Assembly: GCF_016772475.1 (NCBI RefSeq)
Contig: NZ_CP068596.1
Location: 1 to 64,000 of the forward strand
Direction: 5' to 3'
Source: Paenibacillus sonchi
GTDB taxonomy: Bacteria > Bacillota > Bacilli > Paenibacillales > Paenibacillaceae
Length of the DNA: 64,000 nucleotides
Shown: positions 1-64,000 of the stretch, in pieces
How the letters are laid out: each line of letters opens with the position of its first letter
How positions within the stretch are numbered: the first letter of the stretch is position 1
Position numbers and translations under genes: made by a program
The notes under the pieces: generated by a model
Told to the model about the DNA's origin: nothing
The model's input: the letters and a program-made list of their open reading frames with translations, nothing else
Database searches by the model: none

Positions 1-693
1 GAAATACGATCTCATTACAGATGTCCATGTCACGCCCGGAAATGTCCATGATTCCGTGCTGTATTTGTCGCGTCTGGACCGACAACAGAAACGTTTTGGA
101 TTCCAAGTAGAAGCCATTGCGCTAGATTCAGGGTATTTAACAACGCCGATTTGCCGAGGCTTGCAAAGCCGAAACATATTTGCCGTTATTGCTCTCCGGA
201 GATTACATTCTAAGCAAGGACTGTTTCCGAAATGGAAGTTTACTTTTGACGCTGAGCAAGTGCTCTTCGTCTGTCCGGCCGGCCAAGAATTGAAGTACCG
301 GACGACGGACCGCAAAGGCTACCAGCAGTATGCGTCAGATCCGGAGCAATATAAAAATTGTCCGTTTTTAACCGAGTGTACGCAGTCCAAAAACCACCAG
401 AAAGTGGTGACCCTCATGTCTGGGAGGACAGCAAGGATTGGGTGCGGAACAACTGGCTTAGCAAGTCAGGCAAGCAGTTGTACCGCAAACGAAAAGAAAC
501 GATTGAGCGAAGCTTCGCGGATACTATAGAGCTCCATGGGTTTCGCTATTGCCGATTGCGCAGGCTGCCGAATGTCAGGGAACAGGCACTGATGACAGCA
601 GCTGTACAGAACATGAAGAAGATGGCGATTCACCTGGATCGCGGGAAACACGGGGGTAACCCCCTCGTTTTCCCGTTTGCAGGTAGTCATTGA
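1..693 (+). pseudogene. IS1182-like transposase, 3' part, frameshifted
   Basis: This is a DDE transposase fragment of the IS1182 type. The reading frame is already open at base 2 (YDLITDVHVTPGNVHDS, typical of the DDE core), so the 5' part lies outside the window. The frame runs to about base 412 (a CPAGQELKYR stretch and Cys-rich NCPFLTEC). There it must shift by one base to continue as [14 protein letters not shown] and end at the TGA at 691-693. The join reads KVVT then HVWED, consistent with loss of one G in ACCCGTCAT, now ACCCTCAT, at 411-414. The C-terminal helix-rich part ([20 protein letters not shown]) is normal for the family. The element is probably inactive unless the indel is a sequencing error. 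Confidence 0.85.
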
Positions 694-701
694 AATACGA
701 A

Positions 702-735
702 AGAAACCCAGAGTCTTTAAAAGACCTGGGTTTCT
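702..735 (+). terminator. Hairpin at the end of the transposase gene
   Basis: Perfect 10-bp arms AGAAACCCAG / CTGGGTTTCT enclose a further partly paired AGTCTTT/AAAGAC. The hairpin sits 9 bp after the transposase stop and is the likely transcript end inside the IS. Confidence 0.6.
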
Positions 736-748
736 CGACAATCTGGGG

Positions 749-764
749 CGCTCTAATTAGAGCG
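749..764. repeat. 16-bp perfect palindrome at the IS right boundary
   Basis: CGCTCTAATTAGAGCG is a perfect palindrome directly after a GACAATCTGGGG stretch that I take as the IS end. It is also 12 bp past the stop of the minus-strand YvrJ-like gene, followed by T-rich sequence on that strand, so it may be the remnant of that gene's terminator used as the IS target. The IS boundary itself is inferred. Confidence 0.45.
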
Positions 765-775
765 TCTTTCTTTTC

Positions 776-982
776 TTAATCATTTTTTTTGAGTGTTTCT
801 GATGCTGATTTTTTTAACTCTACATTGAGAGTTTGAACAGCTCGAGTCAATTCCCTTACTGTTTTATCCAGTTGCTTAAATTGTGACTCCATATTCTGCA
901 GAACATACTTCAGCAAGATAAGGGATATGGCCGCCGGAAACCCGATATTTGTGACCAAGTTGATGATACTCTCTGGGTCCAC
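776..982 (-). CDS. yvrJ: YvrJ family small membrane protein
   Basis: This is a small protein of about 68 residues: an N-terminal NIGFPAAISLILL hydrophobic segment followed by an amphipathic coiled segment (MESQFKQLDKTVRELTRAVQ). That arrangement is typical of YvrJ-type peptides. An upstream ATG at 994 abuts its Shine-Dalgarno AAGGAG with no spacer, so the GTG at 982 (MDPESIINLVTN), about 12 nt from it, is the better start. The gene is divergent from the split sigma genes at 1182-1717. In Bacillus subtilis yvrJ lies next to sigO-rsoA, so the association supports both calls. Function is unknown; a membrane location is inferred. Confidence 0.65.
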   Translation of the reverse strand: MDPESIINLVTNIGFPAAISLILLKYVLQNMESQFKQLDKTVRELTRAVQTLNVELKKSASETLKKND

Positions 983-1181
983 TTCTTCTCTCATCTCCTT
1001 TCAAATTAACTTTTCCGTTTCACTTACAAGGAGAAATTCATCACTTTTTTACAACATAACCTGATAGAAGACCCTAAATATGGTATGATAAATGGGAACA
1101 AATGTTTGTGTTTTAGTTGTGAAAGTAGTCAGAATTACTCCTTATATATAGAGAGGCTAAACCATACAAGGAGGAGTTATT

Positions 1182-1523
1182 ATGGCGCTGTTAGATTATT
1201 ACCGTACCGAACTAAAAAGAATGGCATGGCGAATTCACTATCATGTAAAGAAAGAGCAAAATGCCGAGTTACTGTCTAATTTTGAGCCTATTATGGCTTG
1301 TCCTGGTTTTAGCCAAGATAGTGATAATAGACTTATACTGAGGCAACTCCTGAATTCGTTATCCTCCGAAATCGGCAAGGAAATTATCTACCAGTTATAC
1401 ATACTGGGCAAAAAAGAAAGAGACGTTGCGGCTGAGCTCCAAATGACCCAACAGGCGGTGAACCGATGGAAGAACAAGATGCTAAAAGAAATGAAGCAGA
1501 AGATAGAGAAATCGAACAGCTAA
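1182..1523 (+). CDS. Sigma factor region-4 protein (SigO-like half of a split sigma)
   Basis: A 113-residue protein. Residues about 60-108 (EIGKEIIYQLYILGKKERDV then AAELQMTQQAVNRWKNKML) form a sigma-70 region 4 helix-turn-helix, which contacts the -35 element. There is no room for region 2, so it cannot melt a -10 element alone. The start ATG follows a strong AAGGAGGAG at 6-7 nt. The next gene overlaps its 3' end by 58 bp in another frame and encodes a region-2-like protein, so the two are translationally coupled and probably act as a two-subunit sigma factor, as SigO/RsoA do in B. subtilis. A phage-type late regulator is the alternative. Confidence 0.7.
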   Translation: MALLDYYRTELKRMAWRIHYHVKKEQNAELLSNFEPIMACPGFSQDSDNRLILRQLLNSLSSEIGKEIIYQLYILGKKERDVAAELQMTQQAVNRWKNKMLKEMKQKIEKSNS

Positions 1524-1717
1524 TTGAACGAATTGTGGTAGATCATGATGAACAAGCAATGCTTGCTTTCTTAGCTTTATTCGAAGAGGATATGAATGTT
1601 TTATCTAAATACATGCGGATGTCAAAAGATGATGCTATGCAAAGTTTAAAACTGGGGTTGCTGGAGATGGTTTTGAACAATCAGGTAATTAAAAATAGAA
1701 AAAGTAAACGTAAATGA
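1466..1717 (+). CDS. Sigma region-2-like partner (RsoA-like)
   Basis: An 83-residue acidic protein. IERIVVDHDEQAMLAFLALF, EEDMNVLSKYM and DDAMQSLKLGLLEMV fit the helical start of sigma region 2 (the pattern in which a D-A-x-Q-x-L segment touches core RNA polymerase). The tail is basic (NRKSKRK). It starts inside the preceding region-4 gene, with a GGCGGTG Shine-Dalgarno six bases upstream. Size, order and neighbours match rsoA, the co-sigma partner of SigO. The homology is a pattern judgement, not an alignment score. Confidence 0.6.
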   Translation: MEEQDAKRNEAEDREIEQLIERIVVDHDEQAMLAFLALFEEDMNVLSKYMRMSKDDAMQSLKLGLLEMVLNNQVIKNRKSKRK

Positions 1718-2425
1718 ATCGTCTGCCGATGCCAATCGCTTTCCTGCATGTTACTGTGGAGCAGATGTTGATCGGGCGAAACCGACGACTCCATTTCCCT
1801 TAGCGAGTGCTACGATTGCTGCCGCGGCGGGAAAGAACCGAAACGGAACCCAGGTCCTAGCTTTTACTGTAACCCTTCCTTAGCCGGTTTGGAAATCTTC
1901 ATTTACTCGGTTCAAAGTGCTGGTAACAACTAAATATGAAGCCGGCTTACCGGCAACAAGGTCCCCTCTCTGCCCATACCTAACGAATTTAAGCTTTGAC
2001 CACATCGTGCCGCACAAGGGCGACAAAGAACTATTCTGGAACCGCACAAACTGACTGGCGCAGTGCAAGGCTTGTCATGATGCGAAGACGGCAGCTTTGC
2101 CAATAAAAAAACCACTCTTGAGAGTGGTTAAAGACGTCTTTCACCTTCAGGATGAATTTCAGCGCGTCATTCTTTACGGAGCGTGAGGTATCGGATTGGA
2201 CAACAGATATACTTGTTATGCCAATAACGTCTATCAAAGCGGTGTTTCTCCATGGCCTTGGGTATGGTCGGTACAGTAACGACCCCTGGTGAGCTTAGCC
2301 GCGGTCGTCCATGCATCTTCCGAATCCATCAAAAATGTCCGTTCTCCCGCTTGGGGGAGCTTTGGTTACATCGATTTTCACCCGGTCAAAGCGGGAACAT
2401 GATGCCGAATTGTGTTTATAATCTT
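1718..2425. other. Intergenic stretch without a convincing gene
   Basis: Short open frames here lack ribosome binding sites and protein-like composition. I see no terminator of note. The stretch probably contains decayed sequence, ending in the Tn7-like remnant that follows. Confidence 0.5.
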
Positions 2426-2580
2426 AAGGAAGCCTTAGACTGCCGCTGTTATTCAACTAACGTTACCCATTAGCTTAATGAAGCGCCCGTCAGTCTAATA
2501 CTTTATTTTCTCAGTCTACAACTTTATTTTCTGAGTTTATCATTTTATTTTTCAGTCTAATGCTTTATTTTCTTTGAACA
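2426..2580 (+). mobile_element. Tn7-like element remnant: right end with four tandem TnsB-like sites
   Basis: 2491-2573 holds four head-to-tail copies of a 20-21 bp site (AGTCTAATACTTTATTTTC and variants), followed by TTGAACA ending at 2580. Read from the other strand the tip is TGTTCAAAGAAAATAAAG, a TGT terminus followed by stacked sites as in the right end of Tn7. Just upstream, 2438-2490 resembles the inner left-end sequence of the complete element at 15 kb (CTTAGACT.CCGCTGTT, then ACTAACGTT), so the two ends seem fused by an internal deletion. No open frame remains inside. Confidence 0.6.
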
Positions 2581-2722
2581 AACAGAATTGCAAAAATTAG
2601 CTAATTGCCAAAGTGAAAGATTTATCAACTTGAGCAATACATAAGGAATAGGTGTTATCTTCCACTACTTGAACCTTAAAAATATTTATTACTGTATCTA
2701 AAGTGTATACTGTAACAGTAAA

Positions 2723-2748
2723 AAGCCTCCAGGTTTCCCTGGAGGCTT
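2723..2748 (-). terminator. Rho-independent terminator
   Basis: AAGCCTCCAGG and CCTGGAGGCTT pair over 11 bp with a GAAA loop, followed by TTTTA on the minus strand. It terminates the two-gene minus-strand unit ending at 2762. Confidence 0.85.
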
Positions 2749-2761
2749 AGGTTTGTGATAT

Positions 2762-2923
2762 TTATTGAACAGCTCTCAAAACATTCTCAACTTTCTTCTC
2801 GGTGACAGCGGCTCTTTCTCCCATTTGCTTCAGGATCGAATTCCGCAGCTCACGCCGGTGGCTCATAATTTGTTTTTGTGGAACATCTTCGACTTTTCTA
2901 ACCTTAATTAGCTCCTTTTGCAT
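2762..2923 (-). CDS. Small basic hypothetical protein
   Basis: A 53-residue, Lys/Arg-rich, helical protein (MQKELIKVRKVEDVPQ to VENVLRAVQ). The ATG at 2923 has GAGGAGG 9 nt upstream inside the end of the preceding gene, whose stop lies 18 bp into this one. Longer starts upstream have no site. It is coupled to the membrane coiled-coil protein, so it may be its partner. No family recognised. Confidence 0.55.
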   Translation of the reverse strand: MQKELIKVRKVEDVPQKQIMSHRRELRNSILKQMGERAAVTEKKVENVLRAVQ

Positions 2924-4040
2924 TCTGGGTAGCCTCCTCTTCATCCGATGATATCATGCTCTTTTGCAAAATAAGACAGAAGGTATGAATCAATCTACGA
3001 ACCTGTCTTGACTCTATTATATCATTAGACAAAATAAGAGACAAGGCACGTTCGTCCGTATCGTTGAAGTGGAAACACCAAATCCATCGCTTTTGATTGA
3101 GCATTCTCATAGAAAATGCAACAATAAATCTGCCAGGATATGGATTACTCACGAAGGCTTCGTTTGAGCGATTACTTCGCGCAGCTGACACCGCAGCATA
3201 TTCATTCTCTTGTGGAATAGACATATCAATCTCATTCATGCTACCGCCAGAAGTTCCGACGTCCTTCAGCTTCCGCAAAATGTCCCCATCTACTTCATAA
3301 ATCGTAAATGGTGTTACAAAGCGGAGATCGTTAAAATCTAGGACTCCATTAGAAAACCTGTATAAATTGGTGTTTACTTCTGTAATCAAGGTCACCAGTT
3401 GTGTGATAGAGGTTTCTGAGAGTTCTAAGTCAGAAACGAGCCCGTCAACAATTCTCTCATATTCTTCAATACGTTCACGTTGTTCTTGAATGGTCTCTTC
3501 CAGCGCTTCCTCTCTACCCATAGAATACTGCAGCACCGACGTTACGCTGTGATCCGTATTAGGTACAAGATAGGAATTCAGGACCTCGTACAGATCATTA
3601 AACGTAAAGTCGTCGAGCTGTAATAATGAATTCCAGAGATTGTATTCGCTAGGACGTATGGCTTTAAGCGCCTCGATATGAAATTCCGGAGTGCCCAGTG
3701 TCGCCATCTTATTTATGTACCGACGTACATATCCGAAGTAATAGATTGCAAGCAGTACGACCACACTGGTCAGAATAATGGACCAAAGCGGAACTTTGAC
3801 ATACCAAGTTGCCGCAATGATGATACCTTGTCCAATAATCGGCAGCGAGGTCCACTTTATCGCAGATAAGAGTTTTAAGTGCTTGGTATAGCCCTTAAGC
3901 TCCCTCAGTGGGCCTTTCCAGGCGAGGCCTAACCACTTTTCTCCTTTCTGCCTCCGCATCTTCATGATAACCGGATCGAAAATGTCTCTTAATTGGTTAA
4001 TATAACTATGATAATTTTTTTTAATACCATCCGGATTCAT
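2904..4040 (-). CDS. Two-TM membrane protein with coiled coil, unknown function
   Basis: 378 residues. A basic N-terminus is followed by two adjacent transmembrane segments at about residues 62-100 (IIGQGIIIAATWYV and LWSIILTSVVVLLAIYYFGY), a soluble helical part, a coiled coil near 175-215 (EEALEETIQEQRERIEEYER), and a mixed C-terminal domain with RFIVAFSM, WIWCFHFND and ERALSLILSND strands, reminiscent of a GAF/PAS-like sensor fold. I do not recognise the family. The layout suggests a membrane-anchored sensor or scaffold. It heads a two-gene operon with the 53-residue protein and ends at a strong terminator. Confidence 0.7.
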   Translation of the reverse strand: MNPDGIKKNYHSYINQLRDIFDPVIMKMRRQKGEKWLGLAWKGPLRELKGYTKHLKLLSAIKWTSLPIIGQGIIIAATWYVKVPLWSIILTSVVVLLAIYYFGYVRRYINKMATLGTPEFHIEALKAIRPSEYNLWNSLLQLDDFTFNDLYEVLNSYLVPNTDHSVTSVLQYSMGREEALEETIQEQRERIEEYERIVDGLVSDLELSETSITQLVTLITEVNTNLYRFSNGVLDFNDLRFVTPFTIYEVDGDILRKLKDVGTSGGSMNEIDMSIPQENEYAAVSAARSNRSNEAFVSNPYPGRFIVAFSMRMLNQKRWIWCFHFNDTDERALSLILSNDIIESRQVRRLIHTFCLILQKSMISSDEEEATQNAKGAN

Positions 4041-4107
4041 TATATTCCTCCTCTAGTACCTATTAACTATTCGCTGTGTTTTTGATGCTCCTACACCTTT
4101 GATAAAG

Positions 4108-5148
4108 TCAGGAGTATTGACCGATCCCACAGGAAATTTCATCTTCGCAAAGGGGATCAGTGAAACATCCACATCCGCCAAAATCGAATAGATCCACCTG
4201 ACTATCCGAATCCAATTCTATCTGGAAATCCCGAAGTGATAGAGGTGCTCCGTCACGTTTCATGAAGCTATATTGCTTCAACTTCATGTATTCTGAGCTA
4301 GCACTGGCAGCCGGATGAATAAACAGTTTCGGCTTAGATGCGCGGTCATAGAAGTAATCCCGATAGGCCTCATCCAGCTCCGTCAGCATTTTCTTTTGGA
4401 CTTCAAGAGGAATGACATCTTCCAAAGGTATTGGATTCTTGTCCTTAGGATTGTTCCCCTTAGTGATGTATCTATACGCTGACACACACATTTTCAGATG
4501 GAATTCTTGCTCCACTAGCTTTGCAAAAACAGCCGGCATAGCTTCGCGCAGCAGCCTATAATGAGCTTGTCCAGCTTTAACACAACGACCATTGCAATTG
4601 TTATGAGAAAAGCCAAGGTCATATAGTTTGGGCTGACGTATATTATAGCGCTTTATGACTTCGTCTTTCCATATATTCCGCTCTATTAATGGCATTTCTA
4701 CCTTAAATGGAGCCCAATTCTTTTGGATAGCCGGCGCACGGTGCATTTCCTCGAATCCAATCCCAAAATAAAGTGTAGGGTCGAAAGTGAAGTTTTCATT
4801 TTTCAAATACTGCTTATTCCGCCATTTCTCAATTTTAGGACGAATTCCACGCCGGATAAAGTCTTGTGAGACTTTCTGCTTCAATATTGTTGAGCAGCGG
4901 CCAATCATGCTATTATAAACTAGCTTTTCTTCAAACATTACCTGTATCGGTGTTAGTCCCGAGCTATGGATGAGCAGCGGTAATTCCAGTTTATCCGATG
5001 CTTCATGGATGAACCGGTATAGGTCCTCATTCTCCCATAGCGTATCCGTAAAATATAAAATAATATTGGCTTCTGGAAAACGAAGCTTCGCGTCAACAGC
5101 AGACGCGAAGCTTGCTTTACCGCCTGAAAAGAAGACGATAATATTCAC
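4108..5148 (-). CDS. PP-loop phosphoadenosine phosphosulfate reductase-like protein
   Basis: The N-terminus NIIVFFSGGKASFASA carries the SGGK-x-S PP-loop of adenine nucleotide alpha-hydrolases, followed by an ANIILYFTDT strand as in PAPS-reductase/DndC-like proteins. Later cysteines (NNCNGRCVKAG and FGGCGCFTDPLCEDEISCG) could bind metal or an Fe-S cluster. About 346 residues. Such proteins are common in phages and plasmids and activate substrates with ATP; the substrate here is unknown. I choose the GTG at 5148, 6 nt after AAAGGTG, over one three codons upstream. It lies 66 bp after a D12 DNA methylase, so a role linked to nucleic-acid modification is plausible but unproven. Confidence 0.75.
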   Translation of the reverse strand: MNIIVFFSGGKASFASAVDAKLRFPEANIILYFTDTLWENEDLYRFIHEASDKLELPLLIHSSGLTPIQVMFEEKLVYNSMIGRCSTILKQKVSQDFIRRGIRPKIEKWRNKQYLKNENFTFDPTLYFGIGFEEMHRAPAIQKNWAPFKVEMPLIERNIWKDEVIKRYNIRQPKLYDLGFSHNNCNGRCVKAGQAHYRLLREAMPAVFAKLVEQEFHLKMCVSAYRYITKGNNPKDKNPIPLEDVIPLEVQKKMLTELDEAYRDYFYDRASKPKLFIHPAASASSEYMKLKQYSFMKRDGAPLSLRDFQIELDSDSQVDLFDFGGCGCFTDPLCEDEISCGIGQYS

Positions 5149-5214
5149 TAAGCACACCTTTCCAGGGAAGTTCCCTCTTTTATCAACACGTTTCTTTATC
5201 CCAGCTACAGCCTA

Positions 5215-6045
5215 TTAGAAAAAGGACAATTGCCCACTTCCTGTCGGCTTATAATTGGTAAATACATATTCGACTTCATCCCGCCGGGTTTGTCCTAGCT
5301 CCGCCTTGGCTACTGTACCAACCTTTGACTTAAAGGTTGTGCAGTGCCAATCACTGTAAAGCTCTAAGATAAGCGGATCTCCATAATAAGAAACCATACA
5401 TTTCCCCTGCAGATGATGAAGCATTTCAGCAAGCCGCTCATGCTCATCAAAGGCAAATTTGTAGAAATGTTCTCGATTTACATAGGGTGGATCAACATAT
5501 AGGAAAGAACCGGGTGAATCGTATCGCTTTATGATCTCTTTATAATCTAGGCATTCAATCATCACGCGCCTGAATCGTTCCTCAAAGGCCTCCAATTTAT
5601 CAACTGCATTCTGGTAGTCATTCGCTGTGTTCTTGATCTTCCCCGACCGCCAGCCGCTCTTAACCCCGTTCGCTGGGATAATACACTGGCGAAGGCAATA
5701 GAAGAAGCGGACGGCTCGTTCAAATGGATCCTCTGGAAGTGCTTCCCGCTGCCACTTCTCAAATAGAAAGCGGCTGGTGGGCAGCGAAGCTAACGCTGAG
5801 ATGAGTTCAGAACGCCTCTCGCGGAGGACGAGAAGAAAGTTGATAAGCTCTTGGTCTTTGTCATTGAATACTTCAACACGGCTCCTCTTCTTGGCGACAG
5901 TCATATGTCCCCCTCCGCCAAATACGTCTACCCAGCAGTGATGCTCAGGAATGAGCGGGATAAGCTCAGGTGCCAAAAAATGCTTCCCGCCGAACCACCT
6001 CAGAACTGAAGGAATATGTTTATCATCGTAATAATTCATAGCCAA
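5215..6045 (-). CDS. DNA adenine methyltransferase, D12 (Dam) class
   Basis: 276 residues. RWFGGKHFLAPELIPLIP is the N-terminal AdoMet-binding motif of D12 methylases, VDVFGGGGHMTVAKK the FxGxG loop, and FLYVDPPYVNREHFY the catalytic DPPY. It methylates the N6 of adenine at an unknown site. The TTG at 6045 sits about 8 nt after AGGGAG and is preferred; the ATG two codons later is too far from it. Full length, no disruption. No cognate endonuclease is nearby, so it is probably an orphan modification enzyme as often found in phages and plasmids. Confidence 0.9.
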   Translation of the reverse strand: MAMNYYDDKHIPSVLRWFGGKHFLAPELIPLIPEHHCWVDVFGGGGHMTVAKKRSRVEVFNDKDQELINFLLVLRERRSELISALASLPTSRFLFEKWQREALPEDPFERAVRFFYCLRQCIIPANGVKSGWRSGKIKNTANDYQNAVDKLEAFEERFRRVMIECLDYKEIIKRYDSPGSFLYVDPPYVNREHFYKFAFDEHERLAEMLHHLQGKCMVSYYGDPLILELYSDWHCTTFKSKVGTVAKAELGQTRRDEVEYVFTNYKPTGSGQLSFF

Positions 6046-6193
6046 TGTACTCGCTCCCTTTTCCGATATCGTGTTGTTCGATATGGGAATAGGCAGGACT
6101 CTGTTTGTCCTCTCACGCAGGCTCGATCTCCCTGCAGTAAGTGCTACTCATTCCTTGCGGAAGCTCGCCGAAGGGGATAACAATGTATCTCAA
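6023..6193 (-). pseudogene. Small gene interrupted by an in-frame TGA
   Basis: From a TTG at 6193 the frame reads MRYIVIPFGELPQG through REIEPA, meets a TGA at 6113-6115, then stays open in the same frame (EDKQSPAYSHIEQ to YIGYELLR) to a stop inside the start of the Dam gene. The continuous coding-like sequence on both sides suggests a 56-residue protein with a nonsense change. No family recognised. Confidence 0.35.
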
Positions 6194-6282
6194 AACTGCA
6201 CCGTCCTAGCGGTACAGCTCCTTCATCGCACCTGAATTTAGAGAGTGGGTATCACTGGCCAATCGTAGTGTATGTTCATAGG

Positions 6283-6564
6283 TTAATCTTCATCGTAGAT
6301 GGGCAGGCCTTCAATCACAGGTCCATCGCAGTCCAGCATAACCCAGCTGCAGCCAAGCCTGGCGGCATGGTTAACCACCCTGTGCAGACTTTCTGGAACA
6401 TTCTTGAGGCCTTCTACACTTCGCAAATCTTTGGGAACCATGATGAACCAGCCAAATATTGATTTTTCAAAAAACTTCAGATCATTACAATCGTCTTTGT
6501 CCATCCATTCTTTTGCATCAGCTGTAATATGTGAGTCCGATGCTGTTAACATGGCAACGATCAT
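6283..6564 (-). CDS. DUF5983-like small protein
   Basis: 93 residues. The centre and end (SIFGWFIMVPKDL, VVNHAARLGCSWVMLDCDG, then EGLPIYDED) match the pattern I associate with DUF5983, small plasmid and phage proteins of unknown function. The ATG at 6564 has CTGGAGGAG 5 nt upstream; an earlier ATG in frame has none. Confidence 0.6.
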   Translation of the reverse strand: MIVAMLTASDSHITADAKEWMDKDDCNDLKFFEKSIFGWFIMVPKDLRSVEGLKNVPESLHRVVNHAARLGCSWVMLDCDGPVIEGLPIYDED

Positions 6565-6635
6565 CCGTACTCCTCCAGGCACACCCCTTTCAACAGGAGG
6601 GTGTGCATTTCTCCCCCTGTCAGGGCTGCCGCGGC

Positions 6636-7523
6636 TTACTTCATCAAAGCGATTTGTGTCCGCAGCATGGCTTCGTTAATCCTATTTTCAAGCAGCAGAA
6701 CGTAAGTGTGTTTGATCAAATAGGTAGAGAACTTGGCCATACTTTTTCCAAATTTGAATTTCATATTTTCAAAAAACTCATCTGCGTGAAGCTCAGCAAG
6801 AGACGTTATAGATTGTAAAAAGCGTGCTAATTCCCCTTCCGTATCCTCTTGAGAGAGTAATGTTTGAAACTCCTGCAGCGTCTTAGCTTCATCCTTATGC
6901 TTTCGCCGGTAGCTGGTCAACATTGCCTTCAGCTCTTCAATATTTTCCTCGATGCCGAGCAGCTGCGCGCGTTTCCCATATCGGTAGATCAGCTCGCTTG
7001 CCTCATTCGGTGTCTGGTACTGAATCAGAGAAGTAATTTGCCACTTCTCTCGCTGCACTTCTCGATTCTTCCGCTGGATCTTTTCTTCCTCGATCAGTTC
7101 CTGGTACGCATTTGGCTTGGTCCCAAGCGGGACGCCGTCTGCGTATACCCGGCAAGAAATACCGGCAGCTTCTAAGGCGGCCTTCAACGGATCCGCTAGA
7201 GTGCGGCCAGCGTGTATCTCAACAAAAGGCGTAGGCTGAATCGATTGAATGATATCAACGGCTTTATCCGCTATATCCAGGGCATCGCTTTTTCTGGGGT
7301 GATACTTTTGGAGCGGATAAGGCGCTACGATGTCTTCATATCCGATAATCCGCTGCCCGTAAGGACTTAAGAAGAAAATATCCTCCCGAGGGAATGATCG
7401 GACCTCCATATACTCTATGACAGCGTTGATCCAGCGGCTTTGTTTCCCCTGATAGAATAGGTATGCCGGCAACGGTTCTGCCGGCCGGGCTGAAGATTCA
7501 GTGATGAAAGCAATTCTCCTCAT
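6636..7523 (-). CDS. DUF6884-like protein with C-terminal helical region
   Basis: 295 residues. The N-terminal ~100 residues (PLPAYLFYQGKQSRWINAV, DIFFLSPYGQRIIGYEDIVA, PYPLQ) follow the PARDLY...LSAKHGLL...PYD pattern of DUF6884/YaaA-like proteins. The middle is charged and helical (LIEEEKIQRKNREVQREKW), and the C-terminus is a helical stretch ending RTQIALMK. The start overlaps the stop of the preceding gene (ATGA-type coupling at 7520-7523). Function is unknown; a nucleotide-related fold is inferred. Confidence 0.6.
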   Translation of the reverse strand: MRRIAFITESSARPAEPLPAYLFYQGKQSRWINAVIEYMEVRSFPREDIFFLSPYGQRIIGYEDIVAPYPLQKYHPRKSDALDIADKAVDIIQSIQPTPFVEIHAGRTLADPLKAALEAAGISCRVYADGVPLGTKPNAYQELIEEEKIQRKNREVQREKWQITSLIQYQTPNEASELIYRYGKRAQLLGIEENIEELKAMLTSYRRKHKDEAKTLQEFQTLLSQEDTEGELARFLQSITSLAELHADEFFENMKFKFGKSMAKFSTYLIKHTYVLLLENRINEAMLRTQIALMK

Positions 7524-8137
7524 ACCAGCTCACCACCAGGTGCCGGAGCATATCTACTGCGTAGAAGTTTCTCTGCTTCCTTGATGGCGGCCTCCTTCTG
7601 AAAAACCCCATGCAATAAATAATCCTCGGTATCGAACTTCTCCCATGCTAAGATATGGAATAAAAGTCCATCGTTATATCCTAGTAATAAAGGATTGATT
7701 CCGGGCTCATAAAATGCAGGGTCTAGCACTTCGTCCAGAATAATAATGTCTGTTGGGTATCCACTCCAATAAACCGTCATGCTATTAGTATCGGGTGGAC
7801 CATCCTCAAGATGCACAATGATTCCGTCCTGGCCTTTAAGAAGAGAACTACTTATTTCATACTCTGCCCCGGCCCAACCAGTAAGCGATAATCGATCACT
7901 ACCGCAAACTTCCTTGGGATATGGATTCCTTGACAGAAGGGCGCAAACCTGACAAATGCCAGTCCGTTCAAAGTTTAATGTACGTCCTTTCTTTCCGCAT
8001 CGCATGCAGATTTCCACTACTGGGATCACATCTAAGCATCCAGACATTACAATTGCGTTGCTGCTTGTTGGATCATCTGATAAGTCTTCCTCGTGATACT
8101 CTAAGATTTCCTCTGCAGATGAATTCACTTTTTCCAT
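7520..8137 (-). CDS. Hypothetical protein with zinc ribbon
   Basis: 205 residues with an acidic N-terminus, a C-x2-C...C-x2-C ribbon (ICMRCGKKGRTLNFERTG, then ICQVC) and a beta-rich domain containing DGIIVHLEDGPPDTNSMTVY. The second half has DYLLHGVFQKEAAIKEAEKL. It is the first gene of a coupled pair with the DUF6884-like gene. No family recognised; nucleic acid or protein binding through the ribbon is a guess. Confidence 0.6.
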   Translation of the reverse strand: MEKVNSSAEEILEYHEEDLSDDPTSSNAIVMSGCLDVIPVVEICMRCGKKGRTLNFERTGICQVCALLSRNPYPKEVCGSDRLSLTGWAGAEYEISSSLLKGQDGIIVHLEDGPPDTNSMTVYWSGYPTDIIILDEVLDPAFYEPGINPLLLGYNDGLLFHILAWEKFDTEDYLLHGVFQKEAAIKEAEKLLRSRYAPAPGGELV

Positions 8138-8229
8138 ATTTAATCACTCCATGATTTAGTTTTTCTTCTATTTGTTTCTGAAGCGACAACACACACTTCC
8201 GAGCAGCAGCGTAGAGCCGGCTGCAAGCG

Positions 8230-8405
8230 TTAGGAAGCGCACTTTTTACACATAATCGTATCCTCTAGGGTATAGCCATCGTCGCTGAGACGGGATACTG
8301 GGCGCTCCACTATCGTGCATATCTGCGTTCTCCGTCAAATTCATTCTCTGAAAGCAGTATATATCTCCTTATTGCTTCATTTACAAATACACAAACCTGT
8401 TTCAA
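8230..8405 (-). pseudogene. Small gene broken by a frameshift
   Basis: A TTG at 8405 has a TGGAGGTG site 7 nt upstream and opens MKQVCVFVNEAIRRYILLS to ENEFDGE. The frame then stops, but the -1/+2 frame continues as ICTIVERPVSRLSDDGYTLE and DTIMCKKCAS to a stop at 8230. One indel near 8325-8336 (in GACGGAGAACGCAG, minus strand) would join them into about 58 residues. Confidence 0.45.
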
Positions 8406-8430
8406 CTATGAGCACCTCCAGATTCACGCA

Positions 8431-8480
8431 AAAAAAGAAGACAATATCACACCTCTTTCGTGTGGCATCCTCTCCTGTCT
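8431..8480 (-). terminator. Rho-independent terminator
   Basis: CACAC/GTGTG core with outer AGACA/TGTCT pairing, followed on the minus strand by TTCTTTTTTT. It separates the gene at 8515 from the small gene at 8405. Confidence 0.65.
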
Positions 8481-8514
8481 AAAGCTTCCGTATTTCACGT
8501 TGTTCACTCAATGG

Positions 8515-8857
8515 CTATGCCGGTACGGGATCTACAAAATCCATCTCTGAATCGAAAAGTATAGATCCATTTTCTAGGCAAAGGTGTTCAAGTAAACGGC
8601 GGACTTCATGATGGTTCTGAGGAGTGACTCGAACGAAGAATTTTCCGTTCCTGGTCCAGGTTAAATTTAATCCGGTTAACTTCTCCGCTATGACTTCCTC
8701 GGTCAGAAACCATGCCTTGAAATACAAATTGACGATCTTACGGATCTCACAGGATTCACTCACGCAGGTTGCTGAAGAAGCAAACCCATTTTCCGTATCC
8801 AGATATTCTTCCATCTCCAGTTTTTTCCCACAATAATGGCACGTTGTCGTTAAGCAT
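8515..8857 (-). pseudogene. Zinc-ribbon-started hypothetical protein with a frameshifted 5' end
   Basis: The long frame (MEEYLDTENGFASSATC to FVDPVPA, 99 residues from 8814) has no usable Shine-Dalgarno at its first ATG. Upstream in the same frame the code reads TTTCHYCGKKLE, a zinc-ribbon-like start, but no start codon precedes it before a stop. The only good start, ATG at 8857 after AGAGAGGATAGGG, lies in another frame. One indel near 8845-8857 would give a 112-residue protein beginning with the CHYCGKK motif. Confidence 0.45.
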
Positions 8858-8932
8858 CCCTATCCTCTCTCTTGGTATTGTTCCTCCAGCGGTATCGCCG
8901 GTCAACACGTTCCCTCCTTTGTGCATAAAAAA

Positions 8933-8975
8933 TGGAGACAAAAAACACACGTGTCCCGTGTGTCGTTTGTCTCCA
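8933..8975 (-). terminator. Strong hairpin with T-run
   Basis: TGGAGACAAA and TTTGTCTCCA flank an inner ACACACG/CGTGTGT pairing, followed on the minus strand by TTTTTT. It lies upstream of the gene at 8515-8857, so it could be an attenuator of that gene or the end of an upstream transcript. Confidence 0.65.
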
Positions 8976-8985
8976 AATTTTAAGC

Positions 8986-9334
8986 CTATTTATCTGCGTG
9001 AAGCAGAGCCCCTATCTCAGCTGGAAAACTACGTTCCGCAGAGAAAATTAATGTGTATCATAATACAAATAGTATATAGATTTTTGGCAGTTTTGAAAAG
9101 AGTACACTTGAACTTGTACGAACCTTGTAGCAAATACGTAGTGAAATCCTAATCATTGAATATTCTCTGGAAATAAGGTGTAATGTACGCGATCCGCAAT
9201 TTAGAGATGGCCACTGCCAGCGACACCGATCTTTGTCAGTGATCTATCTCAGGAAGCATTCTGCCACCAAGTTATTTCATTAATAATGACTACTTGAGTT
9301 ATCGTATAATTTCAGCCAATAATCAACAGCAGTA
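8986..9334. other. Intergenic, nothing recognised
   Basis: 350 bases with no ribosome-site-backed frame, repeat or hairpin that I can support. Confidence 0.4.
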
Positions 9335-9772
9335 CTATATGAAATTTTCAGGATCTTTAAGTTCAGCATGACTAAATCGGTTTGCTCTTTTAATTAGAAT
9401 TTCCAAGCGTTTTTTTGCTCCGAGTATAACCGTATCAAGTTTGAGTTCCTCTTGATCCTCCCAGCCAGGAACAGACTGAAAGAGGGCATCCTTTTCAAAA
9501 CGTGCTTTTAACTCTGGATTATTAGTACTCAATAGCAGAGTAGACAAGCTACTCCATCCACCAGCTTGTAAGAGAAGAACATGAGCTTCTTTTAGGAATG
9601 TATCGAAACCTGGCATATTTCGCTCATATGTGATGTACAGGTCTATTATTGATAAAAGATGAATCTCAGATTGTTCCCAAAAGGACTGTGTACTGACTTC
9701 CCCTTTAGTGAGTTCAATTACTAACTCGCCTGACGCCGTTCTGGCCGCTGGAGAAATAATTCTTTCGATCAT
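9335..9772 (-). CDS. Hypothetical protein
   Basis: 145 residues, mainly helical and soluble (MIERIISPAARTASGELVIE to SHAELKDPENFI). The ATG at 9772 follows AAAAAGGGATG. Two Trp-rich patches (QAGGWSSLSTLLL, QSVPGWEDQEEL). No family recognised, isolated by non-coding sequence on both sides. Confidence 0.6.
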   Translation of the reverse strand: MIERIISPAARTASGELVIELTKGEVSTQSFWEQSEIHLLSIIDLYITYERNMPGFDTFLKEAHVLLLQAGGWSSLSTLLLSTNNPELKARFEKDALFQSVPGWEDQEELKLDTVILGAKKRLEILIKRANRFSHAELKDPENFI

Positions 9773-9929
9773 AGTATCATCCCTTTTTTAGATTGAATTT
9801 CGTATATCTGATCAAACGATTTGTAGTGTGCCAATAATCTAATTATACATTGTTTATTGATTTTAAAAATACGAGAGCATCATCAATACTTTCTACCTTG
9901 ACCAACTGAAGTTTCAATATTGACGTCGG

Positions 9930-10125
9930 CATACCGATCCCGGACAGCCCGGTGCATCCGGAAGAACAACCAGCAATGCGAGCTGCAGGTTTGCCGCACA
10001 GACATCCGCAGTCGTCGGTTCGCCGGATCTGCCGAAGAACCAGGAGCACGAGGTGCAGGTTCGCTGCGCAGCAGTTTGCTAATCGCCATGCCAGTCTACA
10101 ACTTTACTTTCCGAGTCTATCCTGA
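9930..10125 (+). mobile_element. Remnant of a Tn7-like mini-element (right part)
   Basis: 10092-10123 contains two TnsB-like sites (CAGTCTACAACTTTACTTTC, then a degraded GAGTCTATCCTGAAAATATC) in the same orientation as the right ends at 2.5, 15, 26 and 44 kb. Before them, 9950-10080 is GC-rich and holds two copies of the ~65-bp unit (CCGGAAGAACAACCAG, then GAGCTGCAG) also found in the elements at 26, 27.5 and 44 kb. The terminal ACA and the left end are missing. Confidence 0.5.
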
Positions 10126-10429
10126 AAATATCGCTCCGTAGTACACCTGAAACGAAGTTATGCATCGGTTTGAGGTATGGCTTAGAGATGTGCACAAATA
10201 TGTACCGGGCTAAGAAATCGAGTGGGAGACCCTGAAGTTGTTACGAAAACAGTTTTTCCTGGAGTTTATTGAGGAGCCTAATCTCTTCTCTACTCAACCC
10301 TTGCGAAAGATAATACGTTCCGGTGAAGATGTATATGTATCTACCGGCTGTCAGGCTCAAATGAGCTCCACCTATTTTTTAAAATGTTGCCCCTCGAAAA
10401 AGCCGAAAGCAATTAGTCAATAATGGAAA
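10126..10429. other. Intergenic, nothing recognised
   Basis: No supported gene; the short frames have no ribosome binding site. Confidence 0.4.
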
Positions 10430-10472
10430 GGCTCCATCATTCGCTTAAAAATAGGTAACGAATGATGGAGCC
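10430..10472 (-). terminator. Terminator of the CoiA-like gene
   Basis: Perfect 14-bp inverted repeat GGCTCCATCATTCG / CGAATGATGGAGCC with a 15-base loop, 49 bp after the stop of the minus-strand CoiA-like gene. Confidence 0.75.
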
Positions 10473-10520
10473 TGTGGTGTGTTTCCTTGCTGATAACCAT
10501 TGAAAAGTTCCGTGTTTACT

Positions 10521-12017
10521 TTAGTCTCTAAGGTTACTGAATGGATCATATTCAATGATATCAGTCCGTATCCTTTTCATGAGTTCATCAATTTCTTCGG
10601 TGCTACTACATTTAGCATATCCAAGTGCAAGTTCCAATAACGAACGTTCCTTTGGTCCGACTCTTACTAATCTATGATCTATATTTCTCAAATCTCTATC
10701 CAATATCGCAGGGTTCCTAGACAGAAGCTTTTCTAATTCTGAAGAATATTTATGTAACACATACTGAACATTTTTGACTTCGTTTGCGTAGCGTTCATAA
10801 AGTAAGACTGTGAGCGACGGTACCTTCACTAAAAACTCTCTCTCGTAGATTTCCCCTATTTGTATATAATATGGGCTATCTATCTGTTCCTCATTCAAAT
10901 CAATGTAGTAAAGATAATCTGGTGCTTGATCTGCGACGACTTTATCTACAAAATCCTCACTTTCACGAATTAGCTCGACCTCTCCTAAATATTGTAAAAT
11001 ACTCTCCATATAGGTTCTATACTTATCGATAAAATCTGGTATTTCCAAGTTTAAAATATCATCCACTACTAGAGCTTTATTTTTATAGCAAAACGTGTTT
11101 AGAACATAGGCATGTCTACGTGAATAATGTTTTGAACAATATACGAAGATTTCATTCAAACGATAACGTCTTTTTTCCACAAGCTCTCGATGTTTATCTG
11201 ATTTGATTTTCTGGATTCGATTCATAAATGTAAGATCGAACTGATCCTTTATTTTTGGGATAACCAAAGCAGCATACTGTTCTTCGATGTCACAGCGAAA
11301 TTCCACATGATCTAGTATTTCCATGTGATCATTGGGATCATGGAATGTGTATTCGTTGTCCACTGTTCCTCTACGATTGTTAACTTTACGCTCGATGGAT
11401 CGAACATAAAATTTGCAATCAATGGTCATGTTTCGAGATTCCAAATCTAAAAAATATGTAAATCCAGTCTCAGAATAGACTGCTTTAATTGGATCTCGAA
11501 AAAGCCGTGCCTGATCAACATTCCGAGCTTTGGAATACTGCAGAAACACGTTCGCATCAAAAATCCAGAAATCAAGGATTCCTGCCTGCCGGTAAAGATT
11601 ATGCCTTCTTTTCCATTCTACTTCGGAGAGGGGGCTATGTTGAAATTCAAAGGCCCACTTCTGCCCTTTCATTTCTCCTAAGTTGTGTACTAGTAGAACA
11701 TCAGCTATTTGATCCGTTTTTTGAATAAATACCTCTAGCTCAACGGTAGCCTCTGGAAATTTGGAAGTCAGCCATGAAAAAAGAATATTTTTCCCTTTGA
11801 GATGGTCAACGGTCTCTCTCTCATAATCTGAAACAACACATTCAGTGTGAGGTCTATGGGCAAAGTGGGCGATTGTTTTTGGCCCGTTCTTGTACATGAC
11901 CAGGTTATCACAATTGGGACAATGCAGTTCATTGGACGAAGAAAGCTGACGAGTCTCCTCATCATCACAACTGGTAGAATACAATTCAAGTCCAGAGCTT
12001 GTTCGTGAACGCAACAT
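10521..12017 (-). CDS. CoiA-like competence/nuclease family protein
   Basis: 498 residues. An N-terminal C-x2-C ribbon (LHCPNCDNLVMYKNG), then a conserved HFAHRPHTEC block, then a nuclease-like core (TDQIADVLLV and KWAFEFQHSPLSEVEWKRRHNLY) with the D...E-x-Q pattern of CoiA/restriction-like PD-(D/E)xK enzymes. The C-terminal ~250 residues are helical and not recognisable. CoiA is needed for DNA uptake in competence; plasmid copies are of unknown role and could process DNA. Monocistronic, with its own terminator. Confidence 0.75.
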   Translation of the reverse strand: MLRSRTSSGLELYSTSCDDEETRQLSSSNELHCPNCDNLVMYKNGPKTIAHFAHRPHTECVVSDYERETVDHLKGKNILFSWLTSKFPEATVELEVFIQKTDQIADVLLVHNLGEMKGQKWAFEFQHSPLSEVEWKRRHNLYRQAGILDFWIFDANVFLQYSKARNVDQARLFRDPIKAVYSETGFTYFLDLESRNMTIDCKFYVRSIERKVNNRRGTVDNEYTFHDPNDHMEILDHVEFRCDIEEQYAALVIPKIKDQFDLTFMNRIQKIKSDKHRELVEKRRYRLNEIFVYCSKHYSRRHAYVLNTFCYKNKALVVDDILNLEIPDFIDKYRTYMESILQYLGEVELIRESEDFVDKVVADQAPDYLYYIDLNEEQIDSPYYIQIGEIYEREFLVKVPSLTVLLYERYANEVKNVQYVLHKYSSELEKLLSRNPAILDRDLRNIDHRLVRVGPKERSLLELALGYAKCSSTEEIDELMKRIRTDIIEYDPFSNLRD

Positions 12018-12373
12018 ATATCATACCTCCTCAATTTGAAGATTTATTCATTCAGTTCCGCATTTTTATAGGATCTCAATCAATGTAGGCGGTGGAAATG
12101 ATGTAGATGCTCGTCGAATGATCCGATCATTTGTCCATATTAAATGGACTCATAATTAGGAATATTAAAATTGAAGTACCAGCATTTTGAGCTGCACATA
12201 CACGGCCGGCTTCGTCGTTGGCGTGTCGATCATCAAAAATCGCCTTATTTGGACGAACTAAGCAAGTGAGCTGTACCAAGACGTCTGCCATTCGCTGATC
12301 GTTACACCGTGCCCTCAGGAGTACAAAGGTTCGGATGATTGAACGAAAATTGGATTCGCCTGTTTATACCTTT
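12018..12373. other. Intergenic, nothing recognised
   Basis: No convincing frame on either strand. AT-rich, without a repeat that I can define. Confidence 0.4.
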
Positions 12374-13020
12374 CTAATAATCATCCCATGAGACTTTCAT
12401 CTCGGAAGAGAACATTAATGTATCTACTTCCTCAAGTGATAATTTTTTGGCTGCTGCAAATTGTAAATATCCTTTACGCAAACGATACCCAGATTTCGTT
12501 TTATCGATAAATATTGGCCTGCTAAACATTTTATGTTGATGGTAGTAAGAGACTTCTTGCTCAATTTCTTCAGTCGATGGACTTTTCGGAATTAACATGA
12601 GATCAACGGCAATATTGATTAATGGTACGCTTTTAGTTCGTGGTGGTAAGGGTTTTACCGTTGCCTTCGGTTCCTTGTCCAGTTTGTCCGGTAAAGCTTC
12701 CGCTTCAAATCCGATTACTCCCAATTGGGCATTATTTAAAAATTCAGCATCCATTTCAAGGTATAATTCTCCTTTAATTGAAATTCTCATACCAACTAAA
12801 GGTCTTCCTACATTCGATGCATGCTCCTTCAGCTTTTTATAAAGGTTGGCTTTAACCATACAAGAAAAGGTAATGTCTTGAGTAGGCTTAGGCAGATCTT
12901 TAGGGGAGATGTTGATCCACCGGACTTTATTGTAAGGATAACTTTTTCTGGTTGGCTGTATTCACTGAGGATTACTTTCTTAGATAAGATAATTCCAGTA
13001 ATGACGACTTTCGCAGACAA
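12374..13020 (-). pseudogene. SSB-like (OB-fold-like) hypothetical gene, frameshifted
   Basis: The TTG at 13020 has an ideal GGAGGTAATCA and opens MSAKVVITGIILSKK, PEKVILTIKSGGSTSP. That frame then degenerates, while the neighbouring frame continues from KDLPKPTQDITFS through MVKANLYKKLKEH to SSEMKVSWDDY at 12374. The switch lies at a CCCC run near 12899-12907. The joined product would be about 215 residues with beta-rich N-terminal strands loosely like an OB-fold DNA-binding protein; that fold guess is weak. Confidence 0.5.
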
Positions 13021-13183
13021 ATGATTACCTCCGTCAAGTAATAATTTAGTAATCAATTATATTGTGGATATTTATTTATTGAAAGGGAAATCTAATTGAG
13101 CACCCAGTTCGGTTTTACTTATTGCGAAAGAAATATGCATTTAAGCGTAATTAAAAGCAAATTAATAATAAGGAGTTGTTACT

Positions 13184-14902
13184 ATGCCTACAACAAAAAC
13201 GATACCAAGAACTTTGAATGAGGAACTATCTAAAGGTGATACGGGAGAACAGGTTTTATTCCTTCAAGCAGTATTAAATAAGCTTGGTTATTTACAAACT
13301 AAACCAGAGGAAGAGTCAATAGGATTAACGGCCCCAGAAGCTCATTTTGATGAAGATACGCAAGTAGCTCTTCGTAAATATCAAAATTTCCATGGGTTAA
13401 GCGAAACCGGTAAGTTAGATCAAAACACTCTAAATCAAATGTCTTTACCAAGATGTGGTCTCCCGGATGTTAATCTCACATCAAGTGATTTTAAAGCTCA
13501 AGGAAACCGTTGGGGAAAGACAGGTTTAAATTTTAAAATTGAAAATATAACTTCAGATCTACCTGAAAATGATGTGCGAAACGCTATCATTTCAGCACTA
13601 AGTTTTTGGAGTAAGGTTACCCCCTTAGTTTTTACAGAAACAAACGATAATAATGTTGACATACGTATAAAGTTTTCTACTTTTGAACATGGCGATGGCT
13701 CCCCTTTTGATGGTCAAGGGGGCATATTAGCTCACGGTTTCTCCCCTCCACCAAACGGAGGAGATATTGCTGGTGATGTACATTTTGATGATAGTGAAGT
13801 TTGGTCAGTAAATACACCTGCGTCAGGCATTGATTTGCTTACCGTTGCTATTCATGAATTTGGGCATTCTTTAGGACTTAATCATTCTAATGTAAAGGCT
13901 TCGGTGAGTCATCGTTATCTGCACGAAGATGACATCGAAGGGATTCAGTCCATTTACGGCAAAGCACTTCAATCTTGCGGAAATTCTGTTATCCTACAAA
14001 GTAAATTTGGAAATAAGGGAAATTTCGAGCTCATCACTCCCCTCACAACTGGAGGGCTTGCTCATTATTGGCGGAACAACGATGATCCAAATTTGCCTTG
14101 GAGTAGCCCTACTGTTTTTGCCACCGGTCTTGGTCGAATTGAGGCGCTTACTTTCATCCAAAGCAATTTTGGTATCCCCGGTAACTTCGAGGTATTTGTT
14201 CGGGTCGGTGAAAGGTTGGCTACTATGTGGTGTGATTCACAAACTCATAAATGGAGTGAACCCACTTTTTTGTTTGAAGGTGTGACCGGTAACCCTACTG
14301 TCATTCAAAGTCGCTTTGGAAATAAGGGAAATTTTGAGCTCATCACTCCCCTCACTACTGGAGGACTTGCTCATTATTGGCGGAACAACGATGATCCAAA
14401 TTTGCCTTGGAGTAGCCCTACTGTTTTTGCCACCGGTCTTGGTCGAATTGAGGCGCTTACTTTCATCCAAAGCAATTTTGGTATCCCCGGTAACTTCGAG
14501 GTATTTGTTCGGGTCGGTGAAAGGTTGGCTACTATGTGGTGTGATTCACAAACTCATAAATGGAGTGAACCCACTTTTTTGTTTGAAGGTGTGACCGGTA
14601 ACCCTACTGTCATTCAAAGTCGCTTTGGAAATAAGGGAAATTTTGAGCTCATCACTCCCCTCACTACTGGAGGACTTGCTCATTATTGGCGGAACAACGA
14701 TGATCCAAATTTGCCTTGGAGTAGCCCTACTGTTTTTGCCACTGGTCTTGGTCGAATTGAAGCACTTACTTTCATTCAAAGCAATTTCGGTGTCCCTGGT
14801 AACTTCGAGGTATTTGTTCGGGTCGGTGAAAGGTTGGCTACTATGTGGTGTGATTCACAAACTCATAAATGGAGTGATATATCCTACATTCTGGGAAGCT
14901 GA
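13184..14902 (+). CDS. Matrixin (MMP-like, M10) metalloprotease with three lectin-like repeats
   Basis: 572 residues. Residues about 15-85 form a peptidoglycan-binding-like prodomain (DTGEQVLFLQAVLNKLGYL, TGKLDQNTLNQM) ending in PRCGLPD, the cysteine-switch motif of matrix metalloproteases. The catalytic domain has HEFGHSLGLNHS (zinc ligands and Glu). After it the family normally has a Met-turn; here the sequence is NVKASVSHRYLHEDD with no Met. Residues 265-565 are three near-identical 103-residue repeats (QSRFGNKGNFELITPL, LAHYWRNNDDPNLPWSSP), beta-rich and perhaps propeller-like. No signal peptide is visible. The start ATG follows AAGGAG. Isolated gene, more AT-rich than its surroundings. 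Confidence 0.88.
   Translation: MPTTKTIPRTLNEELSKGDTGEQVLFLQAVLNKLGYLQTKPEEESIGLTAPEAHFDEDTQVALRKYQNFHGLSETGKLDQNTLNQMSLPRCGLPDVNLTSSDFKAQGNRWGKTGLNFKIENITSDLPENDVRNAIISALSFWSKVTPLVFTETNDNNVDIRIKFSTFEHGDGSPFDGQGGILAHGFSPPPNGGDIAGDVHFDDSEVWSVNTPASGIDLLTVAIHEFGHSLGLNHSNVKASVSHRYLHEDDIEGIQSIYGKALQSCGNSVILQSKFGNKGNFELITPLTTGGLAHYWRNNDDPNLPWSSPTVFATGLGRIEALTFIQSNFGIPGNFEVFVRVGERLATMWCDSQTHKWSEPTFLFEGVTGNPTVIQSRFGNKGNFELITPLTTGGLAHYWRNNDDPNLPWSSPTVFATGLGRIEALTFIQSNFGIPGNFEVFVRVGERLATMWCDSQTHKWSEPTFLFEGVTGNPTVIQSRFGNKGNFELITPLTTGGLAHYWRNNDDPNLPWSSPTVFATGLGRIEALTFIQSNFGVPGNFEVFVRVGERLATMWCDSQTHKWSDISYILGS
13985..14877 (+). repeat. 309-bp tandem repeats inside the metalloprotease gene
   Basis: Units beginning at about 13997, 14306 and 14615 are spaced exactly 309 bp (103 codons). 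Units 1 and 2 differ by few bases; unit 3 carries a few more silent or conservative changes. This implies recent duplication or gene conversion. Confidence 0.9.
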
Positions 14903-14932
14903 GAGGTAAGCTCAACATAAAAAAGAGTAAAA

Positions 14933-14982
14933 CTGCAAAAGTAAAATTAAGCAGAATCCATCTGTTACTTTTGTCGTTTTTT
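14933..14982 (+). terminator. Terminator of the metalloprotease gene
   Basis: CAAAAGTAA and TTACTTTTG pair across a 20-base loop and are followed by TCGTTTTTT. It ends immediately before the target duplication of the Tn7-like element. Confidence 0.65.
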
Positions 14983-14987
14983 CTTCA

Positions 14988-15880
14988 TGTTGGGTGAAAA
15001 TAAAGTATTAGACAGGAGTAGTTGATTTAACGAGGTTCTTGTATTAAAGAATCGTCAGCTACTGAAAAATTAGTATTAGACTGATCCATAAAATGAAGCT
15101 GCGGCAGCCCAAGACTTAATAAATAAAGTCTTAGACTACCGCTGTTGTTAAACTAACGTTTCCCGTTAACTCAATGGATTAACAATATTCTTCAGACTTA
15201 GCTGTTCACGTAAAGACATCCAGCTTTCCGTCACGGTTTGATGAGCCGTGTCGATCACGATGTGGTCGCGGTCCCAAGCTTCGTAATGTCTATTCTTCAC
15301 CTCATTCCAAGTGGGGAGGGTAAAGCCGGGAATGTCTGTTGTATGAGTAGTGATTCGTTGCTTGTGCTCACATTCGTCTGAGCAGACAACTTCGATTTCG
15401 ACAAACGGAATTTCTAGAGACTCTGCTACATTACGCCAAGCTTGGCGTGTATAGCGAATGGGATTGACCGTGTCTGATATCACATCCAGACCTAAAATGA
15501 GATTCTGCCTCGCTATCTCGTAACAAACGATGTAACCCTCAGGTCCGTCAACCTTGACCCCGGCAACGCGCATGGCCTGTTCTACGACATCAACCCGAAG
15601 ATACGGTGCTCGAAGTTCACTTGCTAAAGCTGATGATAACGCAGACTTGCCGGTGCCTGGCAACCCGCCAAATATATACAGCATATTGATTTCCTCCTTC
15701 AAGACAACCTGTTTACTGTTTAATGCCTACAGCCTCGTTTAATATCATTCTCGTAATTTTCGAGAATACCTTTGTTAAGTATCCTGACCGTTAGCTTAAT
15801 GATGGCTTCGTGAGTCTACAACTTTATTTGCTGAGTCTAACACTTTATTTTTCAATCTAGAACTTTATTTTCTTTTGACA
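14988..15880 (+). mobile_element. Complete Tn7-like mini-element, 893 bp, with 5-bp target duplication
   Basis: The left tip TGTTGGGTGAAAATAAAG starts at 14988 and the right tip ends CTTTTGACA at 15880. The flanking pentamers CTTCA (14983-14987) and CTTCA (15881-15885) are identical, as expected for a Tn7-type 5-bp duplication. The left end has three spaced TnsB-like sites (14996, 15064, about 15118); the right end has three stacked 20-21 bp sites (15813-15873). As I recall it, the Tn7 site is GACAATAAAGTCTTAAACT; here it is GAAAATAAAGTATTAGACT. Cargo is one P-loop kinase gene; no transposition gene is present, so it must be moved in trans. Confidence 0.85.
15166..15684 (-). CDS. P-loop kinase-like protein (AAA_33 type), cargo of the mini-element
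   Basis: 172 residues. Walker A GGLPGTGKSALSSALA lies at the N-terminus, followed by APYLRVDVVEQAMR and a lid-like Arg-rich part. It belongs to the AAA_33 / zeta-toxin / chloramphenicol phosphotransferase-like small kinases; the substrate is unknown and could be an antibiotic, nucleotide or sugar. The ATG at 15684 follows GAAGGAGG. It is the only gene inside the Tn7-like element, transcribed from right to left, and its function as cargo could be resistance or defence. Confidence 0.8.
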   Translation of the reverse strand: MLYIFGGLPGTGKSALSSALASELRAPYLRVDVVEQAMRVAGVKVDGPEGYIVCYEIARQNLILGLDVISDTVNPIRYTRQAWRNVAESLEIPFVEIEVVCSDECEHKQRITTHTTDIPGFTLPTWNEVKNRHYEAWDRDHIVIDTAHQTVTESWMSLREQLSLKNIVNPLS

Positions 15881-15885
15881 CTTCA

Positions 15886-16215
15886 ACCAATTTTCACTAC
15901 AGATTTTCAAGGCACTCTTTTATACGCTATCCACTTTTATCATACTCCCTTTGCTGCCTTTCAGTATTATAGAAATTAGAAATAAGATATTTCTAGTTCC
16001 CGGTTAGATCGTCCCTATGTCATAAGAAAAAAGCCCACAACAACGAAATTTTTCAGCTTTCAAAAGTGGGAACTAGAAACGGGCCGTAAAGGTTTCCAAG
16101 TACAGTGGCCATCGAATAGATAAGCCTAGACGATGAATTGCTGTCTGCCACATCGACAAAAAGAGAAAGTCCAGAGAACGACTAGCCGACGATATGGAAA
16201 ATCATATATCAAGCA
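15886..16215. other. Intergenic, one weak hairpin
   Basis: Only a weak inverted repeat (CCCAC...GTGGG at 16034-16070 with a TTTTTT run on the minus strand), a possible terminator of the minus-strand gene ending at 16216. Confidence 0.4.
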
Positions 16216-17356
16216 TCAAATCGGAAAGTACATATCATAATCAGCTTGTATAACCCCATGCTTCTCTTCAAGTGAGGCAAGCAGCCGAACATTGAATCCA
16301 AGTGCATCCTGGGACGGCATATCAGCGGGAGCGCTTATTATTCCCCCAAGAGTGATCAGCTCACGATAGATTCGGCCGCATAGCCATGAGCTGCTATCTG
16401 AAGAGGCCCAAGGATAGCGGAAAAGCAAATCAATCGAGCCTAGTCCGAGGGCATGGAAATTAATTGATTCTCCATAAATTTTGAATATCTGATCAAAGGC
16501 TTCTATACGCCTTCTGTGGCTCACAGAACGCAAGGCACTGCCTCCAATGGCAATCATTTCATAGTCCGTCCGCCTCTACGAGCTCCTGCAGCGCCTCAAG
16601 CGGCGACTGGATATGGTATATTGGAATGGGCCGACGCCCAACCAACTGCTCCAATAAATGCGTATTCATCATCGTCGTATGGGGATCGCCAATTCGGTCA
16701 ACCGTCAAGTATTGTTGGATAATGTCGGAATGCAAGGTGACAAAGCGGGCATATTCATACAGATCAACTGGATCTACTTGCTTGCATTTGCACCTCGCAT
16801 CATATAACGTTTTTTCGCCAGGATCGAGCAATACACAGCGGTAATCATACCCCAATTCACGTAAATTCTGCTTCCATCGTCCTGCTTTATCCCCTCTTAT
16901 TGAAGCGTAATTTAACAGCACAAATCGGCCGTTATTCTCTTTGACGATTTTCACATCCGCTTTGGATCGGCTAAGGCCACTAAAATAGTATCGGATGCCG
17001 CGGAGCGTTAACCGCACTGCACCTGTCTTTGTAATGGCTACCTTACAAAATTCTATCATCACTGCTTGGACCAAGGCTGCAAGAGCACTGGAGTAACCAT
17101 GCATCTTAAATAGTTGTTTCAGTGTCACGGTCCTACGATAGAAGAACAATGTTAATGCCCGGCGCAACGTTGCCCGCGGAATACGGAAGATAGTTTCTCG
17201 CTTCTCGGAACGCAGATAGATATACTTGTCTGTAGTCTTTTCAATGATATTGGCCTGGGCCGTCTTTAAAGTGTAGATGACTCTTCGGTTACAGCCATGT
17301 TTCTTGAAGAATCGAGATTCTTTTTCTGCAGCCTTCTGTTTGAAATATGGGTTCAC
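16216..17356 (-). pseudogene. TGT-like (queuine/deazaguanine transglycosylase-like) phage protein, split by a frameshift
   Basis: Two frames make one TIM-barrel protein. The first (17356-16559) runs from MNPYFKQK through RFVLLNYASIRGDKAG, DPVDLYEYARFV and PIPIYHIQSPLEALQELVEA. The second (from 16557) reads MIAIGGSALRSVSHRRRIEA, FHALGLGSIDLLFRYPWAS and SDSSSWLCG. That order matches phage tRNA-guanine-transglycosylase-like proteins (Pxxxy-IGG-H.LG-yP-DSssW). A duplicated GGAC (GGACGGAC at about 16564-16572) breaks the frame; without it the code reads LVEADYEMIAIGG. The TGA and the next ATG are 1 nt apart, so reinitiation into two fragments is possible. The GTG start at 17356 overlaps the previous small gene. 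Confidence 0.65.
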
Positions 17357-17463
17357 AGCCTACCACCCCGTTCCATTTCTTCGTTCAGCTGCTTTAGCCT
17401 AGAGCTAGTGCTGCCGGCAGATGGAAGATCTACTCCCTTTTTCATATACATAGTTACGCCCAT
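17353..17463 (-). CDS. Small hypothetical protein
   Basis: 36 residues (MGVTMYMKKGVDLPS to EEMERGGRL). It ends with a GTGA overlap onto the TGT-like gene, which suggests translational coupling. No good ribosome site directly upstream; it lies just after a GGGAGGGAG-hairpin element. Tentative. Confidence 0.3.
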   Translation of the reverse strand: MGVTMYMKKGVDLPSAGSTSSRLKQLNEEMERGGRL

Positions 17464-17514
17464 GAAATCAAAAGCGGGAGTCCCCGCTTCTGATTTCAGC
17501 GGAGCTCCCTCCCT
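17461..17514 (-). ncRNA. GGGAGGGAG-hairpin leader element, copy A
   Basis: On the minus strand GGGAGGGAGCTCCGCT is followed by a hairpin (GAGCTCCGCT with AGCGGGGACTCC) and an ATG 16 nt after it. Similar in layout to the elements at 17981, 22325 and 22548, but the second stem is poor. It may simply be a terminator of the gene ending at 17546. Confidence 0.3.
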
Positions 17515-17545
17515 TGTCGTAGTATGAAATTTAATAATGTAGTTA

Positions 17546-17983
17546 CTACATATTCATTTTATAAGTGATCGCATCGTTAATCACAATGGCTGATATACAG
17601 ATGGCCATCTCAATTGTCTTACCTACACCTAAATAAACATCTTCGAAGTACACAATCCAAAACGGGCCGACACTCGATCCACAAGGGACAAGACTTAACT
17701 TATCTGGAACAAGAATGTAATTGAACACCTGGAATGCATGATCTAACCGCTGAGTGGGATGGAATTCTTCGCGTGAAGTGACCTCTCCCTCAAACGGAGG
17801 CACCTCGGTTGCGAATGGCCCATAAGCCATAACTTCCGAATAAATAACCTGATCCCTTTCGTCCGGCTGCAGGTCATTAAAACGTTGGATTTGGGGTTCG
17901 CATAACATTCGTGATTTCCGAATATCCATTTTCGTTAAGTGAGTTAAGATGTAGGCACGTTCTTTTTCGTAAGCTTTGTTCAT
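17546..17983 (-). CDS. Hypothetical protein
   Basis: 145 residues, no recognised domain. The C-terminal half is beta-rich then hydrophobic (LSLVPCGSSVGPFWIVYFED, TIEMAICISAIVINDAIT). The ATG has no close Shine-Dalgarno; a GGGAGGG lies 40 nt upstream beyond a hairpin. Confidence 0.55.
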   Translation of the reverse strand: MNKAYEKERAYILTHLTKMDIRKSRMLCEPQIQRFNDLQPDERDQVIYSEVMAYGPFATEVPPFEGEVTSREEFHPTQRLDHAFQVFNYILVPDKLSLVPCGSSVGPFWIVYFEDVYLGVGKTIEMAICISAIVINDAITYKMNM

Positions 17984-18031
17984 TTGATTTTAGTGAATCC
18001 CCCAGGAAGGGGCAATTCACAGCTCCCTCCC
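17981..18031 (-). ncRNA. GGGAGGGAG-hairpin leader element, copy B
   Basis: TTAGGGAGGGAGCT is followed by a strong hairpin GTGAATTGCCCC / GGGGGATTCAC and then the ATG of the gene at 17983. It could be the terminator of the gene ending at 18043, or a structured leader. Confidence 0.4.
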
Positions 18032-18042
18032 TAAAGGTTATT

Positions 18043-18747
18043 TTATTTTGCATTCTCCATAAGATGTGTGATCCAGTTGGGCAACTCTTTTTTCATTTTC
18101 TTAATAGGCTCAGTCGCCTCTCGTGGCGGCTGGTAAGAGGTATTCTGCTTACTTGATTGCTCCACCAGCAAATGATAGCGCAGGTGTTTAAGGATCAGTA
18201 TGCCGGTATCAATCGTGCTTAACCATCGATACGAAGTGAAGTTTGTTTCAGTGGCTCTCTCCTTGTTTCTCTCGATTCGGCAAGCGTAGTCCTCCTTCAA
18301 TTTTTGAAGAAGCGATAGTTGCTTATCGATCGATTGAATCTGAAAATATATAGGGGTGATGAAGGGCTCATACTTCTCAGCACCTAAATAAAACCCGGTA
18401 ATCTCCAATGAACCATTCGTCTGATCTCTCACCATTTTTAATATGGTGTCCATTTGATACCGCTCCAAACTGCGAATAACCGTTTCTAGTGCGATGCTCC
18501 AATCCTGTGGCCGTAATGGCATCACGAAGGAAAGTTCATCATCTGGGTTATGCTCCTTCATCGTAGTATTCAAAAGAGGACGCAGCATTTCACTGATCTC
18601 TTCAATCGAAGCCTGGTCCATCAGATGGGGTTCGTGGATAGCACTGCAGAGTTCTTTAGCATCACTCACCGATTCACATACCCACTCTAAGAGAAATTTC
18701 ATCTGCATCATTTTAAAACCTGTGATGATCGGTTGAATCTCTACCAT
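18043..18747 (-). CDS. Hypothetical helical protein
   Basis: 234 residues, mostly helical (MVEIQPIITGFKMMQMKF, LLQKLKEDYACRIERNKERA). CAGGGAGG lies about 10 nt before the ATG. No family recognised. Confidence 0.6.
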   Translation of the reverse strand: MVEIQPIITGFKMMQMKFLLEWVCESVSDAKELCSAIHEPHLMDQASIEEISEMLRPLLNTTMKEHNPDDELSFVMPLRPQDWSIALETVIRSLERYQMDTILKMVRDQTNGSLEITGFYLGAEKYEPFITPIYFQIQSIDKQLSLLQKLKEDYACRIERNKERATETNFTSYRWLSTIDTGILILKHLRYHLLVEQSSKQNTSYQPPREATEPIKKMKKELPNWITHLMENAK

Positions 18748-18768
18748 AATGCAATACCTCCCTGTTCG

Positions 18769-19026
18769 CTATTGATCTTGCATTTTGCCCGATCCTCCGC
18801 ATAGAAAACACCTTCCATTTTGGATATGTGTATATGGGGTGCGACCCGTGCCCTTGCATCGCTCACAAGTCTCTTCATCTACTCTCGCCGCCCGAACAAA
18901 ATGGAGCAACGCCCCTTTTGATTCGAGTTGAGGCCTGTGCTTCACTAGTTTCATCTTGGATGAGTGACCAGCTGTGCTTCTTGTCTGAAGCTGCCTTTTT
19001 CCAGCGTCATCCAATACACTCTTCAC
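18769..19026 (-). CDS. Small protein with DnaJ-type CxxCxGxG zinc motif
   Basis: 85 residues. The C-terminus contains CERCKGTGRTPYTHIQNG, then RCFLCGGSGK: two CxxCxGxG-like knuckles as in the DnaJ zinc finger. The basic N-terminal half may bind nucleic acid. The start overlaps the stop of the preceding gene by 4 bp (ATGA), so the pair is translationally coupled. Confidence 0.65.
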   Translation of the reverse strand: MKSVLDDAGKRQLQTRSTAGHSSKMKLVKHRPQLESKGALLHFVRAARVDEETCERCKGTGRTPYTHIQNGRCFLCGGSGKMQDQ

Positions 19027-19712
19027 AACAATGTCCGGATGATAAGATGGTTTTTTCTCCCCTGCAGCTGGGCTTTCTTAGTTTCGATAAGCACTGCGAT
19101 TTCTAAACCCTCAGCCTCAGAGCAAATCAGTCCCCATGCTAATTTTTCATACGTTCGCTGATACATAGCAGCCGTGGATTCAGCATTCCATCGCCACACC
19201 TGGACACTTTTCTCGCAGGTGTATTTTCGGTAATACCATCCGCCATGTTCGGAACCTCCATAAGCCCGTGTAACCTTGTACACATTAACCCATGGGGCTA
19301 GGCCCATCAAATTCGATATCCGACTACCATCAGAAGCAGCTTCAGGAGGCTCCGCTGGCATGGACAGGCAGCGGAGCCCTTTGCAGAATTCATCGCGATC
19401 TTTTTTCATATAATCGTACACGACTCCGATCCCATATCGGATTCGAGCTGCTCCCCGCTTGGCCTGTTCGGATAATTTACGGATGACAATCAGGGAGCAG
19501 GACTTTATATGTAAAGTCCGGGAGTATGTTCGAAGTGAATGGACAACTCCCTTTCGGATCACATGAAACCGTAAAATTTGATTGTTCCAAAAGTATTTCA
19601 AGCGAGAAATCTGTTCCGATTTGGTTGGGCTTTGAGTCTCTGCTTGGAAACTCATCTGATCATTCATATAATTGAAAAGATCGATCTGCTCAACCTTCTG
19701 CTCAGGCATCAT
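19023..19712 (-). CDS. Hypothetical protein, coupled to the zinc-motif protein
   Basis: 229 residues, basic and helical in the first half (SEQISRLKYFWNNQILRF, KSCSLIVIRKLSEQAKRG), with an aromatic stretch AYGGSEHGGWYYRKYTC in the second. Its ATG overlaps the stop of a small upstream gene. No family recognised. Confidence 0.6.
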   Translation of the reverse strand: MMPEQKVEQIDLFNYMNDQMSFQAETQSPTKSEQISRLKYFWNNQILRFHVIRKGVVHSLRTYSRTLHIKSCSLIVIRKLSEQAKRGAARIRYGIGVVYDYMKKDRDEFCKGLRCLSMPAEPPEAASDGSRISNLMGLAPWVNVYKVTRAYGGSEHGGWYYRKYTCEKSVQVWRWNAESTAAMYQRTYEKLAWGLICSEAEGLEIAVLIETKKAQLQGRKNHLIIRTLL

Positions 19713-19885
19713 GACTCTTCCTCCAGTTCCATAATGGTTAAGATCGGTTCACCGTGATCTCCAAATCCCAAAGCTGCCTTTAATGATGTGGAGAGCACGC
19801 TACCATCAGAAGACGGCAAAGGTACGTTATAAAGGAGTTCTCCGCTCCCCCCTTTGCTGAGAAGCATCTCACTTCTAAGCATCAT
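19709..19885 (-). CDS. Small hypothetical protein upstream of the 229-residue gene
   Basis: 58 residues (MMLRSEMLLSKGGSGELL, VLSTSLKAALGFGDHGEPI, LEEES). Its TGA overlaps the ATG of the next gene (ATGA), which supports it as real. The 220 bases upstream to 20103 hold only very short frames (for example MIADGGLTEVSAAAYALAF), perhaps pieces of a larger decayed gene. Confidence 0.4.
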   Translation of the reverse strand: MMLRSEMLLSKGGSGELLYNVPLPSSDGSVLSTSLKAALGFGDHGEPILTIMELEEES

Positions 19886-20103
19886 GTGGATCTTTCACAA
19901 GGGCCCCTTCTTCGAGCATCGAATTCCTTATTCCCCAGGTTCATCAGAGCCGCCCCAAACTGCTTGGACGACCGTTACCGGTAGTAGAAGGCTAATGCAT
20001 ATGCAGCTGCTGAAACCTCAGTCAAACCTCCGTCTGCAATCATTTGCGTGCGGGAATATTGACATTAAAGGTTCACTTTTCTTCATCACTTTCATCAGTC
20101 TTT

Positions 20104-20631
20104 CTACTCCCTATCACTACGCTGCTTGTACCGTATCTGCCCGACGATGACATACCGGCACGGAATGGTTTGATGGACCCGGCGCATTAAATGCATGAAC
20201 TGCCACTCCTTATCTGACCGCATGCGGTAGCTGGCTAGGTTGGTCAGGATAAACAGATAGCTCATCGCGTTGCTGCCCATCCACTGCAGTAAGCCCATGT
20301 TCACAGGAATGGCTGGTATGCCCAGCTTCGCATAATATTCCTGCAGCGTAGAAGTTTCGGCAATCAACATCGAATCCGGATAACCGGCTACGAACGTTGC
20401 GATCGCTTCTTTCCGCAGCCGAAAATATTTTGCCGGCTTGGCATAGTAAAGGCCGAGTGCCGGGGAGAAGTGCAGCTCATAAATCCCGCTCCCCTTGTGG
20501 CTCACACTGTAGTAGCGATTCAAATAACGCCCGCTCACCTTGTTTCTTATGGCGTACAGCATGGAACCTAAACAAAAAGCAGCTACCAGCAGTACCACCG
20601 TTCCCCCAATACCTTCGATCCATTTGAGCAT
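20104..20631 (-). CDS. Hypothetical membrane-anchored protein
   Basis: 175 residues with one N-terminal transmembrane helix (GTVVLLVAAFCLGSMLYAI) and a basic cytoplasmic domain. A good AAGGAGGAG precedes the ATG. It lies directly after a terminator. No family recognised. Confidence 0.6.
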   Translation of the reverse strand: MLKWIEGIGGTVVLLVAAFCLGSMLYAIRNKVSGRYLNRYYSVSHKGSGIYELHFSPALGLYYAKPAKYFRLRKEAIATFVAGYPDSMLIAETSTLQEYYAKLGIPAIPVNMGLLQWMGSNAMSYLFILTNLASYRMRSDKEWQFMHLMRRVHQTIPCRYVIVGQIRYKQRSDRE

Positions 20632-20652
20632 TCAAACTCCTCCTTCTTTTTA

Positions 20653-20696
20653 AAAAAAGAGGACCGTCACCCTGAATGGGGACAATCCTCTTTTTT
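20653..20696 (-). terminator. Rho-independent terminator
   Basis: GAGGATTGTCCCC pairs with GGGTGACGGTCCTC (with a bulge), followed by TTTTTTT on the minus strand, 6 bp after the stop of the ATPase pseudogene. Confidence 0.8.
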
Positions 20697-20701
20697 CACT
20701 C

Positions 20702-22198
20702 CTATGCAGCGTACACATGGTAATCCAGATTAGCCTGTGACACATGAGAGGTGACAAAGTACTGCATGTCTACCTCTACAGCTTCCCAATCCCCATCATC
20801 CATAAAAATAGGAATTGAGATGCCCAGCATGATCTTCGCCAAATTGGACAATTCAAAGGCGCAGCGGAATTTTTCGGGATTCGATAGCAGATAATACTCC
20901 CTGTTGTTGAACAGCAAGCGGTGATGCAGGATGACTTCCCCGTCACTGCCGCTTCGGACTGTCAAACAGATTTCTGCAAGATTCAGTCGCCGGTTGGCGG
21001 CCTCAACTTGTAGTTGAGCATATTGGAGCATGAATGCTTGAATGCAGGAGATATCCCGCAATAAGCGATCCCGCTCTATTGTGCTATCGTCAATCTCCTT
21101 CTGTATTCGCACGAGTTCCTTTGACCAACGTTCGCTGTTATACCTTATGCTTTTTCTGGCCTCCAGCAGCTGTTCCTCTTGACGCAATAGCTGCAGTTCT
21201 TGATGAATGCGGGCATGATAGTCAGCCAGATCCTCCTCGAAAGCTTTATGCTCCTTAGCGATTTGATCTCTTAGGACATACCCATGATCTAAAAGTAACT
21301 GGCAGCGCTCCTTCTTTGCTTCCAGCAGTTTTTGTCGCTCGAAAAACTCTCTTTGATTTCCTCCATCTCCCTGCGCCGCTGCATTCAGGCGTTGCCAGGC
21401 AGCAACTTCTTCCCGGTATTCTCTTCCGAGCTCGGCGAGCTCTTCTTCCCAGGCAGCTATGCAGTCAGGTTGAAGAGGCGGCTCGTCTAACTCCAGCTTC
21501 TGAATCTGATGCTGAATGGATTTCAGTTGCTCATCTTCAGCCTCAACCTGTTCCAGAGTACTTTGCAAAGCAATTTTTAGCTGAAAGTTATCCCTCCGGA
21601 TTTCCCACTCTTTGAGATGAACTTCCCACTCCTGCAGTTCCCGCTTCAATTGGTGTAACTCCTGGAGGGGATCGTTGAGATCATAATCAGAGAGGACCTC
21701 TTGTATCTCAGACGCCAGAGTTGGAACAACGTCTATAACGCCGAGTTTCGGCATCAAGGAAAGAAGTACATCTCTGGACTTTATCCCTGCAATCCTGCCA
21801 AGATAGCCTGGGGAGAACACGCTCAGAAATAGGTCGGTCTGCCCGATCCACTCATCAATCACCGGCTAAGATACTTTTGTTCCATCTAAAATGCAGCTTG
21901 AACTTCGAGCTGTACTTACCCGGAAAAGGTAGCGTGTCTCCATTTCGCCGGTAGCTGAACAAATTTCAAATTCGCATCCTACCTTCATTTCTTTGCAGGC
22001 TGGATTCATCAGCCGCTTCTTGACTCCCTTTACTGACCCTTTGGTGTCGCAACCCTTCAGGCACCAAATGATGGCTTCTCCTAGAGTCGTCTTCCCTTCT
22101 CCGTGACCACCAATAATATGATTGGCCATACCAAAGGAGAAGCTTTGACTCTCCTTGTACAACTTGAACCCCTGTATATCAACCTTAATCAGCTTCAT
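20702..22198 (-). pseudogene. RecF/SbcC-like AAA ATPase interrupted by an in-frame amber codon
   Basis: The N-terminal part (from MKLIKVDIQGFKLYKES) has a Walker A GGHGEGKTTLGEAIIW. After DGTKVS a TAG at 21866-21868 interrupts, and the same frame continues PVIDEWIGQTDLFLSVFSPG, a long coiled coil (residues ~180-370) and a Walker-B/D-loop-like GISIPIFMDDGD near the end. CAG to TAG is the simplest explanation. The whole is about 500 residues, the size of phage/plasmid SMC-like ATPases. Residual function would need readthrough or reassembly; a GTG after the stop could restart the C-terminal part. The ATG at 22198 follows TGAGGT. Confidence 0.75.
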
Positions 22199-22324
22199 AT
22201 GCATACCTCAGACTGAGTACGGCGCTCATCCATATACCCGTGCTCCTTCTACTCAGACACGATAGCGAGCCAATAATGATATGATCAACTCCGAATCCGT
22301 TAATCCATTTTCCGGTCATCTTGT

Positions 22325-22387
22325 TCGCCCATACCATAAAAGGGGCGACAAGCCCCTATGCACTATGGCAGCGGGGCTTGCCTCCTT
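22325..22387 (-). ncRNA. Candidate structured RNA element, copy C
   Basis: On the minus strand AAAGGAGG is followed by CAAGCCCC...GGGGCTTG, then GTCGCCCC and, 12-13 bases on, GGGCGAA. Two stems follow each other: CAAGCCCC/GGGGCTTG and TCGCCC/GGGCGA, the second covering an ATG. Copy D at 22548 has the same plan. It may be a leader controlling the downstream ATPase gene, or a terminator variant. Confidence 0.45.
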
Positions 22388-22443
22388 TACATGTTATGAA
22401 TATTGAATATCTATAGACACTATGAAATGTAGCCACAGCGGAA

Positions 22444-22542
22444 TTAGCTTCTGGACAATAATTTTCCAATCACTGTACATTCCTTCAGTTTCTTCCGACG
22501 TTCTGCTTCAAACTGTAGCTTCATCAATTGTACCTTTGTCAT
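22444..22542 (-). CDS. Small basic peptide
   Basis: 32 residues (MTKVQLMKLQFEAERRKK to GKLLSRS), helical and basic. The ATG lies at the end of RNA element D, with GGGCGAAA a few bases upstream. Tentative. Confidence 0.3.
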   Translation of the reverse strand: MTKVQLMKLQFEAERRKKLKECTVIGKLLSRS

Positions 22543-22547
22543 CTATT

Positions 22548-22609
22548 TCGCCCATATGCACAGAATTAGGGCGAGAGCCCCGGTAGTACACAGAGGGGCT
22601 CCCTCCTCT
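22548..22609 (-). ncRNA. Candidate structured RNA element, copy D
   Basis: AGAGGAGGGAGCCCC...GGGGCTCTCGCCC then GGGCGA on the minus strand: stem 1 GAGCCCC/GGGGCTC, stem 2 TCGCCC/GGGCGA. It mirrors copy C about 220 bp away. The 430 bp around C and D hold no other convincing gene; a 50-residue frame at 22185-22337 lacks a ribosome site. Confidence 0.45.
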
Positions 22610-22650
22610 AATTTGGAATATAAGTGTTTACCTTAAAGCAATTAGTTTTC

Positions 22651-23166
22651 TTAACCCTTTAACAGGTGTAAAGCATGCTCTGGTTCATTATTGATTAGAG
22701 CAGCAATCGCTTTTTGATGCCGATCCTGGATTTCCTGGCATCCGAGTACTAAGCGATAGATACCTGGTATCCCCAATTGCTTAGCTTCAATATCGAGTTT
22801 TGCTTCCCGCTCTGTTAACCTTTGTTTATTAGCTGCTTCCACTTCATTCTGATAGTGAATGAGCTCACTTCGATGAGCTTCAAATCCTTCTGTCATATAC
22901 AGGTCCCAGCACGGATCAGTGAGCCACTGAGCCTTCAACTGCTCTATTTCATCTGCAGATCTCAAAGGAAATGCCCCACTTAGCAAAGGGTAGCGTGTAT
23001 CCATTAGAAGGCGAACTTGAAATGGATAACCATACGTTTCAGTTAACTCTCCCGCTTCCTTTATCGTGCACGTTCTAATTTGATCTTCACTGATAATAGG
23101 ACCTCCATGCTCACTTACGGACTCATTAGTCTTGGTATCCAATATATCGAAACGGATTTTTTTCAT
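22651..23166 (-). CDS. Hypothetical protein
   Basis: 171 residues, acidic then helical (EAGELTETYGYPFQVRLL, EVEAANKQRLTEREAKLD). AAAGGACG precedes the ATG. No family recognised. Confidence 0.6.
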   Translation of the reverse strand: MKKIRFDILDTKTNESVSEHGGPIISEDQIRTCTIKEAGELTETYGYPFQVRLLMDTRYPLLSGAFPLRSADEIEQLKAQWLTDPCWDLYMTEGFEAHRSELIHYQNEVEAANKQRLTEREAKLDIEAKQLGIPGIYRLVLGCQEIQDRHQKAIAALINNEPEHALHLLKG

Positions 23167-23194
23167 TTTTTGGCCGTCCTTTATCGTTTATATT

Positions 23195-23446
23195 TTAAAC
23201 AGCCACCCGCAGGTGAGACTTCAGCACTTGGAGATTCATGGCCTGCTGAACGTCCAAAAACGGTTGGCGTTCATTGGCTGCCTGCAGGTTCGCACATACC
23301 TGAGCGGGATGCGGGTAGCCAGCGGCCGTCTCTCCAATCAACCATTTTTCCAAACAGGCAGAAATGTTGCCTTGGATATCTGCCGGAAGAGTCCGCAGAA
23401 AATGTGAGATATTACTTTCCTGCAGAAGATTAATTGATTTTGACAT
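23195..23446 (-). CDS. Hypothetical protein
   Basis: 83 residues (MSKSINLLQESNISHFL to LKSHLRVAV), helical. AAAGGAGAGATATGC lies before the ATG. It is in line with the gene at 22651, 28 bp away. Confidence 0.6.
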   Translation of the reverse strand: MSKSINLLQESNISHFLRTLPADIQGNISACLEKWLIGETAAGYPHPAQVCANLQAANERQPFLDVQQAMNLQVLKSHLRVAV

Positions 23447-23477
23447 GCATATCTCTCCTTTGTCGGCGTTTGCCGTC

Positions 23478-24035
23478 TTAAATAATTAGGTCCAAGCTAA
23501 TCTGGTCATCTGGTTTTTTGTGACCTTGAACATTGTGCTCCAGATCATCCAACCAGAGTGAATACCGGTGGTGCGGAATCGCTATTCGAATATCATCATT
23601 CCTGACGTCAAGAAGATAGCTCTGGCGAACAGGATAAAACGAGAAGCGAAGCTGCTTGTCCACCTTTGACCAAATTCTTGGTGTATTTTCGGTATATCCA
23701 TATATGGAGCTAAATGGATCTACCTCAACGGCTGCCTGCATCCAGTTCACCACGGTGACAAAATGCTTACTCATGGTGAAATACCAATCAGCAAGCACTC
23801 GATCAAGAGCGTTTTTCTCAACAGATGCTCCTTCCCGGAAAAAATGAACCCAGAAGAAGGAACGTTCCGCGGAGCACATTGTTATCCGTGGACTGATTTG
23901 CAAGGTATGCGCACCAATGGAGCGGGACCACATATCTTTCTTTCCCGAATGAAATTTGATCTTTTTCAGAACGGGACCTATTTCCTCAATTGGAGCATCG
24001 ACAAAGCACTTGAAACCAATGGTCCGAAGGATCAT
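23478..24035 (-). CDS. Hypothetical protein
   Basis: 185 residues starting MILRTIGFKCFVDAP, beta-rich (HTLQISPRITMCSAERSFFW) with many aromatics. The ATG at 24035 lies just after the stop of the gene at 24043, with GGAGCGTGAG upstream; a longer frame overlaps that gene and is less likely. No family recognised. Confidence 0.6.
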   Translation of the reverse strand: MILRTIGFKCFVDAPIEEIGPVLKKIKFHSGKKDMWSRSIGAHTLQISPRITMCSAERSFFWVHFFREGASVEKNALDRVLADWYFTMSKHFVTVVNWMQAAVEVDPFSSIYGYTENTPRIWSKVDKQLRFSFYPVRQSYLLDVRNDDIRIAIPHHRYSLWLDDLEHNVQGHKKPDDQISLDLII

Positions 24036-24042
24036 CAGTCGC

Positions 24043-24666
24043 TCACGCTCCAATCCGGATATCATCACGGATGACCATTCCAAGCGGGAGCTGGCCACAG
24101 TAATTCTTTCCGGCCGCCAGGATCGTAACTTGGTCCAGCGGAAATCCTGCCAGCTGCAGCTGCTCGTTAATCATCGTTGACCAAACATGTAACTCAGGCG
24201 TGGTCAGGCGATTGATGTTTACCGGAACGCGGAAACCTTCACTGATATTACTCAGGCCGTCACCGGTGAGTGAATAAATGGTCGAAGCGCACTCGGCAGC
24301 CATCGATAAATATTCATTCAGCTTTTTCTCAAAGCCACCCAAGTTAACGAGGAGACAAATCTGTTTGATCTCCTTATTTTTCATTTCAAGCTCCACCTTC
24401 CGGTTATATTCGTTTATCGCTGCCGGCACTTGAAAGGTCCCTAGCTTAAGCGGCATGCGGTGAATAACAAATATTGCAAGCAAATCACGCTCTATTTGTT
24501 CTCGGTATGATGATTCTAACCACTTTTCCCGTGTTACAATGATTACAGGGAACTTGTTCCTGATTACATCAAAAAAGATGTATTCACGTTTCTCATTGCG
24601 CAGACACACGGCGTAACCGCCGTAAACCATCCCTTCGTTAAACTGGATTGAAATGGTCTGGATCAT
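24043..24666 (-). CDS. Hypothetical protein
   Basis: 207 residues from MIQTISIQFNEGMVYGGY. The centre (ICLLVNLGGFEKKLNEYLSM) and RVPVNINRLTTPELHVWST look folded, but I do not recognise it. AAAAGGAGG lies 9 nt before the ATG at 24666. It follows a terminator. Confidence 0.6.
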   Translation of the reverse strand: MIQTISIQFNEGMVYGGYAVCLRNEKREYIFFDVIRNKFPVIIVTREKWLESSYREQIERDLLAIFVIHRMPLKLGTFQVPAAINEYNRKVELEMKNKEIKQICLLVNLGGFEKKLNEYLSMAAECASTIYSLTGDGLSNISEGFRVPVNINRLTTPELHVWSTMINEQLQLAGFPLDQVTILAAGKNYCGQLPLGMVIRDDIRIGA

Positions 24667-24689
24667 GATAAAATCCTCCTTTTTTGCAT

Positions 24690-24724
24690 AAAAAAAGAGA
24701 CTGCACAATGTGTACAGTCTCCTT
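24690..24724 (-). terminator. Rho-independent terminator
   Basis: GGAGACTGTACA pairs with TGTGCAGTCTC, followed by TTTTTTT on the minus strand, between the YgiT-like gene and the next one. Confidence 0.85.
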
Positions 24725-24774
24725 TTCTTGCTATTACATTTTTTATGAGATCTAACGCTAAACGATTAGAAGGT

Positions 24775-24996
24775 TCATGCCGGCAAGAAATCTTGAACCG
24801 AATATGTTCCTTTCAATTCGTTAAGGGAAATAGTTATTTTACCGACAATGCTGCGGTCACCAAGCATTCTTGTATATCCGGCAATAAGCGCGGCATCCTC
24901 AAGAACAAATTCTTCGTCACAATCGCACTTTTGAATGGGAACCTCAGTTACTTCCAGAGTCCCACCCTTGAAATGACGTAAAGTCGTAGTCGTCAT
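24775..24996 (-). CDS. YgiT-like antitoxin candidate
   Basis: 73 residues. GGTLEVTEVPIQKCDCDEEF then VLEDAALIAGYTRMLG follows the end of YgiT/MqsA N-terminal zinc domains (VPV..C..CGE), though only CDC remains of the metal site. It lies downstream of a DUF4258 gene, the usual partner type. AAAAGGAG precedes the ATG. If right, it would bind and inhibit the DUF4258 protein. Confidence 0.45.
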   Translation of the reverse strand: MTTTTLRHFKGGTLEVTEVPIQKCDCDEEFVLEDAALIAGYTRMLGDRSIVGKITISLNELKGTYSVQDFLPA

Positions 24997-25134
24997 CGTC
25001 GTAATCTCCTTTTACACCGGTCACACAGAGACATAAACATCCCTCCTATGACCTTATTTTATCATGTCTTTTCGAAATCAACAAAAAAAATTGCTACTTT
25101 GCATGATCAATCAGAGGAACTGAATGATCTTTTT

Positions 25135-25494
25135 TCAAAGCTCCAGGTATTTCTCATAACGAGGATTATTCAACGGAAAAACAGTCTTTACAACGAATCG
25201 TTTAGAAGTTTTCATGAGAACAATCACTACGCAAAACTCTCCAGAAATGGATGGGCCCACAATAGTGCGTTCCGGTTCTGGATTTCGCCCCTTTTCTCCG
25301 GAATCAAATCCTTCGACTATCTTTCCTTGGGCAATCGCCCAAAGAATATCTAACTCATCGAAAGTACGATTCGGATAGGCGTCATTATGCAATCTGTCGT
25401 TAATATAATGTGATGATATGGTGGTCAAATAACCATTCAATCGATTCACACCTTTGCGAATACACTCGATTTCTTCTGGCCAGTATTTTTTCAT
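25135..25494 (-). CDS. DUF4258 protein (RelE-like toxin candidate)
   Basis: 119 residues. ELDILWAIAQGKIVEGFDSG, EKGRNPEPERTIVGPS and FVVKTVFPLNNPRYEKYL form the DUF4258 core (a RelE-like RNase fold in several families). The ATG at 25494 follows GGTGGATCAC; a longer frame upstream runs through a hairpin and is not used. It precedes a YgiT-like gene by 138 bp. Confidence 0.7.
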   Translation of the reverse strand: MKKYWPEEIECIRKGVNRLNGYLTTISSHYINDRLHNDAYPNRTFDELDILWAIAQGKIVEGFDSGEKGRNPEPERTIVGPSISGEFCVVIVLMKTSKRFVVKTVFPLNNPRYEKYLEL

Positions 25495-25539
25495 GTGATC
25501 CACCGGCGACGCCCCCCCTTTTTTTATGTTTTTGGACAC

Positions 25540-25606
25540 AAAAAAAGCCCTGAAAGTAAAAAAGGCACAACCAAATAAATTGGTCACACTCTTCCAACTT
25601 CAAGGC
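25540..25606 (-). terminator. Attenuator-like hairpin before the DUF4258 gene
   Basis: GCCTTGAAGT pairs with ACTTTCAGGGC around an inner ACCAATTTATTTGGT stem, followed by TTTTTTT on the minus strand, 45 bp before the DUF4258 start. Placed to terminate within the leader. Confidence 0.55.
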
Positions 25607-25844
25607 ATATTTTATAGTTGTCTTCGAAGACAACAGCTCCCCTCTCCAGCTGAAACAATAGCAGCGGAGAAAATCAATAGTTAATCGTCATAATGCAATT
25701 ATAGCGTAATTGGAAAAAGCGGGCAATAGAAACGAAAAAAAGTCCCGCTCCAGTTGAAAATCATATTTGTATATGTTTTTGCATAATTGGCTTCACTTTG
25801 AAGAATCATGAAGGCACCAGCAGGCTAACGAGCTTTTAGCCTTC
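25607..25844. other. Intergenic, nothing recognised
   Basis: No gene or repeat supported; it lies between the DUF4258 leader and the Tn7-like element. Confidence 0.35.
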
Positions 25845-26187
25845 TGTTCAGAGAAAATAAGCTATTAGACTGCTGTAGTTGAAATGACAACGATTTTGAT
25901 TCGGAAAAACGTCAGTGATTGAAAAATTAGTATTAGACTCGCCTGTAGAGTTCTATAAGGAGAGCCGAACAGTTAGACTAAGCTTGCGAGTTGAAGATTA
26001 CCCTGCAGCTGGCCGCCGGTTGTGCCGATCGCCTCCGGAAGAACATCCAGGAGCGTGAGCTGAAGATCGCTCGAACAGCTGACCGCCGCCGGTCGTATCG
26101 ATCGCTGCGCATCGGTACTCATCCGGAAGCGCATTCAGCCAGTCTACAACTTTAATACCGAGTCTAACACTTTATTTTCTTCTGACA
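25845..26187 (+). mobile_element. Tn7-like MITE 1 (343 bp, no gene)
   Basis: The left tip TGTTCAGAGAAAATAAGC at 25845 starts spaced TnsB-like sites (a second, GAAAAATTAGTATTAGACT, about 25925). The right end has two stacked sites (26140-26180) and tip TTCTGACA at 26187. The interior has a GC-rich ~65-bp unit (CTCCGGAAGAACATCCAG, GAGCTGAAGATCGC). It is very similar to MITE 2 at 27.4 kb. The flanks (CCTTC and GCCGA) are not a duplication, so it may be rearranged or old. Confidence 0.7.
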
Positions 26188-26230
26188 GCCGACGCCAATC
26201 TTTCCGTCAGGAAGTCTGCTTACAACATTT

Positions 26231-26554
26231 TTAGCCTTCTGATATTTCCATCATCTTATATTTGGTATTTTGTTTCTGAAAGTTAATTTTCAAGTTCTTT
26301 ATTTCATTTTTTTGATGAAGAACTCCCTCAATAGAAACATTTCCCTTTACTGCACAGACTTTCTTAGGATTAAAAATCCAATCTGTACCATATCTTTTGC
26401 ATATTGCATCGTTGATCTCATGTTGCAAAATTCTTGTTGAAATTACCAGTAAATCAACCTCGGGCGACTTAGCTTCTGCTTTTGAAATACTAAACGCCAA
26501 GGTAAAGTTCAAAGTTAAGCAGAACATGATTAGTACCAACAAAGCCTTTTTCAT
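26231..26554 (-). CDS. Secreted DUF3888-like small protein
   Basis: 107 residues. Signal peptide KKALLVLIMFCLTLNFTLAF with a likely cut after AEA. The mature part (DLLVISTRILQHEINDAICK, RYGTDWIF, KGNVSIEGVL) resembles DUF3888 proteins of Bacillales. It sits between the two MITEs. Confidence 0.55.
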   Translation of the reverse strand: MKKALLVLIMFCLTLNFTLAFSISKAEAKSPEVDLLVISTRILQHEINDAICKRYGTDWIFNPKKVCAVKGNVSIEGVLHQKNEIKNLKINFQKQNTKYKMMEISEG

Positions 26555-26902
26555 TGTTTTACCACCCCTTCGTATTAATGTATATGATTTGCAATACCAT
26601 TAAAAAATACACATCAATAATACTTATTGGTTGATGGTAAGTAATGATTATTAATAATTTACATAATATTACACCGTGCAACAAATCACGATATATTATT
26701 TACTAAAAATAGGGTTTAAATCCTATATATATTATTTCAAGTGTATAGTTATAATTATTCTATAAAATAGACTAATTTAGTAAATGACTAGATGCGTTTT
26801 TCTGCTCTATGTATGTAATTCAAATTTATTATCAAAGAGAGGTGGGGTATTTTCAAAGTTCATTTCTTTAGTTTATTAAAAAACCGTTTTGGAGGGATTA
26901 GT
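26555..26902. other. AT-rich intergenic region
   Basis: Divergent promoter region between the DUF3888-like gene and the secreted protein; AT-rich, without a repeat I can define. The downstream gene has GGAGGG before its ATG. Confidence 0.4.
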
Positions 26903-27364
26903 ATGAAGAAAAAGTTGATTATTGCATTGGTTATGTTGAGTATATTTATTGTTCCAATTCAATCATTTGCAGCTTCAACAGATATTACAGAAACTACCTC
27001 TACTACAAATAATATAGATACTTCACCTGGTACAAATTATGTTACGGCCGGTTATAATGTTTATCCATTCTCTTATAACTTTTCAAACCAGATTGCTACT
27101 CCAGGATTCTTATGTGGAAGTTCAATGCAAATTGAATTAACAAGCGATTCTATTGCACCAGATGGTACCTTTAGAGTTAGGTTACAGTATAGTTCTTCGT
27201 CAGCGAATGGTCCTTGGTCAGACACGGGACATAGTATTGATGCAAATCGTAATGGCACATCGTCAGGTCTATGGTACGGTTTAACTCTAGGATATTACAG
27301 ATTTATATTTGACCAAACAGGAGGGTATACAGTTGATGGATATGGAAAATTAACATACTATTAA
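26903..27364 (+). CDS. Secreted protein, unknown function
   Basis: 153 residues. Signal peptide KKKLIIALVMLSIFIVPIQS with cleavage after SFA. The mature protein is Ser/Thr/Asn-rich and beta-rich (YNVYPFSYNFSNQI, TFRVRLQYSSSSANGPWSD, GLTLGYYRFIFDQTGG). No family recognised. It is flanked by a terminator and by two Tn7-like MITEs. Confidence 0.65.
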   Translation: MKKKLIIALVMLSIFIVPIQSFAASTDITETTSTTNNIDTSPGTNYVTAGYNVYPFSYNFSNQIATPGFLCGSSMQIELTSDSIAPDGTFRVRLQYSSSSANGPWSDTGHSIDANRNGTSSGLWYGLTLGYYRFIFDQTGGYTVDGYGKLTYY

Positions 27365-27393
27365 AAATTCGGAAGACAAGAATAAACTCTAAG

Positions 27394-27416
27394 AAACCGC
27401 GCCTTGCGCGGTTTTT
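27394..27416 (+). terminator. Rho-independent terminator
   Basis: AAACCGCGCC and GCGCGGTTTTT form a compact GC stem with T-run, 30 bp after the secreted protein gene. Confidence 0.9.
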
Positions 27417-27434
27417 CAATTTTACCGTGCCTAA

Positions 27435-27767
27435 TGTGCGGAGAAAATAAACTATTAGACTGCTGTAGTTGAAATGACAACGATTTGGAATTGGAAAAAC
27501 GTCGGCGATTGAAAAATTAGTATTAGTCTAAGCAGTCGCTATTAAGGAGAGACGAACAGGAAAATAAAGTACTAGACTAATCTTTTTCGGGTTGAAGATC
27601 GCCCTGCAGCTGGCCGCCGGTTGTGCCGATCGCCTCCGGAAGAACATCCAGGAGCGTGAGCTGAAGATCGCTCGAACAGCCGACCGCCGCCGGTCGTATC
27701 GATCGCTGCGTATCCGGAAGGGATTCAGCCAGTCTACAACTTTATTTTCTCAGTCTACAGCAAAAAT
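27435..27767 (+). mobile_element. Tn7-like MITE 2, right tip damaged
   Basis: The left tip TGTGCGGAGAAAATAAAC at 27435 has spaced sites at about 27444, 27508 and 27561. The interior matches MITE 1 including the CTGCAGCTGGCCGCCGG segment. The right end keeps one full site (27730-27750) and a broken second one. Left flank CCTAA; no matching duplication, because the tip is lost. Confidence 0.65.
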
Positions 27768-27862
27768 ACAGTATCAACCACTAAACCCAAATGCAAATGG
27801 TGAATATTTTTGCGCCTCATTTCAAATAATATGATCAAAGTTAAATAGTGGAGGTGCACAAA

Positions 27863-28021
27863 ATGCCAGTCCCGACAGGCTGCAGTTACGCCGCGCAGCT
27901 GGCCGTCTCCCTTCTCGGTCTACCCAAAATCGTGCCCTCCCGGCGCTGCCCGCAGCCGGAAGGACAAGCAGGAGTGACAGCTGCATCCTCTCCGCGCAGC
28001 CAGCTAACGTTGTTGCGCTAG
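27863..28021 (+). CDS. Possible small peptide
   Basis: 52 residues with a very good GGAGGTGCACAAA before the ATG, but composition (MPVPTGCSYAAQLAVSLL) looks like translated GC-rich repeat, and CCGGAAGGACAAGCAGGAG inside it resembles the ~65-bp units. Low confidence as a gene. Confidence 0.2.
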   Translation: MPVPTGCSYAAQLAVSLLGLPKIVPSRRCPQPEGQAGVTAASSPRSQLTLLR

Positions 28022-28148
28022 TCGATACTGGCGAGAGCTATGTGTGCGGAAGAACGCTCTGCAGTACACCAACGCTCCCTCTTATCCTTACCCATTGATT
28101 GGAGCCCAGATTTTCCCTACTCGTGTACATCTAGGGTTTATTTATGGA

Positions 28149-28178
28149 AAACACCTAAGCTTATTAGCTCAGGTGTTT
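28149..28178. terminator. Bidirectional hairpin
   Basis: AAACACCT and AGGTGTTT pair (extended by AAGCT/AGCT with one mismatch) in the 380-bp gap before the conjugation operon's 3' end. 28022-28403 otherwise holds nothing recognised. Confidence 0.45.
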
Positions 28179-28403
28179 GAGAATGGTTTGAATTACTTGA
28201 ATTAACCTTGCATCTTTCGCCATCATTTGGTTTGCTGGGGAGTGATTAGGCATTAATGTAATACTTATCTGTTAAACTATATACCGAAACTAATTCTTCT
28301 TGATCTACGAGTGAACATTTGGAACAACCCATAACATGTTCATCATATATAATGAGAGTCCTTTGCAGGTGGAAGTTAAACGTCTCACCTTTAGAGCTGC
28401 GAT

Positions 28404-28832
28404 TTACGCTGCCGGAGCTTGATCAAACATATGGTGCAACGTAGGGTAAATAGGATCATCTGCTTTCCGGTCCTCCTGGATGAGCAAATAGAGATCCAGC
28501 AATGTATTCTGTTCACCGTATAGAGTGCGTTTGTTTAGCATATGAAGCATCAGCTGGTGTATGGGGGAGCTGGCATCATCATCGGTATCATCAAGCATGC
28601 AGGCATTTACCTGGAAGAATACATCCTCATAGCGATGGAGGATCAGCCACAGCAGCTCCGATTGTTGTTCAGGCTCGATATTTCCGGGCATTAGTAGAGC
28701 GCGGAAGAGAGCCGCATCATCCATCGTATGGCCGGCCATGGACAGCCATTTTTGTATGCCTTTGAAGGTAATTTCGAAGTTTAGCATGACAAACGTATCG
28801 CTAACTTGCCGTTGTACATAGATGGGTTTCAT
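28404..28832 (-). CDS. Last gene of the conjugation operon, unknown
   Basis: 142 residues from MKPIYVQRQVSDTF. Acidic and helical (QQSELLWLILHRYEDVFFQ). Its ATG overlaps the stop of the CwlT-like gene. No family recognised; by position a conjugation accessory protein. Confidence 0.6.
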   Translation of the reverse strand: MKPIYVQRQVSDTFVMLNFEITFKGIQKWLSMAGHTMDDAALFRALLMPGNIEPEQQSELLWLILHRYEDVFFQVNACMLDDTDDDASSPIHQLMLHMLNKRTLYGEQNTLLDLYLLIQEDRKADDPIYPTLHHMFDQAPAA

Positions 28833-28833
28833 A

Positions 28834-30630
28834 TCAATACATCCCCTTAATGGATTCAACTTTTGAAACATAAAATTCAATGCTGTTTGGTGCGTATAGT
28901 GTAACGCGAATGGCTTGAGGAATATCCTTAATCATCAAGTTTGGTGCGACTGTACTTAAATTAGAGCTTAACATATGATTGTAATCTTCCAAATTAATTA
29001 TTTCTTTTCCTGTTATCGGACTGGTTAAGGCATAGTATTGAGTCGGCTGAGGGACACCTTTTTCATCATAGACATTCACTGCCTCGGCAGCCGGATTACC
29101 GTAATACTGGGAAATGCCGAAGGTAAGCGTAATGTAGTTACTACCGTCATCTGCTCCTCCGCTCGAGCTCCCTCCGCTAAAGAGGACGTCAAAAAATGGC
29201 TGTCCGGTTGTTGGATCAATACCATGATTCATGTCAATGGAGGCCAGGTTCTGACTGCGAATGATAGATTTGAGTTTGTTGGCATATTGGCTATCCGTTG
29301 CATAGCCGGCACGCTGCAGCTCATTCGCGAATTCGTACGGATTTTCTTTGGACAGGGCGATCCGGTAGCGACTGTTCCGTAAAAGAAAGTCAGAATGATC
29401 TGCAAATGACCCTTCTACACTTGAATAGGCACGAAACTTTGCTTTCGTCGGCACGCGTACACCATCTACCTCTTCATGGGTGTTCGCATAACAAAAATCT
29501 CCCTTATACGAAGAATTCGCTTTTATTCCAAACATGTTGTTGCAAATCGCACTTTTTCCTCTCCCCGACTCGAGAGCCGCTTGTGCCAGAGTAATGCTCG
29601 CCGGTACCCCGCTTCGTAGTTCCTCATTCTGCGCAGCAGAAGCATACTGAAGAAAAAATGGATCTGTGAGTGAACCGGGATCTACCGGGATTGTGACTAC
29701 TTCGTTATCGGGTGGGGGCTCTATTGGAGAGGCTCCATAGCTTGAGAAGCTGCCCATCAGGCTTCCAGTACTTATATTCTTATAATAACCAGCACCTGCT
29801 GAAGGAAATGTGCTGGGTTCTGGAGCTGCAAAATACATGTCACTTAAATATAGCATCGGTTTGGAATAGTATGTTGGAAGATAACTTATGAGACCTAAAT
29901 TAGAATTGGACCAGTTGATCTTTTTAAAAGCTTTGAATGCTTCTTCACTAGCGATATCCACTAATTTGGACGTCATCATCACAAAGGGCTTGGGATCCGT
30001 AGCCTCGCTTTCACCGTCAGGTATCAGTTCGTAATGCAGATGCGCGCCAGTAGAGCGTCCTGTATTTCCGGATAAGCCTATAATATCCCCCTTCTTGACG
30101 GTTTGTCCGGCGGTTACAAATATCTGGCTCAGGTGAAGGTAACGACTGCTTAAGGCCACTTCAGGATCACTGCTTTTTACGACGACATGAATGCCGGCAT
30201 TCTGTGTAGTCACGGGATCGGAGGTGTTGGGGAAGCTTACACTCTCCACGATGCCATCAAACGAGCTTTGAACCGGTGTCCCCTCCGGGACATCGATATC
30301 AATACCACTGTGAAAAGACCCTTCTTCACCGGTAACAGGGTGCGTTCGCTTCCCAAAATCACTGGTAATGAGTTCCTCCATATCTGAAGCATAGATTTGA
30401 GGTGGGATGATTTTTTCAGACATGATATTCTGACTGGCCACCGCTGCGGAGCTGGATACGAAGGTTGCGATTAAAAATACAAAAAGGAAAATGAGTAAAA
30501 GAATAGCGATAACGATCCAGAATTTTGGGTTTTTGAGTATCAGATCACGCGCTAAATCCTTTGCACGTTTTTTTGCTTTCTGGATGAGCTGCCGCTTTAA
30601 ATGTTCAGCTACTTCGGCCTGGGAGCTCAT
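28834..30630 (-). CDS. Bifunctional cell-wall hydrolase of the conjugation system (M23 peptidase plus glucosaminidase)
   Basis: 598 residues. N-terminal cytoplasmic basic part and one transmembrane helix (FWIVIAILLLIFLFVFLIAT). Then an M23 endopeptidase (residues ~95-210) with FHSGIDIDVPEGTPV and GAHLHYE metal motifs, then a linker, then a glucosaminidase domain (GVPASITLAQAALESGRGKS, NNMFGIK). It cuts the wall for the transfer channel, the role of VirB1/CwlT. It follows the VirB6-like gene by 25 bp, in the operon. Its domain order (peptidase first) differs from CwlT, where the muramidase comes first. Confidence 0.9.
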   Translation of the reverse strand: MSSQAEVAEHLKRQLIQKAKKRAKDLARDLILKNPKFWIVIAILLLIFLFVFLIATFVSSSAAVASQNIMSEKIIPPQIYASDMEELITSDFGKRTHPVTGEEGSFHSGIDIDVPEGTPVQSSFDGIVESVSFPNTSDPVTTQNAGIHVVVKSSDPEVALSSRYLHLSQIFVTAGQTVKKGDIIGLSGNTGRSTGAHLHYELIPDGESEATDPKPFVMMTSKLVDIASEEAFKAFKKINWSNSNLGLISYLPTYYSKPMLYLSDMYFAAPEPSTFPSAGAGYYKNISTGSLMGSFSSYGASPIEPPPDNEVVTIPVDPGSLTDPFFLQYASAAQNEELRSGVPASITLAQAALESGRGKSAICNNMFGIKANSSYKGDFCYANTHEEVDGVRVPTKAKFRAYSSVEGSFADHSDFLLRNSRYRIALSKENPYEFANELQRAGYATDSQYANKLKSIIRSQNLASIDMNHGIDPTTGQPFFDVLFSGGSSSGGADDGSNYITLTFGISQYYGNPAAEAVNVYDEKGVPQPTQYYALTSPITGKEIINLEDYNHMLSSNLSTVAPNLMIKDIPQAIRVTLYAPNSIEFYVSKVESIKGMY

Positions 30631-30655
30631 TATTTACAAAACACACTCCTTGTCC

Positions 30656-33600
30656 TTACACTGGTTCACCAGGATTCGTTTTAACGGTACTTTGGCGTGC
30701 GGCTTGCGCTTTACTTTGAACCAGTTTGGAAATATTCTCTGCAGTTGTAGATACAGGTGAAATTCGGCGTGCCCTCTCCATTGTCTTAAGATGCTTCAGC
30801 TCGTCCTCAAGTCCATCGGACATGGAAGGAGAAACCTTTTGTTTCAACTTCATCGCTTTTTCAAGATTTTGAACCGGTTTGGTCTCAATCTTGGTGCTCA
30901 CTATGCTGGAACTGTTCACTATTGCTGCTTTGGTTTGTTCCACCTTGAATTTCAGCTCAGCATTTTTGAAATTCACGGATTTGATCCCCATATTAGTGAT
31001 CTGCTTCCGCTGTAGGTTGACATTCCGGGATACGGTTTGCTTCACAGTTTCACTTCTGCTAAGAAGAGGATCGAGTTTTGGCTGCGGAGCGGGATCTGAG
31101 ATGTTTACCTTCAGTCCATCTACACGGTTGACATTCACTTTATAGAGCTTCCGGGCTTGAATGTTCTTCGTGGATACTGAACTCGTTGAGCCGGCAGCCA
31201 GCAGAGCCGCTTTACTCTGCTCCATACTTGCTTTAAGACTTGAATCTTTAAACTGAACGGCTTTGGTGTTCACCTGCAGCTTATGCGAATCCTTGTGTAC
31301 CTTCAGCGATGATGATGCCAAGCGGGAATTAGAGAATAGCTCCGGAAATACATGATCTCTATGATCCAAGAACATTTTCAGTCTTGGGTCGTTGATTCGA
31401 ACCTGCTTCAGATCCATTTTGGTTTGTTGACTTCGATTAATGCGGAAGCGCTGCAACTGCTCCTGGGATACTGTCGTCGAAGTCACCTGTTTGGATGCCT
31501 GTATTCCTGCATTCATGTCAGCCATTTTTGGAATCTGTGGGGTAAGTCGCTTTTTAGCAATAACCCGAACATCCGTTTGTGACCCTGTAAGCACTACTGG
31601 ATTCAAGCGTTTAAGCTCTGTCTGCTGGGTAATCTGAACATTTTTCTGTAGCTTCGGTGGAACACCGCTTCCAGCTTGTATATCAGCAATACCTTTTGGA
31701 TTCCCGATCACTTTGAAACGGGACTGCATAGATGTCTCATTTTGGATGGTGGAACGGGACCCTAGATGCTGTTGAGGCATTTTTCCATAAGAAGAGAACA
31801 AATGTTTGCTCTCTTGTTGGACAGCTTGTACATCAGCAATACCTTTTGGATTCCCGATCACTTTGAAACGGGACTGCACGGACGTCTCGTTTTGGATGGT
31901 GGAGCGGGACCCTAGATGCTGTTGAGAAGGCTTTTTTTGGGTCGGGAACATATGTTTGCCCCTCTGCTGAATAGCATCTACACTAAGCCGGCTTTCTTGG
32001 AATGCTTGTCTCACAATTGAATTTTTTTGATCCATAAGCTGCTGACGGATGCCACCACTAGAGAGCTTCGGCAGTTGAATCACTTTTGGATGAATCAGGC
32101 CCGTAATCGCCACTCGTGGAGATGGGATTAGTTGTGCACTGGTATCCTGAACAGGTAGAGATTGAACGAGCTGCTCATGCAATTCCCGCCGTTGTTTTTC
32201 GATCTGACCGGCTATCGTATTCTTTGGGAGACGTGGAAGGCTTGCCTTTACGTGCTCCGTTGACAAAGGTAACTGTTGAATGCTGGCTAGCGGAGCCACA
32301 TTCTTAATGTCATTCTCAAGCCGTGCGGCTGGTTTCCGCAGATAACTTTCCGGCATGTTAACGATTGGTGTTACTTGAGTAGGAATAAGTGATTGGCGGA
32401 TCGCCGCACTCCGTTCATGCATTTGAGAAACAATATCACCCGACGAGACTTTCGGCATTTGTGATAACAGATGCTGGGTGCTTATCGGCGCTGTCAGATG
32501 GACTGGTAACGGTAACTCCACGCCTTCAGTCGGAGGCGAGATCCGGCGTAGTGCTTCATTCGCATGGAGCAGCTTCATCTTCACTTGCTGGAACTCCGGC
32601 ATATCCTCAAACATCGGAGCTATTGATATCCGCGAGTTTCGGTGCAGCATGGTGTTGTTTACCTTCGTGGTGTTATTCAGGCCAGCTTCCCCGAAGCGAG
32701 CATCCATGTTTTTAACAAAATCGCTATGCTTCACAGGATCGCCGCTCACATGAGAAGCCTCAACGGCTTGTTTATAATCCACTTTGTATCGGTCAAACAA
32801 TTGAATCATACAGAAGTCGTCCACGGAGGTTTTTAACTGGTGATCTCGATTTAGCGACTTTGCCCGCGCCATTTGCTCTCCGACACGTTTTGGCCGCTCC
32901 ACCATATAGGTTGCTGCTTTTCGAATCGCATGTTCGTTGCCATAGATCACGGCAGCCGCTTCTTGGTCGTTCATTCCATCGACGATTCCCTGAGTCAAAA
33001 TGGCCTCTTTCATGTTGCCCTTATCATCCTGTACATTCTTAAGCCGCTGTTGTTCCTCTTTCCATTCTTTGTCCATGCCGCGGAACGGGTTCTTCGCACC
33101 ATTGCGCAGGTTTTCATTTACCCGCTGTACAAATGGAGTATGCTGAACTTCCTGCCCCTCTTCAGTTGCCATCGACTCGGCCGCTTCCCTTTCTCGCTGA
33201 TAGCGGAGCATCATACTTGCAGAGGTTGCATCATTAAGGCTATTGTGAGCTCTGCTCAGTGCGCTTGGGCTAAATGAAGCGGGTACTCCTTCTCTTCCCC
33301 TGCGATTAAAGAGTCCTCCAACTTTGTTTGCGGCAGTATTATAAAGAGTGCGGGTAACATTCCGTTGCAGAGCATCCGCAACGGTGCTCTTAGGCCGTGG
33401 CAAATTTGATGGGATACCGGTTGCTTTCCCAAAGACCTGAGTGATTTCATTCCGGTATTTGAAAATAACGAAAATCATGATCGATTCAAGGAAGAGTGCC
33501 AAAAACCATCCTTTGCCGACTTTAAAGACAACATCATAGGTGAAGTGACCCATTACCAATGAGAGATCGAGCATGAACATCGTCATTGCGGTCATGACGA

Positions 33601-34711
33601 CATAGCCGATTAGTTTTGTGAACTGGGAGCGGAGTACGGCGACCCCCGCTTCGCGTCCTGGCAGCAGCGCGCCGATTAATGTTACGGACATTACCGCTGC
33701 GTGCGATAATAATTTGAATCGCATAAATATTGTTAATATCGCCCAGTAGGTGAACAAACCCAAAATAATTGCTGAGAAGATAAAAAAGACTAAAATCATG
33801 ATCATCTGTTCAGAGGAGCGCACCTGCCCCACAGCCGGATATTTGGAAGCGGCTGAGGCGAGTACAGCTTGACGTTCATCTGAAAAGGGTTGAGATTTTA
33901 ATACTTGATCTAGCAACACCGGATCTTTTGTTGCGAGATCGGAAGAATCAAATTGAAGCATGGTATATGGGCGGATTACAAGTTCGTTCCATACCTGCTC
34001 CGAAATAATAACGACTCCATTCGCTGAGTTGGTCGAAAGACCGGTTGCTTTTGCTAAAGCGGAATAGATGACCGTTCCGACGGAGCTCACTGCATTATTT
34101 GCACCTTTTAACATGGGGCCAGCGTTTGCAAAAAATCCGATAATGACGATTAGGGCAATTAGGAATGAGAAGGCTTGCTGCATTCCATCCAGGAATCGGG
34201 TTTTCACCATTAACCATAGGATGTAGGCGGCTGTAATCATCACGGCTATTCCACCCAAACTATCAAATAATCCACCTGATGTAATGAAGCCGGTGTTTAC
34301 TCCAGTGACCTGTCTTATAATTTCTGCTATACCGTCGATCAAGGCATCCATCATGGAGAACGTAAAGGCCTCCCGGCTAACGAAATTAAAGAACCGTGTG
34401 ATTTGAACGATGGCTAGAAAAGTTGCTGATAGAATAGAATCATACGCACCGACAATGCCATCCTTCGCTACAGCGCCGACCTGCCAAAAGTGGTGATCTT
34501 CGGATAGGGTCTGAAAGGAATAATGGGAAACTCCATACCTGTTGTAGTTGGCATCTGTATTTGTATCACTGGGAACCATAGTGTCCAGTGAGCTGGCATA
34601 AACTACGCCGGCTGGCACGGAGGCTACCAGGATGAAAAACAGGACGATCGACAGGACCCATGTAGTATACTTACTCCTTTTTAAGCCCAGCGAGGACGAC
34701 TTCTCCTTCAT
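30656..34711 (-). CDS. VirB6/TrbL-like conjugation membrane protein with long C-terminal tail (CD3337/EF1877 type)
   Basis: 1351 residues. Residues ~1-450 have a signal/first helix (WVLSIVLFFILVASVPAG), then at least six more transmembrane segments, as in TcpH/ConG. Residues ~450-1350 are a hydrophilic, basic, Gln/Ser/Lys-rich tail with internal repeats, including a ~55-residue unit present twice (LGSRSTIQNETS, then QSRFKVIGNPKGIAD). The start ATG at 34711 follows AGGAGGATCCTG and overlaps the end of the VirB4 gene by 41 bp. It forms the inner channel of the transfer apparatus; the tail probably projects into the cytoplasm. Confidence 0.88.
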   Translation of the reverse strand: MKEKSSSLGLKRSKYTTWVLSIVLFFILVASVPAGVVYASSLDTMVPSDTNTDANYNRYGVSHYSFQTLSEDHHFWQVGAVAKDGIVGAYDSILSATFLAIVQITRFFNFVSREAFTFSMMDALIDGIAEIIRQVTGVNTGFITSGGLFDSLGGIAVMITAAYILWLMVKTRFLDGMQQAFSFLIALIVIIGFFANAGPMLKGANNAVSSVGTVIYSALAKATGLSTNSANGVVIISEQVWNELVIRPYTMLQFDSSDLATKDPVLLDQVLKSQPFSDERQAVLASAASKYPAVGQVRSSEQMIMILVFFIFSAIILGLFTYWAILTIFMRFKLLSHAAVMSVTLIGALLPGREAGVAVLRSQFTKLIGYVVMTAMTMFMLDLSLVMGHFTYDVVFKVGKGWFLALFLESIMIFVIFKYRNEITQVFGKATGIPSNLPRPKSTVADALQRNVTRTLYNTAANKVGGLFNRRGREGVPASFSPSALSRAHNSLNDATSASMMLRYQREREAAESMATEEGQEVQHTPFVQRVNENLRNGAKNPFRGMDKEWKEEQQRLKNVQDDKGNMKEAILTQGIVDGMNDQEAAAVIYGNEHAIRKAATYMVERPKRVGEQMARAKSLNRDHQLKTSVDDFCMIQLFDRYKVDYKQAVEASHVSGDPVKHSDFVKNMDARFGEAGLNNTTKVNNTMLHRNSRISIAPMFEDMPEFQQVKMKLLHANEALRRISPPTEGVELPLPVHLTAPISTQHLLSQMPKVSSGDIVSQMHERSAAIRQSLIPTQVTPIVNMPESYLRKPAARLENDIKNVAPLASIQQLPLSTEHVKASLPRLPKNTIAGQIEKQRRELHEQLVQSLPVQDTSAQLIPSPRVAITGLIHPKVIQLPKLSSGGIRQQLMDQKNSIVRQAFQESRLSVDAIQQRGKHMFPTQKKPSQQHLGSRSTIQNETSVQSRFKVIGNPKGIADVQAVQQESKHLFSSYGKMPQQHLGSRSTIQNETSMQSRFKVIGNPKGIADIQAGSGVPPKLQKNVQITQQTELKRLNPVVLTGSQTDVRVIAKKRLTPQIPKMADMNAGIQASKQVTSTTVSQEQLQRFRINRSQQTKMDLKQVRINDPRLKMFLDHRDHVFPELFSNSRLASSSLKVHKDSHKLQVNTKAVQFKDSSLKASMEQSKAALLAAGSTSSVSTKNIQARKLYKVNVNRVDGLKVNISDPAPQPKLDPLLSRSETVKQTVSRNVNLQRKQITNMGIKSVNFKNAELKFKVEQTKAAIVNSSSIVSTKIETKPVQNLEKAMKLKQKVSPSMSDGLEDELKHLKTMERARRISPVSTTAENISKLVQSKAQAARQSTVKTNPGEPV

Positions 34712-37361
34712 CAGGATCCTCCTCCCCTACTGCGACTTCTCCTACCCCCTCCATGTAACTGGAGAACTGGCTTAAAATATCGAGAGCATCTTCCTCTTCA
34801 TATTCGTCCTTGGCAAGAGTCTGGTAACTCGATTCTTCTGGCGGACGAGTATCGAAGCAGTCAAATAAGTGCTGGAATACGACGTCGATCTGTACAAGTC
34901 CCACACGGCCGTAAATATCCTGCATCAAGCACTGACCATTTTCTAAGTTTTTTATCAAGTCGATATTCTCCTGGGTAGCTTCGAGCCCAAAGTACTGAAG
35001 GGTATTTTTAATCTTATTGGTATCCTGATCTCGGAAAGCAAACTTCACTCCAATATTCCCGGCTAAATCGCCAGCCACATCAGTTGGATTCTGAGTTACG
35101 ATGTCCGCGCCGCCTTTCAAGCTTCTTCCCGTTCGCACAATCATATCAGCCAGCGCTTTTCCTGCTTGTGTCGCAAGGAGGGCCCAGGCCTCGTCGAGTA
35201 GAAAGAATTTAAAGATGGAGCGATCATGATACATGAATTTATTGGCGAAGTGTCCGATTGCGAACATGAGGGCTACGCTCATTTTTTCAGACAATGAATA
35301 GGTCTCTGGTAATTTATCAATTGCAGGCATTTTGAGATTTTGGATCTGCAGAATATTGAGAGCGTAGTCCATTCGAATGGTTTTTTCCCCGCCTGTCCCA
35401 AATAGGAGTTTTGCAAAGGAAAGTGTCTGGAAGCTATCCAATATCTCAGCAACAATGGTCGCCTTAGGTCTTTCGTTTTTTCCTAAGTTATAAAGTTCAG
35501 TAATTACTTTAGCTAGAAAAGGGTTAGGTTCGCTCGCTACTTTATTGACAGATCTTGTGATATAGCTGTACTCTTCTGAATTTGTTAGTGTTGATGATAA
35601 GTAGGAGAGAATTTCGACAGCTGCTTCTTTGGCATCTTCAATATTCTCCAGCATAATAAAGGGATCGAGCTTCCCTTTGTCTTTGTCATCAGAAGATAGG
35701 GTAGCGATTTGAATTTGACCTGCCAATTCTGGTAAATAATCAATCCAGTGCGAACGTTCACCTTTCGGGTCGAATATCAGCGTTTTCCCACCGAACATCG
35801 CATTTTGATATCCCAGTAAGTTCGCTAGCATTGATTTTCCGCCGCCGAGAGTTCCTGTTGTGGTCATACTTGGGCTTCGGTTAATACTGCTGGCATGTGC
35901 AAGATCCAAATATACTGGATGATCTAGCGTTCCTGTTGTGCCAATGTAGAAACCCACTCCATCGCCCAGTTCTTGTGTGGCACCAATCATTCCGGAGGCC
36001 AGTTTTTCGGGTGGAATCCGCTGAATATAGTCGGAAACGTACCGAGGGGAGCCTGGGATAAAGTCATTAAAGAGGAGCCACTGATCACCAGCAGGAAGCT
36101 GAACCTGTACATTACCGAAATCTCGATAATGATCCTGAAGGATTCTGCAGTTGCTTTTCAGCAAATTGACATCCGTATGGTGTAACCCATAGGTTACATG
36201 GGTGATAAAGGTCGGCTTCTTCCCTCTTTTCAGTTCATCTTCTAAATAGACTGCTCGATCGGACTTCTCTTGTAGGTCAAGCGGGACGGACGCTCCAGCT
36301 TCATTGATGTTTTTCACTTGGTTATCAATGTCCATCTTTTTTCTACCCAGTTTTTTCAGGGCATCTACTGCTTCTAGCACTTCCACCTTGATGCTAATTT
36401 CGACTTGAAATGGTAAGGTGGCTGCACTATAAAGCCATTCACTGCCAGGCATTTGGGCTTCTTCGGGTAAATCAGATAAGGCCATATAAGCATGATAAAT
36501 CTGCTTTTCCTCACCATTATGAGGCTGAGTGATTTTGACACGCCTTGAATGAGAACAGTCGATGTCAGCATCCGTAAGGGTTAATACTTGTCTGGAGTCA
36601 TAGATGAAGCTGCTTAAGCCGTTCTTTTTACCCTTCTTTTTCTTAGGCGCCCAAGGCTTGTCAGTTGAAGAGCGCAATTCCGGCTCCCCGATCCCCCACC
36701 AAAAGTTCCGTTTAATCAACCACTCGGTAGTTTCTGGAGTACCCCGTTTGATTTTCATTCGGCGAGAAAGACGATCGTAGATTTGTTTCTCTTTGGTTAA
36801 GTACATTTGAAATTCATGCTCGAAGATTTCTGGGTTGTTAATTCCTGCTATATTCTCAATGGCTCGCATGGGATGCAGTACCATTTTCTTTAGTTCAGTG
36901 ACGATATCGCTAACTTGATCAACAAGGTCAGTATTTTCATTCTTCGGAAGATAAACCGCAATATAGGCTTTGTAATCGGCATTGTTTGAATCACTTTGGT
37001 CGGTATAGTTTCGCTGTAGATATTCACTCATTTCAGTAATGATCTGATCCGCTCGTTTTTGAAGCGGGCCTGCAGTCCGTTTCTGTTTTAGATTTTCGTG
37101 ATGACGGTGAATATCATGGGTTTTGGGGAGCCATAGGATATGAAACTGATCAGTTAACATCGTTAGGAATGATGTTTGACTAATTAATTTATCTATTTTT
37201 TGTTGATCGCTTAAATGATCATAGACATACGATTGTATTTCATAGATAGCCCATACTTCTTTGTTATGGTTGAAGATTAAATTTTGTTCAAAATACGCAA
37301 TCGGAAACTCAATTTTAACTCTGCTGGTTTTCTTCTTCGGGGCTAACAAAGCTTCTGCCAA
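34671..37361 (-). CDS. VirB4-family conjugation ATPase (TcpF/ConE)
   Basis: 896 residues. Walker A is TTTGTLGGGKSMLANLLGY, and Walker B FFLLDEAWALLAT lies about 200 residues later. The N-terminal ~400 residues are the CagE/TrbE-like VirB4 domain. It powers assembly and DNA transfer, associated with the membrane through VirB6. Ends overlapping the VirB6 start, so the two are coupled. Confidence 0.95.
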   Translation of the reverse strand: MAEALLAPKKKTSRVKIEFPIAYFEQNLIFNHNKEVWAIYEIQSYVYDHLSDQQKIDKLISQTSFLTMLTDQFHILWLPKTHDIHRHHENLKQKRTAGPLQKRADQIITEMSEYLQRNYTDQSDSNNADYKAYIAVYLPKNENTDLVDQVSDIVTELKKMVLHPMRAIENIAGINNPEIFEHEFQMYLTKEKQIYDRLSRRMKIKRGTPETTEWLIKRNFWWGIGEPELRSSTDKPWAPKKKKGKKNGLSSFIYDSRQVLTLTDADIDCSHSRRVKITQPHNGEEKQIYHAYMALSDLPEEAQMPGSEWLYSAATLPFQVEISIKVEVLEAVDALKKLGRKKMDIDNQVKNINEAGASVPLDLQEKSDRAVYLEDELKRGKKPTFITHVTYGLHHTDVNLLKSNCRILQDHYRDFGNVQVQLPAGDQWLLFNDFIPGSPRYVSDYIQRIPPEKLASGMIGATQELGDGVGFYIGTTGTLDHPVYLDLAHASSINRSPSMTTTGTLGGGKSMLANLLGYQNAMFGGKTLIFDPKGERSHWIDYLPELAGQIQIATLSSDDKDKGKLDPFIMLENIEDAKEAAVEILSYLSSTLTNSEEYSYITRSVNKVASEPNPFLAKVITELYNLGKNERPKATIVAEILDSFQTLSFAKLLFGTGGEKTIRMDYALNILQIQNLKMPAIDKLPETYSLSEKMSVALMFAIGHFANKFMYHDRSIFKFFLLDEAWALLATQAGKALADMIVRTGRSLKGGADIVTQNPTDVAGDLAGNIGVKFAFRDQDTNKIKNTLQYFGLEATQENIDLIKNLENGQCLMQDIYGRVGLVQIDVVFQHLFDCFDTRPPEESSYQTLAKDEYEEEDALDILSQFSSYMEGVGEVAVGEEDPDEGEVVLAGLKKE

Positions 37362-37394
37362 GACTGAGAACCTCCTTTAGAAAAGAGAGCGCGA

Positions 37395-37799
37395 CTAAGC
37401 ACGCTCTCTTTTGGTGCGATATACTACTTTGCTTTGATAGACATAGTGCTTATTGTGTTCAAGCTTTCGGTACCTATTTAGCCGTTTCGGACGCATCCAA
37501 TAACAGATCATACTTAGGAGCCATTTATGAGGTGCTTTACCATCAAGTTTTTGCTTTGAGATAAGCCATGTTGTAGCCACCGGAAGGACCACATAGGAAT
37601 ATGTCCCCGGTAAAAAGAAGAATAGAGTTTTACCTAAGATCAGCCAAATGATTTCAACCACAACAAAGGTTGCTATGATTCTAAGGTTAGCTGGAAATGG
37701 AAGCTTCTTCCCCTCAAAAGCATAAATGACCCAGTCCAGATTCCATATCCTGGTGTAGTTCGAAACTGTTACGCGCGGTGGATCTTGTTTCTCACTCAT
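37395..37799 (-). CDS. tcpE: TcpE-family conjugation membrane protein
   Basis: 134 residues with two transmembrane segments (LRIIATFVVVEIIWLILGKT, GTYSYVVLPVATTWLISK) and a basic C-terminus, with the N-terminal YTRIW...LPFP pattern of the TcpE family. It lies between TcpD and VirB4, as in pCW3- and ICEBs1-like operons. Confidence 0.85.
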   Translation of the reverse strand: MSEKQDPPRVTVSNYTRIWNLDWVIYAFEGKKLPFPANLRIIATFVVVEIIWLILGKTLFFFLPGTYSYVVLPVATTWLISKQKLDGKAPHKWLLSMICYWMRPKRLNRYRKLEHNKHYVYQSKVVYRTKRERA

Positions 37800-37803
37800 A
37801 GGC

Positions 37804-38118
37804 TTAACCCGTGATGATTTTTACAATCGCTGAGCTAATGGTCTTCATCGTTTCCCAGTTCATAAATGCCGCAAGTACCAGGGTAATACCGCCTAAAGAA
37901 AGAGCTTTCGGCCAATCACGTTTAAACATCAGACCAACAGAGATTATTCCTAGAACCCCTGGGATAATCCCTGTAACGTTTTGTGTTAGCCAATCACCTA
38001 AATTTTTGCCGTAGTTGGTAGCAGCATAGGATTGTGAAAAAGTCATCAGAGACAACATGGGAAGTACGATTGAGGATTTTAAGCGAATGCCCTTTTTTCT
38101 TTTCAATTGCTTAATCAT
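37804..38118 (-). CDS. tcpD: TcpD-like small membrane protein
   Basis: 104 residues with a basic N-terminus, a signal-like helix ending SQSYA, and two hydrophobic segments (IPGVLGIISVGLMF, LSLGGITLVLAAFMNW). Position and layout match TcpD/ConD, possibly VirB2-like. Only 4 bp before TcpE. Confidence 0.7.
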   Translation of the reverse strand: MIKQLKRKKGIRLKSSIVLPMLSLMTFSQSYAATNYGKNLGDWLTQNVTGIIPGVLGIISVGLMFKRDWPKALSLGGITLVLAAFMNWETMKTISSAIVKIITG

Positions 38119-38157
38119 TAATAATCTCCTCTCTTAAGCTAATTATTTATTTTGTTC

Positions 38158-39264
38158 TTATGGAGCGGGGTTTGTAGGAACTGGTGTGATCGTTTCAGAT
38201 TTAAGTGGAATTACCTTTTTGATTTCCGGGTATCCAACCGAGATCACATATAGTTTCTGATCTGTATCGACAGCATTTAGAGTCCATTGATTCGTGAAGG
38301 TTTCGCCAAACTCATTTGTCACTAATACTGAAGCTTCAATTCTTAGATATGGAGCACCTGTGTCCTTGTTGGTTGCTTTGTATATTTGAACTTGAGCGAC
38401 CTTACTTAAACTGAATTCAGATTTCACGAGGCTTTTAGGAGCGGAACTATCATCCGCATAGAAGTACTTGAGCTGGGTTACATTTCCTTCAAAATATGTT
38501 CTCAGGAAGCTGTCTGCTAACTCCGTGGCCCTCTCGATCATTTTTCCGTCTGAAAGCAATTCGTCTGTCGTTTCGATGGCTTTACTGCCTTTTTGTTGCT
38601 CGACCACAAAACGCGGATACTCTTGGATCAATGGGCCGTCGCTAGTCATTGTTACTGGAACGATCATGTATGTTTTCTGGATAACTTTTGATTGAGTTTT
38701 TACTTGAATAGCAGGGACATCTTCCACTGAATCCGTGGGTGCAGTTTCTGCATTTTTCAATGCAACTTCACGACGGATCAGTGTCGTAATGTCATAATGT
38801 GTATCATCTATCTGCGTTGTATCATAAACCTCAACAGATAGAACCTTTGATTCACCACTTACTTGGTACGACTTTAGTCCAGCGTCTTCATCCAAGTTTT
38901 CGATGAATTTACTAAGCCGCTCGATACGATTATTGACACCATTCGTAGACCACGTAAAGTATTCTGTTGCGAAGTCAATTGCAAAGCCTTTGATTGAATC
39001 TGAAATAGATGGAGATGAATCTCCTATTACATTTACTTCCTGTATGACCTGCGGGCCGCGTACCACCGAACTAATCCCTCGAATCAATACAAACAGAATA
39101 AAAATCCAAAAGATTACTCTTATGAATAACTTAGGCCCTGTACTTTTCGGAGAACGTGGTTTTATTGATTTATCAGATTTGCGTTTTTTATCCTTTGGTG
39201 ATTCTGATATATCTTGATTTGACTCCGGTTCTTCATCCTTATTCTTTTTTTTCAACAATCCCAA
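38158..39264 (-). CDS. tcpC: TcpC, VirB8-like conjugation protein
   Basis: 368 residues. A basic cytoplasmic N-terminus, one transmembrane helix (FIRVIFWIFILFVLIRGI), then two NTF2-like extracellular domains as in TcpC (second ~240-355, VTQLKYFYADDSSAPKS). It is a structural scaffold of the transfer apparatus. Confidence 0.88.
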   Translation of the reverse strand: MGLLKKKNKDEEPESNQDISESPKDKKRKSDKSIKPRSPKSTGPKLFIRVIFWIFILFVLIRGISSVVRGPQVIQEVNVIGDSSPSISDSIKGFAIDFATEYFTWSTNGVNNRIERLSKFIENLDEDAGLKSYQVSGESKVLSVEVYDTTQIDDTHYDITTLIRREVALKNAETAPTDSVEDVPAIQVKTQSKVIQKTYMIVPVTMTSDGPLIQEYPRFVVEQQKGSKAIETTDELLSDGKMIERATELADSFLRTYFEGNVTQLKYFYADDSSAPKSLVKSEFSLSKVAQVQIYKATNKDTGAPYLRIEASVLVTNEFGETFTNQWTLNAVDTDQKLYVISVGYPEIKKVIPLKSETITPVPTNPAP

Positions 39265-39282
39265 TGCTGTATCACCTGCCTC

Positions 39283-39666
39283 TTATGACTTTTTCTTCTT
39301 GCCTCCCCATAAGACTGAAATTAAGAAGACCACCACCCCAGTCAGAATGATGGCATGTTTGGCATCAAATGCCGTGAACCATGACCATACATTTTTAAGG
39401 CCATTCCATAATCCAGGTACTTCGTCGCTCAATGTTTTCGCTGACAAATCAATAATTTGACTTACATTTTCATGTAGAGAACTGGTCGGTGCAGGAGTTG
39501 TTTGTAGTGAGGCCTTTGGGACACTACTGGCAACTACTGTTGCAGCCGGTGTTGGCTGGGGAGCAGGACTTTTGTTTTTCTCCGGATTCCGTAGCAATAA
39601 AACTATGAAAATCAATATAATAATGAGCCCCACGGATAATAGAATAGTCTTTTTGTTTTTGGTCAA
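39283..39666 (-). CDS. First gene of the conjugation operon: two-TM protein
   Basis: 127 residues with an N-terminal helix (TILLSVGLIIILIFIVLLL), a Pro/Ala/Thr-rich linker and a C-terminal helix (AIILTGVVVFLISVLW). The start codon is TTG with GGAGGTGA upstream. No family recognised; accessory transfer protein by position. Confidence 0.65.
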   Translation of the reverse strand: MTKNKKTILLSVGLIIILIFIVLLLRNPEKNKSPAPQPTPAATVVASSVPKASLQTTPAPTSSLHENVSQIIDLSAKTLSDEVPGLWNGLKNVWSWFTAFDAKHAIILTGVVVFLISVLWGGKKKKS

Positions 39667-39690
39667 GTTATCACCTCCCCCGCACGATTC

Positions 39691-39740
39691 ATAATAATAT
39701 ATTAATTAACTAATATATATAACAATATAATATCTAATTA
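39691..39740. promoter_or_regulatory. AT-rich palindromic operator before the conjugation operon
   Basis: ATATATTA and TAATATAT (around ATTAAC) form a perfect 8-bp dyad, next to ATATAATATCTAAT, which recurs at 49.99 kb. Closely related dyads lie before the coupling-protein gene (46.83 kb) and the Tad operon (51.71 kb). Probable binding site of a plasmid regulator. Confidence 0.5.
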
Positions 39741-39760
39741 ATAAATTAATCAACATAAAA

Positions 39761-39792
39761 AATCATCTAATGCAATGCTGTATTAGATGATT
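39761..39792 (-). terminator. Terminator of the replication-relaxation gene
   Basis: AATCATCTAAT and ATTAGATGATT, perfect 11-bp arms with 10-base loop, 47 bp after the minus-strand stop at 39840. Confidence 0.65.
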
Positions 39793-39839
39793 AATTAATT
39801 GGAACATATTAAAATGTTAAATTTGCCTACGAAAATGTA

Positions 39840-40790
39840 TCAGAGTAAGCCAGTAATAATTTCGCTTATCGTACGTCCTGAATAAACTCTATTTGAAGGT
39901 CCAAATACTTTTTCTGCTGCCCTTTCAATATTCTGTAGTCTTGTGTTTTGAATCGCTCCTGGAACAATGAAGGCAATGATCCCCTGCTTTAGTGAACAGT
40001 TAGAAGAAAGTTTAATTACATCACGATATCGACTTATCTTTTTTTCTATTGAAACTTGATTATTGTGGAAAGGTGATCTTTGAACCGGTTCGGTTGATCT
40101 ATCAAGTTCAATAAAGAACAATTGTTCTCCGATTCGCAAGATAGCATCTGGCCGTATTGAGTAGGTTTGTTCATCACTATAGATAGAGTATGAAGGGTAC
40201 CAGTCCCAATCAATAAATTGAATCATACTCTCCATTTGATTAAGAATTTTGTATTTGAGATCAAGATATACCTTTGCAAGTTCCCAAAAATGATTCTTCT
40301 TTGCTCTCTCCATGTCGAGTTCGTTTTTCGAAAGTCTGTTTTCTTCTAAGACTTCTCTTCTTGCTTCAATTATTTTTAAACCCCTTGTACTGAGGTAATA
40401 CCACATTTCTTTCTTTGATGAATAAGTTGATGCTCTCCTCGATGTTACTGAAGTGTTAGAGTTGAAATTTGAAGATTCAATGAGTCCCCTACTCTTTAAC
40501 TTTTGCATGGTGTATTTATGGGCTCGAGCAGCTCTCATAATTTCTTGATCCTCCTCCCCTTCCATAGCCTTCTCCATTTTCGATTCATAATCTGAAACTT
40601 CTTTTTGCATATCCGCCCAAAAATACAACGGGATCATTGCTGACTGGGGCATACATCTACAGAAGTAAAGATCGGTGAGAATTTCCCATTCTTTCTCATT
40701 AAGCAAGTCAATAATCTCTCCTACGGACCAGTCCCCTTTTGTTGTTCTCTTTTTTCCTTCGGCTTTTCGGGGTTCATTGTTGGCTGCCAT
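39840..40790 (-). CDS. Replication-relaxation family protein
   Basis: 316 residues. An N-terminal winged-helix part (KEWEILTDLYFCRCMPQSAM, LKSRGLIES) and a nuclease-like middle (SIRPDAILRIGEQLFFIELD) fit the replication-relaxation family of plasmid proteins, thought to act at replication or transfer origins. It is divergent from the parM-like gene, facing a 635-bp AT-rich region. A second member is at 53.1 kb. Confidence 0.75.
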   Translation of the reverse strand: MAANNEPRKAEGKKRTTKGDWSVGEIIDLLNEKEWEILTDLYFCRCMPQSAMIPLYFWADMQKEVSDYESKMEKAMEGEEDQEIMRAARAHKYTMQKLKSRGLIESSNFNSNTSVTSRRASTYSSKKEMWYYLSTRGLKIIEARREVLEENRLSKNELDMERAKKNHFWELAKVYLDLKYKILNQMESMIQFIDWDWYPSYSIYSDEQTYSIRPDAILRIGEQLFFIELDRSTEPVQRSPFHNNQVSIEKKISRYRDVIKLSSNCSLKQGIIAFIVPGAIQNTRLQNIERAAEKVFGPSNRVYSGRTISEIITGLL

Positions 40791-41425
40791 TACTACCTCC
40801 TATTTAGCCCATGAGTGGGTTGGGTTGATGTTAAGTGTTTTTCGTATTAGTCGCGAAGAAAGTGTTTGGTTGAAATATAGAATCTACAAGGGTTTATCCT
40901 TGAAAATACTAAATTTAGTGGACACATAAAAAACACAGGAAATATGTACTAAAATTATTACAAAAAACGGTATCAAAAACAACAAGAAGACGAATAAATT
41001 TTGTTTGAAAGATGACTGCTATATAGCCCTCCTAATACGTTTTGATTGAGAGTGATTTACTCTTATGAATTCAATATTGAAAGTTGATACGTTTATAGTT
41101 GATGTAGGTTAGGTTAGATTTGTGATTATTGAAATTAATGTGATTTGTACTGTTTTAGATGGAATATACGGAACCAAATTGATTCAATTTGATTTGGGTT
41201 TAATTGCTGAAGAAATTTTGGAATGAAGATATTTCAGAAATTGATATAGTTTAAATCTAGTTAACACTGTCCAATCAAGCGCAATATAATTATATATACA
41301 TTATATAATGATAAAATAATGAATATATAATAAAGATATTATGATTATGCAATGTTGTTGACATCAGTATATTAGCAATATATAATCTGAGTGAGGAAAT
41401 TACATAATTTTGGGAGGTTTTTTAT
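40791..41425. promoter_or_regulatory. AT-rich divergent region, possible centromere or origin
   Basis: Promoters for two divergent genes and a very AT-rich run (41280-41360, ATATAATTATATATACATTA and similar) directly before the ParM-like start. ParM systems often have their centromere here. I see short imperfect repeats (TTGATTCAATTTGATTTG) but no clean iteron set. Confidence 0.45.
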
Positions 41426-42769
41426 TTGAAACTTCATTATTTTGTTGGGAATGACCTTGGAAATAGCGAACAAGACATTGTGATAAATGGAAAATTGATT
41501 CAGCAACCTAACGTATTTGCTGCCGGTGGATTGATCCCGTGGGTTGACGATGAAACGGATGTACCAAAGAACTTGAAGAACATTTACGGTAATATCGCAG
41601 TTTCGATTGTATCCACTGCAGGTATTCAAACCGGGCTCTATCATATTGGGGCATACGCATTAAAAACCCATGGAGAAGATGTTACTAGTTTATATGTGAA
41701 AGGTAATAATTCTAAATCAGATCAATTGGTTCCTTATGTTAATACACTGGGGACTATTGCTGCACGAGCAGTAGAAGAAGTATTCGAAATGACTAATGAA
41801 GTTCCTGATCAGATTACGGTTAGTGTTGATATGGCAGCAGCCTTGCCTGTGAAACAACACACACCTAATAACATCAAAACTATGCAAAATAGGTTTATGA
41901 GTTCTCCTCATGTCATAACTGTGCATTTAGGCTTAACTAAAAAGGTTTCTGTAACTATTAAGTTTGAGTATGTTCATATTCTGCAAGAAGGGTCAGCTGT
42001 TGTTTTTGCTTTACAGCTAGATTCTGAATCTCAATGGAGAACAGGTGAGTATTTCAAGAGTGCTGCTAAAAAAGAAGATAAAAAGAAAATAGAAGATGTA
42101 GGGTTATTTACTGAGTTTTCAAAGACCTATGGCCTTGGGGAAATCGACGGTAGTTATTTCGAAGGGAAAAATCTTCTTCATTTTGATGCTGGAGACGGAA
42201 CAACAGACTCCCCTTACACTAAAGGGGATTTAGTTGATAAAGATTACTGCGATGGTATAAATAATGGCGTGGGTCATGCCATTGAGAGAGCGCAAAGAGA
42301 TTTTTTAGCGCTAGTACCATTTGCTTTTAACTCTATTTCAAGACAGCAGTTTAGTGAAATTCTCAAAAGTCAGTTTGCTGATAGAAAAGACAAATTTCTT
42401 AATGAAGCATTACAAGCATTCAACCCGCATTTTGAAAATCAGGTTAAGCAAATGATGAAGCTTGGAAATGATCAAATCTTAAGAATAGGTTCCAATGAAA
42501 TTGATATTCTCGTCGTTTATGGTGGAGGCAGCATTCTTAGCAGACCATTATTGTATGATAAATTGAAGGCACTTGCTGATAGCGTTCGCATCCAGTTATT
42601 CTACGTTCCAGCAAAGTACGCCGTCACCTTAAATGCAGAAGGATTAGATTATTTCGTTAAAAGCGATATCTATAAATTTCATAAGAAAAATTACATTGCC
42701 ACATTCAACAAAAAAATAGACAGCAAAGATGTTGCTGCTACCGCAGAAATTGAAGAGAATAATAAATAA
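41426..42769 (+). CDS. ParM/Alp-type actin-like plasmid segregation protein
   Basis: 447 residues. The N-terminus VGNDLGNSEQDIVINGK is the phosphate-1-like loop, LLHFDAGDGTTDSPYTKG the phosphate-2 loop, and ILVVYGGGSIL the adenosine motif of the actin/ParM superfamily. It would polymerise to push plasmid copies apart. The TTG start follows GGGAGGT. The next gene is its likely DNA-binding adaptor. Confidence 0.88.
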   Translation: MKLHYFVGNDLGNSEQDIVINGKLIQQPNVFAAGGLIPWVDDETDVPKNLKNIYGNIAVSIVSTAGIQTGLYHIGAYALKTHGEDVTSLYVKGNNSKSDQLVPYVNTLGTIAARAVEEVFEMTNEVPDQITVSVDMAAALPVKQHTPNNIKTMQNRFMSSPHVITVHLGLTKKVSVTIKFEYVHILQEGSAVVFALQLDSESQWRTGEYFKSAAKKEDKKKIEDVGLFTEFSKTYGLGEIDGSYFEGKNLLHFDAGDGTTDSPYTKGDLVDKDYCDGINNGVGHAIERAQRDFLALVPFAFNSISRQQFSEILKSQFADRKDKFLNEALQAFNPHFENQVKQMMKLGNDQILRIGSNEIDILVVYGGGSILSRPLLYDKLKALADSVRIQLFYVPAKYAVTLNAEGLDYFVKSDIYKFHKKNYIATFNKKIDSKDVAATAEIEENNK

Positions 42770-42814
42770 AGCAATGTTGCCTCTCAAATTCATAAATTTA
42801 AGGGGGTGCTACTA

Positions 42815-43417
42815 TTGAAACCAAAAACTGAAGCAATTCGTGGGAAAACCATCCCCTGGAAACTTAGCAATGATGAAGAACAAGCAATCTTGGACTGGTT
42901 TAATGCTCAGACTGTAGTTGTGGATTCATTAAGGTATTTAGTCCAAAAAGAAATTGCAGAGAATGGAATACGCAATCTCCAGCAAATTCTTCCACAAAAA
43001 AGAACCATTGAATCAGTTCGGAAATTGTTACACATCACAGAAGCGCCAATAAGTTCAGATTTAGAGGACCGTATTATTGACAAAGGTGAGGCTCTGCGGA
43101 ATTTGGATTCTGTAAATCAACCAATCGGGTCCATAGTAGGAAGGGATAACATAATGTTATCTGGACGTGTTAGTGACGGATTCGAGCTAAGTCGGGAAAC
43201 AAAAGCTGTGGATTCTATACACATTTCAGTGGAACATGTTAATAATTCGTCTTTAACTGAGACAATTACCGATTCCATTCCAAAAAATATTATCAACGAC
43301 GAATTGTTGAGCGTTAAAAGTAGTGCGGAAGACAATAATTCCTCAGAATCAGTTGCTCAAACACCCAAGAAAGCAAAAAAACAATTCAGTGAAGAAGAAA
43401 TGAACAGTTATTTATAG
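42815..43417 (+). CDS. ParR-like adaptor of the actin-like system
   Basis: 201 residues from a TTG with AAGGGGGTG upstream (a GTG inside that site is rejected). The N-terminal ~60 residues (LSNDEEQAILDWFNAQTVVV, DSLRYLVQKEI) fit a ribbon-helix-helix-like DNA-binding domain. The remainder is acidic and disordered, ending KKQFSEEEMNSYL, typical of a ParR tail that contacts the filament. Identification rests on position and layout. Confidence 0.65.
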   Translation: MKPKTEAIRGKTIPWKLSNDEEQAILDWFNAQTVVVDSLRYLVQKEIAENGIRNLQQILPQKRTIESVRKLLHITEAPISSDLEDRIIDKGEALRNLDSVNQPIGSIVGRDNIMLSGRVSDGFELSRETKAVDSIHISVEHVNNSSLTETITDSIPKNIINDELLSVKSSAEDNNSSESVAQTPKKAKKQFSEEEMNSYL

Positions 43418-43424
43418 ATGTTTG

Positions 43425-43450
43425 CCTGTCACTCAGTGACAGGTTTTTTT
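43425..43450 (+). terminator. Rho-independent terminator of the par operon
   Basis: CCTGTCACT and AGTGACAGG, perfect 9-bp stem, then TTTTTTT. Confidence 0.95.
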
Positions 43451-43724
43451 ATTTCCTTTGGTAACTTCTGCGGAGTGTGATTTGATATTCAGAATCCGTA
43501 ACTTCTACCGCATTTGACTTCAAGAAGAGATTTTTTGTTAGAATGGCACGCTTTGAGAGAGCCTTTGACTCCAAAATGGTGTTAGGGCTGAACATGCGCT
43601 TCCGGAGTGAGACAAACAGGAGAACGGCAGTTTGCATGTTACAGTTAGCTGTCGCCATCATCGACATTGCAATTGATTCGTTTGGAGATTTCATATTGAC
43701 GTTGACTGAAATGCAAATTTCCAT
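43449..43724 (-). CDS. Hypothetical protein, possibly a fragment
   Basis: 91 residues from MEICISVNVNMKSPNES to RRSYQRK. MQTAVLLFVSLRKRMF and KRAILTKNLFLKSNAVEVTD look protein-like. The open frame continues upstream to 43973, but that part is translated GC-rich repeat and is unlikely to be coding. No ribosome site at the ATG. It converges on the par terminator. Confidence 0.4.
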   Translation of the reverse strand: MEICISVNVNMKSPNESIAMSMMATANCNMQTAVLLFVSLRKRMFSPNTILESKALSKRAILTKNLFLKSNAVEVTDSEYQITLRRSYQRK

Positions 43725-43789
43725 GGTTTTGAGATAATAAAGTAGTTTCCTGTGCTGCTGTCGCTTGATTTGGTCTATTCCTCGCAAAG

Positions 43790-44010
43790 CTGCAGCCGCC
43801 GCCGGCAATTGCTGGAAGGGATAGGAGTGTGATCTGTCTCCACTCGATCCGGCCGCCATGGACGTTTGTTGAATCAGGTGGTGATGGCTGGAGGGCAAGA
43901 GTGTGAGCTGCCCCCTCTTGATTCGGCTGCGTGGCCGTTTACTGGAAAGTTCAGGGGTGTGAGCCGTCTCCACTCAATCTGGCCGTCATGGCCGGTTGCA
44001 TAAGCTGTGG
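43790..44010. repeat. GC-rich ~65-bp repeats, type 2
   Basis: Three diverged units share GTGTGAKCYGYCYCC(A/T)CTC then GG(C/T)(C/T)G.C(A/G)TGG (at about 43827, 43899 and 43957). A fourth lies beyond the Tn7-like insertion at 44607. Not coding as far as I see. Confidence 0.6.
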
Positions 44011-44015
44011 GTGAC

Positions 44016-44593
44016 TATGGAAAAAAATAAAGTCATAGACAAAATTTATTGATTTAATGGGGTTTTGGCGCTTGATAATCGAAAGCAGAAAAAAAATGAG
44101 TTTTAGGCTGATCAACGATTTATTACGCAAAGAGTATAAACAAAAAATAATATATTTGACTGTGTATACAGGTCCTGAAACAATTGATCTCCCGACCGGC
44201 GCCGCCGGTTTCGCCCGGATGCAACCAGGCGTGCGGAGCTGCAGCAGCTGGTCATTTTGCTCGGCGCCGCCGGTTTCGCCCGGATGCAGCCAGGCGGCGG
44301 AGTTGCAGCAGCTGGTCATCTCGCTCGGCGCCGCCGGTTTCGCCCGGATGCAACGAGGCGTGCGGAGCTGCAGCAGCAAGCCATCCCGGGCGGCGCGGCC
44401 GGTTTTGCCTGGATGTAACCAGGCGTGTGGAGCTGCAGCAGCAGGTCTTCCCGTCCGGCGCCACCGGTTACGTCCGGAGCTGAAGCAGCTGGCCATCCCG
44501 CCCATCGCCGCCGGTACCGTCTGTTCAATTCTATAGCGGTCTACCAGACTAAAACTTTACTTTTACAGCCTAATACTTTATTTTCTTTTAACA
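44016..44593 (+). mobile_element. Degraded Tn7-like element carrying GC-rich repeats
   Basis: The left tip TATGGAAAAAAATAAAGTCA at 44016 (TGT changed to TAT) and the right tip TTCTTTTAACA at 44593 with two stacked sites (44545-44586). The flanks GTGAC / GTTAC differ by one base, consistent with an old 5-bp duplication. The interior has an AT-rich left part and the type-1 repeat array; no intact gene. Confidence 0.55.
44198..44520. repeat. GC-rich ~65-bp tandem repeats, type 1
   Basis: Four good units and a fifth truncated one begin CGGCGCCGCCGGTTTCGCCC and continue GGATGCAACCAGGCGTGCGG, AGCTGCAGCAGCTGGTCAT. Similar single or double units sit in the Tn7-like elements at 9.95, 26.0 and 27.6 kb. 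Whole units are conserved, so it is not a repeat-spacer array. Confidence 0.75.
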
Positions 44594-45150
44594 GTTACGC
44601 CTGGTAGGGTCAGATGTGTGAGCCGCCTCCTCTCGATCTTGGCGCTGTGTGGCAGCCGGCGATGCTTGAAAGCACAAGGGGTCCCCCGCTTGTCCTGACC
44701 GCAAATTCTGCTGTTTCCCGTCGATAAAGTGGTTTTTATCCTTTATGATGCATCCTTATAACGTAAAAAGAGCCTACTAATTATGTTGCTAAGATTTTCC
44801 CTCTTCGCTTACTGACTTCCGTAAAAACATACGATTTGTGGTAATGTAACTGATCGTTCGCGTAAGCTAGTGTGCACAGAAGCTCTCTGTTTCGGACGTT
44901 ATTCTTGGACTAAACTGTCAGCACTCGTTACAGAGTTGCGGACCGTCGTTCCGCCCACTAAGCATACATGAAAAGTTAAGTATATGCCCCCCCTTGTTAA
45001 CTGTTTGCATTCGCAAGCATTACTGCATCAAATCAAATAGAACAATGCCAACGGCGAACCCCGTTGGCATTGTATTTTTAATAAAAGCAGATTGCTTTAT
45101 CCTAATCCGACAAGAACTTTTAGAAAATCATAATGGATATATATAGATAG
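44594..45150. other. Intergenic, one more type-2 repeat
   Basis: 44607-44690 is a further type-2 unit. 45042-45078 holds an imperfect hairpin (ACAATGCCAACGG / CCGTTGGCATTGT) with TTTTTA after it, a good terminator-like structure. Nothing else recognised. Confidence 0.5.
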
Positions 45151-45735
45151 AATATTGAATATACAATGAATACATAATGATTAGATAATGAATAAATTAA
45201 ATAAACGTAATAATAATATAATGATTATATAAACAATAAATATTAATGTATAAATCAAGTGAAATTAGTTCAAACATTAAGCTATCATCCCAAATTGATT
45301 AATAATTTGGGATGATAGCAATTCATATTGATATGAATTGATGAGGATTAGTTCCGATTCAAATAAATTTATGTAGATTGATGATTGTCATGTTGATGAA
45401 TGATTGAGTTTAAATGCTAAAAAACCTGAATTAGTTATTGATTTCGAATTATTCGCTTTTAAATAAATATGTATTAATCTGTTTTGATTTAAGTAAAGGT
45501 GTGTTAATATGGATTAAGTGCATTTCTAAATCTTGTTACATTATTCTATTGGTGGAATGTTAATAAAGATAATTCCAATTGCGAAATTGATTCGCTAATT
45601 TAGAGTTATTCAAAACTCTTTTAAAAGAGATAAATACGAGTTAAGATCTATTTAAGCGTATGAATACGTTCTAAATTGACATGATATACTCTATATTTGA
45701 GGTTGAATCTGGTATAAAATGATTATAATACTCTT
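45151..45735. promoter_or_regulatory. AT-rich palindromic region, candidate origin
   Basis: A 16-bp perfect inverted repeat GCTATCATCCCAAATT / AATTTGGGATGATAGC (45281-45319) is directly followed by AATTCATA / TATGAATT (45320-45339). Around them are long AT-rich runs with TGAATACATAATGATTAGAT-like repeats. It lies immediately before a DNA-binding protein gene. A replication or partition locus is inferred. Confidence 0.5.
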
Positions 45736-45756
45736 TTGAGGAAGGGGGATTCACCT

Positions 45757-46776
45757 TTGAGTGAATTTGATGTAGAAGAGGTACTAACTAAAGAAGAATT
45801 GGAATCAAAAAGAAAAGAAGATATGAGAGAACACTTGATAGATGTTTTTGATGGGGACTCAATTTTATATGAGATTTATAAAACAAGGAACTGGCTTGAA
45901 AAACTATTTACAGATCCTATCTTGATGATGGATACAAGAACTCTATACAACACTACTCAAGTAGCTGCGATTTGCGAAGTTCCAACGCACTTAGTAAATA
46001 ATAGACGTAGAGATTTGGTGGATTATATTAAGCCAGATGTTTTTGGAGAAGAATCAAACAAAGTATTTAAACACAACTATATATCAGTTTTTAAAATCAA
46101 AATGGTTATCGGGTTAACTGGAGAAGGTGGAGAGTATTCGGTCCCGAATATAAGAGAGATAATCTTTAACGGGGCTAAATTGGGAGTGAAAACCACATCA
46201 CATTCGAATAGCGGAGAACTGATTGGCGGGGATCAACTTGTTCAAATACTAAATACCATGAAAAAATTCGAAAAATTTCAAGAGATGATCGAATCCGATG
46301 ATTTTTTCAAAGAAATTGAGAAGAGAGTAACACAAACTACAGAAAAACTATTATCTTCTAGTAAAGACAATAAAGGTGTTGATGAAAGTAAAAAGCTGTA
46401 TGATTACATTTGTAGTGGAAATGGAACACTTCTTGAAAAGGAGGAGACAATAAATAACTTTGATACTCTTATTAGAGATTTTCCAGATCAGCTCCATATG
46501 ATTCAGATGTATAAATCTGCAGCTGAAGAGAGAATAATTAAAATTAGGCAAGATGAAAAAGAATTGAGTATTAAAAAGCTTAAGATCAGAATTAGTGATT
46601 TGATTGATAGTTATGGTAATGCTCAGAATGATAAAGAACGTGAAAGTATAATGACTCAAATTAACCGTTTATCATCTGAAAATCCAGATCTGAACTTCGA
46701 AATTAGGTTATGGATGGCGACAATTTCGAAAAAAACTAATCAAAAGGGATTCTTCAGTAGATTGTTCTCAAAATAA
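45757..46776 (+). CDS. MerR-like HTH plasmid protein
   Basis: 339 residues from a TTG 8 nt after AGGAAGGGGG. Residues ~63-95 (TLYNTTQVAAICEVPTHLVN, NRRRDLVDYI) are a MerR-like winged helix. The middle and end are coiled-coil (FQEMIESDDFFKEIEKRVTQ, ERIIKIRQDEKELSIKK). It lies next to the candidate origin, so replication initiation or partition control is plausible. Own terminator. Confidence 0.6.
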   Translation: MSEFDVEEVLTKEELESKRKEDMREHLIDVFDGDSILYEIYKTRNWLEKLFTDPILMMDTRTLYNTTQVAAICEVPTHLVNNRRRDLVDYIKPDVFGEESNKVFKHNYISVFKIKMVIGLTGEGGEYSVPNIREIIFNGAKLGVKTTSHSNSGELIGGDQLVQILNTMKKFEKFQEMIESDDFFKEIEKRVTQTTEKLLSSSKDNKGVDESKKLYDYICSGNGTLLEKEETINNFDTLIRDFPDQLHMIQMYKSAAEERIIKIRQDEKELSIKKLKIRISDLIDSYGNAQNDKERESIMTQINRLSSENPDLNFEIRLWMATISKKTNQKGFFSRLFSK

Positions 46777-46779
46777 ATT

Positions 46780-46815
46780 AAGCACTTTCTCATTATTGAG
46801 ATAGTGCTTTTCTTT
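46780..46815 (+). terminator. Rho-independent terminator
   Basis: AAGCACTTTCTCA and TGAGATAGTGCTT pair, followed by TTCTTTT. Confidence 0.85.
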
Positions 46816-46820
46816 TGTTT

Positions 46821-46856
46821 ATATTAATATATTAATTAATAAATTAAATAATTACA
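46821..46856. promoter_or_regulatory. AT-rich operator before the coupling-protein genes
   Basis: AATATATTAATTAATAAATT is close to the dyads at 39.70 and 51.71 kb. Confidence 0.45.
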
Positions 46857-46901
46857 TATGTAATTCCTAACACCAGATTATGAGGAGGGAAGAAAAAAAG
46901 A

Positions 46902-47033
46902 GTGAAGAAAAATATTGTGCTTATTGATCAAACACTAAATAAAATTGCTTTGCTGAATTGGGCGGCATGGTTGGACCCAAAGTTTTTAGGTACACGGTTT
47001 CTCTGTCCGCTATATAGGAAACATTCCATCTAG
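46902..47033 (+). CDS. Small hypothetical protein
   Basis: 43 residues (MKKNIVLIDQTLNKIALL, NWAAWLDPKFLG, RKHSI). GTG start with GAGGAGGG about 13 nt upstream. It precedes the VirD4 gene and sits after the AT-rich operator. 47034-47193 is leader without further signal seen. Confidence 0.4.
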   Translation: MKKNIVLIDQTLNKIALLNWAAWLDPKFLGTRFLCPLYRKHSI

Positions 47034-47193
47034 TGGTCTCAAGCATAATATTCTAATGACTTGAATGATGTCATCAAAATAGTCTATAGACAAGTTAATC
47101 AGGTACGCCAGTAACCGGTGCCTTATTAGATTAATCATCCATCATAGTGAAATAGTAACGGTAGATGTTTTGGAAAACAAAGGGAGGTATGAG

Positions 47194-49596
47194 ATGAAAT
47201 TTATAGGAATGCTAATCGGGGGGATTTTTTCTGCTATAGGCCATATGATGGGGTTTCTGATTAAAAATATATACATTGAGATAAGAAGATTTTTAATGGA
47301 TCGAACAAATAAAAATGTTATTTGGAATATGCAGGCTATAACGATACTTCTATCATTATTATTGGCTTTCTTTTGGCTAATTGGAAGGTATCAGGACCAA
47401 TTTTACGGATTGTCACAGCCAGTTTTTCTAAGAGCAATCCCTTTACTGTTGCCATGTCTAATCGGACATGTGATTTACTCAAGTCCAATATTTTTTAAGA
47501 ATATTTACTCTAAGCCTATGATTCAAACATTTCTCAATACATTAAGCATGCTCGCTTTTGGCCAGATAATTTTAAACTATGTTGATTTTGGTTTGGGCAT
47601 GTTTATTGTATTTATTCTAACTCTTGCTGTTATTTCATTAACTTTGTACTACACACTTTACCTCAATATTAAATCAACCATTTTTAACAAGCTTACAACA
47701 GAAGTAGAGAACTCTGCTCAAGGTAGGAAATCAAAGGAAGGAAAGAAGATTATCGATCTAGTAAAGCGAAGAGATAAATACTCAGGAGAAGAGATCTTTG
47801 AGATTGATCAAATTGATATAAATACTCCAGGATGTCTTTCACATCTTCTTTATTATTCGGAAGAATGTAAGCTTGAACTATTTTACACTGAACCAACAAA
47901 AGATCAGCAAAGTCAACTTATGATACTTCAGAGATGGGATAGAGCGCAGCATGAACAAATTCTTGGTGGTACCGGGGCCGGTAAAACATTATTTGCATCA
48001 AATTTGATCGTTCAAGATTTATTGAATGTGTATCAAGGATCAACAATCGTTGAACCAAAGGGTTCGTTAATCAATAATATTGCAAATTTTCTTAAACGTG
48101 TAGGTAGACCATTCCATCGCCTTGATCCAGATTGTGATGACACTGACTGTCTAAATCCGCTTTATGTTCCCGAAGGTGAAGATATTGAACCAATGATTGA
48201 AGCCAATGTTTCAGCATATCATGGATATTTAGGACCTACAGCTAAGGATTTTTTCAAAAATAAGACAACTAATCTCTTGAGAGTTAGTATTAAAGCATTG
48301 AAGTTGGCTTATGGAAATGAATGTGGCTATATAGAAGTGAATAAGATAATCCAACCACTTGAGGACGACTATCGTGCAGAAGTGTTAGCTACATTGACTG
48401 AAAAGGGTGTCATTGATCAGGTTGGTTATTTGTTAGAATATACAAGAAATATGGCGGACTCTGGAAAGTCGCGAGAATATACTGAGCAAACAAACACTAA
48501 TCTTTACGATTATCTGAACATGCTTACAAGCCATAAAAGAATTCGAAAAATGTTATGTGGAAATTCAACTTTTAGTATTGACGATGCACTGGAGAATGGT
48601 GAAATAATTCTATTTAATGGAGCATACGGATCCTTACAGACCTTAACCTATACAGTGGGTCGATTATTTCTAAATTTGTTACGTGCTAGTACTTTTAGAA
48701 GAAACATTAAAGGAAAAGTTCGTCCCCATCAATTAACTGTAGATGAGATAGAAATGTTTGCAGATGAGGAGTTCTCAACCTTTATGGAAATGGCTCGAGA
48801 GTTCGAACTATTTGTTCGAGTAATTCACCAGGGCAATGAGCAGCTTGAAGATGTGAGTAGAAGGTTGAGCTCAATGGTTAAGCAGAATGCAGTTCAAAAA
48901 TATATCCTAGCCGGTTTAGAAAACAAAGATGCAGAATATTATGCTGATCTAATAGGAGAGTTTTATGGACTGACTCAAACTAGCGGAACTGACGAGATGT
49001 CGACAACAGGGTTTAATACTCAGTTAAAAGAAGAAAAAAGGTATAAAGTTCTGCCTGCAGAGATATTAAATCTAAGAGGGTATAACAATGAGACAGGAGA
49101 AGCTGGTGAGGTATTATTTAGAGGTGTGCAAAATAATAAAAGACTGGATCCAGTTAAAGGATTAGTTAAACCGCTACCTAAAATTTTGTTTTCAAGTTTA
49201 GAAGGAAAAAGGGACGAGAATACGAAGGAAATGAAAAAAGAATCGCACCTTGATAAGCTAGAATCAATTAAGGCTAAATGGATGAATAAGCAGCACGTCG
49301 TGGAGAAGAGTGAAGAAATAGAAACTCTGGATCAAACTCCCGAACAAATACCTGATCTAACCACTTGCGAAGAGGGGGAAGAAGAAGGGAGCCCCAAAAT
49401 TACAATACGTAGTAACATTTGGGATAGTAAAGTTGAGAGTGAAGCAACAGAGGTTAATACCTATACCAACAATGATAAAGTAATTGCAAAACTAAAAAAA
49501 GCGACCGTAGATGATAAAACACTTCAAGTTGCTGAGAAAATCAAGGAACTTTCCCAGCAGAAAAGAGATGAAAAAGAGAGTAGTGAAGTGGAGTAA
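47194..49596 (+). CDS. VirD4/TraG-type coupling protein
   Basis: 800 residues from an ATG 5 nt after AGGGAGGT. Transmembrane segments in the first ~170 residues (ITILLSLLLAFFWLIG, FIVFILTLAVISLTLYY). The ATPase has Walker A ILGGTGAGKTLFASNLIV and Walker B-like HQLTVDEIEMFADEEF, plus IVEPKGSLINNI. The C-terminal ~150 residues are charged. It brings the relaxase-DNA complex to the channel. It stands apart from the other conjugation genes, on the opposite strand. Confidence 0.9.
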   Translation: MKFIGMLIGGIFSAIGHMMGFLIKNIYIEIRRFLMDRTNKNVIWNMQAITILLSLLLAFFWLIGRYQDQFYGLSQPVFLRAIPLLLPCLIGHVIYSSPIFFKNIYSKPMIQTFLNTLSMLAFGQIILNYVDFGLGMFIVFILTLAVISLTLYYTLYLNIKSTIFNKLTTEVENSAQGRKSKEGKKIIDLVKRRDKYSGEEIFEIDQIDINTPGCLSHLLYYSEECKLELFYTEPTKDQQSQLMILQRWDRAQHEQILGGTGAGKTLFASNLIVQDLLNVYQGSTIVEPKGSLINNIANFLKRVGRPFHRLDPDCDDTDCLNPLYVPEGEDIEPMIEANVSAYHGYLGPTAKDFFKNKTTNLLRVSIKALKLAYGNECGYIEVNKIIQPLEDDYRAEVLATLTEKGVIDQVGYLLEYTRNMADSGKSREYTEQTNTNLYDYLNMLTSHKRIRKMLCGNSTFSIDDALENGEIILFNGAYGSLQTLTYTVGRLFLNLLRASTFRRNIKGKVRPHQLTVDEIEMFADEEFSTFMEMAREFELFVRVIHQGNEQLEDVSRRLSSMVKQNAVQKYILAGLENKDAEYYADLIGEFYGLTQTSGTDEMSTTGFNTQLKEEKRYKVLPAEILNLRGYNNETGEAGEVLFRGVQNNKRLDPVKGLVKPLPKILFSSLEGKRDENTKEMKKESHLDKLESIKAKWMNKQHVVEKSEEIETLDQTPEQIPDLTTCEEGEEEGSPKITIRSNIWDSKVESEATEVNTYTNNDKVIAKLKKATVDDKTLQVAEKIKELSQQKRDEKESSEVE

Positions 49597-49608
49597 TTCT
49601 CCACCTCA

Positions 49609-49962
49609 CTACTCTCTTACTTCGTCTCTCAACGTATTAAACAGATCGTTAAATTTCTCAAATGCTTTTACTCCTAAAGGCGTAAGAGAATAAAGTTTTT
49701 GCCTTCCACTTGAAGAATAATCAACTAATCCTAATGCCTCAATCCAATTAAGTGCATTGTTTAAATCACCTCTACGAACTTGAGAACGAAGAGATAAATC
49801 TTCTTTATTAAAGCTGTTTTTGTTTGAGGATTGCATTTTATCTAATGTTTGCATGATAAGTTTTGAGGCATTGGGAAGATTCGAAATCATATGTTCTAAA
49901 TAATCTTGAAGAGGAGAATTTAAGTCGAAGTCAATTTCATTGTCACTATTTGGGCTATACAC
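49609..49962 (-). CDS. Winged-helix transcriptional regulator
   Basis: 117 residues. EDLSLRSQVRRGDLNNALNW, IEALGLVDYSSS and KLYSLTPLGVKAFEKF form a MarR/PadR-like winged helix. GTG start with AAAGGCGG upstream. A 12-bp direct repeat (TAATATAATATC twice, 49990-50013) sits in its promoter, possibly its own operator. Confidence 0.7.
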   Translation of the reverse strand: MYSPNSDNEIDFDLNSPLQDYLEHMISNLPNASKLIMQTLDKMQSSNKNSFNKEDLSLRSQVRRGDLNNALNWIEALGLVDYSSSGRQKLYSLTPLGVKAFEKFNDLFNTLRDEVRE

Positions 49963-49989
49963 AAAAGATACCGCCTTTCATCTTCGCAC

Positions 49990-50013
49990 TAATATAATAT
50001 CTAATATAATATC
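49990..50013. repeat. 12-bp direct repeat in the regulator promoter
   Basis: TAATATAATATC occurs twice in tandem; the 14-mer ATATAATATCTAAT inside it also occurs at 39724-39738 before the conjugation operon. Confidence 0.6.
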
Positions 50014-50060
50014 ACATTTATTAGTACAAAAGTATAATAATCTATTGATTAAATAAGTTG

Positions 50061-50723
50061 TTAATTAGGACTATTTAGAGAAATGATATTTCGGATTGTA
50101 CGAATATAAGATTTCTCTTGAGCAGCTGAAGTTTCAAGACTAGAATTGTTCTTTCGCAAATAATAATTGATAATTTTATTATATTTTATAGCTTTTTTAT
50201 GAGTAATAGGTACAAACTTTCCTTCAAGATCCTCATTGAAATAAAGTCGTCCAGATAAACAATCATATGATTTGATAAGCGATAAATTAACATACAAACC
50301 GTTAACGATTCGTAGAAATCCATGAGCTTCTATAAGATTTTCGAATAAAATGAAATCGAATAAAGTTTTATTTTCTGCATAGAAATCGTCTTCTATATGG
50401 TAAATTACACGATTATTTATATCAATTTCAATAAAGAAGATGGTGTTAAAATCAATCTCAATAAACTCAAATTCTTGTTCTGGTTCTCCCTCGATATGTC
50501 CAGCTAAACGCATGAGTTCATCAAATGATGCGTTATATCCATTCGCAAAATTTTTTAAAGTGCTCGGTTTTGGAATAAGACTCGCTCCATAAGAACCTCT
50601 ACCTCCCAGTTCAACGTCTCGAATATATCCATGACTAAGAGAAGTTTTTTTAGCTGCTAAACGGAGACTATAACCACAGGATATCCTTAATTTTTCTAAA
50701 TATTCACCAATAGTCATATCCAT
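50061..50723 (-). CDS. XRE-HTH plus LytTR-like regulator
   Basis: 220 residues. The N-terminal ~70 are an XRE-type helix-turn-helix (IGEYLEKLRISCGYSLRLAA, KKTSLSHGYIRDVELG). Residues ~95-195 (FFIEIDINNRVIYHIEDDFY, AENKTLFDFILFENLIEAHG, FLRIVNGLYVNLSLIKSYD) follow the LytTR DNA-binding pattern. Two DNA-binding domains in one chain is unusual. It lies between the coupling-protein and Tad operons, so a switch for these is a reasonable guess. Confidence 0.7.
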   Translation of the reverse strand: MDMTIGEYLEKLRISCGYSLRLAAKKTSLSHGYIRDVELGGRGSYGASLIPKPSTLKNFANGYNASFDELMRLAGHIEGEPEQEFEFIEIDFNTIFFIEIDINNRVIYHIEDDFYAENKTLFDFILFENLIEAHGFLRIVNGLYVNLSLIKSYDCLSGRLYFNEDLEGKFVPITHKKAIKYNKIINYYLRKNNSSLETSAAQEKSYIRTIRNIISLNSPN

Positions 50724-51056
50724 AAATAATAAAAAGCTCCTTCAGTTTGTTGTTTCGATTTGTTGAGAAATGCTTATGTGAAAAAAATAATACATTCGTA
50801 ATTTTACACCTTAAGGAAAATAAAAGAAAATAATTTCTGTGGTTTAGAATTTTTTACCTTTATTTAGTCGTTGAATATTATCTTCTCAAGCGTGGTGCTA
50901 CTAAACAGCTGGCACATAGTTGGAAGAATACTAATGTTAGATTTTCTTAACATAAAAAACTTTGATAAACACTAAGCATGTAATACAATAATCAATATAT
51001 AATTATTATATATTGATTATATTATCATTGCATGATGTATAAAAGGAGTGACTACA
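50724..51056. promoter_or_regulatory. Divergent promoter region with palindrome
   Basis: AATCAATATATAA / TTATATATTGATT (50990-51018) is a perfect 13-bp dyad with a 3-base centre, 38 bp before the TTG of the next gene. The rest is AT-rich, with nothing else recognised. Confidence 0.6.
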
Positions 51057-51668
51057 TTGTATACATTCTATGACCCCTCAATAAAACCTATATTAACCAC
51101 TAATCATTCAGGTGAATTCATCAGTGTGAAGACTGAGGGATTGAAATATTATGGAATTTCAGATATCGTGCTTTATCAGTACATTGATGGTTATGAAAGT
51201 CTTTTTTTGAGTATTATCGAATTGATTTTCAAAGGCGAATTTAATATCCAACAAACTTGGAACTATAACGGCCAAATATTTAAGTTGGAGAAGAGAGTTA
51301 ATGGATATCTTGAAATCTGTTTTAATCATAGCGAATCCATACAAATTGTCACTATAGTAAATCCAATCTCAGGAGAACCAATAAAATATCTTACTAAGGG
51401 AATAATAGATAAATATGGGACACCGGAGTTTGAAATTCAAGCGAGTTATTTTGAGTCAAAAGGAATTTTGGCATATGTTATCTCTGAAATTTATAATGGG
51501 AAAATTATTGATGAGCTTACTTTGATTGAACTAGAGGGCAATACATATATCATAGAAAAGACAATTGATCGGTATGGTGCGTCAGTTTATCAGGTTGAAT
51601 TACTTGAAGCTAAGAAGATTATACATAAAGAACTAAAAAGAAGAAGCCACTTAAAACGTATAAAATAG
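51057..51668 (+). CDS. Hypothetical protein
   Basis: 203 residues from a TTG 8 nt after AAAAGGAG (an overlapping GTG lies in the site). Beta-rich, repeating SGE(F/P)I...GI.(K/D)KYG..(E/V) modules (TNHSGEFISVKTEGLKYYGI, NPISGEPIKYLTKGIIDKYG). No family recognised. Confidence 0.65.
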   Translation: MYTFYDPSIKPILTTNHSGEFISVKTEGLKYYGISDIVLYQYIDGYESLFLSIIELIFKGEFNIQQTWNYNGQIFKLEKRVNGYLEICFNHSESIQIVTIVNPISGEPIKYLTKGIIDKYGTPEFEIQASYFESKGILAYVISEIYNGKIIDELTLIELEGNTYIIEKTIDRYGASVYQVELLEAKKIIHKELKRRSHLKRIK

Positions 51669-51684
51669 TGGCTTCTTTTTTTTC
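51642..51684 (+). terminator. Rho-independent terminator overlapping the gene end
   Basis: GAAGCCACT and AGTGGCTTC, then TTTTTTTT. The first arm lies inside the coding end. Confidence 0.9.
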
Positions 51685-51699
51685 TTGCTTATTGTAATA

Positions 51700-51735
51700 T
51701 ATATATTAGTATATTAATTAGTTAATATATATGAT
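51700..51735. promoter_or_regulatory. AT-rich palindromic operator before the Tad operon
   Basis: TATATTAA and TTAATATA form a perfect dyad around TTAG; AGTATATTAATTAGTTAATA aligns with AATATATTAATTAACTAATA at 39.70 kb. Confidence 0.55.
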
Positions 51736-51757
51736 ACCTTTAGAAAGGAGCACTCGA

Positions 51758-52234
51758 TTGTCAAATGATAGCTTAATCAAAGAACTTGACTTTGTTCTTA
51801 CACATCCTTCCTGTAATGTGGAGCACTTGGAAAGGTTTTACAACGATTATTTGTACATAAATAAAACTGTCCCCTTATTCGAAATAGTGACTTACATGAG
51901 AAAGAGAAGGCCCGAGCTGTTGAAAGTATGGTCAATTGAAAATAAGGTAGTTGGACGATTATTAGGGGAAATGGAATCGCTCAATGATGAATCGAAAATA
52001 AACAAACAGCAGGAGATTGAAATTGTAATTAACATTAGTTTCCTCCGTGAAACGTCTGTTAAAACTTACGTTTATACTTGGGAAACAAAATTAGATTCAT
52101 CACTAATCGATCAAATATTTAAAGAACAGAAATTTAAAATCGTTTGTAGCGAAGTTTCAAACCTAATTGTTACAGGCATTAAACATGAAAAAATGGGCTC
52201 ATATACTTTGTATTTGAAAAAAAGGGAGAGATGA
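51758..52234 (+). CDS. First gene of the Tad operon, hypothetical
   Basis: 158 residues from a TTG 7 nt after AGAAAGGAG (MSNDSLIKELDFVLTHPS). Helical first half, beta second half (EIVINISFLRETSVKTYVYT). The next gene starts 3 bp after its stop. No family recognised. Confidence 0.6.
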   Translation: MSNDSLIKELDFVLTHPSCNVEHLERFYNDYLYINKTVPLFEIVTYMRKRRPELLKVWSIENKVVGRLLGEMESLNDESKINKQQEIEIVINISFLRETSVKTYVYTWETKLDSSLIDQIFKEQKFKIVCSEVSNLIVTGIKHEKMGSYTLYLKKRER

Positions 52235-52237
52235 TAG

Positions 52238-53083
52238 ATGGATCTGAATTTTTATAACAACCCGATGAATGAGTATAAAACGTCTTTGCGCCGAAAAATT
52301 ATCCATCAAGGAATTGTAAAGAGAGTAGAAAGTCATGCTCCCTTTGGGAAAGAGATGCAATGTGCTGTTGTGATTCTAAATAATGGTCTCAAGGGATTAA
52401 TCCATGAAGATCAATTTGATAAGCAGAAATATCGTTCCCTTGTTGGCTTCTTAGGTCACAAAATTGATTTCATGGTATTGGATGTTGCAAAAAGTGGAAT
52501 GGATCCAAAAACTGTTCAAGTATTTAACGAAGAAAGCGGAATAGTACTTTTATCCAGAGTGCAGGCTTTGGAAGAGCTGCAAGAAGACTTTTGGGAAAAT
52601 GCTGACGTAGATCATGTTTGCACCGGCACAGTTTCAGGTTTTGAAGAAGAGCGACTTTATATATTGGTAAAGGGAGTCACTTGTATTCTTCCGATTAAGG
52701 ATTATGAATACGACTGGACTCCTTCAGCAAAGAATCTTGTCCCTCTGGGATCTGAAATCACAGTAAAAATTAAAGAGATCAATAAAGAAAAAGAACGAGT
52801 AATTGTCTCAAGAAAAGAATTAATGGAAGATCCTTGGTTACGAGCAAGAGAAATATTTAGGATCGGAGACTACGCATCGGGAGAAATAACAGGGATAGAT
52901 GAAAAGATCGGAATATTTATAAAGCTTGCACCGGGGATTGAATCGCTTGCATGGTTTCCACCAAAAATTCCAAGCCATAAGGATCTAATTGGAATGATCG
53001 TCTCAGTCAAAATAAAAAGTGTTAATCCTGAAGAAAGAAAAATACGATCCACGATCGTACATTTCCCGCATGTATTGTACTAG
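52238..53083 (+). CDS. S1 RNA-binding domain protein
   Basis: 281 residues with three S1-like OB folds: ~20-90 (HQGIVKRVESHAPFGKEM, GLKGLIHEDQF), ~115-190 (CTGTVSGFEEERLYILVKG, VKIKEINKEKERVIVSRKE) and ~205-275 (YASGEITGIDEKIGIFIKLA). RNA or nucleic-acid binding; its presence at the head of a pilus operon is unexpected. Confidence 0.85.
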   Translation: MDLNFYNNPMNEYKTSLRRKIIHQGIVKRVESHAPFGKEMQCAVVILNNGLKGLIHEDQFDKQKYRSLVGFLGHKIDFMVLDVAKSGMDPKTVQVFNEESGIVLLSRVQALEELQEDFWENADVDHVCTGTVSGFEEERLYILVKGVTCILPIKDYEYDWTPSAKNLVPLGSEITVKIKEINKEKERVIVSRKELMEDPWLRAREIFRIGDYASGEITGIDEKIGIFIKLAPGIESLAWFPPKIPSHKDLIGMIVSVKIKSVNPEERKIRSTIVHFPHVLY

Positions 53084-53094
53084 GAGGAAAGTTA

Positions 53095-54003
53095 ATGGAA
53101 CTACATGTTTCCCCTATAAATGAAGCGAATGATCCTGTACTTAAATCAAAACCGACTTGGGATGATCCATATGCTTTCATTGATTCATTTACTCCGTTAA
53201 CCCGACATGATTACTTTTATATCGAAACAAAAATTGAAAACGGCTGGATCACAAATCGAGATATAGAAATAGTCAGATTTCTTTCGGTTCACCGTTGGTT
53301 AACATTATCCCAATTAACTAATCTATTCTTCCCTGGTGTTGATAGTGCAGGAACAGCAATCCGAAATAGAGTAAACAAATTGCAGAAATATGGCCTCCTA
53401 AGAAAAATCAAATGGTCCTCTCATACAAACATCAGAGAGAATAAGCCATCTTTGTATGAGATAGGTGCAAGCGGAGCTGATATTCTGAAATATCGACTTG
53501 GTGTTTTCCTAGGGAGCAGAGATCCACGCAAACAAAAGGAAATTACGATGTTGTTCAGGCAAAAATATATCGCTACTAATGAGTTTTATATTCAGCTGCG
53601 TAGTTCATTTAATCTTAATTACTTTGAATTTCATCCTGTCTTAGTCAATAAAGAAGTTCAAGTCGTTCCGACTGCTCGCTTCATTTTATCTAACCCTGCA
53701 GGCAAACAGATTCCCTTTTTTTTATTCTGCTATCGTGAAGAAGAAAAGTGGCTGAAGACGATCCGTTTCCAAACAAACTTCATAAAATCATACCTGGCAC
53801 TAGAAGGAAATGCGGCAACTATAGTCGTACTCACGTCTACAGATGAAAAAGCACAAATCGCAAACAAAATTATAGACCAGGAAGGTCTAGGAGGCCAGAC
53901 TTGGTTCATTACTGATGAAGAATTAAGGAATAGCATGGACGGGATTACGAAGAGTTTTTTTGTTTTCCAGAATGGACAAAAAACCTACTTCGACCTTGGC
54001 TGA
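53095..54003 (+). CDS. Replication-relaxation family protein, second copy
   Basis: 302 residues. Winged helix at ~60-120 (NRDIEIVRFLSVHRWLTLSQ, NRVNKLQKYGLLRKI) then a nuclease-like C-terminal half. 11 bp after the S1 gene and 21 bp before tadZ. The link between this family and pilus genes is not known to me. Confidence 0.7.
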   Translation: MELHVSPINEANDPVLKSKPTWDDPYAFIDSFTPLTRHDYFYIETKIENGWITNRDIEIVRFLSVHRWLTLSQLTNLFFPGVDSAGTAIRNRVNKLQKYGLLRKIKWSSHTNIRENKPSLYEIGASGADILKYRLGVFLGSRDPRKQKEITMLFRQKYIATNEFYIQLRSSFNLNYFEFHPVLVNKEVQVVPTARFILSNPAGKQIPFFLFCYREEEKWLKTIRFQTNFIKSYLALEGNAATIVVLTSTDEKAQIANKIIDQEGLGGQTWFITDEELRNSMDGITKSFFVFQNGQKTYFDLG

Positions 54004-54024
54004 TGAATGAGTGGGGTGAACTGT

Positions 54025-55551
54025 TTGAAGAGAGTTTTTTTAGTATCAGATGAAGAAGAATTCTCAGATTGGATCAAAGAAGAATTAAAAGATTATGCGC
54101 GAGTCATCAGAGTGATAGACAATAACGATTTTTTTATTCAGCAATGGGAAACATCAGATGCAGAGATCGCTATTGTTTTATACTCAGCAATCCAATCTGT
54201 TGAAAGCTTCACAAAGGCATACATGCAGATAACTGCCAAGAATTCGAATGTTCCATTTGTCTTCATTCATAGTTCTGAGGGTGATGAGTCTGAAGATTAT
54301 CACTCCCTCAAAGAATTGGGCATGATCTGGATTGAGTGGCACGAACTTGATATTGGCTTAATTGAAAAGAGACTAGAAGCATTCTTTTCAATAAAAGAGC
54401 TACAATCTGGTATCACAGTAGTACATAGTATTCAAACAGTAGAGGATAAACAGAATCATGAGACGGGAATTGAGGTCTCTGAACAAAAAGAAATTGTTAA
54501 TGAAGTCTCATCGCAAGAATTACATAGTAAAGATCTGGTTACAACAGATTCGCTCACTCAAGTTGAACTGCAGGACCAGCAAGAGTTCAATATTGAGATC
54601 ATCGAGAATGATGGGGAGATCGAAGAACAATTAAAAAACGAAGCTCTTGATGAGTTTATGGAATTTACAGACGATACATCTTCGGCTCTAGAAAAGGAAA
54701 ACAAAAGTGAGACGTTAGAGGAAAATATTGAAGGTCCAATACTAAAAGACGAATTTTTCTCACCAAGAAGTCAAAAAAGTAGGAGTAAATTGAATAGACC
54801 CAAACTTCCTAGTTTGCCCAAGCATGACGAAGTAAAGGAACGCATTATTATCACGGAACGAATTGTTGGAACAGTCATCATCGCGATTGCCGGTACATGT
54901 AGGGGTTCGGGATCAACTCACAATGCTATTCAAATATCAAATTTTCTTAGAAATGACGGGTATGATGTAGCCTGTGTCGAAATGCTTGATCCTGATATGG
55001 GCCCCCCTTCATTCAAGTTTCTAGGTGACGGAGACGGAAGACAAACTAAAGTAGAAAAAGGGTTCCATGTGAATGGGATTGATTTTTATAAAGAAGTAGA
55101 TTCAGATCAGTATGTACAAATCATCCAAGCACAATACCAATATGTCGTTATTGATTTGGGGCAGATCATAACCTATGTATATGAAAAACCAAGTGAGGGA
55201 AAATTCTTTCAGGAGTTTCTTAGATCTCATTTAGCAATACTTTGTACAAGACCAGCTGTATGGGATTTTCCTTACCTGATACCCTCCATTGATAAGCTAC
55301 TCAGCCATTCATGGAGTAAACAAATAAATATTCTTATTAATTTCACTGATGCTAAACGATTCGATTACTTTTGCTCCAGATTTGAACCAAAAGTAAGGAA
55401 GGCCTTGCAACTAAAATTTCACCATAATTCCTTTACACCTGATCCATTTGAAAAAGATGAGAACTCTATCTTAAGTAATCTATTAAACGAAGTTCTTCCA
55501 AAGATACGTAAGGAAAATAGATTGTTCTCATTCTTTAAATTTAATAATTGA
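54025..55551 (+). CDS. TadZ/CpaE-like protein with receiver-like and ParA-like domains
   Basis: 508 residues from a TTG 7 nt after GGGGTG. Residues ~1-120 form a receiver-like domain (KRVFLVSDEEEFSDWIKEEL). An acidic low-complexity linker (~130-260) follows, then a deviant Walker ParA-like ATPase (TVIIAIAGTCRGSGSTHNAI, IVIDLGQIITYV). TadZ localises pilus assembly. The P-loop lacks the usual Lys (GTCRGSGST), so nucleotide hydrolysis is doubtful. Confidence 0.75.
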   Translation: MKRVFLVSDEEEFSDWIKEELKDYARVIRVIDNNDFFIQQWETSDAEIAIVLYSAIQSVESFTKAYMQITAKNSNVPFVFIHSSEGDESEDYHSLKELGMIWIEWHELDIGLIEKRLEAFFSIKELQSGITVVHSIQTVEDKQNHETGIEVSEQKEIVNEVSSQELHSKDLVTTDSLTQVELQDQQEFNIEIIENDGEIEEQLKNEALDEFMEFTDDTSSALEKENKSETLEENIEGPILKDEFFSPRSQKSRSKLNRPKLPSLPKHDEVKERIIITERIVGTVIIAIAGTCRGSGSTHNAIQISNFLRNDGYDVACVEMLDPDMGPPSFKFLGDGDGRQTKVEKGFHVNGIDFYKEVDSDQYVQIIQAQYQYVVIDLGQIITYVYEKPSEGKFFQEFLRSHLAILCTRPAVWDFPYLIPSIDKLLSHSWSKQINILINFTDAKRFDYFCSRFEPKVRKALQLKFHHNSFTPDPFEKDENSILSNLLNEVLPKIRKENRLFSFFKFNN

Positions 55552-55567
55552 CTAGGAGGTTTTTTGC

Positions 55568-56245
55568 TTGAAAGCGAGTTTACGCTACATCATTGCTTTT
55601 CTAATTTTACTAATCGGATTTGGTGGACTGTTTGGATACGATTTGTACCTTAAACCCTACGTGTTTTCTGAGAAGGTTGTAAAGGTGAAGGTAACTTCCG
55701 GAGAATACCTACCCAAAAATCATGAGTTGACCTTGGGAGATGTATATCTCGATTCAGTAGAGAAAAAAGACATCCCTAAAAATGCGGTTCGTGATATCCG
55801 CCTGGTTGAGAAGAAAATTCTTAATGCTAACATCACAGATGGTGTTATCCTCACCGATTCGCTGGTAGATGTAGACGATTTAGAACCTAACAAGAACGAA
55901 GGGATATTTCCGATTCCGAAGGAATCCATATATGCAATTAACGGGTCACTCCGGAGTAGGGATAAGGTAAATCTCTACTTGGTTAAGTCGGTTAAGGCCG
56001 ATGGAATCCGGACGGAGGAGCTGCCGTCCAATGATGATGTGTTCTTAACAGACGTAACCGTTAACTACGTTCGCACGGATGATAATAACGATGTCCAGGA
56101 TTCTGAAAACGGAAATAATAATAATCGCTTTACTTCAACCGGCAAGGTTTCTACTCCGGAATTGAAGATGGCTAAGACAGATGGACAGCAACTAAAAAAA
56201 TATTTAGAACAGGGATATAAGCTTTGGATTGTTCGAGTAGAATAG
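55568..56245 (+). CDS. CpaB/RcpC-like SAF-domain protein
   Basis: 225 residues with an N-terminal transmembrane helix (YIIAFLILLIGFGGLFGYDL), then an SAF domain (VKVTSGEYLPKNHELTLGDV, GVILTDSLVDVDDL) as in CpaB/RcpC. In Gram-positives it is thought to act at the cell surface in pilus assembly. TTG start with AGGAGG upstream. Confidence 0.8.
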   Translation: MKASLRYIIAFLILLIGFGGLFGYDLYLKPYVFSEKVVKVKVTSGEYLPKNHELTLGDVYLDSVEKKDIPKNAVRDIRLVEKKILNANITDGVILTDSLVDVDDLEPNKNEGIFPIPKESIYAINGSLRSRDKVNLYLVKSVKADGIRTEELPSNDDVFLTDVTVNYVRTDDNNDVQDSENGNNNNRFTSTGKVSTPELKMAKTDGQQLKKYLEQGYKLWIVRVE

Positions 56246-56257
56246 GAGACTATCAAA

Positions 56258-57321
56258 ATGAAAATATACACGTTTGGTATTGACCAAATTACAGTGAGTC
56301 AAATTAGACTAGAAGGTTATGATGTGGTTGTGCAAAAGGTGATGCCAGAATACGGACAGTTGGGAGGGGATATATTCTTATTCTCTACTGATCGGAAGGA
56401 TCTCCCTGAAATGTTTGAGTCCTTACGAACGGGGCATCCGGAGGCTGAATTAATTTATTGGCATCAAAAAAGGGAGTGAGGGGCTATCAACCTATCCACT
56501 TACTATGCCAAAAATTCGGAATCCATTTTACACCACCACGATCAACGGCTGCTACCATCATCGACAAAATAAGATCCATCTTGGATGAAGAAGTTGATCG
56601 CCCAAATAATATTATTGGTTTTTTTGGTACAGGCGCCGGCGTTGGTTGTACGAGTATAGCTAAGATTATGTCAAAGAGTATCGCGGCCGCTGGCCATAAA
56701 GTAATTTTGCTCGGACTAAATCTATACGAGCCAGGATTTGATCAAAAACCACAAACAAGCTTAGATCAGCTTCGTCCTCGAATAACCAGTAAGATTCTTC
56801 AAGAATCAGATTTTGAGTTAATCAAACAAAACGGATATTTCTATCTGCCAGGAAATCATGACTTTTTAAGTGCACAAGATTATCAGGAAGAGGAAATCGA
56901 GTATTTGTTAGAACAAGCTTCTAAATATGCTGATGTTGTTCTGTGTGATTTTGGTTCCATTCCAGAGAGCGCTGCTTGGTACGTGGGAATTCAGAAGTCT
57001 GCTATACGTCTCTTTATTACACACCCAAAACACAATTATCGTCTGCCTGCTCTAATGGAAGTGGCGAATCAGTTAGATCTCTATCCTCATGATTTTCAGC
57101 TCATCATTAATCGAGCCACAGAATCTGCAATAGTAAATTCAAAGAATCTTTCGCAAACAGTGGGAAGTCATATTCTATTTGAACTCCCTCAATATGAAGG
57201 ATTCCCGGAAAATTTGCCGCTTTCAAAGAGAGAGCAACAAATGGTTGAGGAAAAGGCCAAAATGTTGCTAACCGCAATAGATATAGTCGAAGTAACTCAA
57301 AAGAAGGGATGGAGAAGATGA
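56258..57321 (+). CDS. Second TadZ-like protein (receiver plus ParA-like ATPase) written in two frames
   Basis: The first frame (56258-56479, 73 residues from MKIYTFGIDQITVSQIRLEG) ends YWHQKRE. The second continues GYQPIHLLCQKFGIHFTPPR, then a ParA-like P-loop (IIGFFGTGAGVGCTSIAKIM), ADVVLCDFGSIPES and IINRATESAIV to 57321. The switch is at an A6 run (ATCAAAAAAGGGAG, 56462-56475), where a -1 slip joins them. The second frame has no ribosome site of its own. Programmed slippage, a mutation or a sequencing error are all possible. Confidence 0.7.
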
Positions 57322-58802
57322 CAATAGTAAAGTCACCGATAAGCTTCAAGCAAGACCATATCCCTCAGGTTAATGAACCTTTCTCATTAAAAAAACAATT
57401 GCATAAGAATAGAAAGCCTAGTAATGAAGACTTCGATAGTTATTATCAACGGATGAAGGAACAAATGGATCAAGAGTTGCGGAGTGAGGATGATACTTAT
57501 TTTCAAATAAATGCTGGAGCCCTTCTGGGAGAAGCGACGTCCGTTGCTTATTTCATAAATGAGATTGAAAAATATGTGCGTAAGAATCCGTTCGGCGGCG
57601 CAGTGCCCTCAGCTTACTCTAATATTACGGAAGCACTATTCCAAGAATGGAAGGGGTTTGGTCCCGCTTGTCATTGGTTGAGTAATAAAGATTATGCAGA
57701 ATCAACGGGGCTTCAGATTATTGGAAGAAAAATTTTCTATAATCGAAATGGTGGTTTTGTTCCCTACCCATATGATATGCCTTCTCTGGAGAGAGTTGAA
57801 CAGTTAAAACGGTCATTGCTGAGAAGTGATGGCATGCTTCAGTTAAATAAAGATAACCCTTCCGTAGAATTTAAGATTGATGACCCCCTTTGGCCAGGGA
57901 GATTTATTCGAATAGCAATCTGGGTGAGTCCAAGAGTGTGGGAGGGTTATACAACTATATCGATGCGCCGGCAAGTTGTGGAGTTTCTAACATTAGATGA
58001 TCAAGCAGGTACCGGTGCAATTCCAAAGGAAGCCGTGGCGATGCTACGCGCATTCTTAAAGACTTACAGAAATCGTATTATTGCTGGACCAGTCGAATCT
58101 GGTAAATCGACGTATGCAAATACGGAAGTCGGAGAGCAGCTCCTAGCTGCTACGAAGTGTTTGGGGTTAGTAATGATTGAAAAGCACCCGGAATCAACGT
58201 TACCACATGTAATTAATGGACACCGAATTATTCCAATTCAAGCGTCAAATGAAGAACTGATGGAGGTTGGTATCGAATCCCTTCGTCATGATCCAAACAT
58301 AATTTTTATGACTGAAATGCGTTTTAATGAGTGGGAGTTTTATTTGTGGAGTGGGGAAAAAGGGTACGATGGGATTATTGGAACATTTCATACGGTGGAC
58401 CCAGAAGACATTCCCTACCAGGGAGCATTTGCAGTATCAACGAGAGTGGGTGGAAGCCTAAAAGGGCATCTCATGTCTGCGTTGAAGGCTTGCGAGATTG
58501 TCTATATCTTCGGCAGCCGTGAGGATGGTACCAAAAGATTAATGCGGGTTTCTGAAGTATATTATGATGCAAAGAAAAATTCTGTGTTTGCTTGCGATTT
58601 AATGCGTTATGACAAAGAGATGGACAGTTGGACTTATCATGATCAGCTTACTCCAGATATTCTGCAGAAAATGAATAACAAGAATAAAGCTGCTACACAG
58701 GAGTTCATATCCCTTTTGAGTCAACTGGCTAAGAAGAAACCCATGACAAACCCAATTAAAGAGAGCATGAAATCAAAGATGGTGTTGAATGAAGTCTTGT
58801 AA
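57318..58802 (+). CDS. tadA: TadA-like pilus assembly ATPase
   Basis: 494 residues. Walker A IIAGPVESGKSTYANT, Walker B-like NIIFMTEMRFNEWEFY and a GTFHTVDPEDI histidine box place it in the VirB11/TadA secretion ATPases. It powers pilin assembly with TadB and TadC. The ATG overlaps the previous stop (ATGA); an ATG three codons upstream is possible. Confidence 0.9.
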   Translation: MTIVKSPISFKQDHIPQVNEPFSLKKQLHKNRKPSNEDFDSYYQRMKEQMDQELRSEDDTYFQINAGALLGEATSVAYFINEIEKYVRKNPFGGAVPSAYSNITEALFQEWKGFGPACHWLSNKDYAESTGLQIIGRKIFYNRNGGFVPYPYDMPSLERVEQLKRSLLRSDGMLQLNKDNPSVEFKIDDPLWPGRFIRIAIWVSPRVWEGYTTISMRRQVVEFLTLDDQAGTGAIPKEAVAMLRAFLKTYRNRIIAGPVESGKSTYANTEVGEQLLAATKCLGLVMIEKHPESTLPHVINGHRIIPIQASNEELMEVGIESLRHDPNIIFMTEMRFNEWEFYLWSGEKGYDGIIGTFHTVDPEDIPYQGAFAVSTRVGGSLKGHLMSALKACEIVYIFGSREDGTKRLMRVSEVYYDAKKNSVFACDLMRYDKEMDSWTYHDQLTPDILQKMNNKNKAATQEFISLLSQLAKKKPMTNPIKESMKSKMVLNEVL

Positions 58803-58831
58803 TCTGACTTTTCAAAAAGGGGGGTGATTTT

Positions 58832-59278
58832 TTGAATTCCATGGGTTCATATTTGTTCCGGATATTATTTCACCTTATCGTCGTGCTGGGAATATGGCAA
58901 CTCATCCAGCCAACAATTGAACAACTTATCCGGAGAAATTCGCAGAAAAATGACTATCGTAGAGAAGTAACCCAAATACTATTGCAGGCTAAAGAAAAAA
59001 AGAATGCCAAAAATAAGAACAAGAGATCGACTTACATAGTGAAGCATTTGGAGGATTTAATGTATCTTGTTCAAAAAAACTACGAGCCTAAGCAGAGTGT
59101 ATTTCGTTTTTTTACTCTAACGATTTTTATCTTTGGCGCCGTGTATCTTGTGACTTCACTCACGATGAACGAATTACCCAATCACCTAACTTTTGATAAT
59201 CCTTTTATGGGGGGATTAAGGTCAATGAACGAGGAACAATGTCCTATAATTGGAGGTTCTCACTGTTCCTATCCTTGA
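58832..59278 (+). CDS. TadB-like protein, N-terminal part
   Basis: 148 residues from a TTG after AAGGGGGGTG. An N-terminal helix (LFRILFHLIVVLGIWQLI), a basic soluble part and a second helix (FFTLTIFIFGAVYLVTSLTM). The next gene starts within its end in another frame and continues the TadB fold (T2SSF). Either a split gene or one broken by a frameshift near 59225-59240. Confidence 0.65.
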   Translation: MNSMGSYLFRILFHLIVVLGIWQLIQPTIEQLIRRNSQKNDYRREVTQILLQAKEKKNAKNKNKRSTYIVKHLEDLMYLVQKNYEPKQSVFRFFTLTIFIFGAVYLVTSLTMNELPNHLTFDNPFMGGLRSMNEEQCPIIGGSHCSYP

Positions 59279-59898
59279 TTGGTGCACTTTTACCGTATAT
59301 CCGTTTGCGATATAAGTATTCTCTAAAGAGTGTAAAAGCAAGTTTTGATCTACTCGATGTAGTTAAAATTCTCTCGAAGTATACCTACTTGTCTGTTGAT
59401 AAGGCGTTGGATAAAACATCTGATTTTCTTGAAGAGGATAATGTCCTAAAGCGGCCGCTTCGGATCCTCGCGGCTGCCTTTGCAAATTACAGTAATGAAA
59501 AGGAACTCCAACGAGCAGCTAATCGGTTTGCTGATTCTATCTCAACAACATTTGCCAGAGTATTTATTTCTGATCTGTTATATGCAGAAAGAGAAGGTTC
59601 ACACGTTCTTTCCGCTTCTCTCCTTGAACTCAACATGTCTATGGAGCAGCAGCGGGAAACGATCATAACTGTAAAAACAGCAAACAATGACCCAATCACT
59701 CTCGGTTTATATGTAAATCTTATTCTTTTGGTTTTTGTTATTGGGACATTCATGCTGATGCTTACCCCTAGTGTGTATTATAAGCTGCAATTCCAGACAC
59801 AAATTGGCTTATATTTTTTAGGTTTTATTGTCGGAAGTTTATTCTTGGCTTTTGCCATCAGTATGATTCTTGCAAGACCGAAGCTTGACTATCAGTAA
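59239..59898 (+). CDS. TadB-like protein, T2SSF part
   Basis: 219 residues. A helix near the start (FLSLIGALLPYIRLRY), the T2SSF core (ASFDLLDVVKILSKYTYLSV, SISTTFARVFISDLLYAERE) and two more helices at the end (LGLYVNLILLVFVIGTFMLM, LGFIVGSLFLAFAISMILA). Only a weak GAGGA precedes the ATG, so translation likely depends on the gene before it. Confidence 0.75.
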   Translation: MSYNWRFSLFLSLIGALLPYIRLRYKYSLKSVKASFDLLDVVKILSKYTYLSVDKALDKTSDFLEEDNVLKRPLRILAAAFANYSNEKELQRAANRFADSISTTFARVFISDLLYAEREGSHVLSASLLELNMSMEQQRETIITVKTANNDPITLGLYVNLILLVFVIGTFMLMLTPSVYYKLQFQTQIGLYFLGFIVGSLFLAFAISMILARPKLDYQ

Positions 59899-59911
59899 AG
59901 GATGTTGACGC

Positions 59912-60781
59912 ATGGATAGAATTTTTCTTATTATCTCGGCTGTTGGAATCTCCTATTTGGCATATCTTATCTTCGCAGCAATGGGGAAAAAGAACGAGAA
60001 GGATCCCATAATTAAACAAATGAATCTGATGGCTGTTCAAGGGAAATTCGAGAGTGAGAAACTCCAAAAACTACTGAATAATGCAGGACTCCAGGTGTCA
60101 TCACGGAAAATCAATTTGTTCCGATTTTCAGCAGCTGCATTATATGTGACTGTACAAGCCTTGAGCAATTTCATCCGGAATGAGCCGTTTTCGTTTATGG
60201 ATGTTTTTATCGGTGTTGGAATTCTTGTGGTAAGCAGCCACGCCAAATTCTTACCGTTTGGATGGATCCTAAATAGATTACACCGGAACAAAATCATGCG
60301 TAAAGATGGAGAGTTAATTTCATTTTTGCGATTATACGAAAACAATAGACTTAGAAGACGTGGATATATTGAGTTTGGTACCTATTGTTCTCAGGTGGCT
60401 CCGACCTTCGAGTATTTACGCAACGAATTATACGGCATGTCTGAGCGCTGTGTCGATATTGGTACTGAAAATGCGATCAAATGGTTCTGTGATCAATTTC
60501 CACACAACCATGTATTTATTTCGGATATTCGATCCATCTTATTGGCTACCGAAGGTATGAGCGATGATAACGAGGCAGCTCATTACTTAAGCTCCCAAAG
60601 TAAGATTATTTCGAAAATTTCTTCTGACCAATATCAAAGAAAGTGGATACGTATTGGTGAATACTCAACAATCGTTACTACTTTACCATCAATAGCTACA
60701 TTTCTAATGGTTGTTGTTCTAGCCATGAAATATATCATGTTGATCAAAGGTAACTTTAATGGTGTGAGCCTTTATCAATGA
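59912..60781 (+). CDS. TadC-like membrane protein
   Basis: 289 residues with an N-terminal helix (IFLIISAVGISYLAYLIF), two central ones and a C-terminal one (IATFLMVVVLAMKYIML). By size, position and hydrophobic pattern it is the second platform protein next to TadB. Confidence 0.7.
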   Translation: MDRIFLIISAVGISYLAYLIFAAMGKKNEKDPIIKQMNLMAVQGKFESEKLQKLLNNAGLQVSSRKINLFRFSAAALYVTVQALSNFIRNEPFSFMDVFIGVGILVVSSHAKFLPFGWILNRLHRNKIMRKDGELISFLRLYENNRLRRRGYIEFGTYCSQVAPTFEYLRNELYGMSERCVDIGTENAIKWFCDQFPHNHVFISDIRSILLATEGMSDDNEAAHYLSSQSKIISKISSDQYQRKWIRIGEYSTIVTTLPSIATFLMVVVLAMKYIMLIKGNFNGVSLYQ

Positions 60782-60926
60782 AGTAACTCACGATCAAGTA
60801 TATCTTGGCAACGATCAATAGATCAACGTTAGTTCAAGAAGGGGTGATATTAGATGTATGTTAAAACCTGATTTGAATCAAGAACCCGATTTATCAAAAA
60901 ATGAAAATCAAAAGGAGAAAATAGAA

Positions 60927-61127
60927 ATGAAAAAAGATTCAATTTCGGCAGGACTATTCATTGCTATCGGCTTTTTATGTGTGGCCATTGTAATTGCTGT
61001 TCTAATTCCAGTTGTGCGTGATGTTATTAATGATGCCGATGATAATAGGCCTGCAATTCCAGCTGCCAGTATTAATGTAACTAACACGCCGACAATTCTA
61101 TCCCATTTCGAAGAGGAGGCGGCATAG
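60927..61127 (+). CDS. Pilin-like peptide 1
   Basis: 66 residues from an ATG after AAGGAGAAAATAGA. MKKDSISAGLFIAIGFLCVA then IVIAVLIPVVRDVIN, a single hydrophobic helix and a short polar tail. The first 38 residues match peptide 2 almost exactly. No Flp-type G/xxxxEY site is visible. Probably the pilus subunit. An upstream ATG at 60858 is rejected. Confidence 0.65.
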   Translation: MKKDSISAGLFIAIGFLCVAIVIAVLIPVVRDVINDADDNRPAIPAASINVTNTPTILSHFEEEAA

Positions 61128-61128
61128 T

Positions 61129-61338
61129 ATGAAAAAAGATTCGATCTCAGCAGGACTATTTATTGCTATCGGTTTTTTATGTGTAGCCATTGTGATTGCT
61201 GTTTTGATCCCAGTAGTACGTGATGTTATCAACGCTGCAGATGATAATCGCCCAGTAATTCCAGGGGTAAGCTATATTCAAACAATACCTGCACCGATAA
61301 CTCCGCTTTATGAAAAACTACCTTCAAAAGCAGCCTAA
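61129..61338 (+). CDS. Pilin-like peptide 2
   Basis: 69 residues. N-terminal 35 residues identical to peptide 1 except at the end (INAADDNRPVIPG), with a different tail (IQTIPAPITPLYEKLPSKAA). Starts 1 bp after peptide 1's stop, after GAGGAGGCGG. Confidence 0.65.
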   Translation: MKKDSISAGLFIAIGFLCVAIVIAVLIPVVRDVINAADDNRPVIPGVSYIQTIPAPITPLYEKLPSKAA

Positions 61339-61341
61339 CTC

Positions 61342-61485
61342 ATGAAAAAAGACACTTTATCGGTTGCCCTGTTTTTATCGATTGGATTTGTCATTGCTGG
61401 GATTTTCATTGCTGCAGCAACATCAATTATCGGGGACAGTCAAGATAATATAATCCCGTATGTCAAAAAAGTAGAGAAGTATTAG
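61342..61485 (+). CDS. Pilin-like peptide 3
   Basis: 47 residues (MKKDTLSVALFLSIGFVIAG, IFIAAATSIIGD, VKKVEKY). Same plan as peptides 1 and 2, more diverged, 3 bp after peptide 2. Confidence 0.6.
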   Translation: MKKDTLSVALFLSIGFVIAGIFIAAATSIIGDSQDNIIPYVKKVEKY

Positions 61486-61499
61486 GAAGGAGAGTTAGT

Positions 61500-61880
61500 T
61501 TGAAGGCGACCGTCCTCCGTGCATTATTTATGTGGCTAGTCTTATTTATCATCCTGCAGCCGTTGTTCTCTTACATCGATTATCTGCTCGATCTGCAGGT
61601 CAAAGCGAATACGTCGTACATCACTCAAAAAGCAGCTACAGAGGGGATGGTCACTTCAGCTCTCAAAAGTGAAGTGACAAGCAACTTAACTGCGTTAGGC
61701 TTTTCAGCGTCCTCTATCCAAATTACGAGTAGTACTACATCTGTCATCGATCGAAAAAATAGACTGGATGTATATATTAAAGCGCCGCGGATTAGCATTT
61801 TCCCTTACAATTTTTCGTCACAAACTCTGCCAGAATATTACTATGGTCATGGTTCAATAATGTCAGAATACATCGACTAA
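61500..61880 (+). CDS. TadE-like pseudopilin
   Basis: 126 residues. N-terminal helix (VLRALFMWLVLFIILQPLFS) then an extracellular beta-rich part. TTG start after GGAAGGAGAG. Fits TadE/TadF-type minor pilins. Confidence 0.6.
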   Translation: MKATVLRALFMWLVLFIILQPLFSYIDYLLDLQVKANTSYITQKAATEGMVTSALKSEVTSNLTALGFSASSIQITSSTTSVIDRKNRLDVYIKAPRISIFPYNFSSQTLPEYYYGHGSIMSEYID

Positions 61881-61893
61881 GGATGACTTAAGC

Positions 61894-62391
61894 ATGGATT
61901 ATATTGTGAAATTGGCTTTCGTCTTACTAATTTTTCTCTATTCTTGGTTTTTTCAATCTCAAAATCAGGAGTGGGATGTTCAGCGTTCATTACTAAAGGA
62001 TGCGAACAATATTGCAGTTCATGACGCAGCTCAAGAGATTAGCGAAAATGATCTCTTCCATGGGCGATTAATTATCGAACCTACGACAGCTTTCGAGACA
62101 TTCAAAACGAGTCTCGAAAGCAATCTTGGGCTTGATGATAGCTTGGATCCTAAAAAAGGTAGCCGGCTACATAGTGCGGTCAAAATTAAAAAATTCGTTA
62201 TTTTGGATGAATCATCTGGAGTTAGCTTTCCTTTTTTATATGAGGATTCAGAATTTGGAATAACGAAATATATACAGGGTCCTTCTGTGATTGCTGTCAT
62301 AGAGACTGCACATCCTGTCTTAGTTTCTCGCTCTAAGTCAGTAGAACCAATTGTTGTACCTGCTGTCCAGGAGTACAAGTTTAATAAATAG
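61894..62391 (+). CDS. TadG/TadF-like pseudopilin
   Basis: 165 residues. N-terminal helix (VKLAFVLLIFLYSWFFQSQN), then an extracellular domain (RLIIEPTTAFETFKTSLESN). Last gene of the Tad-like run. No family match beyond layout. Confidence 0.55.
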   Translation: MDYIVKLAFVLLIFLYSWFFQSQNQEWDVQRSLLKDANNIAVHDAAQEISENDLFHGRLIIEPTTAFETFKTSLESNLGLDDSLDPKKGSRLHSAVKIKKFVILDESSGVSFPFLYEDSEFGITKYIQGPSVIAVIETAHPVLVSRSKSVEPIVVPAVQEYKFNK

Positions 62392-62788
62392 AGAACTTGA
62401 GATGTCGGAGGGGTGTTTTCAAGAATTCAAAGTTCCGACAAAAGCATTTGGAAGTAACGAAATTCGCTTATATGAAGAGTTGATTTACTAATACCGGCTG
62501 TGACAATAATTTCTTGGTGATTCTTACCTTTTATCATACAATTATGATGTAAGATAAAAGTTTGAGGTGATAAAATTGGATGTTTTGTCGGTATATACCC
62601 TTCAATAGAGTAAGTGATCATTCCTAAAGATTAGGTTGTACCTCCAAGTAAATACTCAGGATTAGAAAGTTACAAATAGCTCTGAATGCTTTGTATGTGT
62701 TAGTACGGTTTTTTGAATCCAGGCCCGTTATCGTGAAATAGAGAGATTAATGATGTATTCGATACCAACATTTAAGGGAGAGATTTCT
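62392..62788. other. Intergenic, end of the Tad operon
   Basis: 400 bases with an inverted repeat (TCTTACCTTTTATCATAC / GATGTAAGATAAAAG, 62520-62560) that may terminate the Tad transcript, otherwise nothing recognised; promoter of the next gene expected near 62700-62750. Confidence 0.4.
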
Positions 62789-63388
62789 ATGATGAAGACA
62801 GTAATGAAAGTAACACTGGCAGCAACGATGATGTTCAGTTCCATATTGATTCAAGGAGCAGCAATTAATACAGTATCCGCAGCAGCCAGCCAGTCACAAC
62901 CCGTAATGACGGACAATCTAATCAAGTATGGTTTGAAGAAGGACGTAGAGCTCCCGGTTACCCTGACGGCCGGTGGTCTTAGTTATACGCTGGAGAAGAT
63001 TATGATCTATGATGGAAAATCGAAAGATGCCCAAGGGCTGATTAAGAAATATGGCTATGATCTGAATGGTTTTCAGTATTTTATTTGGACAAAAATCACG
63101 GTGGAGAATAAGAGTAAGAGTATCGTTCAACAAAATGCTAAAGATCTTAGAAGTAAGTGGAGAATGACTTTCGGGGATTTGTCGAAGGGAGAGCCATCGG
63201 CAGCTATGCCCGAAGCAAGTTACTACAAATCGAATAACAAAGAAGCTCTGTGGGATTGGAAGCTAAATCCTGGTGAAAAGCTGAGCACATACCAAGGATT
63301 TCGTTACACTGGGGAATTCAAGTGTCTGAACGTTCGCGTAGATAACAGTGGCCAATCCATCTCAAAATTCATCGTGGAATTAAAATAG
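62789..63388 (+). CDS. Secreted protein, unknown function
   Basis: 199 residues. Signal peptide MKVTLAATMMFSSILIQGAA with cleavage after VSAAA. The mature part is a beta-sandwich-like DUF4352-type fold (LPVTLTAGGLSYTLEKIMIY, FQYFIWTKITVENKSKSIVQ). The ATG at 62789 follows AAGGGAGAG. Such proteins of Bacillales are surface-exposed with unknown partner. Confidence 0.7.
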   Translation: MMKTVMKVTLAATMMFSSILIQGAAINTVSAAASQSQPVMTDNLIKYGLKKDVELPVTLTAGGLSYTLEKIMIYDGKSKDAQGLIKKYGYDLNGFQYFIWTKITVENKSKSIVQQNAKDLRSKWRMTFGDLSKGEPSAAMPEASYYKSNNKEALWDWKLNPGEKLSTYQGFRYTGEFKCLNVRVDNSGQSISKFIVELK

Positions 63389-63403
63389 GTAAGGGGATTG
63401 GCA

Positions 63404-64000
63404 GATGATAAAAAAAATTCCAATCATTACTTTTTTGGTTATAACTATTGTATTTTCTTTGGCACCCAACTTAAGTAGTGTGGCCCAAGCTGCAGATGTC
63501 AAGCAAGGAAGTGTTAGCATACCAGTGACGAATGGCTTAACCGGATCTGGTAACATTGCCAAAACATTTTACTTGGATCTACCGAGCGGGGTCACCGGCT
63601 CCGCTATTAAATCAGGGACACTTAAATACTCAGGAACCAACAGTGTTGTAGGTGGTATCGCCATCGAGAACGGGAAGATAAAACTTACACTGAAGGGGAC
63701 GGCAAAGGATGAAACGTTCTCTGTAGAGGGGAGGGACGGGAATCCGATGTACCCCTTCGTGACTAACCCTGGCAATTCTATCTGGCGATATGCAGACGGG
63801 AGACGCTGGCAAATTAATAACTATGATGAATACAGAGACGTCAATACATTCTATAATGCAGCTGCAACTGATTACAGTACACCCTCAACTAAACCGCCAA
63901 CAAAAACTGTAACCACTAAATCTATTACCATTGTACCGCCCAATTCGGCAACATGGTTTCGAAAGGATCAAACAGTGGTTCCATTTAGTTCTGTCATTCA
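63404..64000 (+). CDS. Secreted protein, cut by the window end
   Basis: At least 198 residues. Signal peptide IKKIPIITFLVITIVFSLAP, cleavage after AQAA. The mature part is beta-rich (GSVSIPVTNGLTGSGNIAKT, FYLDLPSGVTGSAIKSGTLK) with a Thr/Lys-rich linker. GGGGATTGGCAG precedes the ATG, 16 bp after the previous gene. The frame is open to base 64000. Confidence 0.7.

Follow-up and report, generated by a model that had tools for sequence, protein, structure and literature searches.

The window, that is, the whole 64,000-nt stretch of DNA analysed here, covers the first 64,000 positions of contig NZ_CP068596.1, a 256-kb plasmid of Paenibacillus sonchi called C2 below. It carries a mini-element of 893 bp at 14988-15880, which opens with TGT (14988-14990) and closes with an ACA ending at 15880. 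An earlier note on this DNA had described the two tips, a perfect 5-bp duplication, three TnsB-like sites per end and a single P-loop kinase as cargo, and each of these claims holds: CTTCA stands at both 14983-14987 and 15881-15885, the sites start at 14998, 15066 and 15121 on the plus strand at the left and at 15813, 15834 and 15854 on the minus strand at the right, and the kinase matches AAA_33 with an E value of 1.6e-10. A feature beyond that note is that the cargo is bounded by cores of a cassette recombination type. The locus is laid out as follows:

14983-14987, no strand: left copy of the target-site duplication, CTTCA (sequence read)
14988-15165, plus strand: left-end module with TGT tip, three spaced TnsB-like sites, hairpin and left core half (E 4.7e-54 against a left-end profile built from 12 elements, this one among them)
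14998-15014, plus strand: predicted TnsB-like site L1 (consensus match)
15066-15082, plus strand: predicted TnsB-like site L2, three mismatches to the consensus (repeat analysis, consensus match)
15101-15142, no strand: inverted repeat around L3, arms 15101-15120 and 15123-15142 (repeat analysis)
15121-15137, plus strand: predicted TnsB-like site L3 (consensus match)
15151-15169, plus strand: left cassette core AACTAACGTTTCCCG^TTAA, one mismatch to AACTAWCGTTTCCCGTTAG (pattern match)
15166-15684, minus strand: P-loop kinase coding sequence (AAA_33), 172 aa from ATG (Pfam match, start picked by eye)
15166-15790, minus strand: putative gene cassette of 625 bp (borders by analogy: elsewhere, cassettes are shared from core to core)
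15780-15801, plus strand: right cassette core TATCCTGACCG^TTAGCTTAATG (sequence comparison of mini-elements)
15791-15880, minus strand: right-end module with right core half, three stacked TnsB-like sites and ACA tip (E 2.6e-21 against a right-end profile built from 12 elements, this one included)
15813-15829, minus strand: predicted TnsB-like site R3 (consensus match)
15834-15850, minus strand: predicted TnsB-like site R2 (consensus match)
15854-15870, minus strand: predicted TnsB-like site R1, terminal (consensus match)
15881-15885, no strand: right copy of the target-site duplication, CTTCA (sequence read)

Direct-repeat analysis shows three 19-bp repeats at each end, with spacings of 68 and 55 bp in the left set and of 21 and 20 bp in the right set, and the two ends are mutually inverted. 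The site consensus derived from these repeats, AAATAAAGTNNTAGACT, occurs on C2 in 14, 35 and 47 copies at up to 0, 1 and 2 mismatches, a density far above the 0, 0.04 and 0.9 copies expected from 50 mononucleotide shuffles. An empty site was sought by joining the flanks into a 437-nt query and comparing it to 72,556 plasmid records, which gave no match. Directly to the left of the element lies a gene for a Matrixin-type metalloprotease (13184-14902; Peptidase_M10, PG_binding_1), the 3' part of which is tandemly repeated as judged by eye. Further mini-elements or remnants with the same end type are present in the window at 25845-26187, 27435-27757 and 44020-44593, and no matching 5-bp flanks were found for these three (taken from 25845, 27435 and 44015). 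A cargo-less fusion of a left half and a right half, with a truncated left end, lies at 2430-2580 (near 2467 of C2).

The link to Tn7, which the earlier note had drawn from recall, gains support from the relative G032, in which matching ends bound a TnsABCDE element beside glmS. This element spans 19,454 bp (contig C39, 7273-26726), has the duplication ACAAC on both sides and encodes TnsA (PF08722, PF08721), TnsB (PF09299), TnsC (AAA_22, TniB), TnsD (PF15978 plus TniQ) and TnsE (PF18623, E 1e-8). Its right tip faces the 3' end of glmS (the gene was recognised by eye), and the stop codon, which ends at 26753, is 26 bp away from the tip; classical Tn7 inserts just downstream of glmS with its right end nearer to the gene. 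Five stacked AAATAAAGTNNTAGACT-type sites adjoin tnsA in G032, the only clear case in a scan that covered 20 of the 40 listed TnsA matches. A single site of this type, with a TGT tip, is found near tnsA of G052 (L080, near 12818) and possibly marks a second helper lineage. G032 also carries a 3.2-kb mini-element (L088) with the same ends, CTTTC on both sides and, by eye, no tns gene.

The window's own genome gave no match to the models for TnsA (PF08722), TniQ (PF06527), Mu-transpos_C (PF09299) and TnsE (PF18623), which agrees with the non-autonomous character proposed in the earlier note, and mobility must therefore come in trans. The searches with PF08722 and PF18623 (TnsE_C) were able to find their targets, matching 29 and 2 of 100 relatives' genomes, respectively; with PF06527 and PF09299 the control genomes were silent as well. 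Since TnsA is detected in 29 of 100 genomes, TnsE_C in two, and clearly matching ends accompany only one helper, helpers are rare or transient, and those bearing TnsE are rare. The tips with their TnsB-type site arrays, the 5-bp duplication and the ends common to a tnsABC-bearing element support, at the level of sequence, the assignment of the window element as a Tn7-like transposon, and the lack of tns-model matches in the element and its genome makes it a predicted non-autonomous one.

The window element belongs to a population. Queried with the whole element, 69 of 100 genomes gave a match, a figure that should not be read as the number of genomes with ends, as some matched in the kinase gene alone (e.g. 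G051) and few candidates were scored per genome. With the left end as query, matches were obtained in 21 of 25 genomes of the genus, most of these genomes being complete; some matches cover no more than the inner portion of the end. Perfect 5-bp duplications flank ten elements, including the window element and the G032 parent, and an eleventh was found in a further set; among 21 element stretches compared, two of them with arbitrary right borders, nine were flanked by matching 5-bp sequences. Elements that have a perfect duplication and no tns gene measure 893-6170 bp. Inspected by eye, mini-element cargo resembles transporters, acetyltransferases, cupins, oxidoreductases and regulators, plus insertion-sequence genes in one case, and no tns gene was seen among these open reading frames. 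One 1915-bp member on C2 (136955-138869) has a perfect AAGAG duplication and a left end that lacks a cassette core. On this plasmid, 16 of the 17 end sets point the same way (p 2.7e-4; counted by eye, weak sets included). TnsE-type targeting in chromosomes was considered and finds no evidence: 28 left-end matches run with and 43 against the direction of the fork (p 0.096; 71 match rows remaining after weaker, ambiguous and plasmid rows were set aside, with dnaA positions and mostly rounded genome sizes). In these mostly single-contig chromosomes, 26 of the 71 matches fall in the fifth nearest the inferred terminus.

Comparison of the mini-elements revealed the cassette cores. Most of those read have AACTAACGTTTCCCG^TTAG between left end and cargo and CTATCCTGCCCG^TTAGCTTAATG between cargo and right end, where ^ marks the joint and putative crossover point. 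Each core is a dyad, CTAWCG..CGTTAG, as judged by eye. The joint CCCG^TTAG flanks the window kinase on both sides, with substitutions in the window copies (TTAA; CTGACCG), so the window element may be a weak recombination substrate. Three cargo-less remnants (C2 near 2467, C2 near 253705 and L010) have the left core half fused directly to the right half; no matching duplication was found for them. The left core was present in 36 of 52 distinct left-end profile matches, always at end position 154-165; the profile itself leans toward the core, which most of its 12 source elements have, and the 52 matches include some that are no true left ends. The right core was present in 10 of 26 right-end profile matches, and at the thresholds used the remaining 16 in each set had no recognisable core. 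The autonomous parent in G032 has neither core.

Cargo is in some cases shared from core to core, as the comparison of 163 cassettes cut at cores shows. At minimum thresholds of 80% for both identity and length coverage, eleven pairs emerged; eight of these represent one locus twice, and the other three are full-length matches between genomes (93.1% over 419 bp, 97.7% over 1025 bp and 96.8% over 1132 bp) in unrelated flanks. A second line of evidence comes from an orthologous locus of the window's genome (G000) and G028, where the main flanking blocks are 95.9 and 97.3% identical and the cargo is different, 1317 bp in one genome and 331 bp in the second. The break falls at the left core and within about 17 bp of the right core, with similarity running that far into the cargo. 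The 331-bp cassette is that of another mini-element in the window's genome (325 identities, 3 mismatches, 3 gap columns). The two loci differ further in that G000 has roughly 140 additional bp beyond the left tip, at a distance of some 50 bp from it, and in a gap near L215:16130. In several cases the cargo thus consists of discrete mobile cassettes with exact borders, a trait of integrons.

The cores also occur in chromosomal arrays. AACTAWCGTTTCCCGTTAG was found at up to 2 mismatches in 73 of 100 genomes, with up to 67 copies per genome (9 in the window's own), against 0-2 per genome for a reversed-pattern control. Long runs lie on one strand: 20 listed matches, all plus, in G057 (3547523-3633984), and all listed matches at G005:C2 1592979-1767252. 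In five array stretches that were read, genes are separated by sites. A full site of about 80 bp consists of a right-type core, a hairpin and a left-type core, and 118 distinct examples were collected. Their longest perfect inner stem averages 7.6 bp, compared to 4.5 bp in shuffles of the inner part, and reaches at least 7 bp in 59% of sites and 2.9% of shuffled ones. No consensus fold was obtained from a MAFFT alignment of the sites, probably due to stems lying in different registers, and Rfam at gathering thresholds returned nothing for three array loci. The nearest open reading frame on the cassette side, within 300 bp, points toward the site in 91 of 113 cases and away in 8, and the remaining 14 sites have none in range (the count excludes five sites close to locus edges). 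Co-oriented arrays of mostly single-gene cassettes, a further integron trait, are therefore present.

A candidate enzyme for these sites is a family of tyrosine recombinases, first encountered as broken copies within a mini-element and an array. Most full-length members listed have 280 aa. The query found 334 relatives at E <= 1e-10, and those with names among the 120 matches listed are mostly from Paenibacillus. In the best 80 of 198 loci from named genomes, some of which share a genome, cores at up to 3 mismatches were present in 58 and absent from 22; 155 of the 156 cores have the orientation opposite to that of the recombinase gene, and a reversed-pattern control gave 0. Searched with one family member, 24 of the 100 genomes had a match at E <= 1e-40: five only at 31-47% identity, probably other Xer-like proteins, and 19 at 61% or more, with many copies broken or partial. 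Intact near-full-length genes are listed in five genomes (G003, G012, G013, G057 and G081), and the window's own genome gave no match to the 280-aa recombinase. G005 has 67 cores and no match at E 1e-40; its array has perhaps lost its enzyme or uses another, and other Xer-like enzymes could act in genomes of this type. Several recombinase loci (L134, L142, L205 and others) have a conserved leader just before the start, in which an inverted repeat, AAAACCTC...GAGGTTTT, is seen by eye; the repeat could hide the ribosome-binding site, which suggests controlled translation. Near an array edge in G051 lies a gene for a 356-aa tyrosine recombinase (L133, 6001-7071), weakly similar to the 280-aa family.

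The window kinase offers a view of how a cassette may arise. The open reading frame as listed begins at TTG 15702; ATG 15684 is the likelier start, with AAGGAGG ahead of it (by eye). Its stop codon coincides with the left cassette core and its final codons derive from the cassette edge, if the cassette borders lie at 15166 and 15790 as the analogy with shared cassettes suggests. Named relatives among the matches listed are mostly Paenibacillus AAA family ATPases. From about 15184-15188 to 15748, the gene is 90-91% identical to chromosomal genes of G041 and G058, the fetched flanks of which, at the thresholds used, contain neither terminal-type ends nor cores. Shuffling of known cassettes therefore does not explain the origin of the kinase cassette. 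The window kinase looks like a gene captured into a cassette and, because its closest chromosomal relatives lack ends and cores, the element could represent a recent cassette birth.

Taken together, the best reading of the locus, to which we give a probability of roughly 0.8, is a Tn7-like carrier mobilised in trans that holds an integron-like cassette exchanged at the cores by an Xer-like recombinase. The TnsAB(C) proteins of an autonomous relative with the same ends would bind the three sites at each end and insert the element with a 5-bp duplication, a step suggested by the ends, the duplication and the relative. The payload would be one cassette between the left core CTAACGTTTCCCG^TTAG and the right core CTATCCTGCCCG^TTAG. 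Its exchange at the cores, and its storage in chromosomal arrays with hairpin sites, would most likely be the work of the 280-aa Xer-like tyrosine recombinase acting in trans, as sequence comparison and linkage indicate. Cassettes would then be traded, presumably to this day, between the arrays and a portable Tn7-like carrier, which would bring them to plasmids. The window's genome matches neither the tns models nor the recombinase, and the window copy should therefore be silent unless a helper enters.

Could the arrays be true integrons, in which IntI recombines attC sites in folded form and an attI is carried by the Tn7-like end pair? The arrangement of mostly one gene per cassette in one orientation, with a hairpin between conserved ends and a site close to the recombinase, would fit, but the enzyme and the sites do not. 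Three representatives of the recombinase scored 85.7-90.9 bits, in two separate stretches, against the integron-integrase model TIGR02249, which has a cut-off of 265. The XerC and XerD models score best on them and the best-matching solved structure by sequence is XerD. Both attC motifs, GTTRRRY and RYYYAAC, were found in only 2 of the 118 sites, so the attC consensus does not describe them, and each core is itself a dyad. We consider true integrons unlikely. The representatives are not XerC, XerD or XerA orthologues either, as their scores of 180-196 bits with the XerC/XerD/XerA models lie under the curated cut-offs of 220-335.

Alternatively, homologous recombination, or a nested insertion element with a preference for these sequences, might bring about cassette exchange, the Xer-like gene being a passenger. 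The gene indeed sits in arrays like other cassettes, is broken in several genomes and is missing from many genomes that bear cores. Against this, the shared border sequence of only about 20 bp is short for homologous recombination, and no duplication was seen at the aligned cassette borders. The placement of the gene is also hard to reconcile with a passenger: in 42 of 69 testable loci (those whose start is complete and preceded by 200 bp of sequence, which removed 11 of the 80) a core at up to 5 mismatches lies within 200 bp before the recombinase start, and in 38 of these it is 83-103 bp ahead, a placement for which shuffles predict about 0.2. This explanation appears improbable.

An ordinary Tn7-like element with an internal deletion and fixed cargo would account for the fixed place of the cores within the left end and for the failure to find the recombinase in the window's genome; the cores would be parts of the ends, e.g. 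terminators, a role in transcription that the hairpins could play, and cargo would differ by unrelated insertions and deletions. Yet the same cores are found in arrays away from Tn7 ends and, at near-fixed spacing, ahead of the recombinase gene, core-to-core cassettes are common to unrelated flanks, and cargo switches at the cores in the G000/G028 locus, which leaves fixed cargo with a small chance of being right. Look-alike ends of some other DDE family that makes 5-bp duplications are very improbable, even if two more distant Tn7-like right ends share only the AAATAAAGT half of the site, given that the same ends bound the TnsABCDE element beside glmS.

The trans-mobilised carrier with its exchangeable cassette combines traits of several known systems. 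As in Tn7, it has TGT/ACA tips, several TnsB-type sites arranged differently at each end and stacked every 20-21 bp at the right, a 5-bp duplication, and a related full element with tnsABCDE beside glmS. It differs from Tn7 in that copies free of tns genes, of 893-6170 bp, occur several per replicon, the window copy lies away from glmS, and most mini left ends bear an added cassette core which is absent from the autonomous parent. MITEs and mobile insertion cassettes are likewise short and non-autonomous, with transposase-binding ends only; the window type differs by its multi-site Tn7-type ends and exchangeable cassette cargo. Xer/dif modules, such as the pdif modules of Acinetobacter plasmids, have short dyad sites bounding genes and an Xer-type recombinase. 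These two properties are shared, but sites of the window type are direct, co-oriented, paired around a hairpin and gathered in arrays, and have a 280-aa recombinase family of their own.

The likeness to integrons extends to mostly single-gene cassettes, conserved sites, co-oriented arrays, a tyrosine recombinase with, in many loci, a core adjacent to it that may serve as a primary (attI) site, and carriage on a Tn7-type element, as class 2 integrons ride on Tn7. The differences are an Xer-like recombinase that scores under the integron-integrase cut-off, dyad cores in direct repeat instead of the attC consensus, and a carrier, in the window, without integrase and without transposase. According to the part of the IntegronFinder 2.0 report cited here (PMC9024848), 93% of complete integrons are found in gamma-Proteobacteria and they are extremely rare in Firmicutes, where a single complete one (Limnochorda pilosa) and a few CALIN are recorded. 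We probably face, in the Paenibacillaceae, an undescribed and separately arisen integron-like system, with its 280-aa recombinase, direct CTAWCG..CCCG^TTAG cores, hairpins, chromosomal arrays of tens of cassettes and tiny trans-mobilised carriers that would take cassettes to plasmids. Among titles and abstract openings of the published literature, a scope that left subscription papers largely outside, we found neither natural Tn7-like mini-elements of this kind nor Paenibacillus cassette arrays.

For Tn7-like elements, median lengths of 14-29 kb by clade have been reported (Benler et al. 2021, PMC8649781); the portion of that paper cited here discusses tnsE-less plasmid insertions and the possibility of TnsE acting in trans, and does not treat elements that lack all tns genes. 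Surveys that require an internal transposase gene would miss trans-mobilised elements of the window type. The system would also allow tests of how genes become cassettes, since the cargo gene has a close relative that is not mobilised. If the proposed reading is true, a second, Xer-based way of storing and swapping cassettes is widespread in a Gram-positive genus and linked there to portable Tn7-like carriers, and cassette arrays would have evolved more than once.
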